Source: Pythium myriotylum
Lineage: Eukaryota > Oomycota > Peronosporomycetes > Pythiales > Pythiaceae
Direction: 5' to 3'
NCBI GenBank assembly: GCA_023091665.1
Contig: JALJCQ010000006.1
Span: 930,001-994,000 of the forward strand
DNA: 64,000 nucleotides
The translations under genes were made by a program, and so were the position numbers. Positions 1 to 64,000 of the stretch are shown here, piece by piece. Within the stretch, counting starts at the first letter, position 1. Each line of letters starts with the position of its first letter. A model generated the notes under the pieces. The model had not been told where the DNA came from and searched no databases. It worked only from the letters and a program-made list of their open reading frames with translations.

Positions 1-2787
1 GAGAAGAGCAGACGAGCGGAAGTCGACTCCATCGGCGGCGGCAATACCTTCATTCTTGACCCTTTCGAACTTGCGCAATGATCTGCGGAGACTTTTAGCT
101 TCCTTCCAAAGCTCGTGAAGCGTGTTAAGTTCGAGCTGTTTTTCCACAGTCTTTAACTCTTCTTTTTTCTCTTCGTACTCCGCCTCACGCTTCTCAATCC
201 GTTCTTTCAGATCCTGGAGCTCCATTTCCACAACCTCAACCATCTCCTCTGCGGTGGACTTGTCCTTCTCAAGACCCTTGATATCCTTTGAGATTCGCGC
301 TGCCTCTTTGAAGTTTCGCTGAGCAGCCGCCGCCTTCTTTTCTTGCTCAAGTTGTGGGATCATCGCATCAGCTGAAGCGATCGCGTTGTGGTGAACGGAC
401 AATGATTTCTCTAATTCTTCGTGTTGCTTGCGGAGCATCAGGAAGCTTTGTTCCGCAATAGCGGCTGAGTCTGCCAATGCAGTCAGCTCAGCTGTTTGCT
501 GCTTCTTTCTGATGGTTGCTTGCTCGCGCCTCGTCTCTTGGACTTCCAAAACAGTGGCAAGTAGCATGGCAGCACGCATCTCCTTCTTAACTGCAGCCAT
601 ACGCTTCCCAAAAGCAGCAATGCGAACACTGTAGTCATGCACGGATTCCGAGAACTGCTTTCGTTCTCCCTTCAGCTGTTCCGCATCAGCCTCGACTTCA
701 GTCTTTGTTTTCAGCAAGCCAGCTTCACGATCTGCTATGCGCTTCAGCTGACGCGAATAACGACTTCTGACAGTATCGATATCCTTCTCCGCCTTGTCAA
801 TAGCGGCTTGTATGCCCTGCATTTTCTCCATCTTGATCTTTAACTGCCTCTCGAGCTCCATGATCTCCTCATGAACCCCAGCCTTCTCAATTAACAGTTC
901 CTCACGAAGAGTAATCTCATTTTTGCACTGGTCTTCAATGGTCGCTTCGATTTCGCTCTTCTCTGACGTTAGATTGTCCATATTTGACGTAAGGTGATTA
1001 AGCTCTGCCTCAATACGTTCTGCTTCGAACTGAAGATGCTCGGTTCGCTCGACTTCGAACTTCTTCAATTCCTCGCGAAGGGCATTTCGTTCTGCATCTT
1101 GATCTTCTCGAAACTTCTCCAATTCTTTCAATGTTCCACGAGTACTTCGCAGCTGATTTGTAAATGCTTTCTCCTTGGCCTTCACAAAAGCAACGAGCTC
1201 GGCATCTACTTTGCGTACATCACTCTCGCTGAGAGTAATGCGATGGCGAACACTGTTAATAGTGCTGTTTAGTGCATCTGCTTTTTCAAAATCCTCCACT
1301 TCACAGGCTTGCTGTTGCTGAGCTTCGATTGTCTTCAGGTCGATCTCGTACTGGGTTAGCTGCTTTGCGAGTTGGACCTTGCGCTCCAGAATCCGGTTCT
1401 CTTCTTCATTTTGCTTCAGTGCACTCTCACGGAAGCTTACGGCACTGGCGTGGAAGTCCCGAAGTGTGTTCATCAGCTTCTCCTCGGGAGTCAGAGGTGC
1501 GGGAGGCTTCTCGGGCTCAGGAGGCGGGGTCTTCTTCTTGGCTGTAATTGCTGGCGACCGTGACGAGGGCAGTACCACGGAAGTCGATGCATCCGCGCTG
1601 TCTTCTGAGCCAGACCTTCCATGTACCTGAAGCCCAGCCAATAGACCTCCTTCTGGTGGCGGTGGCGAGCTCTTGCTTGAGCCACGAGGGGACGACGAAC
1701 CATGCACGGTCAACCCAGCTAAAACTCCTCCACCAGCCGAAGACGACCCACCGTCGTGAACAGTGAGGCCTGCCAAAACGGAGCCACCTTTGACAGGGGG
1801 AAGCAAATGTGCGAGGTCCGTAGGGTTTGTCGCCATCCGAGGAGGAGCATGGCTTTGTTCCTCTGCAGCTTGAGCTTGTTGTTGCTGTTGCTGCTGCTGC
1901 TGCTGCTGAATCAGATCCTCCGGGTTGAGGTCACCTCGCTGAAGTGCCGCGGCAGACTCATCCGACAACTGTCTGCCGAACCCTGGCCGAAACGACTTCG
2001 TTTTCTTCTTCTTGACACCTTTCGCAGCACCAGGACGCGTGATACCTCCGACGCCCGGCCCGATACTCTGGCGTTGAACTGGTTGGGCATCGGCGCCGCT
2101 GGAAGCGTTGTAAGTTCCAGCTCGGCCAGTGCTACCACCAGACTTTCTGCGCTCCCCCGCTGGACGAACAATCTCGTCTTCGCTACCGTACGTGGGGGCA
2201 GCCGCTGCCCCTCCAGGCGCAAGATCTAAACCACTGAACAGGCTCCCAGAGCCCGCCGGTGCCGGTGCGGAAGCAGAGTCGTGAGCGCCGTATCCACCAT
2301 ATTTGACCGGGGATGGCTTGTGCTGTTGCGGCGCACCACCATATCCGGAAGGCGCAGCTGCTGGGGCCTTGAGTGACATGCCACCGAACATGTCCATTCC
2401 GCCACCGCCAGGTGCAGCAGGCGCTGCCGAATGGTTTCCGTACGAAGGCTGCGGCTGCCCGTACGACGGGGGCTGCTGAGCGCCGTAGGACGATCCGCTG
2501 CTGTGGTGGCTAGACGCGCTGGTGGGGCGACCGAAATGACTCGACGCTCCGCCTGCTCCAGACGTATGCGACGTGGAGCTGGTGCTGGTTGTTGATGGCG
2601 CGGGGCTCGGCGTGGCGTAGGACGACGGCGCCTTGGCGACGGTCGGCGGCAGGTTGAAGAAGCCGCCGCCCACTGGCTCTGGAGCCGCCCCTCCGGCGGC
2701 GCCAGCAGCATCTCCCTGCGCGGTGCGATGGCCCGGCGGCAGCGACTTGTTGCTGTCGTCCTTGTTCTTGAAGAAGCGGCCGAACAT
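1..2787 (-). CDS. Coiled-coil protein with low-complexity N-terminus and UVR-like motifs (3' end outside window)
   Basis: The frame read on the minus strand from the ATG at 2787 stays open to base 1, so at least 929 codons are present and the C-terminus lies off the window. Residues 1 to about 330 are rich in Gly, Ala, Ser and Pro, with a short Gln run near residue 290. Three near-identical short motifs (VLAGLTVHD, VLAGLTVHG, LLAGLQVHG) follow at about residues 335, 359 and 383. The rest, from about residue 430, is a long charged coiled coil. Within it, ACEVEDFEKADALNSTI (about residue 496) and a second stretch around NFKEAARISKDI (about 822) resemble the UVR motif of UvrB/UvrC. No enzymatic domain is visible. 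A scaffold role is inferred from composition only. It is divergently transcribed from HSP60. Confidence 0.8.
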   Translation of the reverse strand, partial: MFGRFFKNKDDSNKSLPPGHRTAQGDAAGAAGGAAPEPVGGGFFNLPPTVAKAPSSYATPSPAPSTTSTSSTSHTSGAGGASSHFGRPTSASSHHSSGSSYGAQQPPSYGQPQPSYGNHSAAPAAPGGGGMDMFGGMSLKAPAAAPSGYGGAPQQHKPSPVKYGGYGAHDSASAPAPAGSGSLFSGLDLAPGGAAAAPTYGSEDEIVRPAGERRKSGGSTGRAGTYNASSGADAQPVQRQSIGPGVGGITRPGAAKGVKKKKTKSFRPGFGRQLSDESAAALQRGDLNPEDLIQQQQQQQQQQQAQAAEEQSHAPPRMATNPTDLAHLLPPVKGGSVLAGLTVHDGGSSSAGGGVLAGLTVHGSSSPRGSSKSSPPPPEGGLLAGLQVHGRSGSEDSADASTSVVLPSSRSPAITAKKKTPPPEPEKPPAPLTPEEKLMNTLRDFHASAVSFRESALKQNEEENRILERKVQLAKQLTQYEIDLKTIEAQQQQACEVEDFEKADALNSTINSVRHRITLSESDVRKVDAELVAFVKAKEKAFTNQLRSTRGTLKELEKFREDQDAERNALREELKKFEVERTEHLQFEAERIEAELNHLTSNMDNLTSEKSEIEATIEDQCKNEITLREELLIEKAGVHEEIMELERQLKIKMEKMQGIQAAIDKAEKDIDTVRSRYSRQLKRIADREAGLLKTKTEVEADAEQLKGERKQFSESVHDYSVRIAAFGKRMAAVKKEMRAAMLLATVLEVQETRREQATIRKKQQTAELTALADSAAIAEQSFLMLRKQHEELEKSLSVHHNAIASADAMIPQLEQEKKAAAAQRNFKEAARISKDIKGLEKDKSTAEEMVEVVEMELQDLKERIEKREAEYEEKKEELKTVEKQLELNTLHELWKEAKSLRRSLRKFERVKNEGIAAADGVDFRSSALL

Positions 2788-3770
2788 GGTTCACTTTGGC
2801 GGGATCTTGCGACGCGTCCAGAGACGATCTCGAGACGGGAAAAGCGCGAGCGTGTGCGGGAGCGAGCGGCGCGTCGCGTGGACTCAGGCTCTCTCGTCTG
2901 CGGCGCGTGCGTGGAGCAGGATGCGTCGCCAAAGTCTCGTAGGGCCGTCCGCGTGTCGCCCCCTCGGCCGGATGATGCTTGCTTCCCTCTAGCCCCGGGA
3001 GGGGTGTCCTTGGGGAGGAAGAGTGATTGTCTTCAGCTGAAGTGCGTGGACTTTTTACGAACCTAATGGTAAATACAAATCGTACTTACACACTCGGCGA
3101 AGGTACAATGTTGCTCATGCTAGCTAAGCTGAGCTAATCGGACGATTTTTCCATTCTGGCCGATGAAGCTCCTGAAGAGATCCCGACGTGAGGCCGTGGT
3201 TGCTCTGGCCGCCTTCTGCGACCGCGACGCCTCGACGCGTCTCACTGGTGACGCAGTGGCGCTCGCAAGTGAAGGGACACGACTTCGTATGTGTTGGCGA
3301 GTCGCGACGGCGTCAACTGAACGCTTGAGGAGTTCCGGCGGCGCGTTCCTTTCGTTGGTGTTCCACCACAATCAGAGCTGCCGTCGAATCTTCCATCATC
3401 CGACCGAGTCCCTCGGTTTAACACGCTGGAAATCGGTTGCCTGCGCAATTGGGTTTGCCGTCGGGAACGTCCAGTGTCATTATCTCGAGGCGAGCTCACT
3501 TGAACTTGGGCCAAGTCGGTCTCCGACTTCGAAATTCTAGAATCCGCCGCTCGACCTCGTAAATTACCACCCACTATACAAACTCTCATAGAAAGCGGGT
3601 CGCGTAAACTATTTTTGGATAATGTATTAATCTGTCTTTCGCAGTGGCTGTGTGGAGCTCCTGAGGAGTGCTGGTCCTCTGCCTTGTCGCGTCTGTCACT
3701 GGTCCTGTGGTGGTGGCGCATTTCCGAACTCGGCCGGATCTTCCCAAGACCTCCCCACCTCCTCGAGACC
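2788..3770. other. Divergent intergenic region between coiled-coil gene and HSP60
   Basis: No supported gene. The small open frames here lack coding character. The stretch must hold the promoters of both divergent genes, including a candidate heat-shock element at 3535-3542. Confidence 0.6.
3535..3542. promoter_or_regulatory. Candidate heat-shock element upstream of HSP60
   Basis: TTCTAGAA is a perfect TTCnnGAA inverted pair, the core of HSF binding sites. Further TTC and GAA triplets lie just before it, but not at perfect 5-bp spacing. It sits about 230 bp upstream of the HSP60 start codon. The context supports it, but a single 8-mer is weak evidence. Confidence 0.35.
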
Positions 3771-5495
3771 ATGAACCCATCGCTGGCCGTCGCCATGAAG
3801 AAGCAGGCGCTGCGCCTCGGCGGCAAGCGCTTCTTCGCCTCGGGCAAGGACATCCGCTTCGGCGTCGAGGGCCGCGCCGCCATGCTCAAGGGCGCGGACC
3901 AGCTCGCCAACGCCGTGCAGGTGACCATGGGCCCCAAGGGCCGCAACGTGGTCATTGACCAGGCCTTTGGCGCGCCCAAGATCACCAAGGACGGTGTCAC
4001 GGTCGCCAAGAACATCGAGTTCAAGGACAAGTTCGAGAACATGGGCGCGCAGCTTCTGCGCCAGGTTGCGAACAACACGAACGACGCTGCCGGCGACGGC
4101 ACCACATCGGCCACCGTGCTCACGCGCGCCATCTTCAGCGAGGGCTGCAAGTCGGTCGCTGCCGGCATGAACCCGACCGACCTGCGCCGCGGCATCCAGA
4201 TGGCCGTCGACCACGTCGTCGAGGAGCTCGCCAAGCTCTCGCAGGACATTGACGACAAGCAGAAGGTCGCCCAGGTCGCGACCATCTCGGCCAACAGCGA
4301 GAAGGAGATCGGTGACCTCATTTCGGACGCCATGGAGCGCGTCGGCAAGGAGGGTGTCATCACAGTCCAGGACGGCAAGACCCTCTACAACGAGCTCGAG
4401 GTCGTTGAGGGTATGAAGTTCGACCGCGGCTTCATCTCGCCGTACTTCGTCACGGACAACAAGACCCAGACGTGCGAGATGGAGAACCCGTTCATCCTTC
4501 TCGTCGAGAAGAAGGTGTCGTCGCTCCAGTCGATCATCCCGGTGCTTGAGCAGGTCGTCAAGTCGCAGCGCCCGCTCCTCATCATTGCCGAGGACGTTGA
4601 GAGCGAGGCGCTTGCTGCTCTTGTGATCAACAAGATCCGTGGTGGTGTCAAGGTCTGCGCCGTTAAGGCGCCTGGCTTCGGCGACAACCGCAAGGCTAGT
4701 CTCCAGGACATGGCCGTCCTTACGGGCGCCACCGTCGTCTCGGAGGACCTCGGCCACCGCCTCGAGACCACGACCGCTGATATGCTCGGTACCGCCAAGC
4801 GTGTCAGTGTGACCAAGGACGACACGCTCATCCTCGACGGCGCCGGTCTCCCGGAGCTCGTTGACGAGCGCTGCAACCTCCTCCGCGACTCGATTGAGTC
4901 GACCACGTCGGAGTACGAGAAGGAGAAGCTCCAGGAGCGTCTTGCCAAGCTCAGCGGCGGTGTTGCCGTGATCAAGGTCGGCGGCGCCAGCGAGGTCGAG
5001 GTCGGTGAGAAGAAGGACCGCGTCGTCGATGCGCTCAACGCCACTCGCGCTGCCGTCGCGGAGGGTATCGTGCCCGGTGGTGGCTCGGCCCTTCTCTGGG
5101 CCTCGCGCACGCTGCCTACGCTTTACGAGAAGGCTGCGAACCTCGACCAGAAGGTCGGCATCCAGATCATCGAGCGTGCCTGCCGTGCGCCTGTGACCCA
5201 GATCGCCAAGAACGCCGGCGAGGAGGGTGCCGTCGTCGTTGGCAAGCTGCTCGAGAGCGACTCGCGATACTTCGGTTTCAACGCCCAGACCGGCAAGTTC
5301 GTCGACATGGTCCAGGAGGGTATCATCGACCCTACCAAGGTCGTGCGCACGGGTCTCGTCGACGCCTCGAGCGTTGCCTCGCTCATGATGACGGCCGAGG
5401 CGCTGATCGCGGATCTTCCGGAGGAGCCGGGAGCCAACCCGATGGCCGGCATGGGCGGCATGGGTGGCATGGGTGGCATGGGCGGCATGATGTAA
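3771..5495 (+). CDS. HSP60: Mitochondrial chaperonin HSP60 (Cpn60/GroEL family)
   Basis: A 574-residue type I chaperonin. It forms the large subunit of the mitochondrial folding chamber, which works with Cpn10 and ATP. The protein starts with a basic, Ser/Ala-rich presequence ending near [12 protein letters not shown], typical of mitochondrial import. Family landmarks follow: [49 protein letters not shown] and [10 protein letters not shown]. The C-terminus is the usual GGM repeat ([13 protein letters not shown]). The frame is open further upstream to 3615, but only with a non-ATG start. The ATG at 3771 gives a proper presequence and is preferred. Codon use is strongly GC-biased, as expected for high expression. 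No intron is seen. Confidence 0.97.
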
Positions 5496-6071
5496 GTCTA
5501 GCGACGCGCATGATATCGCCCTGACACCTCGGGTGGTGGCCCTCTCGATCGATGAGCATGCAGTGGGCATGCTCGGTGTCCAGCGACCTCCACGCGGAGA
5601 ACGCGCCCGCCGGTGGGAGACCGCATCCCGCGCTCGGCGAGCGCCTGGCTCCGTGTCGCCTCCTCCCACTCATCTCACGTCGATATTTTTTGAAGTAATA
5701 GATGATTATTGTTGCCACCTCTCCATCGATTGATCCATGCTTGGCATTGACATTCTCGAAGATCGCAGAGAGTGAAATGTAGCCATGTCACTAAGTACGG
5801 ATCTTCTTCAAAGTTCGCACGTTGTGATTACGGGGCATCTCATTCTGCGTACCGTTTGAGACGCTAAAACGAAGAGTGACGTCACTCAAACGAGGCTGGT
5901 TTCTAACTCTCACGTTCACTATGGATAATGATAAGTGAGCCGAAGGTTTAGTGACATGCACGTCAAGCCTGGAGCTCCTCGTCAAGCGTCATCAGGAAGT
6001 GGCGGTCTCCTCGTTCCTTCCGCCCACCACACAAGTCGACGGGAAGCCAACCACCCAAAGAGAGAGTGAGA
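5496..6071. other. Intergenic region HSP60 to PDAT
   Basis: Contains the HSP60 3' untranslated region and the promoter of the next gene. No gene or repeat seen. Confidence 0.5.
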
Positions 6072-8093
6072 ATGGCCGATTCGCTGCGCAGGCGTCCGGG
6101 CAAAGGAGCCGCTTCTGCCGCCGCCAAGCCGGCGCCGCTGCAGCGCACGGCGAGCTGGCACCAAAAGGCCACCAACCACGTGCTCACGCGGCGCCGGTAC
6201 TCGCTGCTGGCGGGCGTTCTACTCGGCATCGCCGGGTTCGCGCTGCTCAACGTGTACTACTTTGACAAACCGATCCCGGATGTGGCCGACATGCTCCAAC
6301 TGCCGGCGGAATCGGTATGGTCCTCGAGGATTTGAGGGCGTTCGGATTATCTCCCTACTGACCACGCATTGCTTCCGCCAACTGAGCAGATGAAGATCCT
6401 GCGCGACAAGTTCAAGCTTGAGTGGGACAAACGCGTGAACGACGACTTGCTGGCGTCGTTTGACTACCGCCCGCTGCTCGCGAGTTCGAAGGATCGCCCG
6501 GGACTCCAGCTCCAGGCAGAGAACGTCACGGCGTACTCGCCCGTGGTGTTGCTGCCGGGCTTCACGTCCACAGGCCTCGAAATCTGGAACGGACGAGACT
6601 GTAGCAAGGCCTACTTCCGCCAGCGTATGTGGGGCACGACGCGCATGCTACAGCAGTTTATGCTCAACCAGAAGTGCTGGCTCGAGCACGTAATGCTCAA
6701 CCGCACGACGGGACTCGACCCAGAAGGTATCAAACTGCGTGCAGCTACTGGTCTTGAAGCAGCCGACTACTTGATCGGTGGTTTTTGGGTCTGGGGCAAG
6801 ATCGTCGAGAACCTCGCGGATATTGGCTACGATACCAACAACATGTACATGGCACCGTACGATTGGCGGCTCGCCCCACCGCTCATGGAGGTGCGCGACA
6901 ACTACTTCACGCGTCTCAAGCACATGATCGAAATGGCCAAGGCCGCGAGTGGTGGACGCAAGGTCGTTGTCGTAGCGCACTCGTACGCGACCCAAGTCAT
7001 GCTTTTCTTTATGAAGTGGGTTGAGAGTGAGAAAGGCGGAAAGGCCGGCCCCAAGTGGGTCGACGACCACATCGACTCGTTCGCTAACATCGCTGGCCCG
7101 ACGCTGGGCACCGTCAAGTCCATTAGCGCGCTGATGTCGGGCGAAATGAAGGACACTGCCGAGCTCGGCGGACTCTCGCGATTCCTCGAGTTCTTCTTCG
7201 CCTCTCCGGGTCGTGCGGCGCTCGCACGCTCATGGTCGAGCGTCTTCACGATGCTTCCAATCGGTGGAGAAACTATCTGGGGTGACGCGACTGGTGCTCC
7301 CGACGATATTGCTTCCCGCTTTGCCAAGCCTGAAGAAAGCGAGGACGGCGAGGTCAAGATCTCGGATGCAGACTCAGTCGCCGAGCACATCGCGGCTCAT
7401 GGCAGCAGCGGTCTCGTTGTTCAATTCTCGAACGAATCGATTGCAAACCTGACGGTGAGTGCGGTCCACGAACGACTCGGCGCGATGGACTCGGACCTCC
7501 AAGGCTTCCGCAAGCTACTCGAGTTCGGGAACCCGGGTGAAGACCCGTCGCTGCCCAAATTCGACGAGCAGAAGTACTGGACGAATCCACTAGCGTCGAC
7601 GCTGCCAAACGCACCCAACCTCAAGATTTTCTGCCTCTATGGCGTCGGCAAACCTGTCGAGCGCGGCTATGTGTACCACCCGAATGATCTCGATGACGAT
7701 GTGCCGCTGGCAGACGGCAAGCCGACGGTTCCGCACGTTCTTCATACTGAGTACGACGCGCTGCCGTGGATCAAAGCCGGCGTGCGCTACACGGATGGTG
7801 ACGGTACCGTGCCGCTCATCTCACTCGGCTACATGTGCGCGCGAGGCTGGCAGAGCAAGAAATACAACCCAGGAGGTGTCCATGTGCGCGTGCGCGAGTA
7901 CAAGCACAACCCCGTGTCGATCCTCTTCGACCCGCGCGGCGGGCCGGCCACGTCGGACCACGTCGACATCATGGGCAACCACGAGCTGATCAAGGACCTC
8001 CTCGAGATCGCTGCGCGCCAGTACCACCGCGTTCCGGAGCAGATCTCGTCGCAGATCCACGAGATCGCCGACCGCGTGCAGCTGGAGCTGTGA
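6072..8093 (+). CDS. Phospholipid:diacylglycerol acyltransferase-like LCAT family protein
   Basis: Two exons, 6072-6314 and 6390-8093, encode 648 residues. The 75-nt intron has donor GTATGG, a TACTGAC branch site and acceptor GAGCAG. Without splicing the frame stops at once after the donor. PDAT moves an acyl group from a phospholipid to diacylglycerol to make triacylglycerol on the ER. One N-terminal membrane anchor is visible (SLLAGVLLGIAGFALLNVYY, about residues 44-63). The remainder is an alpha/beta hydrolase of the LCAT/PDAT type: PVVLLPGFTSTGLEIWNG near the oxyanion region, nucleophile motif VVAHSYATQVM (AHSYA where GHSMG-like is usual), acid region YTDGDGTVPL and the late His in DHVDIMGNHELI. 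Overall length and topology match PDAT. Substrate is inferred from family. Confidence 0.9.
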
Positions 8094-8352
8094 GCGAGAC
8101 CGATGGGAGAGACAGAGACAGAGACGAGTGAGAAATGGAAATCTTACTAAATGAGTCACTTCAACATGATCCGGCGGGTCCTAGCCAATGGGCGGTCGCC
8201 ACCGCACAGACACGCAGATCTGGTTGGGTGGATGAAGGTTCGATATTGTAGCCATGTTCATCCAGATTGGGTTGAAAGAGGTCGGTCTCACTTGGAAGCC
8301 ACCATTTTACTTTCTTCCGCGGTCCTCCCACACGACGGCGACCAATTCAGCC

Positions 8353-8913
8353 ATGGGCAACACGCTCGCGCCATTCTACGAGTCAATCTACGCGACGTGG
8401 GCTACTCTGTGGGGCGCGCGAGAGAGCCGAATCCTCATCTTGGGCCTCGACGGTGCTGGCAAGACGACGCTACTCTACAAGATCAAGCTCGGCGAGGTGG
8501 TTCACACGATCCCGACCATTGGCTTTAACGTCGAGACGTTCCGCTACAAGAACATTGAGTTCACGGCCTGGGATGTCGGCGGCCAGTGCAAGTTGCGGCC
8601 ACTTTGGCGTCACTACACGGTCAACACGGACGCCGTGCTCTTCGTTGTGGACGCGGCTGACCGAGCACGCCTTGCCGAAGCCAGACAGGAACTTCACTAC
8701 ATCTTCAAGGACGAGTGTCTCCAGCAAGCTAAATTGCTTGTGTACGCCAACAAGCAGGACCACCCGGACGCACTGCCCGCATCCAAGGTCTTCGACGAGC
8801 TGGAACTTAATGGAATCTCTACGAGTGGAGCAAAACGCGTGCAATCTGCGACTGCAACCAGCGGCGATGGGATCTACGAGGGGCTTGAGTGGCTCACTCA
8901 GCAGCTACTCTAG
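8353..8913 (+). CDS. ARF-like small GTPase
   Basis: A 186-residue GTPase starting [13 protein letters not shown], so Gly2 is available for N-myristoylation, followed by an amphipathic helix as in ARF/ARL proteins. All nucleotide-binding motifs are present: P-loop GLDGAGKTT, switch I PTIGFN, WDVGGQ (with the catalytic Gln of ARF-type proteins) and NKQD. The SAT-type G5 loop is present as [10 protein letters not shown]. The frame is open upstream to 8254, but the ATG at 8353 restores the myristoylation motif and normal ARF length. Likely role: membrane recruitment of effectors in vesicle traffic. Which ARL subgroup it belongs to cannot be fixed by eye. No intron. Confidence 0.93.
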
Positions 8914-9324
8914 CTCAAAAGTCAGTGTCGAAAATTGTACGAATACATGGAGCATTGTCTTGTAGGGGTTCTGATGCTCACGAAATTGGCAAGACAACGT
9001 AAACCGACCAGCTTTTGGATGTCCGTGGCCGTCGGGACGAGCAGTGACAGTGGCCTCTATGGAGGACATATTTGGAGAGAGACGAGTGTCTTCAGTGCAA
9101 TCACCAAACGCGTGACGTGGAGAGTCTGTTGGATCCATGCGGGAAAAAACGTGGGTTCTTGGAGCCTATCCCTTGTCGCGAGAAATATCTCGCATTGCGA
9201 ATTCCCGGAAACAAGCACATCCCACTTTGCCGATCAAGAACGATGTAATTGCTTTTGCTCGGGGAGCTTCAGCAACGGTCGACGATTCACTCAGATCCTT
9301 CAGGCAGAAACTAACACCTTTTCT

Positions 9325-9340
9325 CCCCCCCCCCCCCCCC
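9325..9340. repeat. Poly-C tract (16 C)
   Basis: Sixteen consecutive C on the plus strand within intergenic DNA. Confidence 0.9.
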
Positions 9341-10737
9341 AGGTATTGTCGCTGGGAGCGAAAGCTAAAATCCCGTAGCAACGAACTCTACCCGGTAAGA
9401 TCCGAGTATGGATATTCTCTTGTGACGACGACGAGATTCCTCACATTCCAGGAGAGGCGGGTCGAGGCTACAGGAGAGTGACGGAATCTTCCGATCATCC
9501 CTATCACCGTCGTGGGCGTTCCAACGCATCGTCAGCAATGAAATAGAGGGGGACAGACCATCATAACCAGGGATTAAGATCGAATGGAGAACCGACGAAC
9601 AGCGCAAGGTACATTTCGAGCAAATAAGTCGCAACTTCCTTGAACACCCCACCGCAAGTTTCCAGAACACCCCGTGCCCTTGCATAATAAACCGAAGCGT
9701 GGCGATGCTTCGGACGAGCACCGTAAACGTAATCGAGGTGAGATGTGGCGGAGCGAGGGAAGTGGACGCGGTCCTGGGCGAGGATGGGGAGAGCAAATTT
9801 CACCAAACCACGCAATACATCCTGGACGATTTGAGCAGCGCATTCTGATGTGGAAAAGGACCGATCGAACGAGTGGTAATTAACGAGACGTTGCATGTTC
9901 AGATTGCGTGGTGACTCGATGGATACCACATGTGGATCGGGCCACGTAATTCTCATGACTCTTCGATCCAAATACCAGTTCGTCAGTCGTGCTTGGTGCC
10001 AGCGTCATGCGTGGAATGCTAAGTGGGGGTTCCTCGCTTCTGATTCGACAATCCCGCGGTGCTTAAATCATGCTGTCGGTGCTTGGGATATGGACACTCG
10101 AGATGACGACCGCGCTTCGCGCCTGATGAGTGGCGAGACGCATTGACACAGTCGCTGTCGAGTATCAGTCAAGACACGCTGGCATCCTCGCCGACACAAT
10201 CGCTTCTTCTAACGGCGCCGCTTGAGTCCTTGAGCCTCCGAAATGACGAGTGACAGAGGAGCGGACGGAGGGACCAGCAGCGGACACCGGTGTCCCCTCA
10301 TCTCTCCTCCACCAGCAAGAGGATTCGCCATCAAACCGCAGACCAGCGTGGCAGTCGCTGGTGGGAGTTGAGGTGTCCTTCCACCTCTACTGATGGGCTC
10401 GCAACAAACCCAGAACACAGCCAACCGACTTGAGGGCGATTACTCAGGACGCGTCACTCGGCCACGTCCGGAGTAAACACGGCACTTTGGCCATCAAAAG
10501 TCTCTCTTCCCATCGCGCGTCCACATGGATCTGGCATCTTGTGGCCAGGAAATCTGCGAGAACCACGCGGACGGTCTCTGGGAACTGACAGTCAACTCGC
10601 GAGCTTGAAGAGGTGGCGCGGCGAGCTTCTCCGGATCATGCAAACACCCAACTGCAAGTTGAGATCGCGCGATCCGACGAGCCCATAATCGTGTAGATGG
10701 TCCTCCATAATCATGGAGAGTTTTTTCAAAGGCGAAG

Positions 10738-11498
10738 ATGGACCCGAGCAGCTCGCTCCAGCTGTCTTTCAGCTTCTTGATTAGTGCATCTGCACCTGGG
10801 AACCCAACGCGCTGCTTCTGCCGTGGACTCCAGCCGTCTTCACAGTTCGATCTGGCAAAGCACGAGAGATTCCTTCGGTTTTTTCTCGTGTCTCTCTATT
10901 TCGTCGTTGCTACGCCAGCCACAGTTCAGCTGTCCGTGCACGTCACAGCCTTTGGAGGCTCCTCTGGCGATTTCCCCGTCTCCAGCTCAAGTTCACCGCC
11001 CTTTCATTGCGGCCGTTGCTGTTCAAAGAGAGTGGGAGCTTCGTGCGCAAGCTTTTGCCGACGCAACCAGCTCGGCGTGTTCACAAACGGCGTTGCAATA
11101 GAAAACGTAGACGGGCACTCGAACAAACAAAGGAGAGGCGGACTGAAGAGAGCCCTTGGAATGACGGTGACCAACAGTCCTACATCGACATTTTCGCCAC
11201 CGGCGTAATCGACTCACCCAAGCCCAGGCGCGTGGGCAAAGTGGGGATTGGTGGTCTCGAGCCAATGTCACACGGCTGTAAACTCCGGTCAGCAGCCGCC
11301 AGGGGCTCTGGCTTCGTTGATCTCCGTTCTTCTCCTTCAATGGGTTGCTTCTCTCATGGCTTTGGTTGCCTTGATGAATCTCCCGAGATGTTCAAGATAG
11401 GAAGCCTGGTGCTTAGTAGGTTGGTCGGGTGGACGCCTCTGAGTCCACAAACTCCGTGTCCCACGATTGCTTTTCGCTGCGTTGTTTGGCTCCCGTGA
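10738..11498 (+). pseudogene. Possible decayed or unrecognised coding region
   Basis: Three overlapping plus-strand frames (10738-11208, 10784-11101 and 11007-11498) each contain locally plausible protein. Examples are QREWELRAQAFADATS in one frame and KRRRALEQTKERRTEESP followed by QQSYIDIFATGVIDSPKP in another. No single frame carries the whole, and no clean splice pair links them. This could be a frameshifted relic, a gene with unseen introns, or chance. I do not recognise a family. Confidence 0.2.
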
Positions 11499-12461
11499 TC
11501 AGGACTCGCGTCCGAGAGAAAAACCGAGGCCCATTCTCATTGCACGCCACCTTCATTCGTGGGTTCAGAAGGGATCACGTTCGCATTTCCGCTGATGCGC
11601 AATCCCAAAGTCCAGAAGATCGCGCACGCTAATACTTCCAGTTGGTGGATTTATTTTATCATGCCTCCTCGGCTGCTTGTCTTGCAGCGATCATCACGGT
11701 ACTGCGGCCTCCAGTCACCACGACGCGCCCACTACAGACTCGAAGGAGATCCTTTCTGTGAACCATGAGTGAAGGGCTCTTGTGCTCCTCCTCGTCCGGC
11801 TTTGAGTGCCAAGTCGACTGACAAACGCCTGCTGGGAGATCTGGCCGAGACCTGCTCAAGCGGCAACCGCAAGTGGCGTCGCCAGGCCCCGTGAACCCAT
11901 TCGTCGCGTCGTCTCGAATATTTCCTGCCGCCCCTTCTTTCCGACGCGCAAATCCCGTGGAGCTAAGCGAGTCGCTCGACTTCAAGATCTCGGCGTCGCC
12001 GGCACCACCAATACACGTAGGACATCGTCGAAAGGCGGAGCCATCGAGTTCTGGCCACTGTTGCTCGCAGGCCGCTTTCGCCGACAGTAAACATACCCAC
12101 AATGTTGTGGCTCTTGGAAACCAAGTCGCTCGTGGCATTTTCCACGGAGCTTCCGTGCGGTGGCTGTTTTCTCGCGCGTCGCTGGAACGTATCGCAATCC
12201 CTGTCGCTCGTCACATCATCTGCTTTGTGGTACCCAATCTATCTCCTGATAGGCTCTTCTTGACGTCCGGCAGGGATGTAATAAACTCGGGGCATCTCAG
12301 GCTGATTCTCCTTTCCTGACGAAAGTGGTTGCGCTTCACGCCGTCGGGCGCCTCGCCCGTCGCTGTCCGCGACTCCACTGAGCGCATCCCCTCTCGCTCA
12401 CTTGCCTCGGTGCGCGTTCCCCTCCCCACTTGACGGAGAGAAGAGACTCAGCCGCTCAACA

Positions 12462-12477
12462 GCTCATTGTCTAATTC
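12462..12477 (+). promoter_or_regulatory. Oomycete initiator/FPR-like core promoter of the bZIP gene
   Basis: GCTCATTGTCTAATTC agrees well with the oomycete core promoter consensus GCTCATTYYNCAWTTT, with a few mismatches. It lies 50 bp before the ATG. Confidence 0.5.
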
Positions 12478-12511
12478 GCTCACTCGCGCGTACGTACGTT
12501 CCTCCCCCACG

Positions 12512-13102
12512 ATGAAGAAGATGCAGCCCATGGCCACCGCCGTCCAGAGCGCCACGTGCTTCATGCCCATCCAGTCCTTCGACCTCGGCGCGCAGGACCC
12601 GCTGCTCGAGCTCTTCGCCGACACGTCGATCGACGTCGCCGCGACGAAACAGAGCACGCGCTCCATGCTCCACGCCGACGAGCCGCTCGTGCAGACAGAA
12701 GTACACTCGCCCAACCCGCTCGTCTTCCTCACAGCCGCATTACCGGTACCGCCACAGCTCGACCCGCCGATGAAGCGACGGAAACGACGCGCTCCCACGA
12801 CGCCCAAGCACGTCGAGGATCTCGCCAAGCTCCAAGAAATGTCATCTTCCGAGAATTCCGACTCGGAGCGAGGCGGCAACGTCAAGCTGCAGATCCGCAA
12901 GCTCAAGAACCGTGCGTCCGCTGCGAAATCGCGTATTAAAGCACAGGCTCGACAGGAGCAACTAGAGAAGAACGTCGTGGAGCTGCACCGTCAAAATGCG
13001 TATCTGCGAGAACTAGTGATCGCTATGGCCAAAGCCACGGGGCAACCGCTGCCAGTGATGCCGCAAGCGGCAGATGGCGTTTCGTTTGATGTTGCACTGT
13101 GA
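12512..13102 (+). CDS. bZIP transcription factor
   Basis: A 196-residue protein with a C-terminal bZIP domain. The basic region reads KLKNRASAAKSRIKAQAR, with the canonical Asn-x7-Arg DNA-contact spacing. It is followed by a short Leu-containing zipper (EQLEKNVVELHRQNAYLREL). The Asn is the ordinary residue, unlike the Cys/Val variants known from some oomycete bZIPs. A basic patch MKRRKRRAPTTPK near residue 90 is a likely nuclear localisation signal, and SSSENSDSE is a candidate CK2-type acidic stretch. The frame is open to 12467, but only with a TTG; the ATG at 12512 is used. Target genes are unknown. Confidence 0.93.
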   Translation: MKKMQPMATAVQSATCFMPIQSFDLGAQDPLLELFADTSIDVAATKQSTRSMLHADEPLVQTEVHSPNPLVFLTAALPVPPQLDPPMKRRKRRAPTTPKHVEDLAKLQEMSSSENSDSERGGNVKLQIRKLKNRASAAKSRIKAQARQEQLEKNVVELHRQNAYLRELVIAMAKATGQPLPVMPQAADGVSFDVAL

Positions 13103-13393
13103 GCGATTTGCTGTGCGTGGTACGATCAGTTCAACACGTGCGGCACAGGAATTCTATTTGCTTGTACGGATACGACGGCTATTGATCACTAGTAATATAT
13201 ATGGCCATGCAGCACATGGCAATGCACTCTCGGCATCGATTCGTTGCGATGGGTATGTGGGTTTCTGTCTGCACACTGGGAAGACAAATCAAGCTACGGA
13301 AAGATGCTCTGTCAGACAGATTGACTCAGATCTCTATGAACATTGCACCAGGCGCCTGTCCCGGAATCGTCTAATGTTGTGCTCTCGTAGCGA

Positions 13394-16058
13394 TTATCTA
13401 CGACCATATCGTCCACCGCCTCCACCACCTCGACGCGGTCGGTCATATCCACCACGTCCGCTTCCTCCACGTGGAGGTGACGTCTGATAGGCCTGGCGAT
13501 GTTGTTGCTGTTGCTGGTGGTGAGGTGGAGGGTGGTGCGGTGGGTGTTGTTGGTGATATACAGGCGGTGCGCCATACACAGGCTGTTGCTGTTGGTGATG
13601 CATGTTTGGGAGATGCTGCTGGAGCGGCGGTTGCTGGTATGCAGACGCAGAAGGCGGCTGACTGTACACAGGCGCAGGTTGTCCGTAGTGGGCATGAGAC
13701 TGCACTGGATGTGGTTGGTGCTGCTGTGGAGGGGGATGGCTCTGGTACCCGTAGGGCGCGCTGTTCGGGGGAGCATACTCGTAAGCGTTAGGCGGAGCGC
13801 TATACTGCGGATGGCCTACTGGTTCGCTGCCATAGCGACTCGGTGGAGCGACAGCCTCACCGCCATAACGGTTCATCGGCGCCACTGGCTCACCATAGCG
13901 ACCAATTTGGGCATTTGGTTCGCCACCGTAGTGAGGGGGAGGAGCTGAGTAAGAACCAGCATTCTGTTGCGGCCCGCCATATCTTCCACCCCGTTCATAC
14001 TCAACGTGGCGAGAACCACGATCGTCTTGACCCCCTACATGAGCACCCGGCCGGTGAATAGGATTTGGAGGACCGTACCCAGGAGCGCCGTGCTGTGGTG
14101 GTCCATCTCCAAAGCGTAACGGAGGCGCAACTACTTCAGGGGGAGGCCCGCGGTTGTAAGACTGCGGTCGTCTGTCTTGACCTCGGTCGAAATGAGCTGG
14201 CCTATCGCGTTGGTGATCAGGGTAACCTCGCCCGGGACCAGGGCCAGGAGCGTACTTGCGCTGGCCGCTACCTTGAGGTGGATGTGATTGCCTAGGTGGA
14301 TTGTCAAAAGGACGACCAGCAGGTTGCGAGCCGTACCCATCATAGCGCTTAGGCTGCCCACGACCACCTCGTGGTGGAGAATCTGCAAATGGACGACGAG
14401 AGCCTCCATTTCGCCCAAACGACCCGCCTCCTCGATTAGAGCCTCCACCACGACCACCACGACCACCGCCGCGAAAGTCGCGGTCACGACTGTCGCTACG
14501 TGCTCGGGGAGGTCCAGGCTTCGGTGTGAAATGTGGTTTCTTCCCTCGCTGAGGTTCAGCAGCTTTCTTCGCGCTCTCTTCCCGTGATAATTTTTCAGCC
14601 TCTAGAATAAGCCCCACGATGGCTCGCTATGAAATTCGACAGTCAGAATCAATTGATGGGGATTTCAAACGATGTACTTACCTGAAGCTCGATACGATCT
14701 GGGTCATTTGTCACTGACATTTCCGGTATCTTGAGATTTTCTAATGATATTTGCTGCGCCTTCAACGCGCTGACCCGATCCATTTCGCAAATCTCGATAA
14801 ATTGCTGTTGTGACATTTGGCATCGATGGACGAACTCTCGTCTCTGCTCGAGGTGCTTGGCCTTCGATTCTATCAGCTCTCGTGGCTCGGATACACTCTT
14901 TTCGACATCCATGTGCCGAGCAAAGAGCTCGCTACCTTCCTTCATCTGCATCCCGACCAAGTCTTGCCAGCGGTACAGCATGTCTCGATCGCGCTGGCGT
15001 TGATTATCGTAGAGGTCCTTTACACCTTCGAACACAGCATTATCGCTCAGCACATGCGAGAGCTTCTCCAGGAGCTCATTCTCAATCACACGTTGCGTTT
15101 CCATCTGATCGAAAAGCAAGTGGGGGCAGCCAGGAGTAATGGGCAGCGTCGTAGGGATCTCAAGGAACGACTTATAATCGTCTGAGCCCATCGCGGCCGA
15201 GCTATGATCGGCCGGCGCCAGCTTCGCTTGTTTGGGAGGGCTTCTACTCACACTGTTATCCGCTTTGCGCTTCCCAGGTGCTACAGTCGGCGGCGGAACA
15301 GCGCCGCCTTCCTTGTCGATAAAGGCAAGGTTAGGGTCGAGCTGCACAGCAGGCGTGCTACTACCATTCTGCAGTGCACCAACCGCTTCTCCATTTTGTG
15401 CATGGCCAGTGGGTAAGTGGCCGCTTCCAGCATCGCTACCAGCGTGCGTCGGCTCAACTCTGGCCGTTGACTGTTCGAGCGGCACTTTATCTGGGAACAC
15501 CTGCGCCTGCAGCGCCTCCAGCGTCATCTTTGGATCCAGCTCCTTCACGACAAAGGCGTGGAAGCGCGTCCACAGGTCGCTGTGGTGGGTCTCGGGGACC
15601 GCACGCAGCGCGCGCACAAACACTTTTCTCGCGTTCGAGAATTTTTTGCGCTCAATGCAAAAGTCCGCATACTGGAGCCAGAACGCAGCGCTCGGGCCGG
15701 CGACAGGGCAGCTCGCGCCGCCCTCGAAGACTTTCGTGGCCTGCTTGAACTGCCGCAGCTCGATCTCGAGCGCGGCGTAGAGCGACCAGATGCGCACGAT
15801 GGCCTGCTCGGCCTGCTGCCACAGCGCCGCGTCCGCGCGCAGTTTCGGGTCGGTCGTGGCCGCCAGCACCCACTGCGCGATCACATTGTCCACGGAGGCG
15901 CGCGCGTCGCCGACTTTCTCGTACTGCGAACCCGTCACACGTGAGCAAATCGACAAAGCGCGAGAACGAGCCGACGGGCCGCCACGTACATTGCTCGAGT
16001 GGATGAGCTCCTTGGCCGAGGCGATCACGGCCTCGGGCTGCCAGGCGTCCGCCGTCAT
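13394..16058 (-). CDS. Helical-repeat (HAT/TPR-like) protein with RGG- and Gln/Pro-rich C-terminus
   Basis: Two exons on the minus strand, 16058-14682 and 14599-13394, give 860 residues. The 82-nt intron has donor GTAAGT and ends CTAGAG, which joins the frames as IELQ/AEKLSREES. The N-terminal third contains paired helices (AAFWLQYADFCIERKKFSNARK, cut here to the core WLQYADFCIERKKFSNARK) that resemble half-a-TPR repeats of RNA-processing factors. The middle has a nuclear-signal-like patch (PGKRKADNSVSRSPPKQAK) and a coiled coil. The C-terminal 400 residues are RGG boxes, then Gln/Pro/Tyr/His repeats, then a final RGG cluster, typical of RNA-binding or condensate-forming proteins. Exact function is unknown. 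The ATG at 16058 (MTADAWQPEAV) is preferred; an upstream in-frame ATG encoding MRRGGRS is possible. Confidence 0.8.
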
Positions 16059-16427
16059 CTGAGAGGTTTCCGTTGCTTGGTTTCCTCGGAGAACTTGCGC
16101 CGCGATACTGCGACCACCCCTACGCATAAAACCTCGCAGGAAAAACCTCGCGACAACAAAGAACACAAAAGGTGTGGACCACGTCGATTTGGGTCTACTG
16201 AATTAGTTTCGTATGTGGTGTCGGTGGTTTCAGTGGGGGGGGGAGAGGTGGAGGGGGGGGAGCTCCTGGATCTGCTCAAAAACATTGTCCGTGGATGGAT
16301 GGTATTAAGGATGCTGGAGGGAAGCGAGCAGCGAGTGCTGTAGAGTGTACAACATCTATTCATCCCCAAACCAGGACTGTTCAAAAAGGTACGAACACAC
16401 AAAATATCATCGCGCCGGCGAGGCCAT
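16059..16427. other. Intergenic region with short poly-G tracts
   Basis: No gene seen. Two G-rich tracts of 8-9 G lie around 16232-16260. Confidence 0.5.
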
Positions 16428-17384
16428 TTAGTAGTTCTCGGCCTCCGCCTTGCCGGGTGAGTACTTGGCTCCGCGCTGGAGAGCGTCGAAGCCGAAGCTG
16501 TCGCCCTCACCACCGACATCCGGCTCTGGGAGATCCTTGTCACAGTCTTCGTCGTTTCCTGGCTCGGGCAGGTCCTCATTGCAGTCCTCGTCCTTGGGCT
16601 CGGGGAGGTCGTCTTCACAGTCCGGCTCAGGGAGATCCTGGTCGCAGTCATCACCCTCACCGCCCGTCTCACCGCCGGCAGCACCACCGTTGCCGGCGTT
16701 GCCGCTGTTGCCACTGTTGCCGCTGTTGCCACTGTTGCCGCTGTTGCCACTGTTGCCAGGGGCCGGGGCAGGAGCAGCTGGGGCAGGAGCCGGGTCGCTA
16801 GGCTTTGAGGGCTTGCTCGGCTTCGACGGCTTGCTAGGCTTCGAAGGCTTGCTGGGCTTCGAAGGCTTGTTCGGGGTTGGCTTGGCCGGCGTCGGGCTGG
16901 CAGGGGTCGGCGCGCTCGGCGTCTCGGCCTCGCCGCCGGCTTTGTCTCCCGGCTCAGGGAGGTCATCTTCACAGTCCGGCTCCGGGAGGTCCTGGTCGCA
17001 GTCGTCGTCCTTGGGCTCCGGGAGGTCATCAGCGCAGTCCGGCTCCGGGAGGTCCTGGTCACAGTCATCGTCGTTGGCGCGCGTCTCGGAGGCGTTGTCG
17101 TCGTCGTCATCGTCATCGTTCGAGCGCGTCTCCGGGGCTTTGTCATCATCGTCATCGTCGTCGTCGCCATCGTCCTCGGGCTCGGTGCTGTCGTTGCTGT
17201 CGTTGTCACCCTCTTCTTCGGCGAGTTTCCGGCCGGTGTGGGTTGACGTGAACTGCAGGCCCGCGAGCTCACCCGAGGCCGCGACGCTCGCGACCTCGTT
17301 GGAGCGCAGGTAGCTGTTGGCCTCGGTGGGCGCGTAGAGCGCCGCGGCCACAGCGGCGGCAAAGAGCAGCTTGGCGGCGACCAT
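16428..17384 (-). CDS. Secreted acidic Cys-repeat protein with CxxDLPEP units (no catalytic domain)
   Basis: A 318-residue protein starting MVAAKLLFAAAVAAALYAPTEA, a clear signal peptide, then an RKLAEEE stretch and long Asp runs. It contains eight C-x-x-D-L-P-E-P units in two clusters of four, for example CDQDLPEPDCADDLPEP. The clusters are separated by a KPS repeat and a GNS repeat. The C-terminus reads FGFDALQRG, then YSPGK, and ends AENY. The same units and a matching end (GF..., PGK..., QY) occur at the C-termini of the AA17-like LPMOs at 18529-19473 and 22606-23610. No enzyme domain or membrane anchor is present. Metal binding or wall association is inferred from the acidic Cys composition only. 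The frame is open to 17459, but the ATG at 17384 gives the signal peptide. Confidence 0.88.
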   Translation of the reverse strand: MVAAKLLFAAAVAAALYAPTEANSYLRSNEVASVAASGELAGLQFTSTHTGRKLAEEEGDNDSNDSTEPEDDGDDDDDDDDKAPETRSNDDDDDDDNASETRANDDDCDQDLPEPDCADDLPEPKDDDCDQDLPEPDCEDDLPEPGDKAGGEAETPSAPTPASPTPAKPTPNKPSKPSKPSKPSKPSKPSKPSKPSDPAPAPAAPAPAPGNSGNSGNSGNSGNSGNSGNAGNGGAAGGETGGEGDDCDQDLPEPDCEDDLPEPKDEDCNEDLPEPGNDEDCDKDLPEPDVGGEGDSFGFDALQRGAKYSPGKAEAENY

Positions 17385-18528
17385 TTTGGGGGTTCGATAA
17401 GGTAGGAAGGGGCCGGGCAATCGCGAAATGGGAGTCCTTTTCGGTCGATCATCCATCACTTTGCGCTAGTTCAGGGAGCCTCTGCCGGGAACCGGCAGCC
17501 AACATGGAGCGCCGACTGTGCCGCGAAACCACCTGGGCGCGCCGAGATGTGTTCGAAGCTGGTACGACCCAACGACGGCTCTCCCAAGGTCCAGCTGGAC
17601 GGGCAGGTGGATCCTGTCACAATTAATTCATGGTAGAAATGGTTTTCTCTTTCTGATACGTGGATATGTAGAAAGTGACTGCATGAATTTATATGGACGA
17701 ACTGAATCGCTCACGCAGCTGGACTGATCGCGAAGATCCGGAGAGGATTGTTGACAGCATGTGGATGGCCAGGTGGACCCGACGAGCTGCTGGATGTAGC
17801 GGATGCGCGGCGGCTGGGGATCTGCAGGCGGAAGGCCCCTGGCCGCCTCAACCAGGCGCTGGAGAAGGACACTCGATCGCGGCTTCTACAGCCCCCGAGG
17901 AAGACAGCGCCGTCGGGGACAGTGCAGCATTCCGTTGGTCCGCTCCGGACAAAAAACATGAGTGGATACGAACAAGGAGATGGACTTCAACTTCAACTCT
18001 GACAACTTCGCTTGACCAACGGGACATGAACGAGTTAGTCGAGGCCGAGCCTTGGCGGGTGCTCAGTGCCCGGGAGTCGGCTACTCAGTGGCTTTCGAGG
18101 GGGGGGGGGGGGGGGGTCTACTCGATGATGATGATGAAGGTGAAGTCGATTGAGCGCAATAAATGTACCCTAATAGCTGGAGCTCTATGCGTTCAGGGGG
18201 AGGCTACTCTGTCATGAGGTGGAACATGATACGGTCTGGTTTTGGTGAGCTCCATAGACTTTGGCTGAAAACTATTCTACATAGGTCATAGGTCAGGTGT
18301 GACTCGTCACCGAGCTTCTCCTCGCTCCATGCTCGAAGTGAATGCTTCCGCCGGAAATCACCCACACGACAGAGGTGCTGTATTTGCATCAAGACAATGC
18401 ACGTAGCTCTCATTCTTTCTTTATCAAAAATAGAGCGAGTATACTGTGATGGATTAGCCAGACTCACCGGGTGCTCATGACGACATTGGAACCAAACGAC
18501 GCTAAACAATCCATACGCGTAGGAACCC
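17385..18528. other. Intergenic region with poly-G tract
   Basis: No convincing gene. The plus-strand frame 17693-18217 runs through the G tract and lacks coding character. Contains G18 at 18099-18116. Confidence 0.5.
18099..18116. repeat. Poly-G tract (18 G)
   Basis: Eighteen consecutive G, the longest homopolymer seen in the window. Confidence 0.9.
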
Positions 18529-19473
18529 TTAACGGTACTGCTTTGGCGAGACCTTGCCTGGAGAGTCTTCGCCTCCATTGTTGTTAATGGTGCCGAAACC
18601 AATGTTGGAAGTTGGCCAGTCCGCTTCTCCGCCAACATTGCTTCCCGACGGCTCTGGAAGATCGTCGCAGTCCGAACCCGGCTCAGGAAGGTCATCGCAG
18701 TCCGAACCAGGCTCCGGGAGATCGTCATCGCAGTCCGGTTCTGGAAGGTCGTTGTCGCAATCCTCACTGCCGGAGGCCGGAGAAGGGGTGGCTGCTGATG
18801 TCGAAGGTGCTGTCGTCGTCGAGGGAGTCACGGTTGGCGTGGATGATGATGAGGAAGACGGCGAGGACGTCGCTGGTGTCGCCGAAGATCCGCTGTTGCC
18901 GGAGGAGCCACCAGACAGACCGGCACAATTAACATACATCTGCCATTGCGGCGAGTGAAGCGCGAGCCAGTATGCCGTCAACACTTTGGCCCCAGCACAC
19001 TTGGATGCGTCGTAAGGGAGCTGAGCTGGAGCCTGTGGGTAATCCTTGGCGCAGTTGTCGTCGTGGAAGGCCATCGTGTCATCACACCAGATTTCGCACG
19101 GGCCCTGGTGGGATGGTGTAAAGCCCTCTGTCGAGCTGTGAGTCCATTCGACCTTGGGAGGAAGCGGCTGCGGATCTGCGACCGCGCTGTTACCACAGGC
19201 TCCGATGTTGCCCTTTTTGGTGATGAGGTCCTTGAGAGAGGTGTATCCGCTCGTCTTGATCCAGGCCGTGTAGGCCTTGGTGTTGGACTCAGGGTCGGTC
19301 GTGAAAGACATACCAGAGGGTGGTGTAAACTGCGAGCTGTCGATCGTTCCAGCCGGGGCTGTGATATCACCTCCGTTTGGGAACGACACTTTTGGAAGAG
19401 CCATGTAGCCGTGGCCGGCCACGAGCGGTGCCGAAAGGGCGGCTGTCGTCAGGAAGATACTGGTCGACACCAT
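18529..19473 (-). CDS. AA17-like lytic polysaccharide monooxygenase with CxxDLPEP tail
   Basis: A 314-residue secreted protein. The signal peptide (residues 1-20, ending PLVAG) leaves His21 as the mature N-terminus (HGYMALPK), as the copper-binding histidine brace requires. A second brace His is likely H122 in SHQGPCEIWCDD. An AA9-like pattern follows (ALHSPQWQMYVNC), giving H173, Q178 and axial Tyr180. AA17 enzymes of oomycetes oxidatively cut pectin (established for the family); substrate here is inferred. After the catalytic domain (to about residue 185) come a Ser/Thr linker and four DLPEP units, then IGFGTINNNGGEDSPGKVSP. It faces an HGQM-type LPMO gene across a divergent spacer. The ATG at 19473 is chosen for the signal peptide. 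Confidence 0.9.
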   Translation of the reverse strand: MVSTSIFLTTAALSAPLVAGHGYMALPKVSFPNGGDITAPAGTIDSSQFTPPSGMSFTTDPESNTKAYTAWIKTSGYTSLKDLITKKGNIGACGNSAVADPQPLPPKVEWTHSSTEGFTPSHQGPCEIWCDDTMAFHDDNCAKDYPQAPAQLPYDASKCAGAKVLTAYWLALHSPQWQMYVNCAGLSGGSSGNSGSSATPATSSPSSSSSSTPTVTPSTTTAPSTSAATPSPASGSEDCDNDLPEPDCDDDLPEPGSDCDDLPEPGSDCDDLPEPSGSNVGGEADWPTSNIGFGTINNNGGEDSPGKVSPKQYR

Positions 19474-19515
19474 GGTGCTACTGTCAGAGGCGAGAAGATC
19501 CGAGCGTTCGCGAGA

Positions 19516-19531
19516 AGAAAGCGGAGTGAGC
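19516..19531 (-). promoter_or_regulatory. Oomycete initiator-like core promoter of LPMO gene
   Basis: On the minus strand GCTCACTCCGCTTTCT matches most of the oomycete consensus GCTCATTYYNCAWTTT, 43 bp upstream of the ATG at 19473. Confidence 0.45.
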
Positions 19532-20797
19532 TCCACATCGTGGTCCCAGCCCACCCTTGAGAGAGTCAAGAGCGCCACGATCACCGCCCAGGGTCACACG
19601 CCACATGAACAGCCGGATCGACGCAACAACTCGACAGACGTCTGGAACTGGAGAATCGAGTTAATTTTTTCAGTTTTCACATTGAATTGTCTCCATGCGA
19701 GGAGAAAGCCAGAGGCAGTCCTCCATGCCAAGCAGGGATCTCCAGAACCGGATGGAAGTCAACTCAGATCTGATCACCTATATCAAATAATGCATTATAT
19801 CTGATTCTATGACGGTAGTCAAATTGCCCGAAGAAGAAACTTCCTAAACTGAATAATGCACAAAATGATACCATTTTCTTATACTTTGCTTGGTGTCCCC
19901 TCTCAGGATCACTCGTCAAATTATCAGCGACGCTGGGACACTTGCTGGGGGTGGACCCCAAATCTTCCTTCCTGCCTGGTAAACTGTACTTGATTGACAA
20001 AACGTTGGAATGAATGAGCGAATCATGTGAGAGAAAATAGAGGGGCTCATCCCTTCCCGTACACAGAAATATGGCGAACAACCGCAATGAGCTACCTTTC
20101 CCCCCGCACCCATCGCGAAGTATTGGGAGGAGGCTCTAGCTACTAGTACTTCTGAGCTTGCCATCACCCAGCTTTCTGTGCTGTAATTCTGCTGGTACTA
20201 TTAATATTGTGTGCTTTGCAGGATGTTTGTGTGACCGGAGTCCAAGTCGTAGGAACAGGGTGAAGGGTAGGCTATTAGGACTCAAAAGACCTCACTTGCA
20301 TTATCATCAGGATGTTTGTGTGCTGGTGACATGTTTTCATATGGACTACGCGCAGATCATGTCGCTGCTGCTCATCTGGTCGCGTCCATATCGATCAGCG
20401 CCCAATTATCCGGCTATTCTCCTAGGCAGGTGAGTGTTAAAGGTTCGAGAAACAGGGATCCGAACTGAAATCGCGGTCATCGAGAACCTGAACTCAAAAC
20501 TAAATGAATTGATGGTGATAAAAATTGCGTTACGTTGGTACGATGAGCTATAACTATACAATTTCAACGAACTGACATATGACGCCGAAACGGTCGATAA
20601 TGAGTGGGCCAGCTTTGTCGGCATCAGCTTGGCTGGGATCGGTGCCCATGGCGCTTTGGTTTACCGCCTGCTTCGTCGCTTGGATCCGGGAGTTCGCCGA
20701 CGCATCTAAACTGTTGTGATACACTCGTTCAGTTCTAGTCCCACCGAGGTGCCATATCAATCGCCTTGTGTAGTGGATTCAAGCATGCGTAAAGGAT

Positions 20798-20882
20798 ACG
20801 CGAGGTCGCTAGCACCCAAGTGAACCCGCAAGAAATCGCTTAGATTCTAAGCGATTTCTTGCGGGTACCAGCGACCTCGCGT
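20798..20882. repeat. Nested perfect inverted repeats
   Basis: An inner palindrome at 20824-20866 has perfect 21-bp arms around a single central T. It lies inside an outer perfect 13-bp inverted repeat, ACGCGAGGTCGCT at 20798-20810 and its complement at 20870-20882. Not coding on either strand. Confidence 0.95.
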
Positions 20883-20886
20883 GTCC

Positions 20887-20925
20887 AACTCCGATGGGAT
20901 TCTAAGTTAGAATCCCATCCGAGTT
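20887..20925. repeat. Near-perfect 39-bp palindrome
   Basis: Arms of 19 bp around a single G, one mismatch, starting 4 bp after the nested palindrome at 20798-20882. Arm sequence differs from that of its neighbour except for a shared GATTCTAA core. Confidence 0.95.
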
Positions 20926-21001
20926 AAAGCGTTGGCGAGGAGTCATTACTCGCCAGTTGTCCCCTAATATCCATTCGTCGCTCAGCCATGCAAATGATCT
21001 C

Positions 21002-21044
21002 ACAAGTAGTGTCATACTAGCTCTCTTCGCACTGCACTACTTGT
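21002..21044. repeat. Inverted repeat, 10-bp arms
   Basis: ACAAGTAGTG at 21002-21011 and its perfect complement at 21035-21044, with a 23-nt loop. Confidence 0.8.
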
Positions 21045-21353
21045 AGGATTACTTGTTATCGCAGTTGTGCTTACACCAGGTTCTACGATTTATCCTTAAA
21101 ACGCGGCCGGAATCCCAGCTTCTCCAACAGAGCTAGATATAAGCTCCTAGTTTATAAAATCGTCATCGAACCGATGAGCCGTCACCCTCCAAACCCAACT
21201 GTTGGGCTCGCTACCAGATTTCAAGACCTTCCAGCAGAGATGCCATTTACTGTTGGTGTATAATAGGGGGCAGTTGAGTACGGCCAACACAAACAAGTGG
21301 TCTGCCCTCACAGTCGAATTTGCTCTACTACGGTGAAGCAAGACATATTAACC

Positions 21354-22163
21354 ATGGTCCCAACTCTTCATATTTTCGCCTGGATGACCGTCATGGCGAC
21401 AGTTGTCACTCGCGTTCAAAGCCATGGACAAATGACGAAGCCGGCGCCGCGCCCTGTGACTGCCAAGTACCGAGCAGATTGCTACGGCGGCCTTAAGGGT
21501 GCAGGAAACGATGAGCTGCAGTGGGCACCTGTTGAGAATCTCATAGAGCGCAAGCAGGTGGATCAGCCGTACGCTCCAACGTTCGACGTAATGAATGGCT
21601 GCCGTGGCATGGTTTACGAAGCCGGCGGTCCAGTAACGGAACTCACGGCAGGGCAAGAGTTCACTGTCGAATATTTTATTCAGGCGCCACATCCGGGCTA
21701 CCTTGAGCTTGCAATTGTGAAGCCGAAGACTGATTCTTCTGGTAAAATCATGTACGAACGATCGGCTGTGATCAAGAAGGTCGATAACTTTGCAACCAAC
21801 AGCAACGGCAAGTCGACAACAGCGACGATTCCAACAACTCTCACTGGGTGCAACAGAGCTGGCGACTGTGCGCTTCAGTTTTACTGGCACTCAGATATCG
21901 CGAAGCAAACATATCCGACTTGTGCCGATATCATCGTGAAAGGAGGAGCTGGTGGAAGTGGCGGAGCTGCTAGTGGTAGCAGCGGAAGTGGTGGGGTAGT
22001 GACTGGTGCTGGCGGAAGCGGCACTGCTCCATTGCCAGTAAGTCGCTCGACTTCGACCAACGAGACACCACTTCTTACACCCGCCGCACCCGCGCTGACA
22101 TCATCCAGGGCTCCAGAGCCGACAAAGAAGAGTTGTGTCAAGCGAAACCGTCTCCGGGTGTGA
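21354..22163 (+). CDS. Secreted HGQM-type LPMO-like protein, basic Cys tail
   Basis: A 269-residue protein with a signal peptide to residue 23, leaving His24 as mature N-terminus (HGQMTKPAPR). A likely second brace His is H113 in QAPHPGYLELAIVK. The late motif YWHSDIAKQTYPTCADI gives H179, Q185 and Tyr187, the H...QxY...C pattern shared by several LPMO families. Cys pairs (DCYGG, NGCRG, TGCN, GDCAL) suggest disulfides. The catalytic domain ends near residue 200. A Gly/Ser/Thr/Pro linker and the basic end PTKKSCVKRNRLRV follow. Not clearly an AA17 member; closest relative in the window is 25036-25866. Activity is predicted, not shown. The ATG at 21354 fits the signal peptide. Confidence 0.82.
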   Translation: MVPTLHIFAWMTVMATVVTRVQSHGQMTKPAPRPVTAKYRADCYGGLKGAGNDELQWAPVENLIERKQVDQPYAPTFDVMNGCRGMVYEAGGPVTELTAGQEFTVEYFIQAPHPGYLELAIVKPKTDSSGKIMYERSAVIKKVDNFATNSNGKSTTATIPTTLTGCNRAGDCALQFYWHSDIAKQTYPTCADIIVKGGAGGSGGAASGSSGSGGVVTGAGGSGTAPLPVSRSTSTNETPLLTPAAPALTSSRAPEPTKKSCVKRNRLRV

Positions 22164-22605
22164 CCGCCGTCAAGTCGTGAATAGCAGGTATCGTGCACTA
22201 TTCATGGTTGTCGAAGGCTGTGTTGTTTGTGTTGTTTGCGTGCGCAAGAAATGCGTTCTCTTTGAACACTGATCTCTCCTGTCTGCAAACCAAAAGTGTT
22301 GCTGATCGTGTCAACTCATTGGTGCGCGATAACACAGTACAGTACTCGCACGACATTCAGACGGGACACGGCATTAACTAACTTCATTACACTACCTGGA
22401 CGTACGGTCCAGGAGGGGTTTACTGTTCACAACAGTCCGCGTTCCGAGTGTAATCGATGACGGAAATGCGCATGGCACAGGATGACATTGACGAGTTCTT
22501 AAATACAACATCGCGGCTGACGTGCGATTATTACAAAAATGGGGAGTGACGCTTAGTATTAGTGCTAACGCGACGCACGTGGACTCTCGCTCGGGCGGAC
22601 ACAAT
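22164..22605. other. Convergent intergenic region between LPMO genes
   Basis: No gene. A 7-bp-arm hairpin (CCTGGAC/GTCCAGG) lies at about 22395-22413. Transcripts of both flanking genes end here. Confidence 0.5.
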
Positions 22606-23610
22606 CTAGTACTGGACCGGCGACACCTTTCCGGGCATGTTCTCACCACCACGCTTGTCGAGGTCACTGAAACCAATGTTGGACGTGGAGATGTCGGCGT
22701 CGTTACCGGTCTCGGCTGGCTCCGGAAGGTCGTCGTCGCAGTCTGGCTCCGGGAGATCGGTGTCGCAGTCAGGCTCCGGCAGGTCCTGGTCGCAGTCCTC
22801 ACCCTCGCCACCGGTCTCTCCCGGTTCCGGCAGGTTCTCGTCACAGTCATCATCACCCGGTTCTGGGAGGTTCTCGTCGCAGTCATCATCCGAGCCACCC
22901 GTGGCAGGAGCCGGGGCAGGCGCAGCCGGCGAAGGAGCCGACGGCGTCGATGGCGTGGACGGCTTCACAGTCGGCGTGGAGCCGCTGCTCGGAGTCGGCG
23001 ACGCGGCCGATCCGCCGCTCGAGCCACCGCTCGCTCCGCCGCTGGACGCGCCCGAGAGAGCGGCACAGCCGATGTAAATCTGCCACTCAGGCGAGTGGAG
23101 CGCGAGCCAGTAGGTGGTGAGCTTCTTGGCGCCCGTACACTTGGACTTGTCGTACGCGAGCTTGGCCGGGGCCTGCGGGAAGTTCTTGGCGCAGTTGTCG
23201 TCGTGGAAGGCCATCTTGTCATCGCACCAGACCTCGCACGGGCCCTGGTGGGACGCGGTGAAGCCCTCACTCGCGCCGTGGGTCCATTCGACTTGCGCTG
23301 GGAGCGGCTGCGGGTCGCCGAGCACACTGTTACCGCACTCGCCGACGCCACCCTTCTTGGTGATGAGGTCCTTGAGCGACTTGTATTCGCTCGTCTTGAT
23401 CCAGGCCGTGTAGGCCTTGGTGTTGGACTCTGGGTCGGTCGTAAAGGACATGCCCGACGGGGCCTTAAACTGCGAGCTGTTAATGGTACCGGCGGGCGCC
23501 GTGATGTCGCCGCCCTTGAACTGGGTCTTGGGGAGACCCATGTAGCCGTGGCCGGCCACGAGCGGCGCCGAGAGCGCGGCGGCCGTGAGAAGGAACTTGG
23601 TTTGCACCAT
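22606..23610 (-). CDS. AA17-like lytic polysaccharide monooxygenase with CxxDLPEP tail
   Basis: A 334-residue close paralogue of 18529-19473. The signal peptide covers residues 1-20 and the mature protein starts His21 (HGYMGLPKTQ). Likely copper ligands are His21 and H121 (SHQGPCEVWCDD), with H172, Q177 and axial Tyr179 in LHSPEWQIYIGC. A Ser/Thr/Pro linker leads to five C-x-x-D/N-L-P-E-P units. The end, IGFSDLDKRGGENMPGKVSP, is nearly the same as in the paralogue and the acidic protein at 16428. Codon use is more GC-rich than in the paralogue, so this copy may be the more strongly expressed one. Pectin as substrate is inferred from the family. Confidence 0.92.
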   Translation of the reverse strand: MVQTKFLLTAAALSAPLVAGHGYMGLPKTQFKGGDITAPAGTINSSQFKAPSGMSFTTDPESNTKAYTAWIKTSEYKSLKDLITKKGGVGECGNSVLGDPQPLPAQVEWTHGASEGFTASHQGPCEVWCDDKMAFHDDNCAKNFPQAPAKLAYDKSKCTGAKKLTTYWLALHSPEWQIYIGCAALSGASSGGASGGSSGGSAASPTPSSGSTPTVKPSTPSTPSAPSPAAPAPAPATGGSDDDCDENLPEPGDDDCDENLPEPGETGGEGEDCDQDLPEPDCDTDLPEPDCDDDLPEPAETGNDADISTSNIGFSDLDKRGGENMPGKVSPVQY

Positions 23611-24249
23611 GGCGCTGTGTTTTCTTTTGGTCGGAACGGAGAAGAAAGCCGAATGGAGTTGAAAGCGATGACCGCAAACGTGGGTGGCGACTGCCCCCAG
23701 TAGTAACTCGACCTCGCTATTATCTACATGCGGACAGCGCGCCTCTCAGATGGACCAGCGGATTGTACACAGCGATCGGAGACCATAAAACAGGTGGCGC
23801 AAAGGTCCATTTATCAAACGGGCGAAGTGGTCACTCGGGAGCAGCGTGCTGACCGCCAGCTGTTGCACCAGTGTACTCCAAGAGTCCGGGAAACCAACTG
23901 GGCACTTGATTTCCGTAGAGACACGGACGGCGAGTCATGACCAACTGGCTCCACCGAACTCAGTCAACCGTGCGGGCAGACGATGGGTCTCCGGTCTGGC
24001 GGTCTTGGGGTCCAATCGAAGGGGTAAACAGAGCCCGTGGCCCTGCGACCGCCAGACCGCAAGCTTCGCGCTCGTTGAACACCTGGGATCGCGGAGTTCG
24101 ATGGGGAAGTACGCACGTGGGGGCGTCAAAGAGACTCACGACCAAAGGCTTTAGTCTACGGTCAGTCCGTCTTAGGAGACTCCCTATTCAGTCAGTGAAT
24201 GGGGAGGTATTGGAAAAGGAGCTGCCTCGAGTCGCAGAGAATGTCGAGT

Positions 24250-24292
<43 letters not shown>

Positions 24293-25035
24293 GGCGCGGT
24301 CTCATCCGGATTCCAGATCAGTGCTCGGTGGTGGGCCACGTCCGGCTGGACGTTCCCCGACGGTCTCACCTTTGCGGAGACCCCTCTCCCTCGCCCCAGA
24401 AGCCAGCGCCCCCATATGGTTTCCAGGCAGCGCTGCTCTCGAAAGAAAACATCCTGTTCACGGCACCAGATGGTATCTCAGGAAAAGAGCGTTTTCTGAG
24501 ATCCATTTCGAGAAAGAGGTGAATAGCGGTAGAATGGTCCCCAAAATGAGGTTAGTTTTGTTCAGAAAGACTTTGTGAGTTGGACTCCCAATGCTTGGAG
24601 ATACGACCTGCTATCGCGCTTGCCGCACGGCATATCCTCTCTGGGCGCCTGTCAGCTGCCTGACGCCGCTAACGCACTGTTGTGACACCTTCCTTGCTGC
24701 AGCAGAGGAATCCCCCAGGACGATCTCCGTTGACAGTGCATCCATGTCCTCGCCCCCTCGTCATCCCCTGTCCCACCTTGTTTTGGTAATCCGAGGATGA
24801 CAACTTGCTGTCTCGCGTTTGCCCTGAAATGTCCTTTTTTGCCAAGACCGCTCAGTTTCACTCTTGTTTTGACACGTCCAGTTCGACAGCAAGCAGTCGT
24901 CGTCGCCGGCTCGTTGGAAATGGCTGACTAAGGAGGCGGGTGGCAGAGAGCCGTGAGCGAGGCCGACGCTTGCACCCGCTTAGGTGAGGCCGCCCCACAA
25001 TCGATTCCGCGCACTCCCCCTCCTCCCTGTCTACC
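23611..25035. other. Divergent spacer between LPMO genes, with GA microsatellite
   Basis: No gene seen. Contains an 11-bp-arm hairpin (24180-24190 with 24196-24206, one mismatch) and an (AG)18 repeat. An initiator-like stretch GCTCAGTTTCACTC near 24850 may serve the 25036 gene. Confidence 0.5.
24255..24290. repeat. (AG)18 microsatellite
   Basis: Thirty-six bases of uninterrupted AG dinucleotide. Confidence 0.95.
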
Positions 25036-25866
25036 ATGTTCTCGGCGTGCAAGATCTCGGCGGCGCTCGTGCTCGTCGCGGCGCTCGCGTCGTCGGTCCA
25101 CGGCCACGGCCAGATGACCAAGCCCACGCCCTTCCAGATCACCGACAAGTACCGCGCCGACTGCTACGTCGGCCTCAAGGGCGCCGGCGAGCAGGAGCTC
25201 CAGTACGCGCCCGTGGAGAACCTGCTCGAGCGCAAGCAGAACCAGCCCTTCGGTGCGGGGTTCGATGTCGAGAACGGCTGCCGTGGCATCGTCGCCGACG
25301 ACAAGACCGAGGTGACCGAGCTCACGGCCGGCCAGGAGTTCACGGTCGAGTACGTCATCCAGGCGCCGCACCCGGGCTACCTCGAGCTCGCGGTCGTCAA
25401 GCCCAAGACCGACTCGACTGGCAAGGTCATGTACGAGCGTGCCGCCGTGATCAAGAAGATCGAGAACTTCGCGACGAACAACAACGACAAGTCCACGACC
25501 GCCACCATCCCGACGACCGTCACGGGCTGCGAGAAGAAGGGCGACTGTGCGCTCCAGTTCTACTGGCACTCGGATATCGCCAAGCAGACCTACCCCACGT
25601 GTGCGAGCATCATCGTCAAGGGCAGCGGCGCCGGCGGAGGCAGCGCATCCACGCCCGCTACGGCCCCTCGCCCGGCGCCAGCCCCAGCTACTCCGGCATC
25701 GACACCCGCGGGCAGCACGGGATCAGATGACAATGACGCTCCGGCGCCGGCGCCGGCCCCTGCCCCAGCTCCGGCTCCGGCGCCTGCTCCAGCCCCTGCC
25801 CCGGCCCCTGCTCCCGCACCCACAAAGAAGACGTGCGTGCCCAAGCGCTTCCGTGTGCGAGCCTAA
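25036..25866 (+). CDS. Secreted HGQM-type LPMO-like protein with Pro-Ala linker
   Basis: A 276-residue paralogue of 21354-22163. The signal peptide runs to residue 23 (ASSVHG), and the mature protein begins His24 (HGQMTKPTPF). Likely brace partner: H112 in QAPHPGYLELAVVK. The end of the catalytic domain carries YWHSDIAKQTYPTCASI. A (PA)n linker of about 40 residues leads to PTKKTCVPKRFRVRA, closely similar to the basic Cys end of the paralogue, so the tail is conserved while the linker is not. Very GC-rich codon use. Predicted oxidative polysaccharide cleavage outside the cell; substrate unknown. Confidence 0.85.
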   Translation: MFSACKISAALVLVAALASSVHGHGQMTKPTPFQITDKYRADCYVGLKGAGEQELQYAPVENLLERKQNQPFGAGFDVENGCRGIVADDKTEVTELTAGQEFTVEYVIQAPHPGYLELAVVKPKTDSTGKVMYERAAVIKKIENFATNNNDKSTTATIPTTVTGCEKKGDCALQFYWHSDIAKQTYPTCASIIVKGSGAGGGSASTPATAPRPAPAPATPASTPAGSTGSDDNDAPAPAPAPAPAPAPAPAPAPAPAPAPAPTKKTCVPKRFRVRA

Positions 25867-26544
25867 GCACCGAGTCCAATTTTGTAGTTGCGTCTGGTTA
25901 TTCTGTCAAATGTTAGAAGACATCAAACCCAACGAGTCAGTGCACGTACTGGTTTCTTCCTCATAATTCTGAAGAATGGGTGACTGACTCTTGGCGTGGC
26001 TGGGCCTTCGCGTGGATGCGGTGCTGTAGTAGGCCCAAGTGCTTCCGTGGACTAATTAGATGTCCCCTCGGCAGCCAGATTTCGTAGTGAGGGACCCTAC
26101 GAATGTGCTGCTGTCTTCAAAATGTGAAAGGCTAGACTGAATGTCATCCACCACATGGACTTGTGGACAACTCTGCAGGTGTCACTACCTCAAGGTCTCA
26201 CTTACACTTCTTGAAGCCACATTGACCACCGTAAAGACTGATAAATCCAGGTGTAACACTCGCCAGCTACGGAGTATCCAGAAACGTAAAGGTGAATCCA
26301 GTCAACGGATCTCTTCGTCTAGGGGGACAATGTAAGACAAGGTGGCCAGACTGGTCGTTGACGCAAGAACGAGACCGATTTCCATGTGACGGCAACGAAA
26401 GTGAGTTGGTCGCTTGCCTGTCGCGCCCTGGTCTCTGCTGGGCTCCGGCTCGCTCTCGATGGGTGTCGTCCCCACTGGTTAAGCCGTTAGTCTGCCGCTC
26501 ATTCTCCATTTTCTTCGGCGACGATCAGCTCACGTTAGCACGCG
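25867..26544. other. Intergenic region upstream of GGN-tailed LPMO
   Basis: No gene seen. Ends with a perfect oomycete core promoter at 26497-26512. Confidence 0.5.
26497..26512 (+). promoter_or_regulatory. Oomycete core promoter (initiator + flanking promoter region)
   Basis: GCTCATTCTCCATTTT matches all 16 positions of the oomycete consensus GCTCATTYYNCAWTTT, 33 bp before the ATG at 26545. Strong support for both the start site and the taxonomic group. Confidence 0.85.
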
Positions 26545-27828
26545 ATGGTCTCCGTTCGTCTCGTCGCCGCTTCCCTGGCATTGGTCGCCGTCACTTCTGT
26601 CGACGCCCATAGCAAGCTCATCAAGCCCGCCCCACACTACAAGAACCCGGGTGGAGCTAACAGCCCGTCAGGTTTGATCTCGGGTAACTCTGTTCTTAAG
26701 CCACCAGCCGGCAAGTCATTCTCAACCGATCCGGACTCCAATGCCAACGCTTTCGTTGAGGCGCTCAAGAGCAGCAGCTACTCATCGCTCAAGGACTTGA
26801 TCCTCAAGAACCAGAAGCTCAGCAGTGGTGCCTCGGCTGAGTGCGGCTTTGCTGATCTCGCCGGGGCGACCCCACAGCCACTCCCCGATATGGTCGAGTG
26901 GGACGAATTCACGTCGTCGCACACAGGTCCGTGTGAGGTGTGGTGTGACAACCAGCGCGTCTTCCAGGACGACTTTTGCTCCAAGAACTTCAAGGGAAAT
27001 CCCGCCAAACTGCCGTACGACAAGGCCAAGTGCGCTGGTGCGAAGGTGCTCACGTCATACTGGATCGCTCTGCATACAGCTGAGTGGCAGGTGTACGTAG
27101 GCTGCGCGCCGCTGAGCGGTGGCGGCGGTGGCGGTGGTGGCGGCAACTCGGGTGGCAACTCGGGTGGCAACTCGGGTGGCAACAACGGCAACTCGGGCGG
27201 CAACTCGGGTGGCAACTCGGGTGGCAACTCGGGTGGCAACTCGGGTGGCACCAACGGCAACTCGGGCGGCAACTCGGGTGGCAACAATGGCGGCAACTCG
27301 GGTGGTGACACAACTGACGGCGGAAGCCACCACAGTGGAGGAAACACTGGCGGGAACAGCGGAGGCAACATGAGCGGCAACACCGGTGGCAACTCGGGCG
27401 GAAACAACGGAGGCAACAACAGTGGTAACAACGGAGGAAACATGAGCGGCAACAACGGAGGCAACAACGGAGGAAACATGAGCGGCAACAACGGAGGCAA
27501 CAACGGAGGCAACAACGGAGGAAACAACGGAGGAAACAACGGAGGCAACAACGGAGGAAACAATGGAGGCAACAACGGAGGCAACAAGGGTGGCAGCAAT
27601 GGAGGTAACAACGGTGGTAACCCTTGGGGCAACTGGGGCGGCAACAACGGTGCCAACAACGGTGCCAACAATGGCGGCAACGCTTGGGGCAACTGGGGCG
27701 GCAACAACAACAACAACAACAACAACGGAGGCAACAGGGGCAACAACAACGGCAACAAGAATGGTGGCAACAACGCCGGTTGGGGCAACTGGGGTGGAAA
27801 CAGCGGAACAGTCCGCACGGGCTGGTAG
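26545..27828 (+). CDS. AA17-like LPMO with long Gly/Asn repeat tail
   Basis: A 427-residue protein. The signal peptide ends at residue 21 (VTSVDA), giving mature His22 (HSKLIKPAPHY). Likely second brace His is H126 (SSHTGPCEVWCDN); H177, Q182 and axial Tyr184 lie in IALHTAEWQVYVGC. The catalytic domain is about 180 residues and aligns with the two CxxDLPEP-tailed LPMOs, although the N-terminus is HSKL instead of HGYM. After residue 190 the protein is about 235 residues of GGN, SGG and NGG repeats with three WGNWGG blocks, ending GTVRTGW. It has no DLPEP units. The tail may attach the enzyme to wall glycans or aid spreading; that is inference. Confidence 0.88.
   Translation: MVSVRLVAASLALVAVTSVDAHSKLIKPAPHYKNPGGANSPSGLISGNSVLKPPAGKSFSTDPDSNANAFVEALKSSSYSSLKDLILKNQKLSSGASAECGFADLAGATPQPLPDMVEWDEFTSSHTGPCEVWCDNQRVFQDDFCSKNFKGNPAKLPYDKAKCAGAKVLTSYWIALHTAEWQVYVGCAPLSGGGGGGGGGNSGGNSGGNSGGNNGNSGGNSGGNSGGNSGGNSGGTNGNSGGNSGGNNGGNSGGDTTDGGSHHSGGNTGGNSGGNMSGNTGGNSGGNNGGNNSGNNGGNMSGNNGGNNGGNMSGNNGGNNGGNNGGNNGGNNGGNNGGNNGGNNGGNKGGSNGGNNGGNPWGNWGGNNGANNGANNGGNAWGNWGGNNNNNNNNGGNRGNNNGNKNGGNNAGWGNWGGNSGTVRTGW
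27110..27800. repeat. GGN/SGG coding repeat array
   Basis: Short GC-rich tandem repeats (units such as GGCAACTCGGGT and GGAGGCAACAAC) that encode the tail of the LPMO at 26545-27828. Other frames stay open here only because of the repeat. Confidence 0.9.
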
Positions 27829-28280
27829 ATGTCTCTGCGTATTGGTGTACTTGGATGGGTGTAGACGTGGAAGATGTATGACGATCAGAAAATACACGAG
27901 TGTGATCGCGTTCGAACGTCTTTACTCGTCGATCCTGAAGGCGAGAGCCAGCATCGCCTCGCTTCTCTGTACAAATTACCGCATCCATCTTCATCTCATC
28001 TCAGCCATGCCCTCCCGAGGAGATCCCATGCGGTGCTGATCCTTTTCCCCCTTCAAAACGGATTGCCCACTGCATTCCATCCTAACTCCGTACACATATC
28101 CAGTTTTCCCCATGCCTCCACGATTTACCCACTGTTTTAGCATCAACAACCATCACTCTTCCTGCCCAAATGTTCTTCGATGACCATCACTCTCTACCCA
28201 GTTGTTCTCCCCTATCCTTCCACAGTCGAAAGAACGACGAAGGGACCCTCTCGCCGTGACGTCGCACTTGCCGCCTCGCC
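27829..28280. other. Intergenic region upstream of RBR gene
   Basis: No gene seen; pyrimidine-rich promoter-like sequence. Confidence 0.5.
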
Positions 28281-29753
28281 ATGGGGACACAGCCCGAGAC
28301 CGAAGAGCCCGTGGAGCAGCCCGTGGCGCCGCGCGAGCAGGACGTCGAGGTCGACGCCGAGCTCGACCTCGCGCTGCGCGTGGCGCCCGCCGCGCCCTTC
28401 GACGACGTCGACGCCACGCCGCTCGCCATGTGCCAGATCTGCATGGAGTTTTTCGGCTCGAAAGAGGTCGTGCGCGGCGTCTGCGGCGAGAGCTGCCTCG
28501 CCGAGGTCTGTCCCGGATGCCTCGTGCAGCACCTCACGGCCTCGGTCTACTCGTACTACCCGGGCGTGCTCCCGAAGGTCAAGTGCCCCGCGTGCCTCGT
28601 ATCGCTCAACAAGATCCAGTGGAAAAAATACGTCGTGCCAGAGCCGGCGGAGCCCGAGCGGCCCGTGGATGCACCGCCCGAGGAGGAGGAGGAGATCGAG
28701 TACAATGTCGCTCCGCCGCCGGAGGAAGAGCCCGAACAGAACGAGGAAGGAGAAGACGAGCACATTGACGATGACTCGACGGATGGTGAAGGTGCCGAAC
28801 AATATGACGACGAGGACGACGGCGCGTGGGCGATGGACCATTCGCATGTGCTTGAGAAGTACGAGGTGCTCTGCCGACAGAGCTGCGGCTTCCAGTCGCC
28901 GTGCTGCCACAATCCAGAGTACTCCATGCTCGCACGTGTGCACGAAGACGATATCGAAGAACGTGTGATCGTCAAGTTGCCCAGCTCCCAGGCCGAGCAG
29001 TTGCCGAAGCTCAGCCAACTTTTCAAAGACTATTGCTTTCACCGTATTGAAGTGCCAGAGATTTACGATTTTATCATAGACGCCTTTGGTGCCAACAGCG
29101 AAGAAGTTCTCGAGATCGTATTGTCCAACATTGTGGACGACGAGCGACGGGCAAACTTGCTGTTGCTGCACCTATTCCACAACCCAGACACCTATACGAC
29201 TTGCTGCGACTACACTGTCTGCTTCAAGTGCAAGACCGCCGATCATCACGACGGCAACTGCGGGGATTTCGAGGTCGATGAGAGCGTGCTAGACTGTCCT
29301 GGTTGCCGCGTGACGCTAGTTAAGGTCGATGGGTGTGACAGCGTGACATGCCTCTGCGGATACCAGATTGAGTGGCCGCGCGAGATGGAAAAACAACGCC
29401 TCCAGCGTAAGCATCTCGCTCCAGGTGACAACAAGGAGTACGCTGTATGGCGCGTATGGAGCCATAACCTGGATGCGTGCCTTAACCAAATCGATGAACT
29501 CGAGGTCACGCTACGGCAGATACGGCTAAAGCGCATGATTCGCGAAAACCGCGTAGTGCTTCTGAAGCTGCTGCAGTGTGCTGTGCGTCGTGCCCGTCTC
29601 AATATCTTGATTCGTGACTACCGCGATCGTCTACGTCCGCTGGTACGGGCTCATGTCGAGCGCCGAAAGGCGAGCGCTGAGCGTTTTGTCGAAGTCCGGG
29701 GTTCATTGACGCCGTACAAGACCACCAGTCAACGAATTGCTCCCGCGGCTTAA
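28281..29753 (+). CDS. RBR (RING-between-RING)-type E3 ubiquitin ligase-like protein
   Basis: A 490-residue protein, single exon. RING1-like Cys motifs start at C51 (MCQICMEFF) and continue CLAEVCPGCLVQH and KCPACLVSL. A Glu-rich acidic stretch occupies about residues 130-190. An IBR-like Cys/His cluster (CCDYTVCFKCKTADHHDGNC) ends about residue 330; core quoted as CCDYTVCFKCKTADHH. RING2 reads CPGCRVTLVKVDGCDSVTC followed by LCGYQIEW. The Cys of VDGC (about residue 352) sits where the catalytic Cys of RBR ligases forms a thioester with ubiquitin. A basic helical C-terminus follows. The middle domain is unusually long and diverged. Substrate unknown. Confidence 0.82.
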   Translation: MGTQPETEEPVEQPVAPREQDVEVDAELDLALRVAPAAPFDDVDATPLAMCQICMEFFGSKEVVRGVCGESCLAEVCPGCLVQHLTASVYSYYPGVLPKVKCPACLVSLNKIQWKKYVVPEPAEPERPVDAPPEEEEEIEYNVAPPPEEEPEQNEEGEDEHIDDDSTDGEGAEQYDDEDDGAWAMDHSHVLEKYEVLCRQSCGFQSPCCHNPEYSMLARVHEDDIEERVIVKLPSSQAEQLPKLSQLFKDYCFHRIEVPEIYDFIIDAFGANSEEVLEIVLSNIVDDERRANLLLLHLFHNPDTYTTCCDYTVCFKCKTADHHDGNCGDFEVDESVLDCPGCRVTLVKVDGCDSVTCLCGYQIEWPREMEKQRLQRKHLAPGDNKEYAVWRVWSHNLDACLNQIDELEVTLRQIRLKRMIRENRVVLLKLLQCAVRRARLNILIRDYRDRLRPLVRAHVERRKASAERFVEVRGSLTPYKTTSQRIAPAA

Positions 29754-30617
29754 ACGGGCGATCACTGCGACACTGTTTGCCCGTGATTTTGAAGTCGTCA
29801 ACCCTTTTCTCCACACCGTTCCCTGCATGTTATCCTGCATGTGACTTCCCCCACAACTGTGGGGCACCCCACACGAACGACCCGATACAGAAAGACTAGA
29901 ACCCACCAACACCCCCATATTTAAAGCCCAATAAACATCAGCAACTTGCCCTCTCGACGCTTCGAGCTCAAGCAAAATGAGATCTCTCCTGAAGAACCAT
30001 GAGTTACGAACCCCTTGCAAATTGTATTGGATACAGTTCTTACCATGATCGATCTGATACGGCTGAGGATTGGCTGGGGACTCTCTGATCCAGCAGCTCT
30101 TCATGTCCACTCGTTCAACCGCTGCAAAATGGGCCATGGAAAACTTAGGCATTTGCCTTTTCGATCGTAAGTGCAGAAGCGATTCAAAGTCTGTCGATGA
30201 GAACAGTAGTGTTGGAAAATGACGATCACATATCCGCTTCCTGACGCTTCAAAAGCTGGAGGAGCAAAGTTTCTACATGAGATTTCCGATTCCAACAACC
30301 TCAACCAAACCTCTGTTGGTCGAGCGTGTAGAACTGTGGCACGAGATTGGATGGAACTGTTGTATGCAATGTGTCCGACGCAGCAACTCCTACGCATCTC
30401 GAGAAAGCTGTTACCAAAGGCACAAGTTTGAACGCGTCGGGATGCAACGAAAGCAATGGTATTATAATAATGTGCAAAACTATCCACTAAAGAGAATGGC
30501 GTACGGTGTTGTCGCGAACGAAGCACACGCAGGGGTGGAGAGGGCGAGAAATCTACATGCCATGACGCCGAGCTGAGGATTGCAAGACTACATGATCATT
30601 TGGTGGGGATGGATCGC
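29754..30617. other. Convergent intergenic region RBR to TPR-HSP70
   Basis: No gene seen. A small GC hairpin (CCCCACA/TGTGGGG) at about 29850-29866 could affect transcript ends. Confidence 0.5.
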
Positions 30618-32978
30618 TTAGAAACGGATAAGACGCTCCAACACACGCTTCTTGTCCTCAAGCTCACGCAGGGTAGCGTCCTCGTGGTCCTCGAGCCAGT
30701 CGCGAGCGTCACGGATCGCGTTCTCGGCCTCGGTGTTGCCCTTCTCACGGGCCTGCTCAATGGCGCGGTAGATGAACTGCTCGAGTTCGTTGCGGGCCTC
30801 GATCTTGCGCAGGAGCTCAGCATCGTCCTTCTTGAACTTCTCGGCATCCGACACCATGCGGTCAATGTCCTCCTGGGTCAGACGACCACGGTTGTTCGAG
30901 ATCGTGGTCTCAGCGCGGGCACCGGTCTTCTTGTCGCGGGCCGACACGTTGAGAATACCGTTGGCATCGATCTCGAAGGTGACTTCGACCTGCGGCTCAC
31001 CACGCTTGGCACGTTCAATGCCCGAGATGTTGAACTCGCCGAGCTTGTTGTTCGAGTCGACGTGGGCACGCTCACCCTCGTAGATGCACACATCGACGGA
31101 GGTCTGGTAGTCCTCCTCGGTCGTGTACACACGGGTCTTGCGGACCGGGATGGCCGTGTTACGCTTGATCAGCACGGACATGACCTTGCCGACCGTCTCG
31201 ATACCGAGCGACAGCGGGGTCACATCGACAAGGAGCAGCGAGTTGGTAGCATCGTTACGGATGCCGCTCAGGATGGCACCCTGGACGGCAGCACCGTAGG
31301 CAACAGCCTCATCAGGGTTGATCGACTTGCTGAGTTCCTTGCCACCGAAGAGGGCCGAAAGGAGCGACTGGACCTTAGGGATACGGGTCGAGCCACCGAC
31401 AAGCACGACCTCCGTGATGTCATCCGGCTTCATCTTGGCATCCGCAAGCACCTTAAGGACGGTCTCCTCGCAGCGCTTGAAGAGGTCCTCGTTCAGGGCC
31501 TCAAGCTTGGCACGCGTGAGCGTGGAGCTGAAGTCCACACCCTCGAAGAGCGAGTCAACCTCAACCGAGGCCGAGGTGGTGGTCGAAAGCATGCGCTTAG
31601 CCGACTCACAGGCCGTGCGGAGACGGCGCATGGCACGGGCCGACGAGGTGGGGTCGAGGCCCTTGTTCTTGCGCTTGAACTCGGTGACGAGGAAGTCAAC
31701 GAGGTTCGAGTCGAAGTCCTCACCACCAAGGTGCGTGTCACCGCCCGTGGCCTTGACCTCGAAGATGCCGTTCTCAATGCTGAGGATCGAGACATCGAAG
31801 GTACCTCCACCAAGATCGAAGATGAGCACGTTAACACCCTTGCCCGACTGGCCGGCGTTGGTGTCAAGACCGTAAGCGAGAGCGGCGGCCGTCGGCTCGT
31901 TGATGATACGCTTGACGTCAAGGCCGGCGATCGAACCGGCATCCTTGGTCGACTGACGCTGCTGGTCGTTGAAGTAGGCCGGGACCGTGACGACGGCCTG
32001 GTTGATCGGCTGGCCGAGGTAGGCCTCAGCGGTCTCCTTCATGCGGGTGAGCACCATCGACGAGATCTCCTCCGGCGTGAAGCTCTTCTTCTCGCCCTTG
32101 AACTCGACCTCAATGAGCACCTTGTTCTCGTCACCCTCCTTGATGGTGAACGGGAAGTGGGCGGCATCCTTCTTGACGATCTCGTCGTTGAACGTGCGAC
32201 CAATGATACGCTTGGCGTCGAAGACCGTGTTGGTCGGGTTCGAGGCGGCCTGGATCTTGGCGGCCTCACCGATGAGACGCTCCTGGTCGTTGAAGGCAAC
32301 CCACGACGGCGTGGTGCGGTTACCCTCGCTGTTGGCAATGATCTCGACCTGGCCATCCTTCCAGACACCGACACACGAGTACGTGGTACCAAGATCGATA
32401 CCGATAACCTCCGAGAAGCCCTTCTCGGCGCGCTTGGCACGCTCCTCGCGCTCCTTGCGGGCCTTGTTGATCTTCTCCTCGATCTCGAGACGCTTCATCT
32501 TGCGCGTGGCCTCGTCCATCTCCACGCCGCTGATCTCCTCCTCCTGCACCTGGAGGGCAGCCTGGGCCTGGGTGATACCGGCCTGGATCTGCTTGTTGCC
32601 CTTGTCGAGCGTGAGGCCCTGCGTGTAGGCCGAGACAGCCTTGGCGTAGTTCTTCACGTAGAAGTGGGCGGCACCGAGACGAGCGTAGCCCTTGGCGAAC
32701 TTGTCATCGATCTCAATGCACTTCTTGGCGTCCTGGAGCGCCGGGGTGGCCTGGCCGGCCGAGAGGTAGGCGGCCGAACGGTTCGAGTAGTAGATCACGT
32801 TGCTCGGCTCGTAGGCGATGGCGGTCGTGAACTCCTTGATGGCCGTGGCGTGGTCGCCGGCCGCGAAGGCGGCGTTACCGCGCTCCTTGGCCTCGGCGCC
32901 GAGCTTGGCGCGCTGGTCAGCCGGGAGGTCCGAGTACTGGTCCTTCTTGGTGGTGCGCGTGCGACGCTTCGGGGCCAT
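30618..32978 (-). CDS. HOP-like TPR domain fused to HSP70
   Basis: A 786-residue fusion. Residues 28-142 are three TPR repeats very like TPR1 of STI1/HOP ([40 protein letters not shown]). The five carboxylate-clamp residues are present at the HOP spacing: K31, N35, N66, K96 and R100. Residues 143-186 are a charged helix. A full HSP70 follows: [54 protein letters not shown] and substrate-domain [11 protein letters not shown]. The protein ends LERLIRF with no EEVD. So it could read the EEVD of other HSP70/HSP90 molecules while acting as an HSP70 itself. Cytosolic by lack of signals. The ATG at 32978 (MAPKRRTR) is chosen; the frame extends upstream to 33149 without support. Confidence 0.95.
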
Positions 32979-33514
32979 GGTGCTTATCTGCTTCCTTGTT
33001 GGGAAATGCGAGAGCGCGTGGACACCAACGAAGCGCGAGGAGAGGGGGAGGGAGGGAGGGGAGAGAGAGCCACACACCAGGCGCCAACTCGCATTGCTGG
33101 TCCGTGTTGAAGGCTCGCTCGATGGCTCCAAATCACCCTTTTCCAGCAACTGGAGAGCGAGAAGTTGCTACAAAAGGGGAATTTTCGACGCCGATTGGGT
33201 GGTGAGGAAAGCTCCGGCCGACGGGCCGAGGCCTCCCTGTCCAGTGGATTGAAGTGCTGATTGAGGAGCCAACACGACCTCTCTCTACAAGAGCACGCCC
33301 GAGACAAGACGGAACACAACTGTAAAACCTCGGTTTACAAGGGGTAGGGATACGGAGAGTGGACCGAGGTTTTATCAGAGGATGGTGGCACCAGCCTCGT
33401 CTGCCACGTCACCGGGTCAGTGGTTCATTTACTGTACTCTATATAGTAAGTACGAATCGTACTTTATTGAGAAGCTACATTTCCGAGCCGCCCACCAGAT
33501 TGATCGAATCCCCC
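32979..33514. other. Divergent promoter region TPR-HSP70 / NAA30
   Basis: No gene. GAATTTTC (GAAnnTTC) near 33180 is a possible half heat-shock element. Contains the inverted repeat at 33323-33374. Confidence 0.5.
33323..33374. repeat. Inverted repeat, perfect 12-bp arms
   Basis: TAAAACCTCGGT at 33323-33334 and its exact complement at 33363-33374, with a 28-nt loop. Confidence 0.9.
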
Positions 33515-34075
33515 ATGAGCGACGCCGTGCTGCCGATCGACGTCAAGGTCGAGTTCTCGGCCTACCAGGGCGAGAAGCAGCTCGCCGAGCTCGTCAAGCT
33601 CATCGACAAGGACCTCTCCGAGCCCTACTCAATTTTCACCTATCGATACTTCCTCTACAACTGGCCCGAGCTCTGCGTGCTTGCGCGCATCAACCAGAAG
33701 CTCGTGGGCGTGATCGTCTGTCGACTCGAGCAGATCGGCGCCGGCGAGCCGCAGGGTAATGGTCCGACGGAGCTGCCTCCGATCAGCGAGAGTGGCGAAG
33801 ATGCGGCGACGACGCTGACCGGCTGGCGCGGATACATTGCCATGCTCGCGGTCGAGAAGAAGTATCGCAAGATGGGTATCGGCTCGCAACTCGCGCGCAA
33901 GGCCATCGACCTCATGATCGCAAAGGGATGCGACGAGGTCATGCTCGAAACCGAGATCGCCAACAAAGGTGCGATCCGCTTGTACGAAAACCTGGGCTTC
34001 GTGCGCGACGAGCGGCTCGTGCGGTACTATTTAAACGGCGGTGACGCCTTCCGGCTCAAATTGTGGCTCAAATAA
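33515..34075 (+). CDS. NAA30: N-alpha-acetyltransferase 30, NatC catalytic subunit
   Basis: A 186-residue GNAT-fold acetyltransferase. NatC acetylates the N-terminus of proteins beginning Met-hydrophobic. Family landmarks: LSEPYSIFTYRYFLYNWPEL, then GYIAMLAVEKKYRKMGIGSQ, where RKMGIG is the acetyl-CoA loop (R/Q-x-x-G-x-G/A). EVMLETEIANKGAIRLYENL and GFVRDERLVRYYLNGGDAFR follow, typical of NAA30. The loop GAGEPQGNGPTELPPISESG is longer than in yeast. The ATG at 33515 is preferred over the non-ATG extension to 33359. Its stop is only 45 bp from the stop of the convergent MCM7 gene. Confidence 0.95.
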   Translation: MSDAVLPIDVKVEFSAYQGEKQLAELVKLIDKDLSEPYSIFTYRYFLYNWPELCVLARINQKLVGVIVCRLEQIGAGEPQGNGPTELPPISESGEDAATTLTGWRGYIAMLAVEKKYRKMGIGSQLARKAIDLMIAKGCDEVMLETEIANKGAIRLYENLGFVRDERLVRYYLNGGDAFRLKLWLK

Positions 34076-34120
34076 TGAAAGAGAACTACAGTACTACGAT
34101 TGCGCTTACCCCACGTACAT

Positions 34121-36743
34121 CTAAATGAAGTGGAAGGACGTTCCTGTCGCGTTCATCTCGAGCACGTCGAGTTGTTCGTAGTATTGGATGCAGGCCTTGA
34201 GTTGGTACTGCGTGTAACCCTTGCGGAGAACCACAGGCTCGACCTCGCTCATGAGCACTGTCTTGAGCTTCCGCTCGTTGGAATAGTCAAGAATCAAGCG
34301 GTAGATCTTAGATGCCGTGTCACTCGCACTGGTCGTGCTGCCGACGCCACGACCGCCATTGCTTGTGTCGTCTTGCTCTGTCAGTGAGGCTTTTGACACG
34401 TAAACGAGGCGAATGGCTTCGTCTACGTCCTGGCTGATGACTTCCGTGGAGAATCGCAAGCGAGCCAGCGACTGGGAGAGTCGCAGGATACTCAAAAGCT
34501 GGCGTGCAGTCATCGCAGTCTGTGCATGGTTGGCGTTGTCACCTCCACCACTACCATAGTTGCGAGAGAATCGCTGTTGCCTGGCATGTTCGTTCGCGTC
34601 CTGTTGCCGAAGGGAAACATACGCCTCGACAATGTAGCTGCATAAGTGCTCAGGAATTGTGGGTTCGTACTGCTTGGCGATTGCGATAAAGTAGCGAAGC
34701 ACTTCTGGTCGAACGGGCTCAAAGCTCATGTCGGGGTTCTTCGCGAAACGGTGCACGTAAGTAACGTGGCGAGCAAGGGCCTCGTCTTTCTCATAATTGG
34801 CAATGTCGAGGATGAGGAACAGTAAATCGAAACGCGATAGCAGTGCGTTAGGAAGGTTGATGTTCTCCGATGCACTCAGGCGTTTGTTGTATCGACCATA
34901 GATCGGGTTGGCAGCGGCAAGGACGGAAGTTCGCGCATTAAGTGTCGTCGTGATACCGGCCTTTGCGATACTCACTGTCTGCTGCTCCATCACTTCGTGG
35001 ATTGCAGTTCGATCGGACTCTTCCATTTTGTCGAACTCATCGATCGCACAGATCCCCATATCTGCGAGTACGAGTGCACCTCCTTCAAGTGTCATCTCCT
35101 TCGTCATCGTGTCTCGAACTACAGCAGCTGTGAGGCCGACACCAGAGCTGCCTTTACCCGTAGTATAAACGCCACGTGGTGCGATGGTCGCAATGTGCTT
35201 GAGGAGTTGCGACTTCGCCACACCGGGATCGCCCATGAGAAGAATGTTGATATCGCCACGTAAACGCATACCTTCGTCCATGCGCTTGGTCACTCCGCCA
35301 ATCATGAGCAATAATAATGCCTTTTTCACGTCTTCATGACCATAAATCTCGGGAGCGATCGACTGTGACAACATTTCGTACATATTGCCGCTTTCCTGTA
35401 GCTGTAGAACTGCGTTCTCCATCTCCTCGCTCGACTCCATCGCCGAATAGCGTTTCTTATGGTTCTCCACATCTGTAGCTTCGAGGTATGTCTCAGTGAT
35501 GAGTCCCATCTGCATCTGTCGCTGCGCAGAATATGGCATTGGCAGGAACACGCCGCAAATCGTGACGATCGCGCCTGGCTCGCAGGTTCTCGTCAACTCA
35601 CCGCGCAAGTACACCGTGAGCGATCGAGGGATATGGCCCATGGGGACCTGATCGGGAAGTTCCTGGAACTTGACCTCTTGATACTTATCAAACTTGCTCG
35701 CCTTGGTTTGTAGAAGAAGTCGTCCCATTTGCTGGTTCGTTTTGCACCGCTCGCTAGGACACTGAACGATAGGGGTGAACTGGCGCGAATTCACTTCCTG
35801 GTAGACCTCGTACGCACACGCCTCACAGGTATAGGTAGCTACTGTAATGAGGGGTTTGACGTTCGATACACGTGTGACCATGCCCTTGATTCGAACAAGA
35901 GTGCCGACCTTGGCGGCCTTGACCTCGCGAATTGGAACGGCCTTCATCTTGACGCCGGGAACAAGTCTTACCTCGAAGCGTCGCATCAGAGCTGGAGGGA
36001 AAATGTTGCTTGCGTTCACAGTGTCAGTGCCAGTCGTTTGTTGCTGCTGTTGAGCGAGCTCCTGGGCACGATGGGCTCGCAACACGTCCAAAACGTCTTG
36101 CGCATCAGCAATGTCACGCGTGGGGGCAGGCAAGTTCTCATCAACAGCATCGGAGAAAAGAGAGATGTATCGTCGGGAGTTGCGGACGATACGACGCACG
36201 AATGAATCGTCATTTTCATGCTGAGGGTTCAGGTCAGTCGCGAATGAAACAAGTACCAAGCATACACTGGACTTACGATCTGAATGTCATCAAGCGAAAT
36301 TGGGATCGACGTGCGCTCGCGGTTTGCTACCTCTTGCTACGAGTAACCTTACAGCGTTAGTTTTTATGAACGTTCACAACGAGCAAGTCCGGTTGACCTC
36401 ACCATCATGCGCTTATACTTTGGCTCGTCATTATCGTCGTCCAAGTTCGACCGAAAGTTCAGCAGGAAGGCGACACATTTCTCTGGAGGTGCAACGACCA
36501 CTTTCCATGAGCCTTCCAGTGCTCGAGAACAAAGCAGCGCGCCAGCGCACCTTTCTCCTCTCGGTAATCCACGCCCGAAGATCCGGTCACAGTCCGATCG
36601 CCAGCGGAGGACCCGCCGACGGCGTTGTTCGCCGCTCCGGGGCCTCCTCCCGAGCCGAAGGAAGCGCGGTTCCCGCCAGAGCCGAAGGACGGTCTGCCGC
36701 CGCTCGAGGACCCGAAACGCGGCGCAGGGGACGGCGTCGCCAT
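34121..36743 (-). CDS. MCM7: DNA replication licensing factor MCM7
   Basis: Four exons on the minus strand: 36743-36551, 36482-36403, 36336-36277 and 36220-34121, giving 810 residues. Introns are 68, 66 and 56 nt; donors GTGCGC, GTGAGG and GTAAGT; acceptors CTCCAG, TCGTAG and CCTCAG. Splicing yields DYREEKEKCVAFLLNF, then KYKRMM/QEVANRERTSIP and DDIQI/HENDDSFVRR, which follow the N-terminus of other MCM7 proteins. Zinc finger: YTCEACAYE and VQCPSERC. Helicase: GDPGVAKSQLL (Walker A), CAIDEFDKM (Walker B), SRFDLLFLI (arginine finger). MCM7 is one of six subunits of the MCM2-7 helicase that unwinds origins. The N-terminal 50 residues are Gly/Ser-rich. Confidence 0.95.
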
Positions 36744-37115
36744 GGTGCGCAGCAGGAGCCCTCAATGTGAGCTGCTCACGAGTTCCCGCCAAAACGGCTG
36801 ACATTGGGACCATCACTCTGATGGATAATATTCGCGTTTTATTTGTTGAGTTCCTACCTGAATTAGCTAATTTCGTGTTCTTAACTGACGTTCGCTGGTC
36901 GACAATCTCGCGAGAAAGTGCGGCCACTGCGCAAGCCCGACTTTGGCGGTCCACGCAGCGGAGACGAAGAAGACACGCGAGCAGGCAACGGTTACGTCCT
37001 CGCGAAAACGCGCCTCTCCACGTATTTCGCCGAGTCCAACGAGGAATTTGCGTCGACCATGCCGCACTGTGGTACGCGTGAAGATTTAGGGGCGCAGAGA
37101 AATTGTTGCTGCGAC
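36744..37115. other. Upstream region of MCM7
   Basis: No gene supported; presumed MCM7 promoter and 3' region of the next minus-strand gene. Confidence 0.5.
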
Positions 37116-37634
37116 TCATGGCTCCGAGTATCGTCGAGACACATGAAGGATATTGTCGATGTCGTCGCTGGCGTTATCATCGAATAAGAATGCTTGTAGT
37201 AGTTGGACGTCCTCTGGTGTGAGCTCTGATTGGCTGTGACTAATGCCGACCGGATCGGGCAGGGATCGAAATCTGCCCATAGCATTCGAGAGCTTGAGCT
37301 GCTGGCGTCGAAGAGACCGCAAGGCCCTTCGCTTATCATCGACTCGCCACTGGTTCTCATTTGCTCGTCTCCGATGGGCTTCGCAGAGACGGTGAAGGCC
37401 ACCACCTCGCTTGGTCGTACGAGGGTTCTGGCACCGCTTGCCCGAGTACCCGCAGCGCATGTCGGTGTCCGGGAGCTGCCTTTCGGTCGAGGCTTCGGAC
37501 GGAGAGTTAGGAATCGAGAATCCCTGGTTTGTTGGTTCCATTGGTGTTCGCCTGAGTGCAGAAATGAAAATGAGTGGGCTCAATGATGTGGGGACAATCG
37601 AATAGCTATGAAATACGTCGCTTGCGTTCGGCAT
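37116..37634 (-). CDS. Small Cys/His-rich basic protein, function unknown
   Basis: The best-supported part is residues downstream of the ATG at 37541 (MEPTNQGFSIPNSPSE). It contains MRCGYSGKRCQNPRTTKRGG followed by LHRLCEAHRRRANENQ. The Cys and His spacing (C-x6-C-x11-12-H-x2-C-x2-H) suggests a small metal-binding knuckle, followed by a basic helix. The C-terminal acidic stretch (LTPEDVQLLQAFLFDDNASD) could act as an activation or interaction surface. In-frame ATGs also exist at 37634 and 37703; a pyrimidine tract ending CACTCAG just before 37541 hints at an unresolved 5' intron. I recognise no named family. A regulatory role is only a guess. Confidence 0.6.
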   Translation of the reverse strand: MPNASDVFHSYSIVPTSLSPLIFISALRRTPMEPTNQGFSIPNSPSEASTERQLPDTDMRCGYSGKRCQNPRTTKRGGGLHRLCEAHRRRANENQWRVDDKRRALRSLRRQQLKLSNAMGRFRSLPDPVGISHSQSELTPEDVQLLQAFLFDDNASDDIDNILHVSRRYSEP

Positions 37635-37703
37635 GGCTGCCGCAAACGGTAGAGGGAAGGTGTGGGGGTAGAAGTGGCACTTTTTAGAGCTGCTGAGAAT
37701 CAT

Positions 37704-38106
37704 CTACGATCGCCCCATTACAGAAGCTGAACTCGGTCAGCTCGGGTTAGTGTACAAAAGTACTGTATCAGGACATATTGCTCCCGTCTACACCCTTAAA
37801 CCTGATAGTCCATATGCTGTTGTCAGCTCGTAGGGACGACGGCCACAAATTTTTTATGGCTGGCAGTCTTCAACTTGTGTAGTCGCGATGCCGATCCTGT
37901 GACGGTCTCAGCTTGAGGCTCCAAGCCACAAGACCTCATTACCAACCCACACAATATTGGAAGAGAGTCTTCAAGGTGTATCGTCATCGAATGCATCTCA
38001 TCAGGAAGCAAAGGGGAGCGCTGCTGCGTGGGTGAAGACTCCGCTAAGATTACATGCGATAATAGTATTATACACTGGTCGCGACCGAGAACACGACAAA
38101 GGTTGC
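37704..38106. other. Intergenic region
   Basis: No gene or strong repeat seen. Confidence 0.5.
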
Positions 38107-39897
38107 TCAGCACCCGCTACCACCGGCGAAACGGAGGCAGGCCGTCGATTCAAAGATCGAGAGTAGGTTTGACGTGAGCGACGCAAAGAAGATCGCACCG
38201 AAGAACGAGAACAGGAGCAGGCCAACCAACTTGTTCGAACTGCCGTGCCGCTTGAGTTCGTTCGCTTCGTACTTCTGCCGAGGAAGGAGGGGTAGGATAG
38301 CTAGGTTCCCAACGAGCCTCAGACCATACATCACAAAAAAACCGATTGCGACATGCCATCTCACTTGGCTAATGTCGCGTTCCATGTCGTCGTCGTAGAC
38401 ATCGAAAGCTGAGCCAAATACATTCGATACGGCAGTCATTACCGGGATCGCGAGATTGTACACAGTCGTGACGAGGCTGTATGTCGAGCTCTCGAGACCC
38501 GGCTCGGCGATCTCAACGATGACAACAAGACGCACCATCATCGCCAAAGCGTCGAAAAAGCTGATAAGCTGGTCCTTCGCGAGGTAGAAGTACTTGTTGC
38601 GATACACATCAAACACAGTGGTGAGAACAGCCGGTAAGCCTAGAGCTGTCCCAGTGACGACCGAGACGACGACGATCGTTCGCCAATTTGTGTTCAATAA
38701 ATGGTTCCGCATCATATAGGTTGCGAGCGCGTAGACCCCTGAGTTAACGCAGAAGAAGAGGCTATTGGTGAGAGGGTCCATGTGGAGCCAGACCTCGTTG
38801 ATGGTGTTAGACGGGCTCACATCGAACGCAAACGTAAAAAACTGGATGAAGCCGTAGCCGGTGATCTGCCACGTCGCACGGTGCTGCATGATACGCCACA
38901 CGCCTCGCAGCTGGTAACGAAGCGGTTGGCCAATGACGCGTTCGTCCTGGAGGTTGAACTTCGTCGCGAGTAGCGCGATCAAACCAACACAAGTGAGAGA
39001 ACCAAAGAGCACGCCAAGTGGCACCGCAAATTTGAAGTGCCCCCCATACTCATCGCTGTTGAGTCCGAGCGCAACGAAGAGTGTTCCGACCAGCTCTGCG
39101 GAGAACCGGACACCATACACCATCATCTGCGCGTGCCCTCTCTGGCACTCAGACTCGCGCTGCGCAAACTCAACCATGAGTCCGTCGCACGCGACATCGG
39201 CCAGCAGGTAGCCGATGGATGCAGCCATGAGCGGGATGACGTACGTTGGTCCCTCGGCCGACGCTTCCTTGTTCACAATTACTCCATTACGCATGTACGG
39301 CTCCACGTGCGGGATAAAGGTGATCACACTCATGATCACAACGAGAAAGATCCATCCGATGTAGATGTAGGGTTTTCGACGATAGCCGTTGATCGGGAGA
39401 CAGTCGGAAATGAAACCAAGCGGGAACTTGAGATACCACGCGAAGTTGAGCAGTGAGCTGGCGGCGTTGGACTGGTAACCTTGAAGATTGAGGTAGATTT
39501 TGAATAGCGGATACACGATCGCCGGGAAGACGCCGTTGAATATACCGACCGCGAAGTAGTTCACGAGCAAGCCGATATGTTCTCGCGCGAGCAGGTTGAC
39601 TGGGCCTCCCGGTCGCAACGCGCCGGCGTTCAGGTGGTGGCCTACGCCTGGGTGATCCAGCGGGGGATACCGGTCGTCGCTGCCACCTTCACTGTCAGGA
39701 TGCAGAGACATATAAGACGTCCACTCGGCGGGCGTCAAGGTCGTCGGCCGCGCCGTCTGCGTCGAGGACCGGAAGCTCGTGATCGGAGGTGCCTTGAAGA
39801 ATGCGTCCTCGAGGATGGGGACAACCATGTCGCCTCGCTGGGACGAGTTGAGCGACGAGGCGCCGGACTTGGGGCTGCCAGGCATGCGCACGGCCAT
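38107..39897 (-). CDS. Folate-biopterin transporter family (BT1/FBT) membrane protein
   Basis: A 596-residue polytopic membrane protein of the major facilitator superfamily, FBT branch, which imports folates or pterins in protists, cyanobacteria and plastids. About twelve hydrophobic segments are visible after a 110-residue cytosolic N-terminus. Landmarks: YFAVGIFNGVFPAIVYPLFK, WYLKFPLGFISDCLPINGYR (the conserved P-x-G-x-x-S/D-D-x-x-P-x-x-G-x-R-R motif), IGYLLADVACDGLMVEFAQR and GYGFIQFFTFAFDVSPSNT. Family members are numerous in oomycetes. The start is the ATG at 39897; nine bases upstream the frame begins only with GTG. Exact substrate cannot be read from sequence. Confidence 0.9.
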   Translation of the reverse strand: MAVRMPGSPKSGASSLNSSQRGDMVVPILEDAFFKAPPITSFRSSTQTARPTTLTPAEWTSYMSLHPDSEGGSDDRYPPLDHPGVGHHLNAGALRPGGPVNLLAREHIGLLVNYFAVGIFNGVFPAIVYPLFKIYLNLQGYQSNAASSLLNFAWYLKFPLGFISDCLPINGYRRKPYIYIGWIFLVVIMSVITFIPHVEPYMRNGVIVNKEASAEGPTYVIPLMAASIGYLLADVACDGLMVEFAQRESECQRGHAQMMVYGVRFSAELVGTLFVALGLNSDEYGGHFKFAVPLGVLFGSLTCVGLIALLATKFNLQDERVIGQPLRYQLRGVWRIMQHRATWQITGYGFIQFFTFAFDVSPSNTINEVWLHMDPLTNSLFFCVNSGVYALATYMMRNHLLNTNWRTIVVVSVVTGTALGLPAVLTTVFDVYRNKYFYLAKDQLISFFDALAMMVRLVVIVEIAEPGLESSTYSLVTTVYNLAIPVMTAVSNVFGSAFDVYDDDMERDISQVRWHVAIGFFVMYGLRLVGNLAILPLLPRQKYEANELKRHGSSNKLVGLLLFSFFGAIFFASLTSNLLSIFESTACLRFAGGSGC

Positions 39898-40781
39898 CGC
39901 ATCCACTGCGACGGCTGTCAGGCGGGGCGGCGAGTGACGGGGGCTTGCGAGTGTCGCTACGAGTGGTAGGCGCGCAATGGGCCGTTGAAGACGAGTCGCC
40001 TTCCTGGTGCCGAAGTGTTAATTTTCGGCCTCGTCGTCGTTCGCTGAATGAGCATCGCGAGGAGAAGAGGAGGATTCACGCTTGTTCGGCGGGAAAGATG
40101 GAGGGAGCCGAGTGGGGCATCGCGGTGAACCATTTGGCTCGCCGAGGATTCCTCATGGGAGCGATTCGTGAGACCGCCGAATGGAAGCTTGAAGTGAGGA
40201 CGGGCCAACAAATCTCCCGTCTTATCAAAACAGGGTGTATTTCAATTGCTCAATACCACTTGATAGAGCATGGGATCAACCTACTTACGTATGCATCAGC
40301 ATAATATCACCTTGTTATGGTATGAAATTTGGTGGGAGTGCTGAACATTTTCTGCCCGCTTGGCCAAACTGGCCCCGACAGGCGCGAAGATGGGGTCGAA
40401 CTCCTCTCGGCGTCGTTCTGTTTCGCGTGTTGGTCTGAGGACACTCGTCTTGTTCCCACGCTCGACGCCCAGATCTGCAATTCTGTACAGAACAGCCGCT
40501 GCAGTCCGATCAATGGCCCCACTCCCTGAGTTCTTTTTGATGGAGATCTCTTCTCTCGAAACGGGGCATGGTTGAAGGAGTGGCCGCCCACACCAAGAGC
40601 AAGCTGGTCGTCTACGCCATTCGAGTCGGTGGGTCCTTATCAATGATCTTGCCCCTAAAGTAGGGAGATTCGGTGCGCCCAAGTACCGGGTATGCAGCAA
40701 TTTATTATCTTGCACCCTGTGGGGTACATAATGCAAGTAATAGGAGGCAACCGAAGGCCTGGGGTGAAGAGAACCGATGGA

Positions 40782-40808
40782 ACATCAGCAATTCCGAATT
40801 GCTGATGT
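40782..40808. repeat. Perfect 27-bp palindrome
   Basis: Arms ACATCAGCAATTC and GAATTGCTGATGT (13 bp) around one central base. Confidence 0.95.
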
Positions 40809-40809
40809 T

Positions 40810-40850
40810 ACGGACGCAGAGGCGAATTGCCAATTCGCCTCTGCGTCCGT
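40810..40850. repeat. Perfect 41-bp palindrome
   Basis: Perfect 20-bp arms around one central C, starting one base after the 27-bp palindrome at 40782-40808. Arms begin ACGGACGCAGAGGCG. Confidence 0.97.
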
Positions 40851-41351
40851 CGCTTGTGTGAAGGAACCCAACAAATCCAGAGAGGTTTGTCTTTGGAGGG
40901 TGATTCGCCAAACGTCACCCACAGAGACTTTGAAGATTCTCAGAACTTGGCCACTCTCATCGTGACCCACCAGTCTCGTTTCTACAGCTTCGCTGAGACC
41001 CCGTGCACGAACACGTCGCAGAGCGACACGTCTAACGGCTCCATTGCAGTAACGCAACGCCTTGGCGCGGAGGCAGATGTCCTGGCAATCACCAGTTCAT
41101 GTGTGACGTGTGAACAATGCCTCAAGAGAGATGGCCTACTATTGGGTATAAAGACTGTATTTATGTCCAGTTAGATGTCATTTATGATTTTTAATATTGT
41201 CCAATTATCGCTGTTCATTTGAATTCTTCCAGCATTGAAAAGCGCCAAACGGCGGTACCAACTCATCGAGATGCCATCCGCCACTTCGTGCGTGTGAAGC
41301 TCGCCTGCAACGGCTTTTAAGGTGTGAGGGGTGTTTCCATCAGGTTCTCCG

Positions 41352-44300
41352 ATGAAAGATCGTTCCGACGAGCCGCTTCGCGCTCTTATCGACGCTGTGT
41401 CGGCCGCGTTTGACGCGGAAAAAAACACCTATCGAGACGCCGCCCAAGCCTTCTCTCTGAAGCTTCAGGATGAGACTCGGCACCTCAAGCAGGGCATTCG
41501 TTGTGCTGGGAGTCTGAATATCAGCGACGATGAAGAAAACGACGTTGGTGGTGAGGCAGTGAGCGTGCCGAGTCGGGATGAAGGCGGTGGGAGACGTGGG
41601 TCCGCTTCTCTCGCGCGCAAGTGGGCACAGCTCGATGAAATCCTGAGCTCCCTGCACCCAGCCGAACGTTCGCCGCTGCCTTTTCGCCGGAACTTCCAAA
41701 AGCAGCAGATCGACGTTCCCATTGTGACAAGAATCTCTCGGAAACGAACACGACAGCCCAAACCAGCTTATCATGACATCGAGACACATCAAACTTTATG
41801 CAGGCAAGTTCTTTCCGCGTGGGCTGGTCGCGTGCAGCTGATCGTGGATGCCAAAGGCAAGATTGTGATTGCGGTCGAGCACTGGCGACGAAAGTTGAAG
41901 TTAAGAGTTTTTTGCCGTTGGCGACTTCACTGCCATCTTCGCCAAAACCTTTACGAGCACAGCCGGCGAGCGGCAGATATGACTCGCATATCCGGTCTTC
42001 GGTGGTTGATGCGGAAATGGTGGACTCTTGGGCGGTGGGTTCAAGCGCAGCGGAGGCTCAGGTGTTGGGCAGACCTGTATCGACTGAAGTGTGCGACGAT
42101 GGTGTGGAGGGACTTCCTGCTGATTGCGCGACAGATTAAGACACTCCACGACAGAGCTCGCGTGCGGCAAATATTGTCAGCATTCCGAACGTGGAAGTGT
42201 TTCACAAACGAAAGAATAGAAAGGCGTGGCTTGGAGGAGGTCAGTCGCGCGTTCTTTCTTGGTCGGCAGTTCGGACTGTTCGTTCAAGGTGTGACAATCG
42301 CTCGCCGACACCACCGAGCCATGAAAATTGTTTCTCGTCATCATGCTACTCGGGTGTGTCGTGCCGTGCTTGAGGCGTGGAACGATTACAAAAGACGTAT
42401 GCAACAGAAGAGCTTGGCAATCGATTGGTGGCGTCATAGCATTATGAGCACGTGCTTTGAGGCATGGAACCTGCTCCATCGTTGCTTCCTGTACCACAAA
42501 GAGATAAACTTACTGGCAAGTCGTCATTGCTCCAGTCGTTTGCTATCCAACGCATTTGGGTTTTGGTACTCCTATCTTCGAAAACTCCAGGAGCGAAGAG
42601 TGGAGATAAGGGTGCGTTCCACTTACAGTTGTTCTGACAAGGTCTGGCTTCTGACTTCTTGGTCTGAATTACACGCAGAGAATACTTACGAGACTGCTTC
42701 TGCAGCTATGCGTTCGACAGCTACGGGTAGCAGTAGATGCCGATCGAGATAAATGCCGTCAATTAGGTTTGTGGAAGCTCCGGCGATCCATCCTCAATTG
42801 GCGCGGTCGGGTGCACATTCAGGTATTGCAACGCTCAAAGTTGTATGCCCTGGAATTGCATCATCGCCACCGGCTACTTGGTCATTTCTTGTTGGCAACA
42901 TGGCGAAATGCATATTTGATGAGGCTCAAGGAGAAGAGGTGGAATAAGATAGCGGACCAGTTTGTTATGTGGAAGTGGTGGAGGCGGTGGAAGGACAAGG
43001 ATGCGCTCAAGAAGGCGACGCGTGCGATGCTTCAGATCGTTGAACTCGAGTTTAGACGGACCCAACAGCGAAACGCTGTTTGTGTGTGGCGCCAATATAC
43101 AACGATGCGAGGTCGTTCCAAAGCAAAGCAACTAATGGGTGCTCGTCACCGCCGACAGACGCTCTTGGAAGTTTACTTCGGCTTCTGGAAGAGGTGGAGC
43201 GAGTGTATGAAGCGCGAACATCTACGAGAGCAACATGCTGACAAACACTTCTATCAGCTCATCGTACTTCGTTGGCGTCGGTGTGTGAGGATTGACAAAA
43301 ATGAAGACCAGGTTCGTGCGCTATGCATCGCTCAGCAGCACCAAACGTGGCTAAGACGATCCTACATTGCAAAATGGCGACTCGTGACTCAGAGCAGGGT
43401 GAATAGTCGGCAAGTGAGGCTCTTCCAGTTGTGGCGGCTTTTTGTGACCAGGGTGAGGCGGGACCGAGTGGCCCATACGATGGGGGAACGGATGCTGCAG
43501 AGGTTTTTATGGCTTCGATGGTCTTCTTACAAACGCCGTCTAGATCGACTAAAAGGTGCTGGACAAACTATAGCGGCACATTGTGTGTCTCGATTACTCC
43601 GGAAGTGGTTTCTGGGAGTGTGGAAGATGAAAGCCACGCGCCACAGCCAAGCAAGAAAGAAGCTTCGGTCAGTTATGGTGCTATCCACGATTGGAATGTG
43701 CTTCAAGCGATGGTACAGTTGTGTTGTCCGTGCTCGACAGAACAAGGTCGCAGTAAATCACCACAGGAAGTCACTTGGAGAACGATATTTTCGACAGCTC
43801 TACCAAAGAACGATCCTATGGCCTCGTGCTCGGGTGTCTGCGTTGAATTTGAGAACGCAGATGCGACTTTTTGGTGCCTGGAAAGCGAAGCATCAGGTCA
43901 TACGAGGCCACCAACAGGCAACGGAGCGTATGATCGAGTGGAGAAAGCGACGTACTTTAACACACATGAGGAAATTACTCGATGAACGGGAAGCGATGAG
44001 ACAACTTCGAGATCATGCGGATCAGTTCTGGCGAAAGCAGTCACTACTTCGGCCATTCGGGGCGTGGATGTCGTTCGCTGTGAGTACGAGGAATTGCAAG
44101 GCGGCGCTAGCCCGAATTCGGACAACACACCTACAGCGAATAATCATGCTGTGGCGAAGGGCATTTGTGAGGCAGTGTTACGTACGCGACATCGAAGCAC
44201 AGTGCAACGCAGCATTCCTACGTAAGTCATGGATACAGTTGATCAATGCCGTCGAACGACAGCGACAGAACCGAAGCCTCGGTATCACCAAAATTCGTCG

Positions 44301-45006
44301 CGCATTTACTCGACACATTCTGTTTTGCTGGAAAATGATGGTCGAGGTTCAGAGGAGGAATGTGTTGACAGCAGATTTACTGAACACAAAGACACAGCGG
44401 ATTTTGCTCCGGGTCATTTGGGAGGAATGGACACATTTCTCGACTATCCGATCATTCGTCAAGAGACGCCAAGCACGCGAGTCCTGCATGAGGAAGCTCC
44501 TACCATTTCGCCATTGGAAAAAGTATCTGATTGTGGAATGTCGACATCGAAGAGCGATTTTGAGGCAAGCTTCTGATAGTTTCGTGGTGTGGAAGCGGTA
44601 TGCGCTTGTGCACCAAGCGAGCCGGGAGGTCGAAAGACGTCATGAGATAGCCACACTGCGTACCGTGTGGAAGGTGTGGCGCGTCGAGTTTTGGATCGGA
44701 CACTCACTGGCGGTGTTCGAAACTTCACAGTTGCGGCACTTTTTCGACATGTGGCGCATCAAAGTGCTAGAACAAATGTCTGCGAAGCACGATAGGAATC
44801 CATTCCGGCACCTCACACACCGCAGTGCATTCTACGAGGCTGTCGCATTCCAACACGCTGCTTATCGTCGAAGAATTCTAGTTCAGCGAGTACTACGTGC
44901 TTGGGCATTGGCTGTACGGACCTGCAAACGGCTAGGGCGAAACGTGTCAACGTCACGGAAGTTCCCCAACGGTTCAATCATCGCGAAGATGAAGCCTATA
45001 CGGTAA
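41352..45006 (+). CDS. SFI1-like centrin-binding repeat protein
   Basis: Two exons, 41352-42611 and 42679-45006, encode 1195 residues. The 67-nt intron has donor GTGCGT, a CTTCTGAC branch site and acceptor ACGCAG. It links RRVEIR to RILTRLLLQL and continues the repeat pattern, while the unspliced frame stops 47 codons after the donor. From about residue 180 to the end the protein is a run of roughly 23-35-residue helical repeats with an aromatic-Trp core (FxxW/LxxW, for example LLATWRNAYLMRLKEKRWNK, LRRSILNWRGRV), the hallmark of SFI1. SFI1 forms a long helix coated with centrin at spindle poles and basal bodies. Oomycetes have centrioles and flagellated spores, so that role fits. The N-terminal 150 residues are not repetitive. 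Confidence 0.82.
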
Positions 45007-45164
45007 AGTAATTGCCTGGTGAAGAAATCTGGCCGGTTGCCCTTTTAAACATGGCAGGTGTGATGAGAAGCTTGACGAGCAAGATTCCGGACACTCCGTG
45101 TATGATTTAGGAGGCGATCAACTTCAGGATTTTCAAGCAATGATGGTGTGAGAATACATGCCTC

Positions 45165-48100
45165 TTAAACTTGGGCAGCGAGGAGCCTGGCATAGTCACC
45201 AATAACTTCCCCGGCTCGGAGTCGTTCTACCTCTGGTGAGGACCAGCTGGAGGGCGCCTCAACCACAGGAATGGTCTTTGTCTTTTGTTGCTTCTCTTCG
45301 ACAGATACTCGTTGAAATTTTGCAAGGACACCAGGCCGCTTTCTGTAGTCCGGAAGTTCGTAAGTGAGCAACGGACGAGGATTCTTCTTGGTTCTCTTCT
45401 CTTGTGCCGGGCAGAGTGAAGTTCGTGGACCACGACCCGCTGTATATTTCAGAGGGTGGTATCTGACGACCTCATTGTCTGATGTTGGCGATATTGCCTG
45501 CACGACCAAGTGTGCCTCGTAAGAGAGTTTGAGCTCATGGTGGGGATCGTAGACGTGAGCTATACGGGTCGGATCCAGGTCGCAACGCATGCTGTCAAGC
45601 GGGAGCGTGTCGTACACGTGCCGGATAACTCGGCCAATCGCATCTTCTGTGGACGTCTGCTGACCAATACGGCGTGCATTTTCGCGTAGATCGGCATCGC
45701 TCACAAGTCTCTGAAAGGCAGTTGCAAGTGTTGACGAAGTAATGGTGTCGATGTCGATGGGCTCCACTCCAACAACAGCTTTAGCAAGAATCTGTCCCCA
45801 AAACCTCCCAGTCGAACTTCGTACGACGACTGATGATGGTATGCCAGCCATCAGCCACATTGAGAGTACGGACACATCTCCCCAGTGAATAGCCCCGCTG
45901 GCTACCGTGAGCAACGAACTGATCGGTAACTCTGATGAGACTTCGAACACATTCCTGGATCGATGCCGTGGGGAGTGGTCAGCCTCATGGGACTCGACGA
46001 TGTGGAGCAAAACTCGGACATGCGCGTCTGTTGATGCAGATTCTAAATCACGGAAGAGCTTTTCGCTCCCGAGCGCGCTCCAGTCCTCACGCACAAATCC
46101 GACGTAAATGATGGGTGTCGAGTCCTCGTCCTTGAAAGCCTGGATGGATGCTTCCTCGCTTTGGTGAGCAGGAGAAATTCCGTTATCATAGCGGTAACTC
46201 AATCCCACAAAGCCAGCGACGAGGATCTCACTGTTCCAGTCTCTGGGTTTGGGGAGCAAGCTCTCATCCCAAAGGTACGAATGAGGAATACTCCAGTTCA
46301 CGAGAGGTTTGTGACCAGCATTTGGCAAGTCTAGCGACTTCTGAAAGGGGTACAGGGTTCGTTTGAGTCCCTCAGCGACCAATGCATCAAACACATCGTA
46401 CATCGTTGAATTGTTCTTGAGTGGTACGTCACTTCCTCTTGAGGGCTTGAAGATCGGTGGAAATGCTTTGGTTCGAGAGTGTGGAATTGTACTCACACAA
46501 TGAAGAGGCACGCCTAGTCTTGTCGCGACGGTGGTTTGCCCGAAGATGAATGGCTCAGAGATGATCAAGTCAGCTCGAAACTGAAGACCCGGAGAGGCTG
46601 GTTTGGCCTCGACGCACGCTGGCCAGAGCGAGAAAATCAAAGATCTGAGGTCGTCAAAGTCCTTGAAGTCCCTCTCCGGATTCAGCGTACGACCGAAGAT
46701 TCTGCGCTTCTCGTGTTGCTGACTCTCGATGTACTGCAGAAAGTTTGCAATCGTGTCTTCAGTACCGCCAAGAGGGAAGAATTCGAGACCAGCAGCACTG
46801 ATTCGATTGCGGAAGCATTCATGTGAAGCGATCCGAACCCGGTGCCCGTCTGCTTGTAGGCGAAGGCCGATTGAGACGAAGTTACCGACGTTGTCTCTCC
46901 AAGATCCTGTCACTATCAAACAGACGTGCATTTTTGGGATGACGGTTCTCCCACTGTTTGGAGAGACTGGTGTTCTTTCAATCGTGCCATCACGTGCAGC
47001 CAGGAGTTCGCGAAAGCGTAGCGCTAGCTGCCGTCTGTCGCGAGTTGACACCGGAACAGCTAGCTTTCGAGCATCAAGTGGATTCTTGACTCGCACAGCG
47101 TCATCTCTCTTCATCGTCGCAACATGAGCAGCTGGCCCGGTGCCGTAGCCTGTTGAGACTCCAAAACGCGAATTCTCAAGCCAAACGCTACCTACTTTGC
47201 GCTCGCTGGCTCGTCGGTGATAGTTGTAATGTCCTGTGGCGACGTGGTCAGCAAATATTGCAACTCCCTGCACAGGTCGAACAACCACTGAGGATGCAAG
47301 ACCCTGGACCAACCCCATGACAGCACCAGTCGCCCCATGCTCACGAAATCCTTGGACTGGACGAGTGAAGATATCCTTGACTCCACTGGTCACCTCGTGT
47401 AATAGTGCACCGGTTCCCGAGGCCACTCCTTCCAGTACCGAATCAGGACCATGGGCGCGATAGTCGACACATTGATACTCTCGGACATGCAAGACCGGGT
47501 CTGTGGCGCGGCTCGAAATGATGTATTCGCACTCGAAACACAAACGGATTTTGTCCTTTTCGCTCCACTTGGTCGCTAGCAACTTCTCGCAGATCTCGCA
47601 GCGCATAACTCTCAGTGGAAGGTGTTGATAAAAGCATCTCACAGCTTCTGCGACGCCGTCTTCGTTCTGCATCACGTCACGCAAAGCTAGCGCGCGATCT
47701 CGAATTTCTTTTGTTTGAAGGCCGACGAATGCCGCGTGAAGTTTCTCAACAGTCAATTTGGCTATCGGGCAGGGCTCGACGCCTACACCAGCACGTACGA
47801 CAGCACGTCCCCAAAATGGCTGATCCCCGAAGAACGGCACAATAAATGTCGGCTTCCCGGCCAGTAGTCCCGCTGCTGTTGTACCAGCACCACCATGGTG
47901 GACGACTGCGGAGACTCGAGGCATGAGCCAGTCGTGTGGGCAGTTTCCGAGAAAGAAAATATTGTCAGGAACTTCAATGCCAGCCGCCATATCGCTCCAG
48001 CTTGACTGGATGAGGACGCGGGCGTTTGCTCGACGGGCTGCCTCAATGATCATCAGCGTCGTGGCCTTCGGGTCTGCAATTACCATAGAGCCAAATCCGA

Positions 48101-49136
48101 CGAAAATTGGTCCGCCATCTGACCCCAAGAATGCTTCGAGTTCAGGCGTGGACGAATATTTCGATCCCGCTTCTTTGAGCAATACTGTGCCGACGACATT
48201 ATAGATTCTTCCCCAATCGGCAGGCTTGGGCACGAGTGCAGGACTCCACATGAAGGCATGTGGGATTGCGAGATCGATCAGGATATTAGGTCCGCCATCA
48301 CCCTTCCGGATCTTACGAAGCCCAAGGACTTTTGTGCGGAAATCGTTGATCATGACTCCCGTACCTTCCCACATGAGGATCTCGACAAGCTTGTATGAAA
48401 GATAGTTGCGTCGCTGGAGCTTATCCTCGTACGGCAGATTCGAAAGTGGGTGTGGGAACGCAACTGTGGGCACCCAAGGCTGCGGGAACATTATGTGTAA
48501 CGGCACTCCGAGCCGTTCGGCGACGTGGATGTGGCCGTACGTGACCGGGTTCGAGATTATGGCTTGCGCTTGGAAAGGTCTACCTGGTAGTCCTGGTCCA
48601 AGTGCGTCAGGATCTGGCGCAGAAACCGCGGGCCAAGTACTGTTGATGATTTCTTCAATCATCTGCATGTTTCGTGGCACGTCTTTGGTGATCACGTCGA
48701 ATTTGACCGGGATAAGGTGACCGCCGGTCTTGACCATGTACGCTGCTAGCTCCTTCGGATCGCCACCGAGCGGGTAGAACTCGACGTCATGGTCGGTCAC
48801 GAATTCGCGGTACACCGCGTGGGTCGCTAGCCGGACACGATGGCCATCTTGTTGCAACCGCTTGGCGATTCCAATGAAGGGCTGGACATCTCCACGCGTG
48901 CCGACGATCATGATGCATATATTCATCGGCGGAACCGAGATCTCGGCATTGTCGCGTGGAGATTCATGTGGCGATTGTACTGGTAGATCTGCGTCTGAGA
49001 GATCATCGACTCGGGTGAAGTCGAGGTTAATGCGACCGTCCCGCGTGATGGTGGCGACTGCACCGTCAGGTCTTGGAGGAATCTCGCCCACAGGGTTCAT
49101 CTGTTGCACACGCTCGTCGCTGCGAGTTGCAAGCAT
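45165..49136 (-). CDS. Tandem GT1 (sterol glucosyltransferase-like) protein with degenerate second lobe
   Basis: A 1323-residue single-exon protein. Residues 70-500 are a sterol-type UDP-glycosyltransferase: MNICIMIVGTRGDVQPFIGI, GKPTFIVPFFGDQPFWG and the donor-site motif VHHGGAGTTAAGLLAG near residue 414. A CEIC...CFEC Cys quartet (about 512-530) follows. Next is a Gly/Val-rich amphipathic segment (about 570-640) with two RPVQG motifs, like the C-terminal helices of VPS13/ATG2. From about 735 a second GT-like lobe starts (CLIVTGSWRDNVGNFVSIGL), but its signature is IHWGDVSVLSMWLMAG, so HHGGAG is lost. The first half is probably catalytic and the second a pseudo-domain. Product inferred: sterol or lipid glucoside. 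Confidence 0.88.
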   Translation of the reverse strand: MLATRSDERVQQMNPVGEIPPRPDGAVATITRDGRINLDFTRVDDLSDADLPVQSPHESPRDNAEISVPPMNICIMIVGTRGDVQPFIGIAKRLQQDGHRVRLATHAVYREFVTDHDVEFYPLGGDPKELAAYMVKTGGHLIPVKFDVITKDVPRNMQMIEEIINSTWPAVSAPDPDALGPGLPGRPFQAQAIISNPVTYGHIHVAERLGVPLHIMFPQPWVPTVAFPHPLSNLPYEDKLQRRNYLSYKLVEILMWEGTGVMINDFRTKVLGLRKIRKGDGGPNILIDLAIPHAFMWSPALVPKPADWGRIYNVVGTVLLKEAGSKYSSTPELEAFLGSDGGPIFVGFGSMVIADPKATTLMIIEAARRANARVLIQSSWSDMAAGIEVPDNIFFLGNCPHDWLMPRVSAVVHHGGAGTTAAGLLAGKPTFIVPFFGDQPFWGRAVVRAGVGVEPCPIAKLTVEKLHAAFVGLQTKEIRDRALALRDVMQNEDGVAEAVRCFYQHLPLRVMRCEICEKLLATKWSEKDKIRLCFECEYIISSRATDPVLHVREYQCVDYRAHGPDSVLEGVASGTGALLHEVTSGVKDIFTRPVQGFREHGATGAVMGLVQGLASSVVVRPVQGVAIFADHVATGHYNYHRRASERKVGSVWLENSRFGVSTGYGTGPAAHVATMKRDDAVRVKNPLDARKLAVPVSTRDRRQLALRFRELLAARDGTIERTPVSPNSGRTVIPKMHVCLIVTGSWRDNVGNFVSIGLRLQADGHRVRIASHECFRNRISAAGLEFFPLGGTEDTIANFLQYIESQQHEKRRIFGRTLNPERDFKDFDDLRSLIFSLWPACVEAKPASPGLQFRADLIISEPFIFGQTTVATRLGVPLHCVSTIPHSRTKAFPPIFKPSRGSDVPLKNNSTMYDVFDALVAEGLKRTLYPFQKSLDLPNAGHKPLVNWSIPHSYLWDESLLPKPRDWNSEILVAGFVGLSYRYDNGISPAHQSEEASIQAFKDEDSTPIIYVGFVREDWSALGSEKLFRDLESASTDAHVRVLLHIVESHEADHSPRHRSRNVFEVSSELPISSLLTVASGAIHWGDVSVLSMWLMAGIPSSVVVRSSTGRFWGQILAKAVVGVEPIDIDTITSSTLATAFQRLVSDADLRENARRIGQQTSTEDAIGRVIRHVYDTLPLDSMRCDLDPTRIAHVYDPHHELKLSYEAHLVVQAISPTSDNEVVRYHPLKYTAGRGPRTSLCPAQEKRTKKNPRPLLTYELPDYRKRPGVLAKFQRVSVEEKQQKTKTIPVVEAPSSWSSPEVERLRAGEVIGDYARLLAAQV

Positions 49137-50157
49137 CTAGCAAGGCAATTGCCTTTGAATAGAAGTTGGTGTCGAGATGCGGGTTGGCAGGAATAGCCGA
49201 AATTGACGAAACGACCACGCTAGCCAACGAGGTGCAGAGCTGTAATACAGCAGACGTGCGAGCCCTGCGGTCTGTTGTTTCGTCTGTGTCGTGAACTCAA
49301 AGGAAGTCGATGTTGCCCGTGCGACACAAGCACCCACTCAATCATGTGACACACACCCAATGGCTCTGGCGACAGCACCAACAAGGTTAACCGTATGCGG
49401 ATGCTTGCCCGATTGGAAGGCCGAGCCAACGACAAAGCCTATATCGACCACCATAATAAAATGCTCGTTTCTGGTTTGCGACGACGGCAGAGCCACCGGA
49501 TCAATGAAGTTGTCGGCGTGCACTTTCCTGACTGACTGGATATTCATTCGCATCTTGCACTTTTGCATCGGAAGACAACCTGGCAAGGGACAGGTGGCTC
49601 ATAACATACTGTTGATTATGTCCACCTTATGATTACATCCACCTCATGCGACGACATGCTGGCATCGGGTGGATGTAATCACAAAGTCTTGTTGATGCCA
49701 CGAACGAAGGATGTGAAAACTCCATTCTCCACTACGGTCATGGAAGGAAAGGTTATTGAGAGCATCTCTACCGGTGTGTCGAAAAGCTCGCTCCTAAGCT
49801 TTTTCCAACTGGAGGGGCCAAGTCGTCCCAGTTGTCCTCGGCTTGACTGCTAACCTCGTTTCCATCGTTAATGAAGGGAAATCAGGTTTCCAAATGTGCC
49901 ACACATTCTTACTTGGTTATTGCTGCTGCGATCATTTCTGGAGGAAGCGGTTGGAAGAGGTTTCGATCACGCTGCACCGATGAAGGCACACGAGAGTTAT
50001 CAGATCAAATCGAATCAATCACTCCATTGGTGACGGTTTTAAAGGTCTACGAACTACTCAACTAGACCTTCTCGATCTTACAACGGGTGACCACAGTGAA
50101 CTGGCATTCGACCAACGCATCTCAAGTTCACTCCCCTACAGATTGCCTCGTACACCT
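49137..50157. other. Intergenic region with inverted repeats
   Basis: No gene. Contains the inverted repeat at 49630-49681 and a smaller 8-bp one (AAGGTCTA at 50042-50049 with its complement at 50063-50070), the latter near the 3' end of the MYB gene. Confidence 0.5.
49630..49681. repeat. Inverted repeat, perfect 14-bp arms
   Basis: TGATTACATCCACC at 49630-49643 and its exact complement at 49668-49681; 24-nt loop. A diverged direct copy (GATTATGTCCACC) lies just upstream at about 49615-49627. Confidence 0.9.
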
Positions 50158-50826
50158 TTAGACTGTGCACTCGAGTAAGGGCAACTCGGAGCCATCCGGG
50201 TGGCCGCCTTTGTCCACAGAAAGCGTGTTGTCCACGGGCGTCGGCTGCAGAAGGTCGTCGAGCTGCCACTCATTCCACTCGGTCGGCCCATCGTACATGC
50301 CGTCGACCCTCGGAACCTCAGGCTCGTCGTCGTCGTCGGCGTTCTCGTCGCTTGCAATATCATCGACGTTCGGGAGAAGGTCCATGAGGTCGATGTCGTC
50401 TGGCGCCTCCTTGGTCATCTCCGCCCAGTCGTCGAAGCGCACGCCGTCCAGGTTGAAACCGACGAACGTCGCGTCGATCGGTGACTCGGGCAGCTCGATG
50501 CGGTCTTCCTCCTGCTCCTTGACGAGCCGCTGCGCGTAGCGGAGGATCGACTTGTGCGTGAACTGGCCGAGCGTCGTGCTGTCGATGCGGTGCTCGGGCT
50601 GCTTGAGCTTGGTCTTCTTCTTGCGCAAGCCTCGCTGCTGGCGGAAGAGCTTCTGCTGGTATTTTTGCGCATGGGTCTGCACCTGCTTGATGGAGCGCGT
50701 GCCGACGTGGTCCGTGATGAGCTTCCACGGGCCGAGCGGGTAGAGCGTCATGGCCTCGATGAATCGCTCGTGCTCGGCCTCGGACCAGACGCCGCGCACC
50801 TCGCAGTGGCGCGTGTTGCGGTGCAT
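50158..50826 (-). CDS. SHAQKYF-type MYB transcription factor
   Basis: A 222-residue single-repeat MYB. The repeat (residues 9-60) reads RGVWSEAEHERFIEAMTLYP, GPWKLITDHVGTRSIKQVQT and ends THAQKYQQK, the SHAQKYF-class signature. A basic stretch (RGLRKKKTKLKQPEHR) and a conserved FTHKSILRYAQRL block follow. The acidic C-terminus contains VGFNLDGVRFDDWAEM and WNEWQLDDLLQP, both shared with the two MYB paralogues downstream on this strand. DNA target not predictable; plant relatives bind GATA-like I-box elements. The ATG at 50826 gives a complete repeat. Confidence 0.93.
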   Translation of the reverse strand: MHRNTRHCEVRGVWSEAEHERFIEAMTLYPLGPWKLITDHVGTRSIKQVQTHAQKYQQKLFRQQRGLRKKKTKLKQPEHRIDSTTLGQFTHKSILRYAQRLVKEQEEDRIELPESPIDATFVGFNLDGVRFDDWAEMTKEAPDDIDLMDLLPNVDDIASDENADDDDEPEVPRVDGMYDGPTEWNEWQLDDLLQPTPVDNTLSVDKGGHPDGSELPLLECTV

Positions 50827-51751
50827 GGCGTGTTAGTCGAGCGAGAGGACTTGACGTTTCGTCGCGTGGCTTGCTTGGGCTTGGCGTGGCTTGTTCTCGA
50901 ATGGCAGCCCAGCGGCGCTTCGTGTTTTTGCGGCGTGGAGCTCGCGTACGACGCGCGAGGCGTTCCGCCGTTGCCTGACCAGAGCGCTTGGATTGTGATT
51001 GGCTCGAAGAAGGGGATGGGCAGACCGGAGTTCTCCAGATCCCGATCAGAAGACAACACGTGAATAAAAACGCAATCTTGAGACTATTTGCATCGCATGA
51101 ATAGAGGTGAATGTTCCCATAATTGTACGAATACGACGAAGTTGGTCACTTCTCGTCATTATCGACCGCCACACGAGACCTCGTCACACTTGGTGTCTGA
51201 CCTGTTCAAGGACGCCATGCGATCACGGGGGGTTGGCTGTCGCACCCGGGAGGGCCTGGCTGACCGAGATCCAGTTGCAAGGACCCACGGAGGCCCCACG
51301 GAGGACTCGTCACCCCGGAGACGAAGCTGCGTTCGAGTGTTCTCGGGAGTGGGACAGAACACTAACGACCAGCGAGGATGAGAATGGACGCGGGACCGGA
51401 GCCTGGCTCGAATAGACCCGCCACAATTCTGGGATCGTATGTGGGTCGCTTCCAGGCTTCAAGTCAAGCAAAGACACGTGCCACGTATCGTGATGTCTCG
51501 TTGCTATCGTCATCCGCCGAGTACTACGGGAATAAACTTCTTTCCGACCTCTTGCCGGAATGCAGCTAACTCCATTGCACGTTGGGGGCTCTGATCAACT
51601 GGATGATGAAGGGAGAGGGCGCTAAGTGAGATCATTGATGTAGAACAAGCCCAGCTTGCGGGCACCAGCAATTCGGAATGAACCAAGAATGCATTTCGAT
51701 ACAAGTGAGCGGACAACACCATCCAAAACCTAGAGGACACTCAAGCATCTT
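50827..51751. other. Spacer between MYB paralogues
   Basis: No gene seen. Confidence 0.5.
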
Positions 51752-52390
51752 CTACGCGGCGCACGCACGGGACGTGGCGGCCGAATCGTCTACGCTAAAC
51801 ACGAGGCTCTGCACCTGCTTGGCCTTATCGTCGGCGACGGGATTCAGCAACGGCTCGAGCTTCCAGTTGTTCCATTGGTGGATGGGATCCAGCTTGAAGA
51901 TAGCGTCGTCTCCCTCGGCGGGGTCGATCTCCGGGAGGAAGTCCAGTAGCCGGCTGTCCACGGACGTGTCAGTGGTCATGGCGAGCCAGTCACTTGACGA
52001 GGTGTCGTCGCGCTCGGTCTCGGCAGCGCTGACGGGCTCCGGTGCAGGCTTTTCTGGGAGCGGCTCCTTGGTCTCGGCGCTCCCTTGCTTCTTCTTGAGC
52101 TGCTGTGCGTACCGGACGATGCACTTGTGCGTGAACTGGTCGAGCGTGGTCTCGTCCACGCGGTGCTCGGGGCGCTTGACGTGGGTCTTGCGCTTGCGAA
52201 GACCGCGCTGCTGGCGCATGAGCTTCTGCTGGTACTTCTGGGCGTGGGTCTGGACCTGCTTGATGGAGCGCGTGCCCACGTAGTCGGTGATGAGCTTCCA
52301 CGGGCCTCGCGGGTAGAGGCTCATCGCTTGGATGAATCGCTCGTGCTCGGGCACGGACCACACGCCGCGTTGGCTCGTCGTGCCGTCCAT
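51752..52390 (-). CDS. SHAQKYF-type MYB transcription factor
   Basis: A 212-residue paralogue. The MYB repeat RGVWSVPEHERFIQAMSLYP ... THAQKYQQK is nearly the same as in its neighbours. The basic block (RGLRKRKTHVKRPEHRVDET) and FTHKCIVRYAQQL are conserved. The C-terminal region is the most diverged of the three: the VGxxLxGV motif is missing, but SSSDWLAMTT and WNNWKLEPLLNP remain. The ATG at 52390 is used, because the upstream extension begins with TTG. Confidence 0.92.
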   Translation of the reverse strand: MDGTTSQRGVWSVPEHERFIQAMSLYPRGPWKLITDYVGTRSIKQVQTHAQKYQQKLMRQQRGLRKRKTHVKRPEHRVDETTLDQFTHKCIVRYAQQLKKKQGSAETKEPLPEKPAPEPVSAAETERDDTSSSDWLAMTTDTSVDSRLLDFLPEIDPAEGDDAIFKLDPIHQWNNWKLEPLLNPVADDKAKQVQSLVFSVDDSAATSRACAA

Positions 52391-53332
52391 GGCTGGGTCT
52401 TCGGGTCCATGCAAGGCCGCCGCTGGGTGGTCGTCTCGCTGCGTCTCTCTCGCTCCGCTGGTTTGACGCCCGAAGGAAGGCTTGTGCGCTGGGTCGCCGG
52501 TCGCGAAATGCCTCCAGACTCTCCACGACCGCTCGTGTCTTTGTGATTGCTCTCCCTCCCTTGCTGAACGGTTGTCGCTTGAAGCCGATTGATGACAAAA
52601 GTCCCTGGCAAGGTCGTATCACATGTCACAGGTAGCGCTCGCCCCGCAAGTTTATCGAAGGTCTCAGTTCCATGGATACTGACTGATTGGGCAGGATCAG
52701 GCCGTGGTACGTGGGCTCAGAACGCGTGGCGTACTCGCGATGGGAGGTCCTGCGAGGCTGAGTCGAAGCCAGTGCGACACTCAGAGAATGAGTCTCGTCA
52801 TCGTGGTGCAACTGACGTGGTCCGAGCCCCAGAATGTTCTTCTGGTGGTGTCTGTGCCGACCACTCGTTCGGTTGAGCGAGGCGTTTTGTCAATTCGCAC
52901 CGGGAGAGCGGGAGATGGACATGCTGCTCACGACAATCGTACCAGCCATGTACATGTACACGGCCGCTCGATTGCTCCCCCGTAAATGGAGGAGGCTGGA
53001 AGAGTTGACTCGCTAATTCGCTTCAAGGAGTCAGCATTGAAACTGGTCCATTTTTTAGTGGGAGGTGACACCATTGGCCGACTTGGTGGCTGACAATCGC
53101 CTCTTAATCAATCTTCCGGGACGTGACGAGCTGAGAACTTTGACTCTAATGACGATACTGAGGTAGTAGTAGTGAGTTCCTTCCCCGAAGACTTGGTTGA
53201 ACGGGAGTTGAAGACTATTGAAAAGGAGAACAGGACCTTCGATTGATTACAGTACGACGACTCCTCTTGAGGAGCATTCTATTCCCCACGATAGTTTACA
53301 GAGGCACACCTACGAACTACGACTGCTCACAT
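52391..53332. other. Spacer between MYB paralogues
   Basis: No gene seen. Confidence 0.5.
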
Positions 53333-54016
53333 CTACACGGTGCACTTGCGGGTCTTCATCTGGGACGCACCCTCGACGAACGGACTGTCCTCGAAGGGCT
53401 TGAGCAGATCCTCAAACTGCCACTCACTCCAGTCCTGGTAGGCGTTCGAGTACGTGCGTGGCTCGACAGGGTCCACATCGACCATAAGGTGCATGAAGGT
53501 CGCATCGTTGGCAATGTCCTCCGTCATCTCCTCCCACTCCTCAGACGAGACCCCGGCGAGCTTTAGACCCACAAAGTTGGGTGGCGACTCGGGTGCGTCC
53601 GAGGCGTCCGAGGTCTCTGGCGACTGCGGAACAGAGCTCTCGTCTCCGCTGTCATCACCGCTGCTCTCTTCCTCGTCTTCCTCCTCATCGCTGCGCTTAG
53701 CGTTGCGCTTGCCGGTTGTGAGCACCCGCTGCGCGTAGCGGACGATGCACTTGTGCGTGAACTGGTCGAGCGTGGTCTCATCAACACGATGCTCCGGACG
53801 CTTGAGCTTGGTCTTGCGCTTTCGGAGGCCTCGCTGGTGACGCATGAGCTTCTGCTGGTACTTCTGTGCGTGGGTCTGCACCTGCTTGATGGAGCGAGTG
53901 CCGACATGGTCCGTGATGAGCTTCCAGGGACCGCACGGGTAGAGGGCCATGGCCTCAATGAATCGCTCGTGCTCCGGCACGGACCAGACTCCGCGGACTT
54001 CACGAGCACGTGGCAT
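53333..54016 (-). CDS. SHAQKYF-type MYB transcription factor
   Basis: A 227-residue paralogue starting MPRAREVRGVWSVPEHERF. Repeat, basic block and FTHKCIVRYAQRV are conserved with its neighbours. It has an extra acidic insert (SDEEEDEEESSGDDSGDESS) typical of activation domains. It retains both C-terminal motifs, VGLKLAGVSSEEWEEM and WSEWQFEDLLKP, and the last residues (KCTV) match the ECTV end of the 50158 copy. The ATG at 54016 is preferred; the frame is open to 54226 but that extension lacks conservation with the paralogues. Confidence 0.92.
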   Translation of the reverse strand: MPRAREVRGVWSVPEHERFIEAMALYPCGPWKLITDHVGTRSIKQVQTHAQKYQQKLMRHQRGLRKRKTKLKRPEHRVDETTLDQFTHKCIVRYAQRVLTTGKRNAKRSDEEEDEEESSGDDSGDESSVPQSPETSDASDAPESPPNFVGLKLAGVSSEEWEEMTEDIANDATFMHLMVDVDPVEPRTYSNAYQDWSEWQFEDLLKPFEDSPFVEGASQMKTRKCTV

Positions 54017-56769
54017 GACGGCGTTTGACAGAGCGAGGCGGGTGGGCTGCGCGGGTGGCGTCGAATTGGCGAGTGACGTCCGTTCTGTGGTGAGACCTCC
54101 GAACACGCGAGTCGCGGCAAAACCGGTGCAGTGACGTCGCTCCGCTTCCGAGTTGTGGAGGCGTACTGTACGGACGCCGGATTTGATGATCCCGGTGCGG
54201 CTGCGCCAACCAAACATAAACTTCACGAAGCGAGGTGCTCAAAACAGAAAGCCAATGGGCGAGATGACCTGGCAAGGAATTCGTTCGATCTTTTCTGGGC
54301 CTCTGTCAGAACTAGAGCACAGTAGGTGGCACTGCGATTGGCGAAGTGGAGAGTGGGAGGATGGGCGACGTGCATACTGGATTCTGCAAATTTGACATTC
54401 ACGGAAAAAGGCGGCTCAACATACAGCCACCCCGTGGTCCAAGCGCCAAGGGGATGGGCCGAGATCCCAGTGACACTTCAGCCATAGGAGGAGTCGGAGG
54501 CACGAAGCGGAGGCCGTGACAGAGGCGACGTCACGACTCCCGTTTCGCCGACGTTGAACACCAAGCACCAAGTTGAAGACTCCTGGATTTCTCGTGACTG
54601 AAGTGGTCATCCGACACTGAAGATTGCAAAGAACGCCTGCTGAAAACTGAAGGAACGCAGTGGCACGTTTAAAAGAGTCGCGAGATAGCCAGGTCACGGG
54701 AACAGAAAGATTCAAACGTGGATTCATAATTTTTTTTTACATTCCCCATTCCTCTGGACCGGGTAGTCAGTCACCCTGGCGAGATTTCGAGGCGGTGATG
54801 AGGATTCTGTTGGTCCCATTTTCGAGAAGAGATCACAACCACGGAGGAGAAATCGCGCCACAACCAACTGACTGATTATGTACAAACGCAAGGCTCCAGC
54901 GAGACGCGACAGTGAGTAGGGGTGAAGTTGAGCAGCTCATCAATCGACAAGATGGCTACATCCTGGGGGTGGGATCTCCAGGAGCGGGAGCCAGATCTTG
55001 CATCACTGTTGTTCGGTTCAGATCGCCGCGAAGTCTGTTTGGTCGCATTCTGTGGATGGCACAACCATAATTCGAGTCATTTTATCAGAGTGCGTAATCT
55101 TTCGTAAAATATGATTCCACGATTATTTTGCACTCGTTGAAGCCACAATCGATGGGGAACGAGCTCTAAATTTCCCAACATTCCACTCTATTTCCAGTTG
55201 TGGATGGGAATGCACGACAGCCCTCTGCTTGTATCCACAAAGACGCGGCACCAGGCAGGAGGCCTTGTTCGGTCCAAAGTCACAATTGCTGAGGCAGCTT
55301 GTGGCCACCTGTCTGCCAACTTGAGAACCCTTCAAAGCGCTATTTTGACAAGATTGCGCTCGCACCAGACGCGGCTTCAGGTGGCACCAGCTCACCACGT
55401 GGCCGCGTTCTGGTGCTGCTTCCAGACACTTTCTGGTGCAGCTGCGGCATGGAAATCTCGCACCAGCATAGCTCTTGCGTTCAACTTTGGTCATCGTCCG
55501 GTGCAGTGCCATCCACGCGATCGCATGGCATGGAATGGAAGGAGCTGCACTTGTTGGGGATGAGCAACACCCCTCGAATGGTCACGCATCAGCAGAGACG
55601 GCGATGGGGCACGGTCGCCAGTTCAGGAACGAAGATGGATTCATCTGCAGAAGCCAGTCGCAGGTGCCTGTGGACGACGCGAAGCGATCCGAGTGACAGT
55701 GGCGACGTCACAGGTCCGCCTTCCCGGGTCAGTCAAGTTGAAGACCCAAGCAACCATCCCCGACACGTGTTCCGTTCCTGCGGTTTCACATCCTACCGTA
55801 CTAGCCAGAGTCAATGATCGTTACGGCGGCGCGTCACCGAGCCGCGCTCGAAGCCTCCGCGTCGGCCTATCAAAACGCCAGAGAGCTGTTTCACGGCTGT
55901 CACACGCAATGCAATGCATGCTGAGGCTCATGAGAGGGCACCGGAGTAGACAGTTCGTCAAACCACGTTGAACAAGAAGGCATTCGGTCGCGACGGCCCA
56001 CGCAAGAGCGTCGGCAGTCCCACTTCAAGGTGTCAAGCACCGGCATGGAGGGGCTAAACCTCGAGACCAGCCCACGAGATCGTTTCCCGATCAGAGCGCT
56101 GCCTGCGTCGCCAGCTCCTCAGACCAGACGCGACGGGGCCAGTGCCGTGCTACGCGAAACGCGCCACTCGTGAACAGGTGCAGTCGCACGACGTCGAAGA
56201 TGGAGCTCAAGTGCCATCCCAACATGGCTACATTGGCACGGCTATGCACGGAGAACACGGGAGTTAATGCACTATGTCACTAGGTTGGGCTTGTTGGAAC
56301 CAAAATGTAATATTACAAGATACCTCTACGCTGGTGAATGCGCAAACGGTGAGGTGGTACGAGTGTGTCGGTAGTGCACCCTCCATGAGCTGCTCGAGAG
56401 GTGGAGTTGAGAACGGGGCCTTGATCTGCCACAGCGTCTGGATCGGCTCCAAAATGGCCCAAAATGGAAGAAATCCTGACGGCTTCTGCCACAATCGTCT
56501 ACGTTTTGTCGAAGAATACGCAGAATCCAAACGGAAACAAAATCCTCACCTTCTACTCCACGCCTTCGTTTCGGTTCAGTAATGCCTGGAGCTGGATGAC
56601 CCAGCTTCGCTCAATGTTTCGAGGAGCACCTTCATTGAGCACGGGCGATCAGTTCGCAGGCCCCTATCTGAATTCTTGCGGAGTTGTCAAGGACCGAACG
56701 TCGTTGGCACTCCAGTTCAGTCTTACCCCTCTCCGGTGTTTCCGCTCTTTGAATCTGAATCTGACATAT

Positions 56770-56801
56770 GTATTGCTCTTGTGTGCACACAAGAGCAATA
56801 C
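56770..56801. repeat. Perfect 32-bp palindrome
   Basis: Arms GTATTGCTCTTGTGTG and its exact complement, with no central base. Confidence 0.96.
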
Positions 56802-56978
56802 TTCGAATTATGTGGTGGCTTCTTCTGCAACTTGGAGAGGAACTAGCGCGTGAGCTGGTGTGGTGCAGTGCGTACGCTACGCTCAGTGGAGCCCTTCTTC
56901 ATGCCGGCAATGGTTCCTCCATTTGGAGGCAAAGGTTAAGGCTTGCCCGGCTTGGATTTTGGTTCACCAATGAGGATG

Positions 56979-56990
56979 CCCCCCCCCCCC
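56979..56990. repeat. Poly-C tract (12 C)
   Basis: Twelve consecutive C in the gene-poor region. Confidence 0.85.
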
Positions 56991-58078
56991 TGCCATGCCC
57001 CGAATGCCAAGGATGATAAAGCCTAGGTCTTTGGCAAGGTCGAAACTCGGTCAGAACCGAGAACGCTATGTTCAAAATATGGGACTTGACCCCATTCACC
57101 ACAGTAAACTCTTTCAAGAAGAACGTGTGGTTGTGGTGGATCTTTGCCACGCTGTAGGTTGCGTGCCAGCAGACTCCTCTCGAGGCTATGTTTCTAGTCC
57201 AGAAGTAGTATAGCGAGCTCACCGGTCAGGCGACGACCTTCAGCAGTTGTCTGAACAAGCAAGCTTGGGGGAGTCTTCAAAATGCATCCTGCCAACGCTA
57301 TTTATACGCTATGGATTCCGGTCCAGGTTAGCCACAGACACGTCACAACTACTCAGCCCCACTCGAAGCCTACAGTGCTCTCATCCTTTGATGATGATGA
57401 TGACGATGATGGCGATCAGGGCTCCGCAAAACAACATTGTGATTAAAATATTGTCAAGATTGTCCGCCACAATGATTCATTGTGCCAGGATCCCAGTCTT
57501 TTGAACGGATTGCTTAGGCAATATATCGTACTCCCATCATGCAATCTCCGATGCGGATGATTTCTGAGGGACCCTCCTCCAAGTGGGTTCGAGATAGAGA
57601 TGGAGGCCCCCGTTGCGAATGCTCTTACGACGGTCGTGTAGCTCTTCTTTTCGCTGGTGAAGCTCATTCTCGGGTACCCGCGGAAGTCGGGGAAGGTCGA
57701 TGACCTGGAGTTTGTGATGTTCTTGAAGTTGAACTGGGATCTCGTGACCCTTGGCGTGGTTTCCGATGCCATCGTCCGCCCCAAAAGCGCTTAAAAAAGA
57801 CGAAGCCAACGTGGAATAACAAGGGAAAGCGTTCCTGAATCGCGTCCCTGTATGCATACCCCATACTTAACACAATTGATTGCAATGATGTTCTGAAAGT
57901 ATTGTGATAGTGCAATGATTGGTTGTCTCGTCCTCCGAAAGGACAATTGTCAAATAACACATATTTGTCATCGGAGCTTGGTGAACAGTGGGTGCCGACG
58001 AAAGAAGAGTCAATGGGGCTGCTGTGTCTTGGCAACCGCGGACGTAGGGCGTTGGCTAGCAGTAGTTGATATGGCCTG

Positions 58079-58127
58079 GGTGGTTTACTGGGTGGTGGAT
58101 TTCAAATCCACCACCCAGTGAACCACC
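58079..58127. repeat. Near-perfect 49-bp palindrome
   Basis: Arms of 24 bp around one central C, with a single mismatch. Directly abuts the next inverted repeat at 58128. Confidence 0.96.
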
Positions 58128-58200
58128 AATCTAAGCATGGACTCACGTCACAGTGCCCAAATCCAGGATGGGCACTGTGACGTGAGTCCATGCTTAGATT
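58128..58200. repeat. Perfect 32-bp inverted repeat, 9-nt loop
   Basis: Left arm 58128-58159, right arm 58169-58200, no mismatch. The arms begin AATCTAAGCATGGACTCACG. Not coding. Confidence 0.97.
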
Positions 58201-58864
58201 GACAATTGTATCAGCCATCTGGTGTGCACAAACGCTATGGATCCACTCGTGGATGCCAAAGAGATCAGCAAGCCGACACGTGCTGACCAGCACTTCTGGC
58301 TTGCGCAGCGGTCGGTGCTCTCAAAATTGACGCAGAATGAGGCGACGACTTCGAGCGAGGAGTGCCAAGCGACTGAGTGGCTCGCAGCACAACAATCAAT
58401 CGATGAGTCCACGACGTCCGAGCTCTGACACGATCGATGGGAAACAATGGACCACACATCGGTGCACACTTCACCCATGCTAACGTACTCGAAGCCAGCT
58501 CGGTCCCTACACGCTACTCAGATCATCGCGTTGAGCTCTAGCAAGATGGGCACATCGATTTTTTGGATTTACAGCGATCAACTCGATTAACTTCACGCCG
58601 CAGCCAGCACGGGTGGCACTTAGTTTAAAGTCATCGAGTGACGCACTTCCGCTAGCACTATTAGTGTGGTGGAAGATGTTCACAGGTGAATATCACGCCT
58701 CAATTAGCGCATCAGCTCGCTCGAGCCCTCACTCGTCTTGATCTATGATGACCAATTCTGGCTAGTGATCACAAATAGCTCGCTTGCGTGTTGGATATTA
58801 TGTTGCACAGGTTGGTTGCAGTATTCAAGAAGCTACGTTGCCTTGGATCGTAGCTGAGGGACCA

Positions 58865-58888
58865 ATACAACTTCAAACGAAGTTGTAT
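58865..58888. repeat. Hairpin, perfect 10-bp arms
   Basis: ATACAACTTC and GAAGTTGTAT around AAAC. Confidence 0.9.
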
Positions 58889-58890
58889 CG

Positions 58891-58911
58891 AATTTGCAAA
58901 ATTTGCAAATT
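58891..58911. repeat. Perfect 21-bp palindrome
   Basis: AATTTGCAAA and its complement around one central A. Confidence 0.9.
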
Positions 58912-58979
58912 GGTGAAGTGAGGGATTGCGCACCCATATCAAACATTCGAAATGGGTGTGCAATCCCTCGCTTCACCAA
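58910..58979. repeat. Inverted repeat, 28-bp arms with two mismatches
   Basis: Left arm 58910-58937, right arm 58952-58979, 14-nt loop. It ends 11 bp before the first Crypton copy. Confidence 0.95.
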
Positions 58980-59212
58980 GAAGAACCAATACATTACCGG
59001 CCATTTGCAACCAAGGTTGTATTTCTGAAAATCCGGCGATTTGATTGGCTGTGGTCACGGTACCAACACGTGGTTGTGCTTGAACTGTGCTCTGAAGTGC
59101 AGTTCGGGTTGCAACTTTCGTTGCATCGAGCGTGTGATTCTGCGCCACGGATTGCAACCGCGCGCTATACAACACGCGCACAGCGGGTTGCACAAATCGC
59201 CGCGCCGAGAAA

Positions 59213-61074
59213 ATGGATCCGCATCGATACAAGTCCTGCCTCGTCCAGTTCATGTCGTACCGGGATGGAAAGCGGTACGACAAGGACTCGGTATTCACGC
59301 AAGCGCAGCTGCTCTCTATCATTCCCGATGGTCTAAGCAAGTGGTTCAATTACCGCGCGTACCATTCACCATCACCGGACGAGTCGATGAAGCCCGTCCA
59401 CGCTCGTGCTTCCTCGATTGAGTTCGCGAAGAAGGCCATTTCATCGTTCATGCCGCGTCAACGAGTGGCATGGGATTCGGTGCGACAGGAAGGCAACCCA
59501 ACCCGCTCTGATGAAGTGAACAAATTGATCAAGAAGATAAAAAATCAGAGGTGCGGAAGGAAGGAGCGCCGACGTCAACCAGGCGACCGATCGAGTATGA
59601 TGAATTTATGTCCATGCTCACCTTGCTTCACGATCCAACTTCCAAGCCGTACATTCGCTACAAAGTCTCAAGCGTTCTTACAATGCAATGGCATCTTATG
59701 GCGCGGATCGACGACATGATCAAGCTCAAGTTCGCTAACCTATCCCCGAGTCAGAACGACAATGGCACAATTACGTGTCAAATGCGCTGGTCCAAGAATA
59801 TCACTGAAGAACGTGATGCTCCGACGCAGATTGTGTTCGGAAGTCTTGATCCCCGCGTCTGCCCGCTACTCAATCTCGCAATCTACATCGAGACGACGGC
59901 GAGCATTGCTAGCTCTGATTTTGTATTTGGAAATCCCAACGATGGAGATCGAGTAGTACGTCGGGTACTCAGTGGTTTACTTAAGGATGATCGTTTCCAG
60001 AGTGCCAAGAGTGGTGGGATAGGGACACACAGTCTACGCAAGGGAGCGGCAACGTACGCATCACGCTGTGGGGTTCCACAAGAGTACATCAACCGTCGAG
60101 GTCGTTGGCGCACCCGAAAGGCAGTTGTCGACATCTATATTGACAACACACTACCCTATCCAGATGCTGTTGCTGCGAGTGCGCTCGCTGATCCGCTCGG
60201 ACCGTGCTGCTACAAACTCAAGAGCGGTATTCAGAGCGTCACAGACCAGTTCCTCGTGGAGTGCGTCGGGCCAAGCACACAAGCAGTGCTGGGCGATCGT
60301 GTTGCCAAGACGTTGGCGCGGACGTTGCTGTGGGCTTCTCTTCTACCACAGGCCAGCTTCGAGTTTGAAGTACTGCCTGCATCTCTTGCTGAGCGCGTTC
60401 GTAGCTCATACATCCGTCATGGTGGCAATCCAAGCCTGAATCCTATCGAACGTGTACCACTTCACGTTGCTGGACAAGGCGACCAACTCCAGCTGATCGA
60501 GCTACGTGACAGTGTCGATGATGTCGCATGCACAGAGATCGCGGGAGGAATCAGTTCATCCGCCAGAGAGGTCACGGCGCTGCACGCGCAGTTTTTTAGT
60601 CTGAAGCGCCAAATGACAGACGTGATGAACGAGCTTCTCCGCATCAAGATGGAGATGCAGCGCCAACACCAGCGCACACATCAAGTGCTGAAGCGGATTG
60701 CACTTCAGCCAGTGACACGTCCAGTCCAGCACCTGTCTACTGACGGCGCCCATGAACCAGCTCATCCGCCGTCGAGACTGTCTCGGCGCCCAAGCAATCT
60801 GTACGAACTGTGGCACGAGTATGAGTTTGGCTTGAACGGCCAAAAGCCGGCAAAGGACTACACATCGAGCGAACGAGGTGCAAACAAGTTTGCATACTCA
60901 CGCCGGAAGGTCTTCTGGGACACAGTCTCCGGTCTAGTTCGTGCCGGCTTCACCAGCGATGTTGCCATTGACAAAGTCTACGCGGCGTATGGCAACCAGA
61001 CGTCCGTGACAGCAATTCTCGCATCCCTTCATCGAGATCGTGGACATGGTGGCCATCCATCTCTGACTGTTTGA
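59213..61074 (+). CDS. Crypton tyrosine recombinase, copy 1, in two overlapping frames
   Basis: Frame one starts at the ATG at 59213 (MDPHRYKSCLVQFM) and would stop at 59719. The rest of the protein is in the -1 frame to 61074. Joining them at 59545 gives about 620 residues. The join falls in GNPTRSDEVNKLIKKIK / SEVRKEG, which reads as one continuous core-binding region. Catalytic residues, numbered in the joined protein: R165 (LMARIDDMIKL), H273 and R276 (THSLRKGAATY), W299 (RRGRW) and Tyr309 (VVDIYIDN). A coiled coil near residues 490-535 and a C-terminal LWHEYEFGLNGQKPAKDYTS domain, like the GCR1-type DNA-binding domain of fungal Cryptons, follow. It should cut and rejoin element ends through a circular form. 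Confidence 0.85.
59539..59545 (+). promoter_or_regulatory. Candidate -1 ribosomal frameshift site A AAA AAT, copy 1
   Basis: The heptamer is in phase with the first frame (codons ATA AAA AAT), matching X XXY YYZ. A -1 slip gives AAT then TCA GAG GTG, entering the downstream recombinase frame. A weak CGCC/GGCG stem lies about 25 nt downstream. The alternative is loss of one A from a seven-A run. Confidence 0.45.
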
Positions 61075-61363
61075 ATCCAACTGCATTATTAACCAATCAA
61101 ATCACGTAGCACAGTGGGTTGCACAGCTAGCGGATATTTTGACATTACCGGCCATTTGCAACCAAGGTTGTATTTCTGAAAATCCGGCGATTTGATTGGC
61201 TGTGGTCACGGTACCAACACGTGGTTGTGCTTGAACTGTGCTCTGAAGTGCAGTTCGGGTTGCAACTTTCGTTGCATCGAGCGTGTGATTCTGCGCCACG
61301 GATTGCAACCGCGCGCTATACAACACGCGCACAGCGGGTTGCACAAATCGCCGCGCCGAGAAA

Positions 61364-63225
61364 ATGGATCCGCATCGATACAAGTCCTGCCTCGTCCAGT
61401 TCATGTCGTACCGGGATGGAAAGCGGTACGACAAGGACTCGGTATTCACGCAAGCGCAGCTGCTCTCTATCATTCCCGATGGTCTAAGCAAGTGGTTCAA
61501 TTACCGCGCGTACCATTCACCATCACCGGACGAGTCGATGAAGCCCGTCCACGCTCGTGCTTCCTCGATTGAGTTCGCGAAGAAGGCCATTTCATCGTTC
61601 ATGCCGCGTCAACGAGTGGCATGGGATTCGGTGCGACAGGAAGGCAACCCAACCCGCTCTGATGAAGTGAACAAATTGATCAAGAAGATAAAAAATCAGA
61701 GGTGCGGAAGGAAGGAGCGCCGACGTCAACCAGGCGACCGATCGAGTATGATGAATTTATGTCCATGCTCACCTTGCTTCACGATCCAACTTCCAAGCCG
61801 TACATTCGCTACAAAGTCTCAAGCGTTCTTACAATGCAATGGCATCTTATGGCGCGGATCGACGACATGATCAAGCTCAAGTTCGCTAACCTATCCCCGA
61901 GTCAGAACGACAATGGCACAATTACGTGTCAAATGCGCTGGTCCAAGAATATCACTGAAGAACGTGATGCTCCGACGCAGATTGTGTTCGGAAGTCTTGA
62001 TCCCCGCGTCTGCCCGCTACTCAATCTCGCAATCTACATCGAGACGACGGCGAGCATTGCTAGCTCTGATTTTGTATTTGGAAATCCCAACGATGGAGAT
62101 CGAGTAGTACGTCGGGTACTCAGTGGTTTACTTAAGGATGATCGTTTCCAGAGTGCCAAGAGTGGTGGGATAGGGACACACAGTCTACGCAAGGGAGCGG
62201 CAACGTACGCATCACGCTGTGGGGTTCCACAAGAGTACATCAACCGTCGAGGTCGTTGGCGCACCCGAAAGGCAGTTGTCGACATCTATATTGACAACAC
62301 ACTACCCTATCCAGATGCTGTTGCTGCGAGTGCGCTCGCTGATCCGCTCGGACCGTGCTGCTACAAACTCAAGAGCGGTATTCAGAGCGTCACAGACCAG
62401 TTCCTCGTGGAGTGCGTCGGGCCAAGCACACAAGCAGTGCTGGGCGATCGTGTTGCCAAGACGTTGGCGCGGACGGTGCTGTGGGCTTCTCTTCTACCAC
62501 AGGCCAGCTTCGAGTTTGAAGTACTGCCTGCATCTCTTGCTGAGCGCGTTCGTAGCTCATACATCCGTCATGGTGGCAATCCAAGCCTGAATCCTATCGA
62601 ACGTGTACCACTTCACGTTGCTGGACAAGGCGACCAACTCCAGCTGATCGAGCTACGTGACAGTGTCGATGATGTCGCATGCACAGAGATCGCGGGAGGA
62701 ATCAGTTCATCCGCCAGAGAGGTCACGGCGCTGCACGCGCAGTTTTTTAGTCTGAAGCGCCAAATGACAGACGTGATGAACGAGCTTCTCCGCATCAAGA
62801 TGGAGATGCAGCGCCAACACCAGCGCACACATCAAGTGCTGAAGCGGATTGCACTTCAGCCAGTGACACGTCCAGTCCAGCACCTGTCTACTGACGGCGC
62901 CCATGAACCAGCTCATCCGCCGTCGAGACTGTCTCGGCGCCCAAGCAATCTGTACGAACTGTGGCACGAGTATGAGTTTGGCTTGAACGGCCAAAAGCCG
63001 GCAAAGGACTACACATCGAGCGAACGAGGTGCAAACAAGTTTGCATACTCACGCCGGAAGGTCTTCTGGGACACAGTCTCCGGTCTAGTTCGTGCCGGCT
63101 TCACCAGCGATGTTGCCATTGACAAAGTCTACGCGGCGTATGGCAACCAGACGTCCGTGACAGCAATTCTCGCATCCCTTCATCGAGATCGTGGACATGG
63201 TGGCCATCCATCTCTGACTGTTTGA
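61364..63225 (+). CDS. Crypton tyrosine recombinase, copy 2, in two overlapping frames
   Basis: Same structure as copy 1. Frame one runs from the ATG at 61364; the -1 frame ends at 63225; the join point is 61696. All catalytic residues are kept, and a conservative Leu to Val change is the only difference seen. The frame split is the same as in copy 1, so it predates the duplication. Confidence 0.85.
61690..61696 (+). promoter_or_regulatory. Candidate -1 frameshift site A AAA AAT, copy 2
   Basis: Identical heptamer and phase to copy 1. Confidence 0.45.
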
Positions 63226-63292
63226 ATCCAACTGCATTATTAACCAATCAAATCACGTAGCACAGTGGGTTGCACAGCTAGCGGATATTTTG

Positions 63293-64000
63293 ACATTACC
63301 GGCCATTTGCAACCAAGGTTGTATTTCTGAAAATCCGGCGATTTGATTGGCTGTGGTCACGGTACCAACACGTGGTTGTGCTTGAACTGTGCTCTGAAGT
63401 GCAGTTCGGGTTGCAACTTTCGTTGCATCGAGCGTGTGATTCTGCGCCACGGATTGCAACCGCGCGCTATACAACACGCGCACAGCGGGTTGCACAAATC
63501 GCCGCGCCGAGAAAATGGATCCGCATCGATACAAGTCCTGCCTCGTCCAGTTCATGTCGTACCGGGATGGAAAGCGGTACGACAAGGACTCGGTATTCAC
63601 GCAAGCGCAGCTGCTCTCTATCATTCCCGATGGTCTAAGCAAGTGGTTCAATTACCGCGCGTACCATTCACCATCACCGGACGAGTCGATGAAGCCCGTC
63701 CACGCTCGTGCTTCCTCGATTGAGTTCGCGAAGAAGGCCATTTCATCGTTCATGCCGCGTCAACGAGTGGCATGGGATTCGGTGCGACAGGAAGGCAACC
63801 CAACCCGCTCTGATGAAGTGAACAAATTGATCAAGAAGATAAAAAATCAGAGGTGCGGAAGGAAGGAGCGCCGACGTCAACCAGGCGACCGATCGAGTAT
63901 GATGAATTTATGTCCATGCTCACCTTGCTTCACGATCCAACTTCCAAGCCGTACATTCGCTACAAAGTCTCAAGCGTTCTTACAATGCAATGGCATCTTA
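63293..64000 (+). mobile_element. Crypton, tandem copy 3 (cut by window end)
   Basis: The third copy starts 2151 bp after copy 2 with the same ACATTACCGG and runs to the window edge. The right end and right flank of the array are therefore not visible. Confidence 0.88.
63515..64000 (+). CDS. Crypton tyrosine recombinase, copy 3, partial
   Basis: N-terminal part only. Starts at the ATG at 63515, with the same A AAA AAT heptamer at 63841-63847 and continuation in the -1 frame past the window end. No difference from the other copies noticed. Confidence 0.8.
   Translation, partial: MDPHRYKSCLVQFMSYRDGKRYDKDSVFTQAQLLSIIPDGLSKWFNYRAYHSPSPDESMKPVHARASSIEFAKKAISSFMPRQRVAWDSVRQEGNPTRSDEVNKLIKKIKNQRCGRKERRRQPGDRSSMMNLCPCSPCFTIQLPSRTFATKSQAFLQCNGIL

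What the first reader, a model, noticed from the sequence alone, without database searches (positions are those of the whole stretch)
16428..23610. Shared C-x-x-D-L-P-E-P repeat plus PGK end: an undescribed secreted tail module on LPMOs and on a stand-alone protein
Three separate secreted proteins (16428-17384, 18529-19473, 22606-23610) carry 8, 4 and 5 units of C-x-x-[DN]-L-P-E-P (some units shortened by one residue). Each is followed by a matching end: GF, a short spacer, G, PGK, then a C-terminal Tyr within one residue of the end. Two are attached to AA17-like LPMO domains; the third has no catalytic domain. The linkers between domain and repeats are unrelated, so the tail itself is under selection. 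Regular acidic Cys units could bind a metal such as Cu or Ca, cross-link by disulfides, or dock to the wall or to each other. Copper supply to the LPMO active site is one attractive idea; this is inference.
Basis: partly seen in the sequence, partly recalled or inferred. Interest (0 to 1): 0.85.

Follow-up and report, generated by a model that had tools for sequence, protein, structure and literature searches.

The report
Swappable acidic tails on secreted enzymes
In this water mould several secreted wall-attacking copper enzymes, and one protein with no enzyme part, carry the same flexible acidic, cysteine-studded tail with a fixed end; related tails occur in other water moulds and are swapped between enzymes, so the tail looks like a real attachment part whose partner is still unknown.

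Summary
Three proteins with signal-peptide-like starts carry 8, 4 (two shortened) and 5 acidic C-x-x-[DN]-L-P-E-P units plus a matching GF...PGK...Y end. Genome-wide, the full-length unit pattern falls in frame only on these three and on two further AA17 LPMOs on another contig. Diverged forms of unit and end sit on AA17 LPMOs of Pythium oligandrum, P. insidiosum, Globisporangium and Phytophthora. A profile trained on 10 Pythium-type ends recovered 11 of 13 held-out acidic-Cys tails, 7 of 18 Cys-free F-type tails and 0 of 42 tails that end in one Cys plus a basic run. Acidic-Cys units and basic-Cys ends were never seen together (107 proteins), switch at least 7 times on a quick catalytic-domain tree, and one gene is a clear chimera. 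The five LPMO_10-type genes read in this genome also carry the basic-Cys end. So the tail is a mobile, disordered, disulfide-capable module, one of two opposite-charge tail types. My leading mechanism, inferred and untested, is an extracellular docking or cross-linking tail, with the stand-alone protein as an empty multivalent hub. Copper supply is unlikely. Swappable tail: well supported. Function: open.

The parts
16428..17384 (-). P0001, 318 aa stand-alone protein with a signal-peptide-like start, acidic Asp-rich stretch, 8 acidic-Cys units in two blocks of four, Pro/Lys/Ser and Gly/Asn/Ser linker, F-type end; no catalytic domain found
16950..17063 (-). P0001 first block of 4 units (residues 108-145)
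16521..16646 (-). P0001 second block of 4 units (residues 247-288)
16431..16499 (-). P0001 end SFGFDALQRGAKYSPGKAEAENY; closer to the end of the C15 LPMOs than to those of its C6 neighbours
18529..19473 (-). P0002, AA17 LPMO (314 aa) with acidic-Cys tail
18649..18759 (-). P0002 units, 2 full and 2 short
18532..18606 (-). P0002 end NIGFGTINNNGGEDSPGKVSPKQYR
22606..23610 (-). P0003, AA17 LPMO (334 aa) with acidic-Cys tail
23056..23550 (-). P0003 AA17 catalytic domain, residues 21-185 (putative His brace H21 and H121, 6 Cys)
22717..22881 (-). P0003 five units (residues 244-298)
22609..22680 (-). P0003 end NIGFSDLDKRGGENMPGKVSPVQY
21354..22163 (+). LPMO_10-type LPMO (269 aa) with the alternative single-Cys basic end (KKSCVKRNRLRV)
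25036..25866 (+). LPMO_10-type LPMO (276 aa) with the alternative single-Cys basic end (KKTCVPKRFRVRA)
26545..27828 (+). AA17-like LPMO (427 aa) with a Gly/Asn-rich tail and neither end type, in the same gene cluster

Best explanation
The feature is a mobile C-terminal tail module of oomycete AA17 LPMOs: a disordered linker, a variable number of acidic single-Cys units ([DE]-C-x-x-[DEY]-[LIV]-..., here C-x-x-[DN]-L-P-E-P), and a conserved end of roughly 25 residues (Phi-x-F-x-x-Phi ... G-[KTQR]-V-x-P ... often Tyr or Met at or near the C-terminus in the Cys-bearing forms). It is one of two alternative tail types; the other is a single Cys followed by a basic run at the very C-terminus. Shown: anatomy, distribution, lack of co-occurrence, repeated swapping between catalytic domains. 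Inferred: the tail works outside the cell as a flexible multivalent attachment device. The end is the specific recognition element, and the exposed Cys make mixed or intermolecular disulfides, helped by the acidic charge (for example with the basic-Cys tails of other LPMOs, or with wall or mucilage proteins). The stand-alone P0001, with eight units and the same end but no enzyme, would be a hub or competitor for the same partner.
For: Units occur in frame on only five genes of the genome. The tail recurs on AA17 of P. oligandrum and unnamed metagenome contigs and, diverged, of P. insidiosum, G. ultimum, G. polare and seven Phytophthora species. A held-out profile test finds the end in 11 of 13 acidic-Cys and 7 of 18 Cys-free F-type tails, 0 of 42 basic-Cys and 0 of 14 other tails; 18 real tails score above all 1827 decoys. 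Tail Cys number by class: 1-6, exactly 1 in 42 of 42, 0 in 18 of 18. Acidic-Cys versus basic-end switches at least 7 times on the catalytic tree. L026 is 94% identical to L032 over 625 bases that span the catalytic part, with no BLAST match beyond, and 99% identical to L027 over 410 bases (the last 255 or so coding bases of the tail plus the 3' flank), although L027's catalytic part is about 80% identical: a recombinant. Catalytic-domain plus tail Cys is odd in 12 of 23 acidic-Cys proteins, which argues against purely internal pairing. Median net tail charge is -17 in the acidic class; the last 20 residues of the basic class have median +5. AlphaFold gives the tail low confidence and no secondary structure. 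Third codon positions of the core codons differ in 53% of unit comparisons, so the repeats are not fresh DNA copies.
Against: No binding, disulfide or localisation data exist here. Allowing for kinship, only 2-4 independent contrasts are informative; all go the expected way but the sign test is not significant (median p 0.25, range 0.125-0.5). Tail classes are more clustered on the tree than shuffled labels, so part of the pattern is inheritance. Where the total Cys number is even (11 of 23) all could be paired within the molecule. P0001 has no orthologue among the scored candidates (a capped list), so the hub role rests on one gene of one genome. The Phi-x-F expression was written after looking at the tails, and the profile test misses 11 of 18 tails that I labelled Cys-free F-type. 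One acidic label (L035: one acidic Cys in an Asn/Gly-rich tail) is borderline and bears on the switch count.
Confidence: 0.38

Rival explanations
1. The conserved end is a sorting or packaging tag for the secretory pathway (for example one class of secretory vesicle), and the acidic-Cys units are a spacer or aggregation aid in the vesicle lumen.
For: The end is the best conserved part and is shared by Cys-bearing and some Cys-free tails. It lies at the extreme C-terminus. It alternates with another discrete end type. Several Cys-free versions are preceded by R-x-R-S-like basic sites, where a cut could release it (read by eye from the tails).
Against: A pure sorting tag does not explain the kept, variable-number Cys units or the opposite charges. 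In the main text of a P. infestans vesicle proteome the word LPMO occurs 0 times (PMC12905231, term search and passages; its supplements were not seen), so it neither helps nor hurts.
Confidence: 0.22
2. The acidic units bind Ca2+ and thereby bridge the enzyme to pectate or to the oomycete surface.
For: Strongly acidic tails. AA17 is reported to be pectin-active (PMC8393829 passages), and pectate gels are held by Ca2+ (general knowledge).
Against: No known Ca2+-site spacing was recognised by eye. It gives no role for the Cys or for the F-type end.
Confidence: 0.13
3. The Cys units bind copper and load or protect the LPMO active site.
For: Cys and acidic residues lie next to a copper enzyme.
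Against: 74 of 97 AA17 tabulated do without the tail. Variable, often odd Cys number. No CxC or CxxC. Cys in a secreted protein are usually oxidised (general knowledge).
Confidence: 0.07
4. Low-complexity drift: disordered LPMO tails tolerate any sequence and the repeats merely expanded.
For: Tails vary greatly in length and composition; disordered C-terminal extensions are common in other LPMO families (PMC8615602 passages).
Against: The end is recovered across genera by a profile trained on others. Tail-Cys number is the same throughout two of the classes. All 24 tail Cys of the five genes are followed by L-P in register, 22 of 24 by L-P-E-P (read).
Confidence: 0.08

Closest known systems
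Disordered C-terminal regions (dCTR) of LPMOs, PMC8615602 (passages read)
   Same: C-terminal, disordered, follow the catalytic domain; Cys-rich, possibly redox-sensitive ones were noted for AA11 and AA15
   Different: That survey left AA17 out and reports no sequence conservation in its unassigned C-terminal regions; here a unit and an end are conserved across genera and exchanged between genes
AA17 LPMO of Phytophthora infestans (6z5y; Sabbadin et al. 2021, not read, known through papers that cite it)
   Same: Catalytic domain family of P0002 and P0003
   Different: Its tail is described only as disordered and rich in Ser, Pro, Thr (as cited in PMC8615602)
X473 and X474 modules on Aphanomyces astaci AA15 LPMOs, PMC8393829 (passages read)
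   Same: Short uncharacterised C-terminal extensions with conserved Cys on oomycete LPMOs
   Different: Described as short domains with even numbers of absolutely conserved Cys; here single-Cys acidic repeats in any number, even or odd, predicted without structure
Cellulosome dockerin-cohesin and scaffoldin systems (recalled, not tested)
   Same: Works-like analogy only: enzymes with a shared attachment tail plus an enzyme-free multivalent protein
   Different: No folded dockerin-like part predicted in the tail, no shown binding; a sequence relation was not looked for beyond Pfam

Membership tests
AA17 LPMO (catalytic domains of P0002, P0003, L026, L027) | Sequence relation to solved AA17 structures | tested here: met
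   P0003: 6z5y, 8s6s, 8s71 at E 1.5e-9 to 4.5e-9; P0002, L026, L027 align to P0003 at 49-72% identity, not searched against the PDB themselves
AA17 LPMO (catalytic domains of P0002, P0003, L026, L027) | AA17 fold | tested here: met
   P0003 only: model against 6z5y, Foldseek E 1.5e-10, TM 0.73 by target length; 132 residues with pLDDT of 90 or more
AA17 LPMO (catalytic domains of P0002, P0003, L026, L027) | His brace: N-terminal His after signal cleavage and a second His | tested here: met
   H21 and H121 invariant in 20 of 20 aligned sequences including P0003 and P0002 and in the 8 including L026 and L027; signal cleavage itself not tested
AA17 LPMO (catalytic domains of P0002, P0003, L026, L027) | Oxidative pectin cleavage | not testable with these tools
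   needs enzyme assay
AA17 LPMO: P0001 | Catalytic domain present | tested here: not met
   no Pfam match; its matches to AA17 genes of the genome lie in tail and linker (residues 204-318); no folded region predicted
Disordered LPMO C-terminal region (dCTR) | C-terminal to an LPMO domain and disordered | tested here: met
   pLDDT 37-57 per block of ten from residue 191 to the end of P0003, no secondary structure
Disordered LPMO C-terminal region (dCTR) | No sequence conservation (as reported for that set) | tested here: not met
   profile of the end recovers 11 of 13 held-out relatives
X473/X474 | Short domain with an even number of conserved Cys | tested here: not met
   odd tail-Cys number in 11 of 23; direct sequence comparison with X473/X474 not done
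GPI-anchored proteins | Hydrophobic C-terminal segment | tested here: not met
   the three tails end in polar residues, read by eye

The most novel reading that the evidence does not exclude
The two tail types are a matched pair: acidic multi-Cys tails and basic single-Cys tails of oomycete LPMOs (two LPMO families) find each other by charge and lock by disulfide, so that several LPMOs assemble outside the cell on an enzyme-free eight-unit hub (P0001): an oxidative, cellulosome-like complex held by covalent bonds rather than folded docking domains.
Probability: 0.12. Interest if true: 0.88.

Novelty: new variant of a known kind. Interest (0 to 1): 0.62.

Why it matters
AA17 LPMOs are large gene families in plant-associated oomycetes (an average of 46 copies in Phytophthora according to the passages of PMC8393829; 117 matching places here at E up to 10, the weakest of them tail-only or chance) and are described there as virulence factors. 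Their tails have been described as disordered and variable. A conserved end, a countable Cys unit and repeated swapping say that the tail is a working part with a partner to be found. It also splits the family into discrete classes that can be tested by simple protein chemistry (non-reducing gels, tail removal).

Tried and rejected
Rejected: chance or fresh DNA slippage as the source of the repeats; intracellular scatter of the full unit in this genome (outside tail genes only the two C7 places, judged out of frame, and one short-unit hit on C1 that I did not follow); copper supply as the general role. The zero difference at first and second codon positions is circular because units were picked by their amino acids; I use only the third-position figure. 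A loose genome pattern gave 96 hits against 148 for its reversed control and was dropped. A search for the Phytophthora-type unit CGSYDVAG in this genome found none. The P0001 genome search also listed one low-complexity match on C30 with four stops inside at E 0.0013, about as good as its weaker tail matches, and weaker ones. The P0001 protein search (17 hits, capped candidate list) gave P0004 and P0005 at E below 1e-8, the AA17 protein P0023 only at 0.93, and in between Streptomyces surface proteins and other low-complexity proteins at E 0.003 to 0.83, taken as noise. Paper searches for the motif or for AA17 tails listed nothing that describes it; that library holds open-licence papers only, I saw listings and, for four papers, passages, and the founding AA17 paper was not read.

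Rows dropped: the 116 AA17 candidates are 67 proteins (P0002, P0003 and the 65) and 49 genome ORFs. 9 had no recognisable catalytic marker or end. Four of those by eye carry the acidic-Cys type or its end (P0004, P0063, P0080, P0081) and one the basic type (P0082). 10 more were dropped as fragments, duplicates or doubtful rows, leaving 97. Six of the 42 basic-end labels and one of the 23 acidic labels (P0005) were set by hand. P0074 and P0077 (with Pfam CBM1 repeats), L036, L042 and P0069 have tail Cys that fit neither type by my rules. The catalytic tree is a quick one (no bootstrap), with long branches flagged. In one search the Cys count of the domain used a slice that can include leader residues (odd in 26 of 97); one search recounts from the mature His for the 92 rows in which it was found: 6 Cys in 74, 7 in 17, 8 in 1.
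Full report
WHAT IS THERE. The window lies at C6:930001-994000 of a 58.7 Mb, 55-contig genome held without a name; its named relatives in the tail search are oomycetes. The three minus-strand genes are intact single-exon frames. P0001 (318 aa) has 8 units in two blocks of four, P0002 has 2 full and 2 short units, P0003 has 5. All end in GF, a spacer, PGK and a Tyr within one residue of the end. P0002 and P0003 are AA17 LPMOs: P0003 matches solved structures by sequence and its model by fold; P0002 is 72% identical to it. P0001 has no recognised domain, and AlphaFold from its single sequence shows nothing folded. P0003's tail is predicted without structure.

HOW RARE IS IT. Searching the whole genome for the unit as a degenerate DNA pattern gives 22 hits: 15 in these genes, 5 in two more AA17 genes on contig C15 (L026, L027), and 2 on C7 that I judge out of frame; the reversed control gives 3. 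A search with P0001 finds the same five genes, plus one low-complexity match with four stops at a similar E-value and weaker ones. The genome has 117 places that match P0003 at E up to 10, the weakest tail-only or chance, so the four LPMOs with the LPEP tail are a few per cent of its AA17 family. I read the tails of about 45 of them.

RELATIVES ELSEWHERE. A search of 5.8 billion proteins with the P0003 tail found five proteins at E up to 1: two adjacent-numbered Pythium oligandrum genes (Poli38472_004783 and _004784) and three metagenome sequences. A profile of eight whole tail-bearing proteins found 65 (candidates capped at 7989). Among them the tail appears in diverged form (P0023): P. insidiosum (CEDDLPIAG, CDDLPEP; end INFRSFEDGEGEDAPGQVVPEDY), Globisporangium ultimum (CDDELDIAG-like units, six; end LNFDSLSSNDASEVGTVDAY), G. 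polare (CELDIAG-like; end EYGFDALDDDN), and Phytophthora capsici, oleae, cactorum, kernoviae, boehmeriae, ramorum and sojae (CGSYDVAG-like, one to four; ends such as SYNFNTFQGNTNAGTVAPQKM). So LPEP and PGK are one lineage's version of a wider acidic-Cys unit and a wider end. Because that profile contains the AA17 domain, it cannot show carriers other than AA17; the only non-AA17 carrier I know is P0001.

TWO KINDS OF TAIL. Of 116 AA17 candidates (67 proteins and 49 genome ORFs), 107 could be split into domain and tail and 97 were kept. They fall into acidic-Cys tails (23), tails with the F-type end but no acidic Cys, mostly Asn/Gly-rich (18), tails with a single Cys and a basic run at or near the end (42, six of them labelled by hand), and others (14). 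The basic-ended tails have exactly one Cys in 42 of 42, the Cys-free F-type 0 in 18 of 18, the acidic ones 1 to 6, odd in 11 of 23. Counted from the mature His, the domain of the 23 acidic-tail proteins has 6 Cys in 18 and 7 in 5; domain plus tail is odd in 12 of 23. None of the 107 proteins has acidic-Cys units together with a basic-Cys end (Fisher p 1.1e-9 on the 83 of 97 in the first three classes without regard to kinship; with kinship only 2-4 informative pairs, all in the expected direction, not significant). The Phi-x-F expression, written after seeing the tails, is met by 38 of 96 different tail ends, 0.6 of 96 shuffled on average (maximum 4) and 1 of 96 reversed; outside the last 45 residues it occurs in 4 of 107 tails. 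As a fairer test I trained a profile on 10 Pythium-type ends and scored the remaining 87 tails: above the 99.5th percentile of 1827 decoys were 11 of 13 acidic-Cys, 7 of 18 Cys-free F-type, 0 of 42 basic and 0 of 14 other tails. Some held-out rows are near-copies of each other (for example P0040 and P0048), so the rows are not independent. The basic-Cys end also sits on the five LPMO_10-type genes of this genome that match over most of the domain (two in this window, L081, L082, L083; the other six of 11 matches cover only part of the query and were not read). The two in the window match Pfam LPMO_10, which P0002 and P0003 do not.

SWAPPING. On a tree of catalytic domains the acidic versus basic label changes at least 7 times and F-type versus basic at least 13 (quick tree, some long branches, one borderline acidic label, L035). 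Labels are still more clustered than shuffled ones (30 changes for the four classes against 47.7 on average), so inheritance and swapping both act. One case is plain in the DNA: L026 is 94% identical to L032 over 625 bases spanning the catalytic part, with no BLAST match beyond, while over the last 255 or so coding bases of the tail and on through the 3' flank (410 bases) it is 99% identical to L027, whose catalytic part is only about 80% identical. The last 210 coding bases of L026 and L027 are identical. P0001's end is closer to that C15 end than to the ends of its own neighbours (alignment score 89 against 36 and 45), so the stand-alone gene may have taken its tail from a C15-type LPMO.

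WHAT IT MAY DO. Shown: a disordered (predicted), acidic, Cys-bearing tail with a conserved end, exchanged as a unit. Inferred: the end is a recognition element, and the Cys are there for bonds to other molecules, because their number is free and the total is odd in about half of the proteins. The most economical picture is a flexible attachment tail outside the cell, with P0001 as a multivalent enzyme-free partner or competitor. The bold version pairs acidic-Cys with basic-Cys tails. A sorting tag is the main rival. Copper supply is weak: most AA17 tabulated lack the tail, and the units lack usual copper spacing.

LITERATURE. In the passages I read, PMC8615602 describes disordered C-terminal regions across LPMO families, reports no sequence conservation in them, excludes AA17, and cites the AA17 tail as Ser/Pro/Thr-rich and of unknown role. 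PMC8393829 describes Cys-bearing X473/X474 on AA15 and AA17 as pectin-active. My paper searches listed no description of this unit or end.

VERDICT. Observation confirmed and enlarged. New variant of a known kind (disordered LPMO tails), mechanism open.

Noticed in passing
L058 and L064 (C23, about 598-608 kb): Two AA17 genes carry acidic tails with Cys-free repeats that contain VLPEP (AYEEANEPEVLPEPYETGNE), an LPEP core reached without the Cys.
   Followed up: partly
L037 and L038, L052 and L053 (C15, C3): Pairs of identical AA17 proteins at separate places of one contig, the second pair in inverted orientation; recent duplication or assembly duplication.
   Followed up: no
L047 (C9:214661-218182): An AA17 domain runs in one open frame into what looks (by recall) like a BED-finger hAT transposase, suggesting a transposon inside an LPMO gene.
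   Followed up: no
L043 (C9:197700-201491): AA17 gene with a long tail of repeated Lys-rich units (KDKAKDLLNKAKKKFGRELA), a further tail type.
   Followed up: no
L031, L032, L037, L051, L057, L070: Cys-free F-type ends are preceded by R-x-R-S-like basic sites (for example RGRSYDFDDVD), a possible protease site just before the end.
   Followed up: no
window 17211-17234 (-): N-terminal part of P0001 has a GRKLAEEE stretch (residues 51-58) after the leader, loosely like processing or RxLR-like sites of oomycete secreted proteins (recalled resemblance only).
   Followed up: no
P0044, P0047, P0049 (Globisporangium and unnamed): Basic-Cys tails extended by repeated basic units (TVRKKIDDKTKRNL-like), so basic tails can expand too.
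   Followed up: no
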